The notes under the pieces: model-generated | Seen by the model: only the letters and a program-made list of their open reading frames with translations | Databases searched by the model: none | Told to the model about the DNA's origin: nothing | Assembly (NCBI GenBank): GCA_001874365.1 | Contig: MPDF01000023.1 | Location: 1-33,060 of the forward strand | Reading direction: 5' to 3' | Length of the DNA: 33,060 bases | From: Gammaproteobacteria bacterium MedPE | GTDB taxonomy: Bacteria; Pseudomonadota; Gammaproteobacteria; Enterobacterales; Psychrobiaceae | Position numbers and translations under genes: made by a program | Part shown: in pieces, positions 1 through 33,060 of the stretch | Position numbering within the stretch: position 1 is the stretch's first letter | Layout: the number at the start of each line of letters is the position of its first letter

Positions 1-348
1 CGCCTCGGTCACTTCACCGAGGTCTTCGTCAATAGCACCAACGGGCACAGACACATACATAGTGGCATACGGTACACAACGCGCTTGCTGGTCGGTGAAT
101 TCAAATGCGTAATCGCCAGCTTCTTTGGACACCGTTGACGGCTCATTATCATCCTGTTTGCCATTACCGTTAATATCTAACCAAACATTTGCGCCCGAGA
201 CGTAACCATCAATGACTTTGCCGCCATACGTTGTCGTCGTAGGTGCAGGAGTTGGCGTTGGTGTTGATGTGTTTGACGAAGAAGAGCCGCCACAACCAGC
301 AATGATCGAGCTAATCAGTAATGCCAGACTTAATTTAGCAGTGCGCAT
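1..348 (-). CDS. Lipoprotein, N-terminal part (runs off the left edge)
   Basis: The reading frame is open from an ATG at 348 down to base 1, giving 116 residues with no stop. An AAGGA ribosome-binding site lies just upstream of the ATG. The protein starts with a short hydrophobic signal and a lipobox (IIAGC, Cys19), so it should be lipidated after signal peptidase II cleavage. A Ser/Thr/Pro-rich linker of about 20 residues follows, then a segment with DGYVSGANVWLDINGNGKQD. That pattern (DGY.SGA..WLD.NGNG..D) is common at the start of repeat domains in large secreted or surface proteins of marine gammaproteobacteria, and its acidic DINGNGKQDDNE stretch looks like a calcium-binding loop. The rest of the protein lies outside, so the function is unknown. 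It is downstream of the LytTR gene on the same strand, 73 bp away. Confidence 0.85.
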   Translation of the reverse strand, partial: MRTAKLSLALLISSIIAGCGGSSSSNTSTPTPTPAPTTTTYGGKVIDGYVSGANVWLDINGNGKQDDNEPSTVSKEAGDYAFEFTDQQARCVPYATMYVSVPVGAIDEDLGEVTEA

Positions 349-421
349 AGAAATCCTTTTTTGATATTTATTATTATTTTATGGCGAGCAACTTATCGTA
401 TTTTGTGAATGATGAAAATAC

Positions 422-1363
422 CTAGCTTACGCCTAATTCGTTTACTTTGGCCTGAAACGTCCGTGAAACAGGCACAACAACATCATTGGATAATCGTAAC
501 AAAGTTTTTCGACCTTCTTTTTGCACGCCAACAATCGCATCCGTTGCTACCCACCAAGAGCGATGAGTCTGCAAACCTTCATAATGTTGTAGTAGTGATA
601 ATGCGTCTTTAAAGCGCATTAATGTGAGGTGCTCACCGCGTGATGTATAAATTCGTAGATAATGGTCGTCCATCTCTAAACATAATAATTTGCCGCGTTT
701 TTCTAGCGGCACTTTTGCCATTAATTCATCAAGTTGTTGATTTGAGCTGTTGGCGATAGTGAGCTTTTGTTCAGCTAACATTTTTTGTGAATGAGCTAAT
801 TGCTCACGTTGTTGACCGATGAGTTGTCGCATCAGACTAATGATTGTAATGACACCGCCAATTAATGAGGTTTGAATAAAGGCTGAGCCAACTTGTGACA
901 AGTAATCAATCGTGACATTAAAAAAAAGTGCACTTAGTAGTGGCACTACAAAGCTCATGATTACACTCGCTATTAACGCGCCGATCGCAATACGTTGCCA
1001 TCGTTGCTTAATTTTTTTTGTTAAAAATTGATCTGATATGTCTATCATTGGTGAGTAAATAACATAACCAATGACACAGGTTAAAATCCAAAATGACAAG
1101 GCTATTGGCAGTGCAATATCGACCATGCCAAAAGGCGCTAACAGGCCAATGATTGACCCTGCAACCACCATCGAAATGATTCCCTGAAGAAAATTCTTTT
1201 CTTTAAAGATAATCAAAAGTAATTGAATTTTATTGTTTATTTCACGATTCGCCAATTGCACACTGCCTGTTTTGGGTTCATTCACGAATTTAACGTGTTG
1301 TTTTACGTAAAGTCGCTGTCGATAGTATCTGAAGTATTTTATCGTTTTTCTCAAGCAGCGCAA
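422..1363 (-). CDS. Membrane-anchored LytTR-family transcriptional regulator
   Basis: The C-terminal ~95 residues form a LytTR DNA-binding domain (LLCLEMDDHYLRIYTSRG, then the RSWWVATDAIVG and VPVSRTFQAKV regions). The N-terminal half carries four predicted membrane helices, followed by a short likely coiled coil (REQLAHSQKMLAEQKL). This suggests a one-component regulator that senses a membrane signal and binds DNA directly, with no response-receiver domain. The start is uncertain. The outer limit, 1363, is a TTG without a clear ribosome-binding site. An in-frame GTG at 1261 and an ATG at 1171 are alternatives, and the ATG has a good AGGGA nine bases upstream but would begin inside the first helix. 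The gene is divergent from the DUF2141/carotenoid-oxygenase operon and is the obvious candidate to control it; that is inference from position. Confidence 0.8.
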   Translation of the reverse strand: MRCLRKTIKYFRYYRQRLYVKQHVKFVNEPKTGSVQLANREINNKIQLLLIIFKEKNFLQGIISMVVAGSIIGLLAPFGMVDIALPIALSFWILTCVIGYVIYSPMIDISDQFLTKKIKQRWQRIAIGALIASVIMSFVVPLLSALFFNVTIDYLSQVGSAFIQTSLIGGVITIISLMRQLIGQQREQLAHSQKMLAEQKLTIANSSNQQLDELMAKVPLEKRGKLLCLEMDDHYLRIYTSRGEHLTLMRFKDALSLLQHYEGLQTHRSWWVATDAIVGVQKEGRKTLLRLSNDVVVPVSRTFQAKVNELGVS

Positions 1364-1419
1364 TGACGAGTTTTAAAAAGTAAATTGCGTGTTTATTAAT
1401 GTTAACTAGGAGAGCGAAA

Positions 1420-1842
1420 ATGAATAAATTGATGACAACAATGATGATGGCATCATTAATAAGTACGTCGGTAGTAAGTCATGAATTAACGTTTTCAATG
1501 AAAGCGGTGAAAAAGAATCAAGGTAAGATTTACGTTGCGTTATTTAAGGGCGAGGAAAGCTATCAAAATCGCAATGCACACTCGTCGGTTATCGTTGATG
1601 CTGACAATGACATTATTAATGTGACTTTTAGTCATTTACCTAAAGGAGAATATGCCATTCGTTATTTTCACGATCTCAATGACAATGGAAAATTGGACGT
1701 TAACTTATTTGGTAGTCCGTTAGAGGGCATTGGATTTTCTAATAACGCAAAACCAAGTTATGGACCTGTCGGTTATGATGGCGCTAAATTTATGCTTTCT
1801 AAAGATCTTGTTAATGAATCGACAGTGATTTACGGAGAGTAA
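1420..1842 (+). CDS. DUF2141 secreted protein
   Basis: This 140-residue protein has a Sec-type signal peptide (MNKLMTTMMMASLISTSVVS) and one DUF2141 domain, recognisable from LTFSMKAVKKNQGKIYVALF, the GEYAIRYFHDLNDNGKLD block and the GPVGYDGAKF end. The frame opens at an ATG at 1399, but 1420 is preferred because AGGAG lies at 1408-1412. DUF2141 has no established biochemical role; from memory it often sits next to carotenoid genes, which fits the gene that begins one base after this stop. Its product is expected in the periplasm, as is that of the next gene. It is the first gene of the operon that diverges from the LytTR regulator. Confidence 0.87.
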   Translation: MNKLMTTMMMASLISTSVVSHELTFSMKAVKKNQGKIYVALFKGEESYQNRNAHSSVIVDADNDIINVTFSHLPKGEYAIRYFHDLNDNGKLDVNLFGSPLEGIGFSNNAKPSYGPVGYDGAKFMLSKDLVNESTVIYGE

Positions 1843-1843
1843 C

Positions 1844-3373
1844 ATGAAGTTATCACGACGCCACTTTTTGAAGTCAGCTACAGCGGTTGGTGCCGTAGCA
1901 AGTATGCCTCTTGCATTGCCTGTTGGCGCAAAAAGCGCAAAAAGCGCAGAGAGTACAATAGTCAATTACAAGTCATTTTTTAATAAAGCGCTAGCAAATG
2001 ATCCTCGATTGATAGGCTTTAGCGACGTTAATCATGACTTTTCGCTAAAATCTATGGTCATTGAAGGTAAATTACCAGAGCAGTTGCAGGGAAGTTTATT
2101 GCGTAATGGCCCAGCAAAATTAGAGCGGGGCGATATTCGTTATCGGCATTTATTTGAAGGTGATGGGATGATCCAGCAATTTAGGTTTATTGATGGCAAA
2201 GTTCTTCACCGTGGCCGTTTCGTGCAAACTCAGAAGTATAGAGAAGAACAAAAGGCACAGCGCTTTTTATATTCTGGTCCCGACACTAAAATCGATGATT
2301 CATTGTCTGTTGTTAATAATGATACTGTTAATACCGCTAACACGAATATTATTCCTGTCGGCGATGAACTGTGGGCGTTGTGGGAAGCAGGATCACCAAC
2401 GCGCATCGATAAACAAACGTTAGGCTATAAGGAGTTAGTGGAGCTGGGAGCAGGTTCTCGTTATGGCGATAAACTCAAAGGGTTGCCATTTTCGGCGCAT
2501 CCAAAAATAGATAGCAATGGGGATATATTTAACTTTGGTCTTCACAGCTCAGGCCATATTGCAGTTTATCACTTAAAAGCGAATGGGCTAATGAAGAATG
2601 TGGCTCTAATCAATGCTAATTATCGCGGTGGAATGATGCATGACTTTTTGATCACCGAACGTCATGTCTTGTTGGTTTTGCCGTCGTTAACTCAGGCGCC
2701 GATGACATCAGGCTACTTTGAAAAAATTCAATTTGATAAAAATTTGCCGATGCGCGTGCTTGTGCTCGATAAAAACACCTTGTCGGAGATCAAATCTTAT
2801 GAATTACCACCGGGGTTTGTTTTTCACTTTGGCAATGCTTGGTTGGAAAAAAATGGCACAATTTGCTTCGATGCCAGTCTTTATCAAGATGCTGATGTCT
2901 TGCATAAATTATCAAAAATTATGACAGGGCAGGAGCATCAAGAAAGTCGAGCGAAATTAGTTTTTGTGAGTTTAAAAACGAATGGTCAGGTTGAAATTAA
3001 TAATGCCGATATAACGAGTGAGTTTCCAAGAATATTGCCGCACTTAACCGGACATAAAAATCAGCATTTATACCATTTATCAGCCAAGGAAAATGCCTTG
3101 TGGAGTGATAGCGTTTCTCGTGTTGATGTAACGACAGGTAAGCAGGAGAGTTACAATTATGGCAGTGACTATTTAGTTGAAGAGCATGTACCTATTGCGA
3201 TAAAAGGTGGTGAGAAAGGAGCTTTTGTTATGGGAACTGCTCTGCACGTACCGAGCAAACGGACCTGTCTTAACGTATTTGAAGCCGACAATCTTGCTGC
3301 CGGTCCAATAGCAAGAGCATGGTTACCGTACCATTTACCTCTAGGTTTCCACGGAAACTTTGTTGCGTCGTAA
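1844..3373 (+). CDS. Tat-exported carotenoid-oxygenase (RPE65/CCD) family enzyme
   Basis: The 509-residue product belongs to the carotenoid cleavage oxygenase family, non-heme Fe(II) seven-bladed propellers that split alkene bonds of carotenoids or stilbenes using O2. The four iron-ligand histidines can be placed: His219 (FSAHP), His266 (GGMMHDF), His328 (FVFHFGNAW) and His503 (LPLGFHGNF). The RNGPAK and HLFEGDGMIQQF blocks are also typical. The N-terminus MKLSRRHFLKSATAVGAV is a twin-arginine signal ending near LPVGA, so the enzyme is probably exported folded with its iron. Most characterised bacterial members are cytoplasmic, which makes export notable. The gene starts one base after the DUF2141 stop, with GGAG in that gene's 3' end. 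The substrate cannot be told from sequence; a lignostilbene-type substrate is equally possible. Confidence 0.92.
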   Translation: MKLSRRHFLKSATAVGAVASMPLALPVGAKSAKSAESTIVNYKSFFNKALANDPRLIGFSDVNHDFSLKSMVIEGKLPEQLQGSLLRNGPAKLERGDIRYRHLFEGDGMIQQFRFIDGKVLHRGRFVQTQKYREEQKAQRFLYSGPDTKIDDSLSVVNNDTVNTANTNIIPVGDELWALWEAGSPTRIDKQTLGYKELVELGAGSRYGDKLKGLPFSAHPKIDSNGDIFNFGLHSSGHIAVYHLKANGLMKNVALINANYRGGMMHDFLITERHVLLVLPSLTQAPMTSGYFEKIQFDKNLPMRVLVLDKNTLSEIKSYELPPGFVFHFGNAWLEKNGTICFDASLYQDADVLHKLSKIMTGQEHQESRAKLVFVSLKTNGQVEINNADITSEFPRILPHLTGHKNQHLYHLSAKENALWSDSVSRVDVTTGKQESYNYGSDYLVEEHVPIAIKGGEKGAFVMGTALHVPSKRTCLNVFEADNLAAGPIARAWLPYHLPLGFHGNFVAS

Positions 3374-3453
3374 GCTAATTTATTGAAAGCTATTGCTTTA
3401 AATTTAAACATCGGTTTAACTTGTTGGCATAATAATAAAAGTAGAGTAGTTAA

Positions 3454-4128
3454 ATGACACCACAAGCCATGGAAAAATTCAGAGAAAAATATCGTGCCGC
3501 CATCTCATCGAGTTATTCAGGGTGGTTGCATATGTTATTTGTATTAGCGGTTGGTATCAGCGTTATTGTCTGTGGCTTGTTAAGTATTCATCAACCAAGT
3601 TGGCTTGAGTGGCTCGTTTTTCCATTAACGATGTTAGCTGTGAATTTTGCAGAATATTACGCGCATCGCTGGCTTGGGCATCGTAAAACAAAATATGGAA
3701 AACTCTTTTATCAGCGTCACAGTGGTGATCATCATAGCTTTTTTCTAGAGCATGCCATGCCATATCAATCAGTACGTGATTGGCGAGTCGTATTGTTTCC
3801 TGGTTATCTCATTATTGCGTTCATTGTTGGACTGGTGCTACCTGGTGGGTGGCTGCTGATGCAAATCGCTACCGATAACATCGCTTTTTTGTTTGGCGCG
3901 GCGGCAATCAGTGGTTATTTGTTTTATGAAGTAATGCATTTTTCTTATCACTTACCAGATGGCAGTTTTGTTGAACGCACGCCTATTTGGCGAGAGTTAC
4001 GCCAGTTGCATGTTGAACACCACAAACGTGACTTGATGGCGCAGAAGAATTTTAATATCACGATACCTATATTTGACTGGGTTTTCGGTACTTATCATTT
4101 GCCTAAAGATTGGCGCAATAAATCGTGA
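3454..4128 (+). CDS. Fatty acid hydroxylase / sterol desaturase superfamily membrane enzyme
   Basis: The 224-residue membrane protein carries the histidine boxes of the di-iron fatty acid hydroxylase superfamily: H71-x4-H76 (HRWLGH), H89-x3-HH94 (HSGDHH), H162-x3-H166 (HFSYH) and H186-xx-HH190 (HVEHH). Hydrophobic helices at about residues 25-65 and 112-160 place it in the inner membrane. Members hydroxylate or desaturate lipids, sterols or carotenoid rings. The neighbouring carotenoid-oxygenase gene makes a carotenoid or other isoprenoid substrate plausible, but neither a CrtZ identity nor a sphingolipid-type role can be assigned. The gene follows 80 bp after the oxygenase on the same strand, probably in the same transcription unit. 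Confidence 0.88.
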   Translation: MTPQAMEKFREKYRAAISSSYSGWLHMLFVLAVGISVIVCGLLSIHQPSWLEWLVFPLTMLAVNFAEYYAHRWLGHRKTKYGKLFYQRHSGDHHSFFLEHAMPYQSVRDWRVVLFPGYLIIAFIVGLVLPGGWLLMQIATDNIAFLFGAAAISGYLFYEVMHFSYHLPDGSFVERTPIWRELRQLHVEHHKRDLMAQKNFNITIPIFDWVFGTYHLPKDWRNKS

Positions 4129-4141
4129 GTAACCGCTAAAG

Positions 4142-4711
4142 ATGAAAAACGTGATAGTTGATAATATTCGAGACTGCCGCCTTTGTGAGGATAAATTTCC
4201 TCATGGCGTACGACCTGTGCTGCAATTCGATCCTAGTGCGAAAATCCTCATTGCCGGACAAGCGCCGGGGCGTAAGGTGCATGAATCTGGCATTCCGTTT
4301 GATGATGCTAGTGGCAATAGACTGCGCGATTGGTTAGGGGTTGATAAGGCGACTTTTTACGATGCGAAGCAGTTTGCGATTTTGCCTATGGCGTTTTGTT
4401 TTCCCGGTACCGGAAAATCGGGAGATTTAGCGCCGCCGAAAATCTGCGCTCAAACGTGGCGTGACGAGCTTATGACGCAGTTTGAATCCTTAGAACTCGT
4501 CATTATTCTCGGTCAATACGCCAAGGCCTATCACGCGCCTGATGCTGCTAAGTCGGTAACAGATGCCGTTAAGGCGTGGCGCGAACATTGGCCACAACAA
4601 TTAATATTACCGCATCCCAGTCCGCGTAATAACATTTGGCTTAAACGTAATCCGTGGTTTGACGCGGAGGTGGTCCCTGCGCTAAAACAGCGTGTCCAAG
4701 AAATTCTATAA
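4142..4711 (+). CDS. Uracil-DNA-glycosylase-superfamily protein with Fe-S-type cysteines
   Basis: This 189-residue protein has UDG-superfamily motifs: GQAPG at residues 39-43 (the active-site loop, followed by SGIPFDDASG), a VIILGQYA strand, and a C-terminal HPSPRNNIW that matches the second UDG motif. Four cysteines, C12-xx-C15 and C86-x15-C102, are spaced as in family 4/5 enzymes that hold a [4Fe-4S] cluster. The usual family 4 motif GEAPGxxED is changed to GQAPGRKVHES, so activity on uracil is not assured. The family is common in gammaproteobacteria and is usually annotated only as a UDG family protein (COG1573-like). The likely role is cytoplasmic base-excision repair. It lies 13 bp after the hydroxylase and 7 bp before the acetyltransferase, on the same strand. 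Confidence 0.85.
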   Translation: MKNVIVDNIRDCRLCEDKFPHGVRPVLQFDPSAKILIAGQAPGRKVHESGIPFDDASGNRLRDWLGVDKATFYDAKQFAILPMAFCFPGTGKSGDLAPPKICAQTWRDELMTQFESLELVIILGQYAKAYHAPDAAKSVTDAVKAWREHWPQQLILPHPSPRNNIWLKRNPWFDAEVVPALKQRVQEIL

Positions 4712-4718
4712 GTGATTT

Positions 4719-5240
4719 ATGATTATCCGACTATCTGACAATCTAGTGTTAAAACCGTTATTGCTTAGTGACGCGCCAGCACTTTTTCAACGTATCGAAG
4801 CGAACCGTTCGATGCTTGCGACTTATTTATACTGGGTTAAAGATGTAGTCGATGAAGCGAGTTGTTGGCGTTACATTGATGAACGCGCTAATAGTGAATT
4901 ACCCAAAAGACAATGGTTTGGGGTGTATGTTAATGATGAAGTTAGCGGTGTGTTTGCTATAAAATCTATCGATGACAATGGCTGTGCGGAACTTGGTTAT
5001 TGGCTGAGTGAACATGCACATGGTCACGGCGTTATTTCTCGATGTGTGGATTACTTAGCGACGCATCGCGATGATTTTGGCATTAAGGCACTGGAGTTTC
5101 ATTGTTTATCAAAAAACAACGCCAGTATTAGCATTGCCAAGAAAGCAGGTGCTAACTATGTCTCTACTATCACTGACTATTTTGAGCTTGATGGTCAAAT
5201 TCAAGATTTGTTGGTTTATCGCGCCGAGCTAGCGCCCTAA
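4719..5240 (+). CDS. GNAT N-acetyltransferase, RimJ/RimL-like
   Basis: The 173-residue protein has the GNAT fold in RimL form: the start LVLKPLLLSDAPALFQRIEANR, the mid-region GCAELGYWLSEHAHGHGVISR containing the acetyl-CoA loop (HGHGV replaces the usual Q/RxxGxG/A), and the C-terminal FHCLSKNNASISIAKKAG motif typical of ribosomal-protein acetyltransferases. E. coli RimL acetylates the N-terminal Ser of ribosomal protein L7/L12, but RimL-like paralogues also act on small molecules, so no exact substrate is claimed. It follows the UDG-like gene with a 7-bp gap. Confidence 0.85.
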   Translation: MIIRLSDNLVLKPLLLSDAPALFQRIEANRSMLATYLYWVKDVVDEASCWRYIDERANSELPKRQWFGVYVNDEVSGVFAIKSIDDNGCAELGYWLSEHAHGHGVISRCVDYLATHRDDFGIKALEFHCLSKNNASISIAKKAGANYVSTITDYFELDGQIQDLLVYRAELAP

Positions 5241-5257
5241 TCGGCGAATTGGTATGA

Positions 5258-6943
5258 TTGCGCTTTATCATCCCAATTGAGTATCGCCCCGTGAGCAGCC
5301 TGTCTTCATCGCTATTTCATCTTTATTCCCGCGATGTAAGTGATATTAGTCTTCCTGATAAGTTTACCTTTCCTTTTTTCTATCAGCCTCATCCTCTTGC
5401 CATTGCCGCGAGCGATCAGCTACAACAATGGCTATCAGGTGAGGGGCGCTCATTGCATGATTTTGATAACGACGGCAAAATGTTCGGCGTGCTGGTGGTA
5501 CGTGATGCTCAGGGAGAGCTTGGCTTTCTGGCGGCTTATTCGGGGCAAACGCTAAAACCTGAGTTATCAAAACTCAATGTTGGCTTTTGTCCAATGATAA
5601 GTCTTGGCGGTGATAAGCAAAGCGCCGTTGAGCAATTGGCTATCAATGAGATGAATAGCGATATAGCGCACAAAGAAGCCAACCCACTTATCGAGCAACT
5701 GGCCACGCAGATCAAAGAAGCTGAACAATCTTTTTCTGAGCAGATCAGCGCGTGGCAAGCACAAATGGCGGATAATCGTGAAGCGCGGAAAGCGCAGCGT
5801 GCCACTGCCGATGAAGATTTGTTAAAAACACTAGCTCAGCAAAGCGTTGATGATAAAAACACACTACGAGATTTAAAACTAGAGGCGCAAAAAACGTTAG
5901 CAGAATTACGACTGCAATATAGCGTGTTAGTGGACGAGTTAAATCAGCTAAAAGAATCCCGTAAGCAACGTTCTAATGATTTACAGCAGTATTTATTTGC
6001 TAAGTATCAGCTACTTAATGCGAACGGCGAAACACGTGATATGAATGAGCTCTTTGCAACGACAGCGCAGCGCGTACCGCCGTCAGGCTCTGGAGATTGT
6101 GCAGCGCCAAAGCTGTTACAAACGGCCTATCAGATGAAGCTTACGCCTATTGCTCTGAGCGAATTTTGGTGGGGAAAAGCGCCTGATTCGCAAGTACGTC
6201 AACACAAGCAGATGTATCCGGCGTGTATCGGTAAATGCCAGCCTATTTTAAATTACATGCTGCAAGGGCTTGAAGTGGATGAAGATCCATTGCAGCAACT
6301 TGGCAATGACTCAGCTGATCTCGATATTGTGCATGAAGAAGCGTCATTTTTGGTGATTAACAAGCCATCTGGTTTGTTATCAATACCGGGACGACATGTG
6401 CACGATAGTGTGAAAACTCGCATTCGCGCCATGTATCCCAATGCCCGTGGGGGTTTAATTGTTCATCGTTTAGATATGGCGACGTCGGGATTAATGCTCA
6501 TTGCGCTAAACGAGCGTGCGCAAAAGAATTTCCAGCATCAATTTATTAAGCGCACTGTTCATAAGCAATATGTGGCTATTGTTGATGGTGTGCTTGATAG
6601 CGAGCTTGGTTGTGAAGGTGAAATAGACTTGCCACTGTGTAATGATTTTGAAGACAGACCACGGCAAAAGGTGTGCGTTGTTGAAGGTAAATCCGCTCAT
6701 ACCAAGTGGCAAATTGCTAAAAAGGAGAATGGCCGAACATGGCTAAATTTATGGCCTGTGACTGGTCGAACTCATCAGTTACGTGTGCATTGTGCTCATC
6801 ATCAAGGGCTTAACACCGCTATTGTCGGGGATGATTTATATGGTAATAGTGATGCACGATTGATGTTACATGCGCAGCGCATAGAGTTTAATCATCCGTT
6901 GACGAAAAAACCTTTGGTGTTTGAAGTTCTGGCGCCTTTTTAA
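5258..6943 (+). CDS. Long RluA-family pseudouridine synthase with N-terminal coiled coil and Cys-containing domain
   Basis: The C-terminal ~210 residues are an RluA-type pseudouridine synthase: VINKPSGLLSIPG, then VHRLDMATSGLML with the catalytic Asp406, then WPVTGRTHQLRVH. It should isomerise uridine in rRNA or tRNA. The N-terminal ~350 residues are unlike E. coli RluA (about 220 aa). They contain an N-terminal block (FTFPFFYQPHPLA, GKMFGVLVV), a charged, probably coiled-coil stretch at about residues 130-245, and a conserved-looking segment with C281 (SGSGDCAAPKLL) and YPACIGKCQPIL (C323, C327). I recall comparable ~560-residue proteins in Vibrio and Shewanella relatives. The start is uncertain: the frame opens at a TTG at 5258, with a GTG at 5291 as an alternative, and neither has a strong ribosome-binding site. 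The RNA target is unknown. Confidence 0.88.
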   Translation: MRFIIPIEYRPVSSLSSSLFHLYSRDVSDISLPDKFTFPFFYQPHPLAIAASDQLQQWLSGEGRSLHDFDNDGKMFGVLVVRDAQGELGFLAAYSGQTLKPELSKLNVGFCPMISLGGDKQSAVEQLAINEMNSDIAHKEANPLIEQLATQIKEAEQSFSEQISAWQAQMADNREARKAQRATADEDLLKTLAQQSVDDKNTLRDLKLEAQKTLAELRLQYSVLVDELNQLKESRKQRSNDLQQYLFAKYQLLNANGETRDMNELFATTAQRVPPSGSGDCAAPKLLQTAYQMKLTPIALSEFWWGKAPDSQVRQHKQMYPACIGKCQPILNYMLQGLEVDEDPLQQLGNDSADLDIVHEEASFLVINKPSGLLSIPGRHVHDSVKTRIRAMYPNARGGLIVHRLDMATSGLMLIALNERAQKNFQHQFIKRTVHKQYVAIVDGVLDSELGCEGEIDLPLCNDFEDRPRQKVCVVEGKSAHTKWQIAKKENGRTWLNLWPVTGRTHQLRVHCAHHQGLNTAIVGDDLYGNSDARLMLHAQRIEFNHPLTKKPLVFEVLAPF

Positions 6944-7009
6944 TAGTTGATTGATAAAGAGCTTTGTGACACTTTATTCCCCATAAGAACTATAATAATG
7001 GAATAAAAT

Positions 7010-8818
7010 ATGACTCATTTAAAACATACCCTGTTGGCCACCGCACTTGCAGGTATGATGCTAACAGGGTGTCAATCTACGCAAACGACGAAGCGCTCAG
7101 AGAATGCACAAACGAGTGTTGTGATGAACAGCGCCACTGAAGCTTTTGACAATATTACCCAGCAGATCGTCGATTACCGAAAAAGTGTCGATGTGTATCA
7201 GAACAAAGACGGCGTTAATGGTTACTTTTTACCGAATTTATCGGCAACATTTTTAGACACTAATTTTCAAAAAAATAAAGCCTTTCAAAAACTACTAGCG
7301 GCTATTGATGTTGCAACGCTTGATGAGCAAGACCAAATTAATCACGCCATTATCAGCTCACAAGTGGCAAATTCCGTTGATGAATATCGTTTTAACGCCC
7401 ATTACATGCCGCTAACCTCGGAGTTTGGTTTTCATTCGGCGCTATCTTTTATGGTGTCTAATAGCAGCTTTAAAACGCTAGAAGACTATCAGTTATATCT
7501 CAAGCGATTAGCAGCGGTGCCGAAGTATTTTGATGAGAATATCACTTGGATGAAGCGCGGTATTGAGACTGGTTTTACGCAGCCAAGCCCCGTATTGGTG
7601 GGATATGAAGACAGCATTGCCGCGTTTTTGGTGGAAGATGTCACTCAATCTGAGTTTTATCGTCCATTGACCAACAGACCAGCGCATATCACACAAGCTG
7701 ACTTTGATAAATTAAAACAGCAAGCCGCTGCACTCATTAAAGACAAAGTATTGCCTGCCTACCAAGGTTACATGGACTTTTTCGTTGGTGAATATAAGCC
7801 AAATGCACGTGCGAAGATTGGTGTCGCAAGCACGCCAGACGGTGAAGCTTTTTATCAAAATCGCGTTAAGCATTACACCACCACAGATATGACGGCGAAA
7901 GAGGTTCATGAACTTGGTTTAGCGGAGGTCAAACGCATTCGGGGTGAAATGAATGAGGTCATTGCTAGTACTGGATTTAAAGGCAGCTTCGCCGATTTTG
8001 TGCAATTTCTTCGCACCGACGAACAGTTCTATGCTAAATCGGCGGAAGAGCTGTTAAAAGAGGCGTCATATATTGCTAAAAAAGCTGATGCTCAATTACC
8101 TAAATTCTTTAAATTGTTACCAAGAACCCCTTATGGCGTTGAACCTGTACCCGATTCAATTGCTCCTAAATATACAACAGGCCGCTACATTCGTGCTAAT
8201 GGCGAGACAGATGCTGGTTATTATTGGGTTAATACGTATGGGTTAGACAAGCGCCCATTGTATGTACTTGAAGCGTTGACGTTACACGAAGCCGTGCCGG
8301 GGCATCATTTACAAATCTCCCTTAACCGAGAACTTGACGATGTTCCAAAGTATCGCCGCAATCACTATATATCTGCATTTGGTGAAGGGTGGGGGCTTTA
8401 TGCTGAATATCTTGGGCAAGAAATGGGCTTCTACCAAGATGCTTATAGTCAATTTGGTCGCCTGACCTATGAAATGTGGCGTGCTGCCCGTTTAGTGGTT
8501 GATACAGGCATGCATATGTTTGGATGGACTCGAGAGCAAACGATGACATTTATGCAAGAGAATTCTGCGTTGTCATTACACAACATCAAAACAGAAACAG
8601 ATCGCTACATCTCTTGGCCGGGACAGGCGCTTTCTTATAAAATAGGCGAGCTGACGATAAAGCGTTTACGTAAAAAAGCGGAAGATAAACTCGGTACAGA
8701 CTTTGATATTAGAGAGTTTCACTTTCAAATCTTGAAAAATGGTGCTGTGCCATTAGACTTTCTTGAACAGCAAATTGATGCCTATATTCAAGAGGCAGCC
8801 AAGCAAGTAACTAAATAG
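7010..8818 (+). CDS. DUF885 family lipoprotein, probable zinc metallopeptidase
   Basis: The 602-residue product starts with a lipoprotein signal (lipobox LTGC, Cys21) and is otherwise a full-length DUF885 protein. The zincin-like motif is LHEAVPGHHLQ (His426, Glu427, His432/433). Further downstream, FGEGWGLYAEYLGQEMGFY supplies the usual second acidic element. The family is linked to M32-like peptidases and is often labelled as an X-Pro or other dipeptidase; substrates are mostly unproven. It should be anchored in the periplasm or outer membrane. The ATG at 7010 has a weak GGA site upstream. A hairpin that could end transcription follows at 8822-8850. Confidence 0.9.
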   Translation: MTHLKHTLLATALAGMMLTGCQSTQTTKRSENAQTSVVMNSATEAFDNITQQIVDYRKSVDVYQNKDGVNGYFLPNLSATFLDTNFQKNKAFQKLLAAIDVATLDEQDQINHAIISSQVANSVDEYRFNAHYMPLTSEFGFHSALSFMVSNSSFKTLEDYQLYLKRLAAVPKYFDENITWMKRGIETGFTQPSPVLVGYEDSIAAFLVEDVTQSEFYRPLTNRPAHITQADFDKLKQQAAALIKDKVLPAYQGYMDFFVGEYKPNARAKIGVASTPDGEAFYQNRVKHYTTTDMTAKEVHELGLAEVKRIRGEMNEVIASTGFKGSFADFVQFLRTDEQFYAKSAEELLKEASYIAKKADAQLPKFFKLLPRTPYGVEPVPDSIAPKYTTGRYIRANGETDAGYYWVNTYGLDKRPLYVLEALTLHEAVPGHHLQISLNRELDDVPKYRRNHYISAFGEGWGLYAEYLGQEMGFYQDAYSQFGRLTYEMWRAARLVVDTGMHMFGWTREQTMTFMQENSALSLHNIKTETDRYISWPGQALSYKIGELTIKRLRKKAEDKLGTDFDIREFHFQILKNGAVPLDFLEQQIDAYIQEAAKQVTK

Positions 8819-8821
8819 TTT

Positions 8822-8850
8822 ATGAGGCCATACGTTATGTGAGGCCTCAT
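8822..8850 (+). terminator. Hairpin after the DUF885 gene, possible terminator
   Basis: An 8-bp perfect stem, ATGAGGCC (8822-8829) with GGCCTCAT (8843-8850), encloses a 13-base loop four bases after the DUF885 stop. Only a weak T/A stretch follows (TAATAA), so it may be an inefficient terminator or an RNA-stabilising hairpin. Confidence 0.45.
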
Positions 8851-8886
8851 TAATAACATCAAACTTACTGAGACTTATAATTTACA

Positions 8887-9501
8887 ATGAATGATTTATA
8901 CACCCAAGCGGCAACTATTTTTCTCGGCTTTTTTGCCATTATGAACCCTATTGCTAATACCGCCGTTTTCGCAGGATTAGCGGGTAACAAGCCTAAAGCT
9001 GAACAAATTAAGATTGCCTTAAAAGCACTGACGATTACCTTCTTCGTCATTTTAGCGTTTGCGCTATTAGGCAATGCCATTTTCCATTTATTTGGCATTA
9101 CCATTTCTGCACTACGTATTACTGGTGGTATTTTGGTGTTTTTAGTCGGCTATCACATGCTTAATGGGGCTGGCTCTAAATTACACTCAACAGAGCAAGA
9201 AGCTGGGGACGTGTCGGTTTCACCACTTGCAGTGCCATTACTTGCTGGTCCGGGCACTATTGCGACGGCAATGAATTACGCTTCATCTGGGAGTTCGAGT
9301 GCAATTGCATTAACCATGGGAATGTTTGCAATCTTATGTGTCATTACCTTTGTTTGTTTTATTTTTAGTTCTCGTATTTTGGCCATCATTGGCGATAGTG
9401 GTTTAAGTATTGTTACTCGGTTAATGGGTTTAATTCTGGCGGTTATTGGTACGCAGATGGTTATTGTTGGCGTTACTGCCGTTGTCGCCACCATGAAATA
9501 A
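8887..9501 (+). CDS. MarC family integral membrane protein
   Basis: The 204-residue protein is a MarC/UPF0056 family member with six predicted membrane helices. Typical family signatures are FFAIMNPIANTAVFAGL near the N-terminus, LRITGGILVFLVGYHML in the middle, and SPLAVPLLAGPGTIATAM. The family was named for proximity to the mar operon in E. coli; a role in drug resistance was not upheld and its transport function is unknown. The ATG at 8887 has only a weak upstream purine stretch. A structured repeat element begins nine bases after the stop and may influence the 3' end of the transcript. Confidence 0.92.
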   Translation: MNDLYTQAATIFLGFFAIMNPIANTAVFAGLAGNKPKAEQIKIALKALTITFFVILAFALLGNAIFHLFGITISALRITGGILVFLVGYHMLNGAGSKLHSTEQEAGDVSVSPLAVPLLAGPGTIATAMNYASSGSSSAIALTMGMFAILCVITFVCFIFSSRILAIIGDSGLSIVTRLMGLILAVIGTQMVIVGVTAVVATMK

Positions 9502-9510
9502 AGCTAACTA

Positions 9511-9821
9511 GGGTCTGTTGAACTTTGCGGTTCAAATTTTGTTCAATCTAAAAGCGTTTTGAGCAAGGCATGAGGATTGATGCTGGGTTTACCCCAGTGA
9601 ATGACGAATAACGCGGCACAAAATACTTTTAGGTGAATCCTACGGACAGCATTTGTTTGTTATTTCTACGGCGTTATCGCCTATTCGTGTATTGCTACAT
9701 GGATGTAGCTCATTAGGATAATGCAGGAGCTATTATCGAGCCAGCTACACCACATAGGCTCTGCCTTGTAGAAACCCCAAACAAATTGCTGCAAAAATGA
9801 ACTCAAAAGTTCAACAGACCC
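9511..9821. mobile_element. 311-bp MITE-like element with terminal inverted repeats and nested hairpins
   Basis: The ends match as inverted repeats: the first 17 bases, GGGTCTGTTGAACTTTG, are almost the reverse complement of the last 17, and similarity continues imperfectly to about 33 bases. Both ends are flanked by TA (9509-9510 and 9822-9823), consistent with a TA target duplication as in IS630/mariner-type transposition. There is no meaningful coding frame inside. Internal arms pair in nested order: 9647-9659 with 9778-9791, and 9663-9669 with 9768-9774. Smaller hairpins lie at 9694-9709 (GCTACAT..ATGTAGC) and 9738-9761 (GAGCC..GGCTC). This fits a non-autonomous miniature element moved by a transposase encoded elsewhere. 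It fills the gap between the convergent marC and PLA2-like genes. Confidence 0.75.
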
Positions 9822-9856
9822 TAATAGAGTTATGTTTAAAAATTAATACTTAACAT

Positions 9857-10282
9857 CTATTGTACTAAATACTTTGCTGGGAATAATTGTTTGATTTGAT
9901 AACGCTCTATTGCTGTTAGTTCGCCATATTTTTTTGAAAAAGGCCAACCATATCCCCACCTAAATGGCGTTGGTAATGCAGGGCTGCCACCTACACGAAC
10001 ACCATTAAACATCAAGATAGCAATCTCAGCTTGGCCAGTATCGGCAACACACTGCTGAAGTTTAAGATCTGACAATAGGCGCTGTGCTCGAGTGCCGCCT
10101 TGCCAGTAATCGAGATCATGAGCTTTACAGCAATGTAACCACAAGTTTGGCTTTTCAGGTGTTCCATTAGGAAACAAGCTACAGCCATCAGTGGAAAAAG
10201 GGGCTAGTTTTTGTAATGAATTAGCGTTTGATGGCACAAAAAAACCTGCCAATCCAATGGCAAGTAATATTCGCATCATCAT
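9857..10282 (-). CDS. Small secreted protein with phospholipase-A2-like CCxxHDxxY motif
   Basis: I recognise this only as a conserved marine gammaproteobacterial family of unknown function. The 141-residue product has a signal peptide (about residues 1-21, MMMRILLAIGLAGFFVPSNA) and the motif C51-C52-K-A-H55-D56-L-D-Y59. That has the same spacing as the catalytic CCxxHDxCY of secreted phospholipase A2, where His48 and Asp49 act with calcium. C34 and C78 could form disulphides, and a conserved-looking GVRVGGSPALPTPFRWGYGW follows. The canonical PLA2 calcium loop (YGCxCGxGG) is not evident, so activity is only a hypothesis. The frame can extend to a GTG at 10288, but the ATG at 10282 has AAGG eight bases upstream. 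It is downstream of pdxJ on the same strand. Confidence 0.8.
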   Translation of the reverse strand: MMMRILLAIGLAGFFVPSNANSLQKLAPFSTDGCSLFPNGTPEKPNLWLHCCKAHDLDYWQGGTRAQRLLSDLKLQQCVADTGQAEIAILMFNGVRVGGSPALPTPFRWGYGWPFSKKYGELTAIERYQIKQLFPAKYLVQ

Positions 10283-10292
10283 AGCCACAACC

Positions 10293-10312
10293 TTATACCA
10301 ATTGCATTAAAT
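10293..10312. repeat. Interspersed 20-bp repeat copy A, at the pdxJ stop codon
   Basis: TTATACCAATTGCATTAAAT differs at one base from the sequence at 31061-31080 and resembles the inverted arm at 31133-31153. Read on the minus strand it supplies the last codon (ATT) and the TAA stop of pdxJ. No second inverted arm is visible nearby, so this is a solo half of the larger palindromic unit. Confidence 0.7.
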
Positions 10313-11044
10313 GCCGTGGCGAGCTTCAATCATTTTGGCGCGAATGTCTTTCACAGCTTGCTCTAAACCAACAATAGAGGCGCGTGCAATAATGGAATGT
10401 CCAATATTCAATTCGTAAATTTCAGGAATAGCAGCAATGGGTGCAACGTTATGATAATGCAAACCGTGACCGGCATTCACGACAATACCTTTACTGTGTG
10501 CATACGCCGCCATTTCTTGAATACGTTTAAGCTCTTTAGCCTGCTCAAAACTGTTTTCTGCATCAGCGTAACAGCCAGTATGAAGCTCGATATACGGAGC
10601 ACCAACAGTTACAGCAGCATCGATTTGTGCCTTATCAGCATCAATAAATAATGACACTTTAATGCCAGCACCTTTAAGCTGCGCAACTGCTTCAAGCATT
10701 GTATCTAACTGACCAGCTACATCTAACCCGCCTTCAGTGGTTAGTTCTTCGCGCTTTTCAGGCACTAAGCAAACATATTCCGGTTTCACGTTACAAGCAA
10801 TAGACAGCATCTCTTGCGTTACTGCAATTTCTAAGTTCATACGAGTTTGCAGCGTTTGCGCCAGTGTATAAACATCGCGATCTTGAATATGACGACGATC
10901 TTCACGTAAATGTATTGTAATGCCGTCAGCCCCAGCTAACTCGGCAACGCTTGCTGCATGGACTGGATCTGGATAAGTAGTGCCACGCGCTTGACGCAGT
11001 GTCGCGATGTGGTCGATATTAACGCCAAGATAGATTGGATTCAT
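10307..11044 (-). CDS. pdxJ: Pyridoxine 5'-phosphate synthase
   Basis: PdxJ condenses 1-deoxy-D-xylulose 5-phosphate with 3-amino-1-hydroxyacetone 1-phosphate to make pyridoxine 5'-phosphate, the last ring-forming step of de novo vitamin B6 synthesis. The 245-residue protein matches the family along its length: [17 protein letters not shown] at the start, [15 protein letters not shown], the glutamates of the [16 protein letters not shown] loop, [11 protein letters not shown] and [17 protein letters not shown] sits eight bases before the ATG. It ends the conserved rnc-era-recO-pdxJ order, two bases after the recO stop. Its final isoleucine and stop codon come from an interspersed repeat. Confidence 0.97.
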
Positions 11045-11046
11045 GA

Positions 11047-11784
11047 TTAATTCCTTAACGATTTTGAGCGTGAAAACAAACGTCTGCTTTGCAATGGTTT
11101 ATTGCCTAATAAAGGAGTCAACGCTTGTCTTGTCAGCAACTTTGCATGATTTCGGGTAATAGTGTCACAAAAATTTGTGTTTGCAATATTAATTAACGAT
11201 TGGCCGATATATTTTCCATCAACACGGCTGATAAAGCCTTGTTCGGTCAATAGATCGTAACGCCAATTAGGTTCTATCGATTGCCCATCGACATCTGTTA
11301 ATAGCGAAAACCCATGCCCCAACTCGCTCAGTAATGACAATTCAAACTGACGTAATGTTAATTCAATATCATTGTCTTTAGATAATGAGAGAAGTGTTGC
11401 ATGATACGCGCTATAAATAACGGGTTGAGAAGCTTCTTTAACGAGCAATCGCATGATCAGTTCGTTGAGATAAATTCCACTATAAAGGTATTGTTTAGCT
11501 AACGGAAAAGCCAAGGTCGGTGAATCAATACGGATCAGTGTTTTTAAATCACCATGACCTCGCCAACTAACTAACAGCGGCCTAAATGGCTGTAACAAAC
11601 TTTTATTGATATTGTTTTTGCGTTTAGCGCCATTAGCGACAGCGGCAACACGGCCGTGAGATTCAGTAAACAGTTCAACGATAAGGCTCGTTTCACTAAA
11701 CGGACGGGAGTGAATGAGATAAGCGGCGCACAACGCTGATTGTTCATTGCTGCGCGCCGTATTGTTAAGGTTAGTCGTCTCCAT
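11047..11784 (-). CDS. recO: DNA repair protein RecO
   Basis: RecO works with RecR and RecF to load RecA onto SSB-coated single-stranded DNA during gap repair. The 245-residue product has the N-terminal OB-fold signature ([32 protein letters not shown]) and the alpha-helical C-terminal region typical of the family. The cysteines that form a zinc finger in some RecO proteins are not present here, as in E. coli. The frame opens at a TTG at 11790, but the ATG at 11784 is preferred; it overlaps the era stop by 14 bp, so translation is probably coupled. It lies between era and pdxJ, as in E. coli. Confidence 0.93.
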
Positions 11785-12691
11785 AACCAAGGCTGTTTAA
11801 TGCCCTTTCGTCATCAGCCCAACCTGATTTAACTTTAACCCAAAGCTCAAGGAAGACTTTGTTATCAAACATTTCTTCCATGTCTTTGCGAGCTTCTCGC
11901 CCAACTTGCTTTAATTTTTCACCTTTCTTACCAATGATCATGCGTTTTTGGCCTTCACGCTCCACCAAGATAAGTGCACTAACGTTGAATACGCCATTTG
12001 GCTGCATTGTAAATGCTTCAATTTCAACGGTGACAGAGTAAGGGATTTCATCGCCCATAAAGCGCATCAGTTTTTCACGAATAATTTCTGAGCCCATGAA
12101 GCGCTGAGAACGATCTGTAATGTATTCTTCAGGAAAGTGATGCTGACCTTCAGGGATAGCTTCACGAGCAATACTAATCAATTTATCAACACCATTACCC
12201 TGTTTTGCAGAAATAGGGATGATTTGTTCAAAATCGTATTGACTTGCTAACCATTGTAAATGCGGCATCATTTCTGAACGAATTTGCACGTTGTCTTCTT
12301 TATTCACAACACAGATAACGGGTGTGTCTTGACAACTTTTACGCAATTTATTAAGAATCATTTCATCGTCACCAGTCCATTGAGTGCCTTCAACTAAAAA
12401 GAAGACCATTTCAACATTACCGATAGAGCTTGCTGCTGCACGATTCATTAATCGATTAATGGCACGCTTTTCTTCGCTATGCAATCCAGGTGTATCAACA
12501 TAAATTGTTTGGTAAGCGCCGTCTGTATCTATGCCCATCACACGATGTCGTGTCGTTTGAGGCTTGCGTGACGTAATACTAACTTTTTGACCTAGAATCT
12601 TATTGATAAGCGTCGACTTACCAACATTAGGACGACCTACAATGGCCACGAAACCACAATATGTTGAGTCGTCATTATTTTGCTGTTGCAT
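11771..12691 (-). CDS. era: GTPase Era, 16S rRNA maturation and 30S assembly factor
   Basis: Era binds the 3' end of 16S rRNA and couples ribosome assembly to growth. The 306-residue protein has the GTPase motifs in order: [10 protein letters not shown] (G1), the switch region around [14 protein letters not shown] (G3), NKED (G4) and SAKQG (G5). A C-terminal KH RNA-binding domain follows, with [19 protein letters not shown]. The length is close to the 301 residues of E. coli Era. The ATG lies inside the end of rnc (17-bp overlap), the classic rnc-era translational coupling. Confidence 0.97.
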
Positions 12692-13361
12692 GAATAACCT
12701 CTAATGCTTTTTGAGCGGCATCTTGTTCTGCTTTACGACGCGATGTTCCCACACCAACGGTTTGCTCTGCAACTCCCTCAACGCTACAAGACATTGTAAA
12801 ACGTTGATTGTGCGCCTGACCTGTTACTTCCATGACTTCATAAGTCGGTAGCGGTAAACGACGGCCTTGTAGCCATTCTTGTAACTGTGTTTTTGGATCT
12901 TTTTGGCTCACACCTGGCTCAATCGCTTGTAAACGTGATTGATACCAATCTAACACAAGCGTTTCACAGGTTTTCATATCGCTATCTAAATAGACAGCAG
13001 CAATAATTGCTTCAACAGAGTCAGCTAAAATCGAATCGCGACGAAAACCACCACTTTTCAGTTCACCAGGCCCCAAACGCAAGTAATCGCCAATTACAAA
13101 GTCACGAGCAAGTTCAGCCAACGTTTGCCCTCGTACCAAGGTAGCACGCATACGGCTCAAATCACCTTCAGGAACCTTAGGAAACTTAAAATACAAGGCC
13201 TCAGCAATAAACATGCCTAATAAAGAATCACCTAAAAACTCTAAGCGCTCATTGTGTTCTCCCCCCATGCTACGGTGGGTCAACGCCTGTAATAAAAAAT
13301 CTCTGTTTTTAAAGCTGTAACCGATTTTCTTTTCTAATTTTTCGTACGGAATATGTCTCAT
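12675..13361 (-). CDS. rnc: Ribonuclease III
   Basis: RNase III cleaves double-stranded RNA in rRNA precursors, mRNAs and sRNA-target duplexes. The 228-residue product has the endonuclease signature [20 protein letters not shown] with the metal-binding Glu and Asp, a second acidic site in [15 protein letters not shown], and a C-terminal double-stranded RNA binding domain starting at [12 protein letters not shown] and ending in [16 protein letters not shown]. It begins on the base next to the lepB stop and overlaps era. In E. coli rnc is autoregulated by cleavage of its own leader; no such leader can be judged here because the gene is internal to the operon. Confidence 0.97.
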
Positions 13362-14279
13362 TTACTCTTGTCCAATTTTCCCAATACGCTCGGTACGAAT
13401 ACCACTTGGTACCCACGTAGGAATAATGTCTTCTGGCGCGCGTTCAAATTCAAAACTTGTCCACACATATACCGCTTTACCAACCATATTTTGCTCAGGA
13501 ACAAAGCCCCAAAAGCGACTATCTAAACTATTATCTCGATTGTCACCCATCACAAAATATTGATTTTCAGGAACAATCCACTCACCTTGGCGAATACCTT
13601 CCTGATTAAAATACTGAGGAGCTTGGGCAAACGCCGGGTTGTACAAAATTTCATGCTGTACGCCGAGTAAATCTTCTTTTGCTTGTGTTAATGGGTAACC
13701 GCCTTCAACGAAATCACCTTGAGAAACAATATCAAGCTCGACACGTTTGAATTGATCACAACCAGCAATCTCTTGACCTTCAATACATGGCGTTTTAATT
13801 GACAAAATTTTATTGCGATAACGAATAACGTCACCAGGTTCACCGATAACACGCTTGATATAATCAACATCGGGCTTAGGTGGGTATTTAAAAACAACAG
13901 AATCACCACGTTGCGGCTTTCCAGTTTCCAACACCTTGGTACGAATAACTGGCAGTTTTACACCATAAGCATATTTTTCAACCAGAATGAAATCACCCAC
14001 CAATAACGTAGGCTTCATTGAACCAGATGGGATCTGAAATGGCTCATATAAAAATGAACGCAATATCAACACGAATGCGATAACAGGAAAAAGACCGCGG
14101 CAATTCTCTACCAACGCAGACTCCTGTAAAACGGATGCTTTCGCATCATCATCAATTTCTTTAGGTAAACCATCAACGACAGCTTTTCGTTTAGGCAAAA
14201 ACATAAAATGATCAATTGCCCAAACAGTCCCTGTAAACAAGGTAGCGAGAACTAAAATTAGTTCAAAATAAGTCGCCAT
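13362..14279 (-). CDS. lepB: Signal peptidase I
   Basis: LepB removes signal peptides from exported pre-proteins at the outer face of the inner membrane. Two N-terminal membrane segments (about residues 3-25 and 62-77) precede the catalytic domain. The nucleophile is Ser87 in IPSGSMKP and the general base is Lys142 in YIKRVIGEPGD; the box GDNRDNSLDSRFWG is also present. The length of 305 aa is near that of the E. coli enzyme (324). It follows lepA with a three-base gap, the usual lepA-lepB pairing, and abuts rnc. Confidence 0.97.
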   Translation of the reverse strand: MATYFELILVLATLFTGTVWAIDHFMFLPKRKAVVDGLPKEIDDDAKASVLQESALVENCRGLFPVIAFVLILRSFLYEPFQIPSGSMKPTLLVGDFILVEKYAYGVKLPVIRTKVLETGKPQRGDSVVFKYPPKPDVDYIKRVIGEPGDVIRYRNKILSIKTPCIEGQEIAGCDQFKRVELDIVSQGDFVEGGYPLTQAKEDLLGVQHEILYNPAFAQAPQYFNQEGIRQGEWIVPENQYFVMGDNRDNSLDSRFWGFVPEQNMVGKAVYVWTSFEFERAPEDIIPTWVPSGIRTERIGKIGQE

Positions 14280-14282
14280 TCA

Positions 14283-16079
14283 TTATTCTCCAACTTTTAA
14301 GACGGCTAAAAATGCTTCTTGTGGTAATTCTACGTTACCAACAGACTTCATGCGTTTTTTACCTGCTTTTTGCTTTTGCAGTAATTTCTTCTTACGGCTC
14401 ACGTCACCGCCATAACACTTCGCGGTTACATCCTTACGTAGTGCTTTAATATTCGTACGAGCGATAATTTGACTACCAATTGCCGATTGAACGGCAATAT
14501 CAAACATTTGACGAGGGATAAGCTCTTTCATTTTTTCAACAACAGCCCGGCCGCGATATTGTGCATTATCACGGTGAGTAATCATCGCAAGAGCGTCAAC
14601 ACGCTCACCATTGACTAACATATCAACACGCACCATGTTCGACGCTTGGAAGCGCTTGAAATTATAATCCAGTGATGCATAACCGCGTGATGTTGATTTC
14701 AAACGATCAAAGAAATCAAGTACAACTTCTGCCATTGGCAATTCATAAGTTACTGCAACTTGTTTACCGTGATAAACCAAATTAGTTTGTACACCACGTT
14801 TTTCAATACATAACGTAATTACAGAACCTAGATACTCTGACGGTACAAGGATGTTAGCTTCCACCATAGGCTCACGAATTTCATCGATATTTTGAACTGG
14901 TGGTAAATCTGACGGGTTATCGACATTCAGTGTTTCACCTGCCGTTGTTACCACTTCATAGTTTACAGTCGGTGCCGTAGTTATCAGATCAAGATTGTAT
15001 TCACGCTCTAAGCGCTCTTGAATGATTTCCATATGTAACATGCCGAGGAAACCGATACGAAAACCAAACCCTAATGCGCTAGAAGTTTCAGGTTCAAAGT
15101 GTAAAGACGCATCATTTAAGCTTAATTTATTCAATGCATCGCGGAAGTTTTCATAATCATCAGAACTAATTGGGAATAAACCTGCATATACTTGAGGCGT
15201 AACGCGCTTAAAACCAGGTAATGGCTCTTGGGCACCGTTGCGTGCAAGTGTTAGCGTATCGCCGACAGGCGCACCGTGAATTTCTTTAATACCAGCAATG
15301 ATGTAACCAACTTCACCAGCCTTTAAAATACCAGTATCTGTCTGTTTTGGCGTAAAAATACCAACTTTATCGATAATATGAATATCGCCTGTTGACATCA
15401 CTTTCATTTTGTCACCAGCTTTAACTTGGCCCTGTTTTATACGCACTAAACTTACAACGCCTTGGTAATTATCAAACCACGAATCGATAATCAGTGCTTG
15501 CAGTGGAATATCTGCGTCAACATCGCCTTCTGGTGCTGGTACCTTAGCAACAATTTCTTCTAATACATCTTCAATACCGATACCTGTTTTTGCACTACAG
15601 CGCACAGCTTCCATTGCATCGATACCAACAAGATCTTCAATTTCTTCAGAGGCTGAATCAGGATCGGCTGACGGTAAATCAATTTTATTGAGTACAGGCA
15701 CAACTTCCAAATCCATTTCGATAGCAGTGTAACAGTTTGCAAGTGTTTGCGCCTCGACACCTTGTGCAGCATCAACAACCAACAATGCCCCTTCACAAGC
15801 CGCTAACGAACGAGATACTTCATAGGTAAAGTCAACATGTCCAGGGGTATCGATAAAGTTTAACTGGTAAGTCTCACCGTCTTTCGCTTTATAATCCAAT
15901 GTCACACTTTGAGATTTAATAGTGATACCACGTTCACGTTCAATATCCATTGAATCAAGAACTTGAGCTTCCATTTCACGGTCAGATAAGCCACCACAAA
16001 ATTGAATAAGACGATCAGAAAGTGTTGATTTGCCGTGGTCGATATGGGCAATGATTGAGAAATTACGTATATGCTTCAT
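14283..16079 (-). CDS. lepA: Elongation factor 4 (LepA), translational GTPase
   Basis: LepA is a ribosome-associated GTPase that affects initiation and 30S biogenesis and can back-translocate ribosomes. Using the ATG at 16079 gives 598 residues, almost the E. coli length (599), and the canonical start [19 protein letters not shown] containing the G1 loop. DTPGHVDF (G3), NKIDLP (G4), the EF-G-like domains and the LepA-specific C-terminal domain ([20 protein letters not shown]) are all present. The frame could begin at a TTG at 16094, but family alignment favours 16079. It is downstream of rseC after a 176-base gap that may hold its own promoter. Confidence 0.97.
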
Positions 16080-16169
16080 TGAAAGAATAGCCAACTTAAA
16101 ATTAATTTAATTTACAACCGCTGCTTATTGCAATACAGGTCATAAATTCAGACACAAGAATTGTCGGCA

Positions 16170-16199
16170 ATTCTACCGTAAATAAGCGCGACACGCCAA
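16170..16199 (-). promoter_or_regulatory. Possible sigma-70 promoter for lepA
   Basis: On the minus strand, TTGGCG (16199-16194) and TAGAAT (16175-16170) are separated by 18 bases, a fair match to -35 and -10 elements about 90 bases before the lepA ATG. A near-perfect inverted repeat, TTCACGTTAACGGTGAA (16205-16221), lies immediately upstream of the -35. This would let lepA-lepB-rnc-era be expressed apart from the sigma-E operon; the match could be chance. Confidence 0.35.
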
Positions 16200-16255
16200 A
16201 AGTATTCACGTTAACGGTGAAAATGGTCACATGAAAATAGAGTCAATTTTATTGA

Positions 16256-16702
16256 TTAAGAAAAACGCGGTGAAATGATAACAATAGATGGCGATAAATC
16301 TTGATTTTTATTAAGCCAGAACTTCCCAAATTGTTGACTAAGTATGGCAGTGACTATGGCTAGGCCAATTGCACTTATCGCTGGCATGCCTAGTAATTCA
16401 ACCAACCAATTTTGACCTAAAATGCCTCCAATTAACAGACCAAACAATGGCAATAAATAGGTAATTGCACTTGCCGCTAAGATATTTGCTTCCTTAGTAC
16501 CAATAGTAACCCATTGGCCGACAGATAAAATATTGTCCGTGTCAACTTTAATGCGCTGAGTTTTACCGGAAAAGGCCTTAGCAACAGTACCTACACCGCA
16601 GCTATTTTCACTTGCACAACCAGAGCAACTTGAATTAAGTTCATATTCTAATTCAACACTGCCATGAAATACGTCTCTAACTAAAGCCTTTTGTTCAAGC
16701 AT
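16256..16702 (-). CDS. rseC: SoxR-reducing/RseC family protein RseC
   Basis: RseC is an inner-membrane protein of the sigma-E operon, a modest positive modulator of sigma E, related to Rnf/SoxR-reducing complex component RsxC-associated proteins. The 148-residue product has the N-terminal cysteine cluster CSGCASENSCGVGTV and two membrane helices (about residues 78-98 and 104-124), as in the E. coli protein. It starts three bases after the rseB stop. Confidence 0.93.
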   Translation of the reverse strand: MLEQKALVRDVFHGSVELEYELNSSCSGCASENSCGVGTVAKAFSGKTQRIKVDTDNILSVGQWVTIGTKEANILAASAITYLLPLFGLLIGGILGQNWLVELLGMPAISAIGLAIVTAILSQQFGKFWLNKNQDLSPSIVIISPRFS

Positions 16703-16705
16703 AAA

Positions 16706-17644
16706 TTACCCATTTGGCGCAACTGATTGTGCAATCTTTAACGCCGTGTCATAAGGAATTCGTCCAACCACCGTGATATCGATTAAACCACGTCTGAAGT
16801 TAGCAACAGATAATCCATTATTGGTTTGCAATTTAGCAGGTAGCTCAGCTTGCTGTGCTTTAGCAATGTAAACAGACACCTGTGTCAATCCATCACTTAG
16901 CATTAGATAGTCAACATTTTCTGCTGTGCTAACCACGCGATGTTCATCGCTCGCTTTGACAGAAAATCCCGAAGGTAGCCAATTCAAACGCCAATTATCT
17001 TGTGCCGTTGAAGGAATCATAACGGTTTCTGACTTTGGCTGTGCAGCAAGTTTTTCAACATTGTCACTTGGACGTTCATTGAGGTGTAAACCAACCGCTT
17101 GCACCTGTTCAAGTAAATTATTGTTTAAATCAAACAAGTCATAACGTAATAAAAGCTTAGTTTCGACATCTAGCCAAAGAATATAATTAAAACGATTCTT
17201 GTCTTTCGCTTTTAACCTTATCAACTGCGTAACACGCCCTGCAATGCGTCCTCGTTCTATCATTGTCAATGAGTAATTATCAATAATATGCTGAGTTTTA
17301 CCGACGAAAATAGCAGGTGAAGGGCCAATTATTTGCCCTGCGTTGATACTATATGGTCGACTTTCTGGCTCCATGTAAGTAACAATATTATCAATGCGAT
17401 AGCTATGTCTAACAGGCCCACTCAATGCAGCAATATAAACGACTTGGCGATCATCACTTACACCGTGTTCAAATAAATAGGTTTGAGCAGAGTTTGGTTC
17501 AAGGTGAACCATTGGAATAGTGAAGTTTAAGGTTTGATGAGCTAGATTCATTGAATCTAGCCAATCCGTTGGTGTCTTTTCAGCAGCGGCAATGCTTGAA
17601 AATAGAATTGAAAAGGCACCAATAATGCGACGACAAGTGAACAA
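16706..17644 (-). CDS. rseB: Periplasmic sigma-E regulator RseB (MucB/RseB family)
   Basis: RseB binds the periplasmic part of anti-sigma factor RseA and protects it from DegS; it releases RseA on sensing mislocalised lipopolysaccharide or lipoproteins. The 312-residue protein has a signal peptide ending near IAAAEK, then the MucB/RseB lipid-binding domain (YIAALSGPVRHSYRID, YSLTMIERGRIAGR, LWLDVETKLLLRYDL) and the smaller C-terminal domain (WLPSGFSV onward). The 9-base gap after rseA and 3-base gap before rseC indicate one transcript. Confidence 0.95.
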   Translation of the reverse strand: MFTCRRIIGAFSILFSSIAAAEKTPTDWLDSMNLAHQTLNFTIPMVHLEPNSAQTYLFEHGVSDDRQVVYIAALSGPVRHSYRIDNIVTYMEPESRPYSINAGQIIGPSPAIFVGKTQHIIDNYSLTMIERGRIAGRVTQLIRLKAKDKNRFNYILWLDVETKLLLRYDLFDLNNNLLEQVQAVGLHLNERPSDNVEKLAAQPKSETVMIPSTAQDNWRLNWLPSGFSVKASDEHRVVSTAENVDYLMLSDGLTQVSVYIAKAQQAELPAKLQTNNGLSVANFRRGLIDITVVGRIPYDTALKIAQSVAPNG

Positions 17645-17653
17645 TAGTTTCCC

Positions 17654-18235
17654 CTATTTGTCTTTTTGTGGCGTTGTAGCTTTCAAACGTTGTTGCAATA
17701 AATGATCTTTAACATAAGCATTCATTTTACGTTCGACGGCAAGACGCTCACTTTCAGTCATTTGTTGTTGAATATCAGCAGACGTTTGCGGCGTCTGATG
17801 ACTTACCGGCGATGCATAACCACCTGTAGGAATAGTTTGCAGTACAGGAATATCTTGCTCTGTGCCTTGATTTGATTGTAGTTGAATCGCACTAACAACC
17901 ATGACAGCAGCAACAGAAGCAGCAATACCATAAGATCCAAAACGATCAAATAACGAGACAACATTTCCACTCGGTTTACTTTGAGTTTCTACGGTTTTAT
18001 CAACATTCGTTTTAGGCGCTAAAATAGCGGGTTCTTGGGCAATAGCAGCTGAAACACTGCTTGCAAAATCAGCTGTAAAAGCAGGCGCTAATTCTTCACG
18101 AATTGCATCACCAATCAAATGATAACGTTCAAAATCTTTAGCACTTTCAACATCATTGATTAACTTATCAAGCTCTGTTGCTGAAAGCTCTTGTCCATCA
18201 GTAAATGATGACAATATTTCTTTATTATTTGACAC
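17654..18235 (-). CDS. rseA: Anti-sigma-E factor RseA
   Basis: RseA is a single-pass inner-membrane protein that holds sigma E inactive until it is cut by DegS and RseP. The 193-residue protein has the N-terminal cytoplasmic sigma-binding domain (LSSFTDGQELSATELDKL, ERYHLIGDAIREEL), a membrane helix at about residues 102-120 (SYGIAASVAAVMVVSAI) and a short periplasmic tail ending in basic residues. It starts 12 bases after the rpoE stop, so sigma and anti-sigma factors are made from the same message. Confidence 0.95.
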   Translation of the reverse strand: MSNNKEILSSFTDGQELSATELDKLINDVESAKDFERYHLIGDAIREELAPAFTADFASSVSAAIAQEPAILAPKTNVDKTVETQSKPSGNVVSLFDRFGSYGIAASVAAVMVVSAIQLQSNQGTEQDIPVLQTIPTGGYASPVSHQTPQTSADIQQQMTESERLAVERKMNAYVKDHLLQQRLKATTPQKDK

Positions 18236-18247
18236 TATAACTACCTT

Positions 18248-18826
18248 CTATCGTTGCATTAGTGGATCGATTTGCTTGTCCAACGCTTCTCGAGCCCTAA
18301 AAATACGCGAACGAACTGTCCCGACAGGACACTCCATTACATTAGCAATATCTTCATAACTTAACCCATCTAATTCACGCAGCGTAATCGCTGTCCGTAA
18401 ATCTTCTGGTAACTTCTCAAGTGTAGCAACCACTACACTTTGTAATTCATCAGTTAATAGCAATCGCTCGGGTGATGCTCCTTCTCTGAGTTCATCACCA
18501 CCATCAAAATACTCGCCATCTTCAATATCAATATCTGAACTTGATGGTCGGCGTTTTTGTGCCACTAAATAATTTTTAGCCGTATTAACCGCTATTCTGT
18601 ACAACCACGTATAAAACGCACTATCACCGCGAAAATTTGGTAGTGCTCGATATGCTTTAATGAATGCTTCTTGCGCAACATCAGGCACATCACCTTGATT
18701 CTTTACAAAACGACTAACTAAATTTAATACCTTGTGTTGGTATTTTCTGACTAAAAGATCAAAAGCGGCTTTATTGCCTTGCTGTACTAACTCAACTAAC
18801 TGCTGATCTGTTTTTGTTTCGCTCAT
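18248..18826 (-). CDS. rpoE: RNA polymerase sigma factor RpoE (sigma E, sigma-24)
   Basis: RpoE directs transcription of envelope-stress genes. The 192-residue length equals that of E. coli RpoE (191) within one residue. Region 2 is seen in FDLLVRKYQHKVLNLV and DVAQEAFIKAYRALPNF through FYTWLYRIAVNTAKNYL; region 4 is seen in LPEDLRTAITLRELDGLSYE and GTVRSRIFRAREAL. It is the first gene of the rpoE-rseABC operon, with nadB divergent upstream, as in E. coli. A sigma-E-type promoter about 60-90 bases before its ATG suggests autoregulation. Confidence 0.97.
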   Translation of the reverse strand: MSETKTDQQLVELVQQGNKAAFDLLVRKYQHKVLNLVSRFVKNQGDVPDVAQEAFIKAYRALPNFRGDSAFYTWLYRIAVNTAKNYLVAQKRRPSSSDIDIEDGEYFDGGDELREGASPERLLLTDELQSVVVATLEKLPEDLRTAITLRELDGLSYEDIANVMECPVGTVRSRIFRAREALDKQIDPLMQR

Positions 18827-18887
18827 TCAAGCATTTTCCTCAACATTTATTCCACTTTACTGATTGCTCGAAGTAAACGCACAATGA

Positions 18888-18914
18888 ATAGACTTAGGTG
18901 TTTGTTAAAAGTTC
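18888..18914 (-). promoter_or_regulatory. Sigma-E-type promoter of the rpoE operon
   Basis: On the minus strand, GAACTT (18914-18909) and TCTAT (18892-18888) are 16 bases apart, matching the sigma-E consensus GAACTT-N16-TCTRA and closely resembling the E. coli rpoE autoregulated promoter from memory. It lies about 62 bases before the rpoE ATG in the nadB-rpoE divergent gap. Confidence 0.75.
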
Positions 18915-19042
18915 ACTTAATGTAACAATTTTTTATTTTACGTAAAATTTCATCTTATTTCACACTATTGAATCACTTTTTTACTAGTTATATCAACGTT
19001 TGTTAGCTAATATTGGCAAACTTCAAACTTTCAACCGAAATC

Positions 19043-20638
19043 ATGACTGACGCCATAGAACATTCCTGTGACACATTAATTATTGGTAGCGGCGCTGCTG
19101 GCTTAACTTTAGCACTACAAGTTGCTCAATTTTCCAAAGTAACAGTACTAAGCAAAGCTCAAATTAATGATGGTTCAACCTTTTATGCGCAAGGTGGTAT
19201 TGCGGCTGTATTTGACAAAAAAGACAGTATTGAATCTCATGTGTCTGACACACTTATCGCCGGTGCAAATTTGTGTGATAAAAGTGTGGTTGAAATGACA
19301 GCACAAAATGCCAAAGCCTCTCTGGAATGGTTAATAGATTGCGGTGCCGATTTTGACCAAGAACTTTCTAGTAAAGGTGAACAACGATATCATCTTACCC
19401 AAGAGGGCGGCCATAGTCACCGCCGAATTCTTCATGCCGCCGATGCAACAGGCAAAGAAGTCCAAACAACGTTACAAGCCAAAGTGCTTAATCACCCCAA
19501 TATAACTATTTTAGAGCGATATAATGCTGTTGATTTAGTTACTGATGGTATAGGTATTAATAAACGAGTCATTGGCGCCTATGTGTGGAGCCGAGATCGC
19601 GAACAAGTTGAAACCATTCAAGCAAAGCAAGTTGCCTTAGCAACAGGCGGTGCTAGTAAAGTGTATCAGTATACAAGTAATCCCGATGTGGCAAGTGGCG
19701 ATGGCATTGCAATGGCGTGGCGTGCCGGTTGTAGCGTTGCAAATCTTGAATTTAACCAATTCCATCCAACCAGTTTATTTCATCCGCAATCAAACAATTT
19801 CTTATTGTCAGAAGCGCTTCGTGGTGAAGGTGCATATTTAAAGCGACCTGATGGCAGCCGTTTTATGGACGATTTTGATGCACGTGGCGAACTAGCGCCT
19901 CGCGATGTCGTCGCTCGTGCTATCGATTATGAGATGAAGCGCTTAGGTGTTGACTGTCTTTATTTAGACATCAGTCATAAAAGTGATGAATTTATCACGT
20001 CACATTTCCCAACGATTTATCAACATTGTTTATCCTTAGGTATCGATATTACAAAAGAGCCTATGCCTGTAGTTCCTGCCGCGCACTACACTTGCGGCGG
20101 CGTGAAAACAGATAAGCACGGCGCAACTGATATAAATGGGCTATATGCCATTGGAGAGGTAGCTTATACAGGACTTCATGGCGCAAATCGCATGGCAAGT
20201 AATTCGTTACTTGAATGCTTAGTATTTGCTAAAACGGCGGCAGAACGTATCAAAGAGGACGCTGAAACTTCATCTAAGGATTATCAAATTGTTCCTTGGG
20301 ATGAATCCAAAGTTACCAATTCAGATGAAGAAGTTGTTATTCAACATAACTGGCATGAACTGCGACTTTTCATGTGGGATTACGTTGGAATTGTACGTAC
20401 GAATAAGCGACTAGCACGAGCAAAACGTCGCGTTGAATTATTGCAGACAGAAATTGATGAGTATTATTCTAATTTTAAAGTGTCTAATAATTTATTAGAG
20501 TTAAGAAATCTCGTACAGGTAGCACAACTCATTATAGATTGCGCTATAGCGCGCAAAGAAAGCGTCGGCCTACATTATAATCTTGATTATCCGAATGCCC
20601 TTGAAAACAGCAGTCCAACTATCTTAAGCCCTCGGTGA
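19043..20638 (+). CDS. nadB: L-aspartate oxidase
   Basis: NadB is a FAD enzyme that oxidises L-aspartate to iminoaspartate, the first step of de novo NAD synthesis; NadA uses the product. With the ATG at 19043 the protein has 531 residues and starts [20 protein letters not shown], matching the E. coli start with the dinucleotide-binding GSGAAGL. Other family blocks are [45 protein letters not shown] and [19 protein letters not shown]. The frame extends to a TTG at 19013, but alignment favours 19043. It is divergent from rpoE and converges on ygfX. Confidence 0.97.
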
Positions 20639-20688
20639 TTTGATAGAGATAATAAACGCTCTTTAAAAGGTTCTTGTTCTCCCTCAAA

Positions 20689-21132
20689 TTAAACAGTATG
20701 TCGTTGCCTTAGCCGAATGATTCGGCGAAGGCGACAATACGCTTCAGTGGAAACACTATCTCGCCAAATCAACAAACCAATTCGGCTCCCAACATCTGCT
20801 CTCTCAACTTTTAAATAAACAAACCACTTATCTTCGATACTCGTCGTTAAAACGTGACCATCAAACATCAGTTGACCGGAGTATTTGACTTCTCCCTGCT
20901 GAGACAAAAACAATCGAAAATTAGCTTGTGGCCGGCAAAAAAATACAACGCAAACAATGAGAAAATTCATCGCAAAAATCGCCGCACCGACTTGCCAACG
21001 AGGAAACCATTCTAGAGTAACGAAAAACATAGAAGCGTGTAGCAGTCCAAAACTAACGATCACCACTCGCTGGCATAACACCGATGTCGACACCTCAATA
21101 CAATAAAATTTAGAATAAGACATAGCACCCAT
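20689..21132 (-). CDS. ygfX: YgfX family membrane protein
   Basis: This 147-residue protein has two adjacent membrane helices (about residues 21-42 and 45-66) followed by a basic soluble domain ending LRRIIRLRQRHTV, the layout of E. coli YgfX (CptA). It was once described as the toxin of a pair with its neighbour, but that neighbour is now known as the succinate dehydrogenase flavinylation factor SdhE. Identification rests mainly on layout and position next to sdhE. The start may be 21132 or the ATG at 21123. A terminator-like hairpin separates it from sdhE. Confidence 0.75.
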   Translation of the reverse strand: MGAMSYSKFYCIEVSTSVLCQRVVIVSFGLLHASMFFVTLEWFPRWQVGAAIFAMNFLIVCVVFFCRPQANFRLFLSQQGEVKYSGQLMFDGHVLTTSIEDKWFVYLKVERADVGSRIGLLIWRDSVSTEAYCRLRRIIRLRQRHTV

Positions 21133-21167
21133 CCACGGCTGGATAATTTGCTAAGTATAGTTACTTT

Positions 21168-21200
21168 AGGAGAAAAGATAGCAAGCGAATTAACGCTTGC
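21168..21200 (-). terminator. Terminator-like hairpin between sdhE and ygfX
   Basis: A perfect 7-bp stem, GCAAGCG (21181-21187) with CGCTTGC (21194-21200), has a six-base loop. On the minus strand it is followed by the T-rich TATCTTTTCT, so transcription from sdhE could end here before ygfX. Confidence 0.5.
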
Positions 21201-21224
21201 GCAGGCAGTTTAGTTCAGGTGAAC

Positions 21225-21485
21225 TTAAACTTTTACACGATTTACAATGAACGTAATCATCGCTTGCAAAGCAGGATCATCACTCTTTTGGTGTCCCATA
21301 GCCCAAGCAAATAGGTCAGGATCATCACAGCGTAACAACCGTTCAAATGTCGCCTTATCTGTATCGTTAAGATCATCCCATGCTTCTTCAACAAAGGGAG
21401 AAAATAAAACATCTAGCTCTAACATGCCGCGGCGACACGCCCATCTAAGGCGTGGTTTATCTAAAGAAGGTGTTTGATTGGTCAT
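21225..21485 (-). CDS. sdhE: FAD assembly factor SdhE
   Basis: SdhE helps attach FAD covalently to the flavoprotein subunit of succinate dehydrogenase and fumarate reductase. The 86-residue length matches E. coli SdhE (88). The key motif RRGMLELD (family RGxxExD) lies near residue 20 in LRWACRRGMLELDVLF, and FERLLRCDDPDLFAWAMG matches the C-terminal half. It is 26 bases downstream of thyA on the same strand and upstream of ygfX. Confidence 0.95.
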   Translation of the reverse strand: MTNQTPSLDKPRLRWACRRGMLELDVLFSPFVEEAWDDLNDTDKATFERLLRCDDPDLFAWAMGHQKSDDPALQAMITFIVNRVKV

Positions 21486-21511
21486 TTCGTTATTCCAAAA
21501 TCTAAATAAAG

Positions 21512-22306
21512 TTAGATCGCAACCGGCGCACTAATATGCGGATGCGGTTCATAATCACTGATCTCAAAATCTTCAAATTTATAATCAAAAATCGAATCAG
21601 GTTTGCGGTTAATTGTTAGTGTCGGTAGACTTTTCGGCTCTCGAGTTAGTTGCAAGGCAACTTGCTCCCTATGATTACTATAAAGATGTGTATCACCACC
21701 GCTCCATATGAAATCACCTACCTCCAATCCCACTTGCTGCGCTAGCATATGAGTCAACATTGCGTAACTCGCAATATTAAATGGCAACCCTAAAAACACA
21801 TCACAACTACGTTGATATAATTGACATGATAGTTTTCCATCGGCAACGTAGAATTGAAACAAACAATGACACGGCGATAAGGCCATTTCATTCAATTCAC
21901 CAACGTTCCACGCACAAACAATCATTCGGCGCGAATTAGGATCGTTTTTCAATAATTCAACTAAATCAGAAATTTGATCGACAAATTGTCCGTCCCCTTT
22001 CGGCCAACTACGCCATTGCTTGCCATAAACAGGCCCTAAGTCGCCGTTTTCATCAGCCCATTCGTCCCAAATTTTAACGCCGTTATCGGACAGGTATCCA
22101 ATATTAGTATCGCCATTTAGAAACCATAACAATTCATGAATAATAGAACGTAAATGACATTTTTTAGTGGTGACTAACGGAAATCCTTTACGTAAATCAA
22201 AACGCATTTGATAACCAAAAACTGATCGAGTACCTGTACCGGTCCTATCAGATTTATCGTTGCCGTTGTCGACAATATGTTGCATTAACTCTAGATATTC
22301 TTTCAT
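21512..22306 (-). CDS. thyA: Thymidylate synthase
   Basis: ThyA methylates dUMP to dTMP using methylenetetrahydrofolate. With the ATG at 22306 the protein is 264 residues, the exact E. coli length, and starts [15 protein letters not shown]. The catalytic Cys146 is in [12 protein letters not shown]. Also seen are the phosphate-binding Arg pair ([10 protein letters not shown]) and [18 protein letters not shown]. The frame extends upstream into lgt, but GAAGGAAG about 10 bases before 22306 supports this start. The lgt stop lies two bases upstream. Confidence 0.97.
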
Positions 22307-22308
22307 TA

Positions 22309-23124
22309 CTAAACGGCTTCCTTCGCTGTCGATTTGTTTTGTAGCGCACGATAAATTAACCAAGCACCAATAATAAGCATCGGAATAGTTAGCATCTGTC
22401 CCATGCTTAAGCTGTAATCTGTCACTAATGATTCTAAATGCTTATCTGGCGCCCTAAAGAACTCAATAATAAAGCGGCAAATACCATATCCTAATAAGAA
22501 GGTTCCACTAATTAACCCGAGAGGGCGAGGCTTACGAGACAATAAAAACAGCACAATGAACAAGCAGAAACCTTCAAGCGTTGCTTGATATAATTGAGAT
22601 GGATGTCTAGCTAGCTGCAACGGATCGGCAGGAAATACCATTGCCCACGGCACATCAGCTGCTCGGCCCCACAATTCGCCATTGATAAAATTACCAATAC
22701 GCCCAAAACCAAGGCCTAATGGCACCAGTGGTGCGACAAAATCACCAATTTGCAACAAGTGTTTTTTCTCTCGACGTGCAAAATAAAATAATGCCGTAAT
22801 CACCCCAATTAATCCGCCATGGAAAGACATACCGCCTTCCCACACTTTAAATAGGTAGATGGGATCAGCCAAGAATAAGTCGAAATGATAAAACAGGACA
22901 TAGCCTACTCGGCCGCCAAGAATAACACCTAAAAAGCCATAAAATAGTAAATCGCTGACTTGATCCCTTGTCCAACCCGAATTAGGTTTATCAGCCTGCT
23001 TATTACCAAGCCAAATCGCACCGGCAAAACCCAGTAAATACATAAGTCCATACCAACGTAAAGCAACGGGTCCAATGCTAAATATAATAGGATCTATCTG
23101 CGGAAATTGAATAAATTCTTGCAC
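22309..23124 (-). CDS. lgt: Prolipoprotein diacylglyceryl transferase
   Basis: Lgt transfers diacylglycerol from phosphatidylglycerol to the lipobox cysteine of pre-lipoproteins in the inner membrane. The 271-residue protein has about seven membrane helices and the family signatures FHGGLIG and [14 protein letters not shown], with the catalytic-region Arg and [12 protein letters not shown]. The lgt-thyA order is the usual one in gammaproteobacteria. It starts 10 bases after the TauE-family gene. Confidence 0.97.
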
Positions 23125-23134
23125 AAAGCTACCT

Positions 23135-23953
23135 TTAACTAAAAATTATCTCTGCTGCTACAATAAATAACAGAATTGAAAAACAACGTTTTAACACTTT
23201 AACTGGCATGCGTTGAGCAACACTCACGCCAAGCGGCGCAGCTAAAAGCGACAAACAAATAATACCTAACAACGCAGGTAAATAAACATAGCCCAGAGTC
23301 CACTCAGGCAGACTTGCTTGGGAGTTTAGCCCTGCACCTAAATACCCGATAGATCCCATGGCGGCAACGACAAAACCAACAGCCGCTGATGCGCCGATTG
23401 CACGTCTCATATCAAGTTTGACTTGGGATGTTAAAAACGGCACTAATAATACACCACCACCGATTCCCAATAAACTAGCAATTACCCCAATTCCAAAACA
23501 AACAACAACTAATTTTAATGGTGAATATTCAGGGTTCTCAACGTAACAAATTTCTGGTTTTTTAGCGCCTAACCACATTTGAATTGCCATCAATATTGCA
23601 AACATTGCAAAAAAGATCTGTAAGTAATCACTCGGGATCACATCGGCAAAATAACCACCAGCCAAACCGCCTAAGCCGACACCACACAATAATTGCGGCA
23701 TAAAAAACTGTGGAATATTGCGTTTTCGATGATGAGTCAACAACGTAGAAATTGCGGTTAAAACGATGGCCGCCAACGACGTAGCTAATACGACTGGCAT
23801 CAAATATTGAGGTTCAACACCCGTGAGAGGCAATAGCAATATAAGAACCGGAACAATGACCAAGCCACCACCGATCCCTAATAAGCCTGCTAAAAAACCC
23901 ACCACAGCGCCTAAGGCAAGGCACATTAAAAAGATTTGTAGTGGGATTTCCAA
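23135..23953 (-). CDS. TauE/SafE family sulfite-exporter-like permease
   Basis: The 272-residue protein has about eight membrane helices and the repeated glycine motif of the TauE/SafE (DUF81) family, [15 protein letters not shown] in the first half and [15 protein letters not shown] in the second. The family exports sulfite, sulfoacetate or other organosulfur anions; the substrate here is unknown. It lies 42 bases after rppH and 10 bases before lgt on the same strand, so probably co-transcribed. Confidence 0.92.
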
Positions 23954-23995
23954 AATGATTCAACTCAAATAATGGGTAAACTTAATGCCAAGATA

Positions 23996-24499
23996 TCAAT
24001 GACGGTGCAGGTTCTCTTTTTTTGGAATTGGCATACAGTGGCTCACTAACTCCTTCATAGCACGACGATATACATCTCGCTTAAAAGAAATAACCTGACG
24101 CACTGGATACCAATAGCTCACCCATCGCCAATCATCAAACTCAGGGTGATTAGTACAGCCAAAATTAATTGAATCTTCTGGACTCACCAATTTAAGTAAA
24201 TACCAACGTTGTTTTTGTCCGATACACACAGGCTTACTATCATGACGGATCATACGATTAGGTAATTTATAGTGTAACCATGAGCGTGTTGAACCAAGAA
24301 TTTTAACGTCTTCAGGCTTAAGACCAACCTCTTCATAGAGCTCACGATACATTGCCTGCTCTGACGTTTCTCCGGCATCTATGCCACCTTGTGGAAACTG
24401 CCAAGAATGCTGACGATAACGTTTAGCCCACATAACCTGGCCATGCCCATTGCATATTATTATGCCGACATTAGGTCGATAGCCATCAGCGTCAATCAT
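23996..24499 (-). CDS. rppH: RNA pyrophosphohydrolase RppH
   Basis: RppH removes pyrophosphate from the 5' end of triphosphorylated mRNAs, which starts 5'-end-dependent decay by RNase E. The Nudix box is complete: [20 protein letters not shown] followed by VGL. The start [17 protein letters not shown] at 24499 aligns with the E. coli protein and has AGAGG seven bases upstream, giving 167 residues; the frame extends to 24523. The AT-rich gap upstream must hold its promoter. Confidence 0.96.
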
Positions 24500-25272
24500 T
24501 AAGAAACCTCTATTAATAGGCAATTTTTGTAGATAAGAGACCTTATATCAGAATATGCTATAAATAGATATAACAGCTATTTAGATCGAATAAAGATCAA
24601 CCAGAGGATCATTATCCGAATAATTCTAAAACTTAACTCATAAAATGTTATTAACGTTTTCTGTGGATAAACCAGTGATAAACAATTAAAAACCTAGTTT
24701 ATATCCACAAAGAAAGAGCACTCCACCAATTAACCTTCAGTTATTCACGCCTAAAGAAGAAAGCAAATACAATAACAAAACAATAAGTTAAATAAACAAT
24801 CCACAATATAAATAACAACTAATTCAACTGTTATCACTGTTTAAAAACTTAATCTCAAATGACATACTTTCACTGTTCACAAACTAATCAAAAATAAGTT
24901 ACCCACAAAAAATGACGTATAATTCGCTAAATTTTGTTTAAATATTGAATATATTTGTATTAAGTAATAGTTATAAACATTATTTAAGACAAGTGTCGAA
25001 GTTATCCAAGAATTCTGTGTATAACTTTGTGCATGAGCCAAATAAACGTTCATTTTATCTAAAAACATCGCATCATATTGCTATAATTTAATGTTAAAAA
25101 CACACTTAAATTGCTGTTTATTATCAGTTACTCGTTACAATGCACCTTCTACAGCAAACTAACGAACAAAAAACGACCGACCGCATAAAGGACTATTTAT
25201 TAACAGCCACCATTGCCATAAAAACCTAATGCAACGTAGAATGTCATAATCATCTATTATTAAAGTATTCTC
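24500..25272. other. AT-rich 770-bp intergenic region with DnaA-box-like cluster
   Basis: No credible gene is seen between the divergent rppH and mutH genes. The DnaA-box consensus TTATNCACA is matched exactly twice on the minus strand, at 24662-24670 (TTATCCACA) and 25016-25024 (TTATACACA). Single-mismatch copies lie at 24701-24709, 24741-24749, 24899-24907 and 25028-25036, with weaker ones at 24797-24805, 24873-24881 and 25002-25010. Three GATC sites lie within 27 bases at 24584-24610. The region is strongly A/T-biased. It could be a DnaA-binding or titration site; the chromosomal origin is not expected at this locus. Confidence 0.5.
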
Positions 25273-25944
25273 ATGTCACACCCGCCCTTATCTGAATCAG
25301 AACTGTTAACTGCGGCGCAGGCTTTATCAGGCCTTACATTGGCTCAATTAGCACACGATAACAATATCCAAGTTCCAGAGACTTTATTGCGTAATAAGGG
25401 GTGGATTGGCAATCTACTAGAAATAGCGCTGGGCGCTCACGCCGGCTCAAAACCAATGCAGGACTTTCCTGAGCTTGGAATAGAACTAAAGACAATTCCC
25501 ATTGACAGTTTAGGTAAGCCTTTAGAAACAACATTCGTATGTGTTACGCCATTAACGTCGATTTCAGGGCTACAATGGCATCAAAGCAATATTGCAAATA
25601 AGTTAAGTAAAGTGCTTTGGGTGCCCATTCTATCGGAAAAAAAGTTCACTGTTGGCGAAAGACTCATTGGCACCCCATTTCTATGGCAACCTTCTTCTTA
25701 TCAGGCGCATTTGTTACAACAAGATTGGGAAGAGATAATGGAGCTTATTGCAATGGGAGAAATAGACTCTATAACAGGAAAAACAGGCCAAGTGTTACAA
25801 TTGCGCCCCAAGGCAGCAAACTCAAAAGCACTAACCGACGCCATTGGTCGAGATGGGCAACCCGTTAAAACATTACCTCGTGGATTCTATTTAAAAATTC
25901 CATTTACTCACGACATTCTTAAACAAGAGTTTGGATACAACTAG
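25273..25944 (+). CDS. mutH: DNA mismatch repair endonuclease MutH
   Basis: MutH nicks the unmethylated strand at hemimethylated GATC sites when activated by MutS and MutL. The 223-residue protein is close to E. coli MutH (229). The catalytic D-x(n)-E-x-K is in DFPELGIELKTIP, and KGWIGNLLEIALGA, FVCVTPLTSI and LPRGFYLKIPFTHDIL match the family. Its presence implies Dam methylation in this organism. mutH next to rppH is typical of relatives. Confidence 0.96.
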   Translation: MSHPPLSESELLTAAQALSGLTLAQLAHDNNIQVPETLLRNKGWIGNLLEIALGAHAGSKPMQDFPELGIELKTIPIDSLGKPLETTFVCVTPLTSISGLQWHQSNIANKLSKVLWVPILSEKKFTVGERLIGTPFLWQPSSYQAHLLQQDWEEIMELIAMGEIDSITGKTGQVLQLRPKAANSKALTDAIGRDGQPVKTLPRGFYLKIPFTHDILKQEFGYN

Positions 25945-26109
25945 TTCGATTCCAGAATAAAACTATCTAACACTGAAAATATCGCTTAAGTTGTAATCTA
26001 AATAAAGTTCGCGTAAAGTTCAAACTAGCGTTTGAATCATAGTTAATCAACAACAATAAAATACAACTAAATTAACTATCAAATACAGCTAGTATTGCAA
26101 TCATTGTAA

Positions 26110-28212
<2,103 letters not shown>

Positions 28213-28234
28213 TTGAATCGTTAACAACAATATC

Positions 28235-28258
28235 GCCTGCTTTTAAAGCAGGCTTTAA
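28235..28258 (+). terminator. Terminator after fadH
   Basis: GCCTGCT (28235-28241) pairs with AGCAGGC (28247-28253) around a five-base loop, followed by TTTAA. It lies 23 bases after the fadH stop and reaches the 3' end of the convergent pseudopilin gene. The T-tract is short, so efficiency is uncertain. Confidence 0.55.
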
Positions 28259-28821
28259 CATTCAATCACTTTTCCATTTCCATCTTCATGAAAACCATCA
28301 CCATCGACGTCTCTTGATAAACGAGCCCTTCCAATTTTAGTGATGATAACAGCCCTATTAAAGCGAGCTGACTCTCCTTTGAAGCAAAATCTAAACGTAC
28401 CGTTTTGATTCTTGGTCCATCCATTGGCACCAAATTGTAAATAGCTTTTGTTTTGAAACGCACGCCACGTAACTTGAATTTCTTTCGTATTCGATTGAAA
28501 GAACCGAACAACTTTGTCTTCATTATCAAATTTACGATCACCATTACGGTCAATAAATACCAGTGCCCCTTCACCCCAGTATTTTTTTGATGCACACGTA
28601 CGACCATCAATGGACGCACAAAATGTCACATCTGTTCTGTTATAAAGCGCAAATTGACGAGCCATTCGCTGCATCGCAACAAACTCATTCAAATGAGTAG
28701 TCATCTGATTTCTCAATCTCATTTCCTTTAATGACGGTATACCAACCATCAAGACGATAATCATAATTGCAACAGTGATAACTAACTCGATGAGAGTGAA
28801 TCCTTTTTGTATATATCTCAT
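28255..28821 (-). CDS. Type IV pilin-like / GspH-FimT family pseudopilin
   Basis: The 188-residue product has a class III leader, with cleavage expected at KG|FTLIELVITVAIMIIVL by prepilin peptidase and N-methylation of the new Phe. The C-terminal half fits the GspH/FimT domain of minor pseudopilins (WRAFQNKSYLQFGANGWTKN, GTFRFC). A FIDRNGDRKFDNED acidic loop and a DVDGDGFHEDGNG tail stand out. The frame extends to 28911, but the ATG at 28821 has GGAG upstream and gives the normal short leader. No other pilus or type II secretion genes are nearby. Confidence 0.9.
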   Translation of the reverse strand: MRYIQKGFTLIELVITVAIMIIVLMVGIPSLKEMRLRNQMTTHLNEFVAMQRMARQFALYNRTDVTFCASIDGRTCASKKYWGEGALVFIDRNGDRKFDNEDKVVRFFQSNTKEIQVTWRAFQNKSYLQFGANGWTKNQNGTFRFCFKGESARFNRAVIITKIGRARLSRDVDGDGFHEDGNGKVIEC

Positions 28822-28984
28822 TTCGATGCTCCTGCAGTGAATGCATGAGCAATTATAGTCAACGGTTAGTAAAGAGGAGCGTTGATTGAATTCACAATTT
28901 TTAATTCGCAAGTTTTACATCAACTTAAATTAAAAATAATTATGTTACTCTAAATCACACTCTAATAAGAAGGTTGGATAATTT

Positions 28985-31078
28985 ATGAAAATTAACCCAT
29001 TACTTGTATCCCTGTGCTTATCTGCTGGACTAGCCAGCATGACGGTTAACGCCAGCGAACAAAAAACAATTATGGAAATTCAAGGAACAGGAAGTAACTC
29101 CCCTTTTGTTGATATAGGCAATAAAGAATACCAATCAAAAGATACCTTTCAAGTAACTGGGGTTATAACCCATATTCAAGCTAAAGACCTCGGACGCGAT
29201 ATTCCAAGCGGCTTATATATTCAAGACGCTAAAGGCGACAACAACCCTGCAACCTCAGATGGTTTGTTTGTGTCTTTCGATTCTAAAGCATTGGCCGCAT
29301 TACCACTTCAGCTTGGTCAAACGATTACCGCAACCGGAAAGATCAAAGAAGCCTATAACTGGACACAGCTAGTTGCACAAGATGTTTCAATTAGCGGTGA
29401 TACAATTAAAATAATACCGGCAATGCCCGTTATTCTATTAGAAACTGACAATAGTCTAAAAGATACACTTGAGCGTTATGAAGGAATGCGCGTTACACTG
29501 GCTAGCAATAATAATTTAATAGTTAGTCGTAATTTTGGTTATGATCGAAATGTACGCCGCAATAATTTGGCACTCTCAGTTGGTTCTATTAATATGCAAC
29601 CAAATCAGCAGTTTGCTCCTAGTTCACAAGATTCAAAACAGCAAGCTAGCCAAATTAAAAATAACGAACTCATCATAGAATCTTTTAATAAAGCGCCCGC
29701 AGGAAAAATCCCTTGGTACCCATCATTCGCCCAAAGTACAAATGGAGTCGATTATGACTACATTCGCATTGGTGATTCTGTTGCAGAATTAACTGGCGTA
29801 GTTGGTTATTCCCACAATAATTTCCGCCTATTTGTACAAAACAAAGCGACTAAGGATAACTTCAAACATAACAATCCACGCACAGCAGCACCGACGCTCA
29901 AAGATGGTGATATCAAAGTAGCAACCTTCAATGTATTAAATTATTTTAATTCTCCATTTGGCGGTGATAAAAACCCATTGGGGCAAAATCGCGGTGCTAA
30001 AACCCTCGAAGAATTCTCAATGCAACGTGCAAAGATTGTTAAAGCGATTATAGCCCTTGACGCTGACATTATTGGATTGATGGAAATTGAAAACAATGGC
30101 ACGCAAAGTAACTCTGCATTGAAAGACTTAATTTCTCATGTCAATCAAGAGCTGCCGTTAGATAAGCAATATACCTTTGCGAGCAATAATGAAAAATATA
30201 ACGGAACAGGCGCTATCACTTCACAAGTTATCTATCGTGGAGAAGAAATGTCCTTGACTAACTATCAAGTGATTACCATGCCGCAACAGGATGCCCCCGC
30301 TATTGGCAAAGAAAATGGCAAAAATTTTATGCGTAATGCCGTTACGCCAACGTTTAAACTCAAAGACAGTGGTGAGTTACTAACGATTTCGGTCAATCAC
30401 TTTAAATCTAAAGGCTCTACCTGTTGGGAAGATGTTGCCTTGCAAAATAATAAAGACATTGATCATCAAGGCAGTTGCGAACACTTTCGTGTCTCAGGTG
30501 CTTATCATTTAGGTCAAGCACTCGAAAAAATCGACGGCCATAAATTAATTATTGGTGACCTTAATTCTTATGCACTAGAAGATCCACTTGCAGTATTAAC
30601 AAACCGTCAGCATCTACCAAAATCCTATGACCTTCGTGCCGCTAGAGATACATTTATTGGTGGTGATTCAGCAAAGGGAAAATTATTACATGGTGAAAAT
30701 GGTGCTGTTATCAAGCAATCTTTTGGTTACATCAATACCATTCGTAAACTACACCCTGAAGCATTTGGCTACAGTTTTTCAAACGTTGTTGGTACCTTAG
30801 ATTACATTTTGGCATCACCGTCGCTTGCTGATCATATTGTCGATGCTACTGAGTGGAATATCAACTCACCAGAATCAACATTATTTGAATATGGCACACG
30901 TTATACCGGCGATATGAAAAAATACGCCGATGTTTATCGTTCGTCTGATCATGATCCTGTCATCATTTCGCTAAACTTTAACAAACCTTCAAAAGACAAT
31001 AGCGGTAATACTGGTATTGCTGTTTTATTATTAAGTTTAGGTCTTTTGATCCGCCGCCAATTATATCAATTGCATTAA
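28985..31078 (+). CDS. ExeM/NucH family extracellular endonuclease
   Basis: The 697-residue protein is a secreted DNase of the ExeM/NucH family, which degrades extracellular DNA in biofilms and for phosphate. It has a signal peptide (cut near VNASEQ), an N-terminal OB-fold region (FQVTGVITHIQ, GLYIQDAKGDN), then an endonuclease-exonuclease-phosphatase domain with TFNVLNYF, LMEIENNG, VNHFKSKGSTC, IGDLNSY, GTLDYILASPSL and SSDHDPVIISL. Asn, Glu, Asp/Asn and His catalytic positions are all present. The C-terminus (SGNTGIAVLLLSLGLLIRRQ) looks like a degenerate GlyGly-CTERM sorting tail used by rhombosortase. The last five residues, LYQLH, and the stop come from an interspersed repeat. A bidirectional terminator follows. 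Confidence 0.93.
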   Translation: MKINPLLVSLCLSAGLASMTVNASEQKTIMEIQGTGSNSPFVDIGNKEYQSKDTFQVTGVITHIQAKDLGRDIPSGLYIQDAKGDNNPATSDGLFVSFDSKALAALPLQLGQTITATGKIKEAYNWTQLVAQDVSISGDTIKIIPAMPVILLETDNSLKDTLERYEGMRVTLASNNNLIVSRNFGYDRNVRRNNLALSVGSINMQPNQQFAPSSQDSKQQASQIKNNELIIESFNKAPAGKIPWYPSFAQSTNGVDYDYIRIGDSVAELTGVVGYSHNNFRLFVQNKATKDNFKHNNPRTAAPTLKDGDIKVATFNVLNYFNSPFGGDKNPLGQNRGAKTLEEFSMQRAKIVKAIIALDADIIGLMEIENNGTQSNSALKDLISHVNQELPLDKQYTFASNNEKYNGTGAITSQVIYRGEEMSLTNYQVITMPQQDAPAIGKENGKNFMRNAVTPTFKLKDSGELLTISVNHFKSKGSTCWEDVALQNNKDIDHQGSCEHFRVSGAYHLGQALEKIDGHKLIIGDLNSYALEDPLAVLTNRQHLPKSYDLRAARDTFIGGDSAKGKLLHGENGAVIKQSFGYINTIRKLHPEAFGYSFSNVVGTLDYILASPSLADHIVDATEWNINSPESTLFEYGTRYTGDMKKYADVYRSSDHDPVIISLNFNKPSKDNSGNTGIAVLLLSLGLLIRRQLYQLH

Positions 31079-31153
31079 ATAGGTGATTTGATTGTGCTAA
31101 TCGTTGATTTAAACCAGCACAAGTGGTCAGTCAATTAATACAATTGGTATTAA
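31061..31153. repeat. Palindromic interspersed repeat, copy B, with two inverted arms
   Basis: The left arm, TTATATCAATTGCATTAAAT (31061-31080), is nearly identical to the copy at 10293-10312. The right arm (31133-31153) is its imperfect reverse complement, containing CAATTGGTATTAA. An inner pair, TTGTGCT (31092-31098) and AGCACAA (31116-31122), forms a hairpin. The left arm forms the last codons and stop of the exeM-like gene. This is a REP/BIME- or MITE-like unit. Confidence 0.65.
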
Positions 31154-31165
31154 AAGCAAGCTAAT

Positions 31166-31221
31166 AAAAAAGCCGTTAATAATATCCTGATTTTGAGAAG
31201 GAAGTTATTAACGGCTTTTTA
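31166..31221. terminator. Bidirectional rho-independent terminator
   Basis: AGCCGTTAATAA (31171-31182) pairs perfectly with TTATTAACGGCT (31205-31216) across a 22-base loop. A-rich bases precede and TTTTTATTTTT follows, so it can stop transcripts on both strands, from the exeM-like gene and from the DoxX gene. Confidence 0.85.
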
Positions 31222-31234
31222 TTTTTACTGATAT

Positions 31235-31684
31235 TTAACGAATTAAACTATCAACGGATGCTTTACCACCGCCATGCTTAATCAAGTAAAGTAATGGCAC
31301 CAACCACATGATATGAGTCGGCCAAGCATCTGGGTAAACAAATATTTGAATAACTAATGTCATGCCTAATAGCGCAATAGCACTTAAGCGTGTGAACAAT
31401 CCGAGAATAATTGCACCCCCTAAGAAAAACTCTCCATAAGTCGCTAGATAAGCGGCAATATCACTCGGAATGATTGGCAGCTCATATTCATATTCAAACA
31501 ACGTAAACGTCGAGTCTGACACATTAAAAAACTGCCACTTCTGCCCTAAAATAGTACTGCCATCTATTTTAGTTTGTGCACTACGCCAAAATACTAGCCC
31601 CACTGCAATACGTGCAACAAGGGCAATGATATCTTCTGGGATCTTACTACATAACTGGTTGAGTGATTCTAAGAGACTTTTCAT
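31235..31684 (-). CDS. DoxX family membrane protein (HvfD/BufD-like position)
   Basis: The 149-residue protein is a DoxX-family membrane protein with four helices: IALVARIAVGLVFWRSAQTK, IAAYLATYGEFFLGGAIILG, LSAIALLGMTLVIQIFVYP and HIMWLVPLLYLIK. The role of DoxX proteins is poorly defined; relatives occur as the last gene of MNIO/DUF2063 operons (GigD in gold-induced operons). The frame opens at 31702, but the ATG at 31684 has AAGG eight bases upstream and is preferred; the DUF2063 gene ends 10 bases before it. It is probably an accessory to the peptide-modifying pair or to metal handling at the membrane. Confidence 0.9.
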   Translation of the reverse strand: MKSLLESLNQLCSKIPEDIIALVARIAVGLVFWRSAQTKIDGSTILGQKWQFFNVSDSTFTLFEYEYELPIIPSDIAAYLATYGEFFLGGAIILGLFTRLSAIALLGMTLVIQIFVYPDAWPTHIMWLVPLLYLIKHGGGKASVDSLIR

Positions 31685-31694
31685 AATCTTTACC

Positions 31695-32525
31695 TTATGC
31701 ATTGATTTTAAATGCGCTTAATATTTCTAAACTAAATAAGTAACCTAACATCGCACCAAGTTCACTCTCATCAAGTTCTCTTTGAGCATTGTTAGCATCT
31801 TCTAGAGTCGCTTGCCAAGCTTCTCCTATGGTTTTATTAAGGTTTAACTGCTGTAATAAACAAAAGCAATTTTCCTCTAAATTAACTATTTGAACGTTAT
31901 AGCCTTCGCGAAAAATAGCTAAATGCGCTGTTTGGCAATCATCAAGGTTAATAACTTGCTGCTCTTCTTGCTGATTTTGACGCCAAATTTCATCAATCGG
32001 CCATGATGAAGACATTAAGATCAATGAAGGTATGCATGTAAAACTCACCTCAGCTAATTGCTCTGGCACAACACACGCGAGCTGTTGAGGATCTAAAATA
32101 CGACTATCAGCCGCGTGATAAGCTTGATTGTAATTAAACTCCAATAAAGCAACATCGGCTAAAAAAGGTAAATGTTGACACGGTGGATAGTCACCAATAA
32201 ATTCACTAAACTCTTCACCGTAATGTAACAGCGCCGCGTGTTTAGGCTGGCATTTACGAACAAACTCAATTGCCGCGCCTTTAAAACAAGCTTCTCCGAC
32301 GAGCCTTTTAATAACAGGATACAAGTCAGCGAGTGCTGTCGTTAACGAGTGCATGACATTGTTACGATAAATGGCTAATCGCAACTTCGCTTCATCATCT
32401 GCATCAGTTAATTCACTTTTAGCTTCAAACAAACTCATCAATTGATGGCAATCATCATCCACAGAATCAGATAACAAACTGTGCTCCATCAACGTTTGAA
32501 ATTGCTGTAAACTTGGCTTACTCAT
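31695..32525 (-). CDS. DUF2063 protein (BufC/HvfC/GigC-like MNIO partner)
   Basis: The 276-residue product starts with the DUF2063 domain seen in partners of DUF692/MNIO enzymes: KLRLAIYRNNVMHSLTTALA, LYPVIKRLVGE and YPPCQHLPFLADVALLEFNY. The family was first named putative DNA-binding, but in characterised ribosomal-peptide pathways the partner binds the precursor leader and is needed for modification. The C-terminal half is more variable. Its ATG overlaps the MNIO gene stop by eight bases (within ATGAGTAA), so the two proteins are translationally coupled. Confidence 0.88.
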   Translation of the reverse strand: MSKPSLQQFQTLMEHSLLSDSVDDDCHQLMSLFEAKSELTDADDEAKLRLAIYRNNVMHSLTTALADLYPVIKRLVGEACFKGAAIEFVRKCQPKHAALLHYGEEFSEFIGDYPPCQHLPFLADVALLEFNYNQAYHAADSRILDPQQLACVVPEQLAEVSFTCIPSLILMSSSWPIDEIWRQNQQEEQQVINLDDCQTAHLAIFREGYNVQIVNLEENCFCLLQQLNLNKTIGEAWQATLEDANNAQRELDESELGAMLGYLFSLEILSAFKINA

Positions 32526-33060
32526 AAGAAGTCATCTCAATCTCTGTTCTCTCTAGATAACTATTGGCAATGTCAGCTTGCTCTGCAAGTTCTCCCCATG
32601 AAGGAACATCATTATCCCATTCAATCAGTGTTGGCTTAGCACCTACTTTCTTTAACGTGTATTGATAGAGTGCCCACACTGCTTCACATACTTTAGAACC
32701 ATGATCGTCAATGCGAATTTCTTTATCAAGCATTGCCTGAACACTGTGTCCCGCAAGGTGAATCTCACCAACGGAAGCGGGTGAAATAGCATCAATATAT
32801 TCTTTAGCATCAAAGCCGTGATTCATCGCACTCACATAAACATTATTAACGTCAAGTAAGACGCCACATCCTGATTGCTGCGCTATTGCGACTAAGAATT
32901 CAGATTCAGAAAACTCATTGTAATTTAGCTCAAAATAACTCGATGGATTTTCAATTAAAATCTGGCGACCTAATACATCTTGAGTATGGGAAATATTATC
33001 AACAAACACCTTCAACGATTCTTGTGTATAAGGCATTGGCAACAAATCATTTAAACTATG
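32518..33060 (-). CDS. DUF692/MNIO family oxidative peptide-modifying enzyme (BufB/HvfB/GigB-like), C-terminal part
   Basis: The frame is open to the right edge, so the N-terminal portion is missing; the visible 180 residues begin HSLNDLLPMPYT, the conserved LNDLLP region. MNIO enzymes are TIM barrels with two or three irons that oxidise cysteines or other residues in a precursor peptide (oxazolone, thiooxazole or related products). Likely metal-ligand segments are ILIENPSSYFE, GVLLDVNNVYVSAMNHGF, EIHLAGHS, IDDHGSKV and LIEWDNDVPSW. Together with the overlapping DUF2063 gene and the DoxX gene it matches the B-C-D genes of bufferin, Hvf and GIG operons. The precursor gene (DUF2282-like, Cys-containing) should be upstream, outside the window. 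Confidence 0.92.
   Translation of the reverse strand, partial: HSLNDLLPMPYTQESLKVFVDNISHTQDVLGRQILIENPSSYFELNYNEFSESEFLVAIAQQSGCGVLLDVNNVYVSAMNHGFDAKEYIDAISPASVGEIHLAGHSVQAMLDKEIRIDDHGSKVCEAVWALYQYTLKKVGAKPTLIEWDNDVPSWGELAEQADIANSYLERTEIEMTSYE

Follow-up and report, generated by a model that had tools for sequence, protein, structure and literature searches.

The 3′ part of a probable Buf1 (DUF2282) bufferin operon in Gammaproteobacteria bacterium MedPE, and a candidate ECF sigma factor for the promoter motif of its relatives

Genes at the contig end

The window, that is, the whole stretch of DNA analysed, is the complete contig MPDF01000023.1 (33,060 b; contig C97 of genome G000), part of a fragmented assembly of 180 contigs that is 81% complete. 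Positions 31235-33060 of the minus strand hold, in transcription order, a truncated MNIO gene, a DUF2063 partner gene and a DoxX gene. The first is the 3′ part of a bufB-like MNIO (DUF692) maturase gene (32518-33060, minus strand); its 180 codons are open at the contig end and, as estimated from orthologs, about 112 first codons are lacking. It is followed by a bufC-like gene for the DUF2063 partner (PME type 1; 31695-32525, minus strand, 276 aa) and by a bufD-like gene for a DoxX membrane protein (31235-31684, minus strand, 149 aa from the ATG at 31684). An earlier, sequence-only reading of this DNA had described an 8-bp overlap of the MNIO and DUF2063 genes and a 10-bp gap before the DoxX gene. 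Both were confirmed, the overlap at 32518-32525 and the gap at 31685-31694, the latter if DoxX starts at the ATG at 31684; an alternative in-frame ATG at 31702 would give a protein of 155 aa and an 8-bp overlap with the DUF2063 gene. As the neighbour of DoxX, an ExeM/NucH-type nuclease gene (28985-31078, plus strand), is convergent, the operon ends with DoxX. At its other end the operon had been described as cut by the window edge; the cut is real, and this edge is the end of the assembled contig.

The MNIO fragment matches PF05114 in Pfam (E 1.3e-63) over profile positions 99-262 of 263, the first ~98 positions being missing. Its best NCBIfam model is NF050167 (MNIO_BufB), with 232.9 bits against a cut-off of 310 and about 98 of the 262 positions absent. 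The full-length ortholog of the nearest relative (G007), which is 86% identical over the overlap, scores 373 bits and passes the 310-bit cut-off of the same model as a BufB equivalog, while it falls below the cut-offs of the HvfB, ChrH, ApyH and MbnB models. For HvfB (NF003818, cut-off 360) the fragment and the full-length ortholog gave 162 and 230 bits, and for MbnB (TIGR04159, cut-off 325) 45 and 58 bits. We aligned the fragment with ten orthologs and three paralogs from G000, and across these 14 MNIOs 33 positions of the fragment are invariant, including E37-N38, D70, N72-N73, H101, D118, H120, E147 and D149. A PDB sequence search with the G007 MNIO matched 3bww, 8hci (a DUF692 family entry) and MbnB entries.

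The DUF2063 protein matches PF09836 over residues 9-110 (E 5e-22, 78.4 bits vs. a cut-off of 27.2) and, over residues 43-269, the HvfC model NF050145 (E 4.6e-14), where its 52.9 bits stay under the cut-off of 142. In the PDB it found by sequence a designed protein alone (E 0.71), which we took as a chance match. The DoxX protein matches PF07681 (E 5.5e-16, 59.4 bits vs. a cut-off of 23.6). It is 98.7% identical to its G007 ortholog, compared with 86% for each of the MNIO and DUF2063 proteins. Identity of the DoxX frame to G007 is 95.3, 100 and 60.0% at codon positions 1, 2 and 3, and the low value at the third position relative to the other two points to selection at the protein level. The DoxX protein is under tighter constraint than its two partners.

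Precursor gene of the relatives and identity of the operon

We searched 39 genomes for MNIO genes, nine of the genus (G000 included) and 30 others of the order, and found them in 27. As closest relatives we took the ten best-scoring MNIO loci after that of G000, eight from the same genus and two from the same order. All ten show the gene order precursor-MNIO-DUF2063-DoxX, with a DUF2282 frame of 85-89 aa directly upstream of the MNIO gene and a distance of -1 to 12 nt between the precursor end and the MNIO start. The ten precursors all exceed the cut-off of PF10048/DUF2282 (E 2e-23 to 3e-27) and share four conserved cysteines; read by eye from their alignment, the core is approximately EKCYG(V/I)AKA.xNDC.AG.GTSCAG(S/T)S..D.Q..AW...KG(T/S)C.K(I/L)VGGSL. 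The EGKCG repeat is absent from the precursors of these ten orthologous loci, and a PDB sequence search with the precursor gave no match.

A 901-b piece of G007 spanning the precursor and the MNIO start was compared with G000. Its matches were confined to the final 66 b of the window, to a dispersed repeat and to short stretches of weak similarity. The one hit of the G007 precursor protein in the G000 assembly was another, distinct Buf1, encoded on contig C132. Because the contig ends inside the MNIO gene and these searches of the assembly found no second piece, we infer the G000 precursor and its promoter from the relatives. The sequence-only reading had predicted a DUF2282-like precursor of 70-120 codons just upstream of the MNIO gene, and such a frame is present in every one of the ten closest relatives, the G000 copy presumably lying beyond the contig end. 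The predicted signal peptide agrees with a hydrophobic N-terminal segment in the one relative's precursor for which it was computed. The proposed bufferin/Hvf/GIG type of operon is likewise supported by the protein families, the gene order and the DUF2282 precursors; the same precursors leave the other suggestion of that reading, a different product, without support.

Taken from these sequence comparisons, positions 31235-33060 most probably hold the downstream part of a bufferin operon of the Buf1 (DUF2282) class, a reading to which we give a probability of roughly nine in ten. That the operon of this species acts on another peptide (of EGKCG/oxazolin type or unknown), in spite of the DUF2282 precursors of its relatives, is highly improbable. 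The G000 precursor was not found in the assembly, and EGKCG precursors do occur with MNIO operons in other families of the order, but the nearest relative, G007, has a DUF2282 precursor 12 nt upstream of its MNIO gene and is close to G000 (86% identity in the MNIO and DUF2063 proteins, 99% in DoxX). The nine next-closest loci have such a precursor as well, and the full-length G007 MNIO reaches the cut-off of the BufB model but not that of the HvfB model. As a Buf1 operon, the locus is an ordinary, canonical member of a large known family, and the regulatory link described below is the only part that is possibly new.

Promoter motif and candidate sigma factor

When the 200-nt regions upstream of the ten precursors were aligned, one conserved block emerged, present in the eight same-genus genomes. 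It reads TGAAA-N17-GGTCTT, a motif of ECF-sigma type. In all eight same-genus relatives the distance from the motif to the precursor start is 59-156 nt; the genome-wide density of exact matches predicts 0.001 in that upstream space. The nine genus genomes contain 51 exact matches vs. 16 for the reversed pattern. Twelve of these precede bufferin precursors, eight of them Buf1 and four Buf2 (G000, G001, G006 and G007). Three more lie ahead of dsbC-like genes, of which one was tested as DsbC and the other two resemble it by eye, and one precedes a bepA-like gene that is cut by the locus end (546 bits vs. a cut-off of 570). The remaining 35 comprise three outside 130-aa frames (L060, L076 and L085) and one left unread (G004:C92), the rest being inside 130-aa frames or repeats of a string that is. 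The shared promoter motif is an addition beyond the sequence-only reading. We also noted that the TGAAA...GGTCTT motif is common to bufferin operons and a thioredoxin-like gene.

Exact copies stand before four of the six Buf2 operons of the genus, and the other two have near variants (N18 with GGTCTC in G004, GGTCTA in G002). In G000 itself, the Buf2 operon on contig C98 has an exact copy 33 nt ahead of the start of its precursor; no motif was found at the second Buf1 locus (C132) or at the C48 locus within the 11.0 and 7.4 kb read. A longer version of the motif, TGAAANTTNT-N12-CAGGTCTT, gave one match with two mismatches in G000 vs. two for the control. The best Fur-like box before the ten precursors agreed in 13 of 19 letters and the best Zur-like box in 11 of 15; the boxes lay at no consistent place, and were discarded.

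The search for a sigma factor covered 30 non-RpoE ECF loci, fewer than half of all ECF-like matches; a frame was obtained from 29 of the 30. Among these frames the motif occurred in a single orthologous group, a sigma factor of ~170 aa followed by a DUF3379 protein; another sigma factor with like specificity may be present among the ECF-like matches beyond the 30 scanned loci. The G006 copy of the sigma factor matches NF009170/PRK12517 (248 bits vs. a cut-off of 197), and DUF3379 (PF11859) is found in all nine genus genomes. By eye, a PutP-like gene follows the pair in six of the nine; in G006 the pair stands behind a BatD gene. TGAAA-N18-GGTCTTG overlaps the start of the sigma gene in all eight genus genomes in which this start is present, the G000 copy being cut by a contig end. 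The N18 pattern has 36 matches in the nine genomes vs. 27 for the reversed control, and eight of the 36 are the sigma genes, while three precede an outer-membrane-like protein. The spacers thus differ, N17 before bufferins vs. N18 before the sigma gene. As judged by eye, the sigma gene of the genus has a TTG start behind a Shine-Dalgarno-like AAGG, and the -10-like GGTCTT overlaps this start. Owing to this overlap, a transcript from that promoter would lack the sigma start codon. Perhaps it makes only the DUF3379 protein, as a negative feedback, or its start lies elsewhere.

Alternatively, the operon could belong to the envelope-stress regulon of classical RpoE (sigma E), with TGAAA...GGTCTT as a variant sigma E promoter. 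The genes rpoE (18248-18826, minus strand) and rseA (17654-18235) are on the same contig, ~12 kb from the operon. In addition, some genomes have the motif at dsbC and bepA, both sigma E targets in E. coli. However, the rpoE promoter itself, as seen in the upstream regions of 11 genomes, has GAACTT (GAACTA in G011) paired with GTCTA at a spacing one base shorter, and the bufferin motif combines GAAA with GGTCTT, like the promoter-type motif of the other ECF sigma gene. For Shewanella, the excerpts of a published study give GAACTT as the element read by RpoE and TGATCC/CGTATT as that of a ChrR-type RpoE2 (PMC4336711), and on these excerpts neither of the two fits the motif. We consider control by sigma E unlikely. 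Control of the NrsF/SigF type was rejected, as NrsF (PF06532) had no match in any of the nine genus genomes (G000 being 81% complete), with a positive Caulobacter control.

We then return to the PRK12517-type sigma factor and its DUF3379 neighbour, which extend beyond the genus. PF11859 was found in 12 of the 30 other genomes of the order, with a weak match in G024, whose locus was unread. Outside the genus 11 sigma genes were read, and in each of them GAAA-N17/18-GGTC stands close upstream of a conserved ATG, at 13 and 16 nt in two measured cases and as judged by eye in the rest; the same loci hold four other motif matches in 81,510 strand-bases. Ten of the 11 motifs lie inside a longer frame, with which the eleventh (G023) is out of register. 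In the in-frame cases the codon ahead of GTC, as read by eye, stands for T, S, A, P or Q, with G as its third base throughout. Since this codon varies and yet keeps its final G, and since the G023 motif is out of frame, we read the conservation as one at the DNA level.

Among the loci read outside the genus, operons with EGKCG-type precursors in DUF3379 genomes have TGAAA-N18-GGTCT before the precursor in four of five cases (G013, G023 as GGTCTA, G027 and G037); it is absent before that of G038. In genomes without DUF3379 neither of the two EGKCG operons (G015 and G022) has the strict motif, although G015 shows a relaxed AGAAA match ~270 nt upstream despite having no DUF3379. Relaxed matches precede MNIO genes in three genomes lacking DUF3379 (G009, G015 and G034). 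For Buf1 operons outside the genus in DUF3379 genomes, the strict motif was found in none of six and a relaxed one in a single case (G014, AGAAA); the G020 Buf2 operon has a loose match only, and the genomes of two orthologous Buf1 operons outside the genus (G011 and G036) have neither the motif nor DUF3379. MNIO genes occur in 20 of 21 DUF3379 genomes vs. 7 of 18 others (Fisher p 2.5e-4) and, outside the genus, in 11 of 12 vs. 7 of 18 (p 0.007), both values ignoring kinship and genome size. Counted genome-wide in the 30 outside genomes, the relaxed GAAA-N18-GGTCTT is in no overall excess over the reversed control. For this reason the case for a regulon outside the genus rests on the placement of the motif and not on its number.

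We propose that the ECF sigma/DUF3379 pair would control the Buf1, Buf2 and EGKCG metallophore operons. A wider form of this proposal has, in our estimate, about even odds of being right: the PRK12517 sigma factor with DUF3379 as its anti-sigma would be a dedicated regulator of MNIO-made metallophores of three precursor classes (Buf1, Buf2 and EGKCG) and of periplasmic disulfide enzymes in several families of the order, reading TGAAA-N17/18-GGTCTT and controlling its own gene through the copy at the start codon. If true, separate metallophore operons of differing precursor type would be joined to one periplasmic stress response, and one could say when the peptides are made in species without the NrsF/SigF pair. 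A full-text literature search, with most subscription papers outside its scope, found no paper on PRK12517 or DUF3379 and, judged by the titles listed, none tying the pair to bufferins. In the excerpts of a report on the copper-responsive ECF factor SigAb of Acinetobacter, bufferin, DUF692 and DUF2282 are unmentioned (PMC12153292).

Proposed function and comparison with known systems

As published, the Buf1 core consists of a precursor, an MNIO enzyme, a DUF2063 partner and a DoxX protein, and Buf1 and Buf2 precursors have been collected in thousands; the two central cysteines are reported to be modified and the outer two to form a disulfide, and the products chelate copper and improve growth under copper stress (PMC12452194). 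Formation of thiooxazoles by MNIO/DUF2063 pairs has been reported as well (PMC13097082, PMC12538549). Following this published work on the class, the operon would encode a Sec-exported precursor peptide of ~87 aa with four cysteines, which the DUF2063/RRE partner would bind in the cytoplasm. The MNIO enzyme would turn the two central cysteines into thiooxazoles, with the outer two forming a disulfide. The product would then be exported to chelate excess copper, the DoxX membrane protein having a presumed, undefined accessory role. Transcription would start from TGAAA-N17-GGTCTT, a putative promoter of ECF type that the PRK12517-type sigma factor would recognise; the DUF3379 protein encoded beside this factor is its candidate anti-sigma. 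This sigma factor may co-control Buf1 and Buf2 operons together with periplasmic thiol/envelope genes such as dsbC.

It is possible, although we regard it as the less probable case, that the mature peptide mainly defends against oxidants or against another metal (gold, zinc) and not against copper. Related operons elsewhere answer to such signals: H. influenzae RpoE2 is reported to induce a related DoxX cluster under hypochlorite (PMC7907618), Caulobacter SigF to control its bufferin genes under chromium stress (PMC3511200), and the GIG operon of Legionella to answer gold as well as copper (PMC5413113). The sharing of the bufferin motif with dsbC and the thioredoxin-like gene would also suit an oxidant response. 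Against this stands the reported gain in growth that bufferins give under copper stress (PMC12452194), and we favour copper chelation as the main role.

One of the closest described counterparts is the Buf1 operon bufABCD of Caulobacter (CC3254-3257; PMC12452194), which is reported to have the same precursor-MNIO-DUF2063-DoxX order and BufB-type maturase, and a four-cysteine DUF2282 precursor as in the ten closest relatives. It differs in its regulatory surroundings, as no sigma factor or NrsF gene was seen beside the operon in the stretches read of the relatives, and the reported SigF motif of Caulobacter is GTAACC-N16-CGAA (PMC3511200) vs. TGAAA-N17-GGTCTT in the genus. The Buf2 operon of G000 (contig C98; BufA2, 6/12 Cys) combines an MNIO enzyme with the TGAAA-N17-GGTCTT motif. 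Its precursor is duplicated, with 13 cysteines (NF050166, 141 bits vs. a cut-off of 60), and in the 8.7 kb read tblastn found no DoxX or DUF2063 match, a frame of 284 aa following the MNIO gene.

The HvfABCX/oxazolin system of Haemophilus, the SigE DoxX cluster of Neisseria and the EGKCG captophorins are reported to have MNIO, DUF2063 and DoxX partners in common with the operon described here (PMC13097082, PMC7907618). The Haemophilus precursor carries EGKCG repeats, in contrast to the DUF2282 precursors of the relatives, and the HvfB, HvfC and HvfX models all remain under their cut-offs here. Control by ECF sigma factors is reported for two of these systems, by RpoE2 in Haemophilus and for the SigE DoxX cluster in Neisseria (PMC7907618); together with SigF in Caulobacter, these would be other ECF sigma factors over related operons, parallel to the one suggested here. 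Finally, the GIG operons of Cupriavidus and Legionella are related operons of the MNIO/DUF2063 type, which in those bacteria are reported to be induced by gold and copper (PMC5413113).

Putative promoter motif at the ECF sigma gene

At the loci that carry the PRK12517-type ECF sigma gene together with the DUF3379 gene, within the genus and outside it (L157-L164 and L196-L206), the start of the sigma gene carries GAAA-N17/18-GGTC, whose conservation across many families is apparently at the DNA level. Within the genus, the motif overlaps the TTG start codon of the sigma gene, and therefore a transcript initiated from it could not encode the whole sigma factor.

As a separate observation, TGAAA-N18-GGTCTT precedes the gene of a 283-286 aa protein, outer-membrane-like by eye, in three genomes of the genus including MedPE itself (L181, L182 and L184). 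This protein is a possible member of the same regulon.

Repeat and contig ends

At about 6360-6580 of L035, the locus of the nearest relative orthologous to the window operon, there is a dispersed repeat whose ends read GGGCCTGTTGATCTTT/AAAGATCAACAGGCCC and which resembles a small mobile element. It has eight other matches below 1e-6 in the MedPE genome; as five of these eight copies are located at most 60 nt from a contig end, the repeat probably breaks the MedPE assembly. In the nearest relative, the frame 10-1446 at the start of contig C27 (L158) opens with VGSEMCIRDR, the translated form of a sequencing adapter, and this contig end is probable contamination.

Window DoxX and the other MNIO operons

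Compared with the nearest relative, the window DoxX protein (31235-31684; 98.7% identity) is far more conserved than its MNIO and DUF2063 partners (86%).

The second Buf1 operon of MedPE (L047, contig C132, 4147-4428) is preceded by genes for a YHS-like and a thioredoxin-like protein, both recognised by eye, and the shared promoter motif TGAAA-N17-GGTCTT is absent there. This motif is present at the Buf2 operon on contig C98 (L045), with its duplicated, 13-Cys precursor (5353-5832, minus strand); no match to DoxX was found in the 8.7 kb read around this operon. On contig C48 (L046), a PF12902 ferritin-like gene precedes the MNIO operon precursor (1150-1770, minus strand), a 207-aa protein with 15 Cys and no obvious signal peptide. 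In length and Cys number, it resembles the 'adjamnio-I' class described in PMC12452194.
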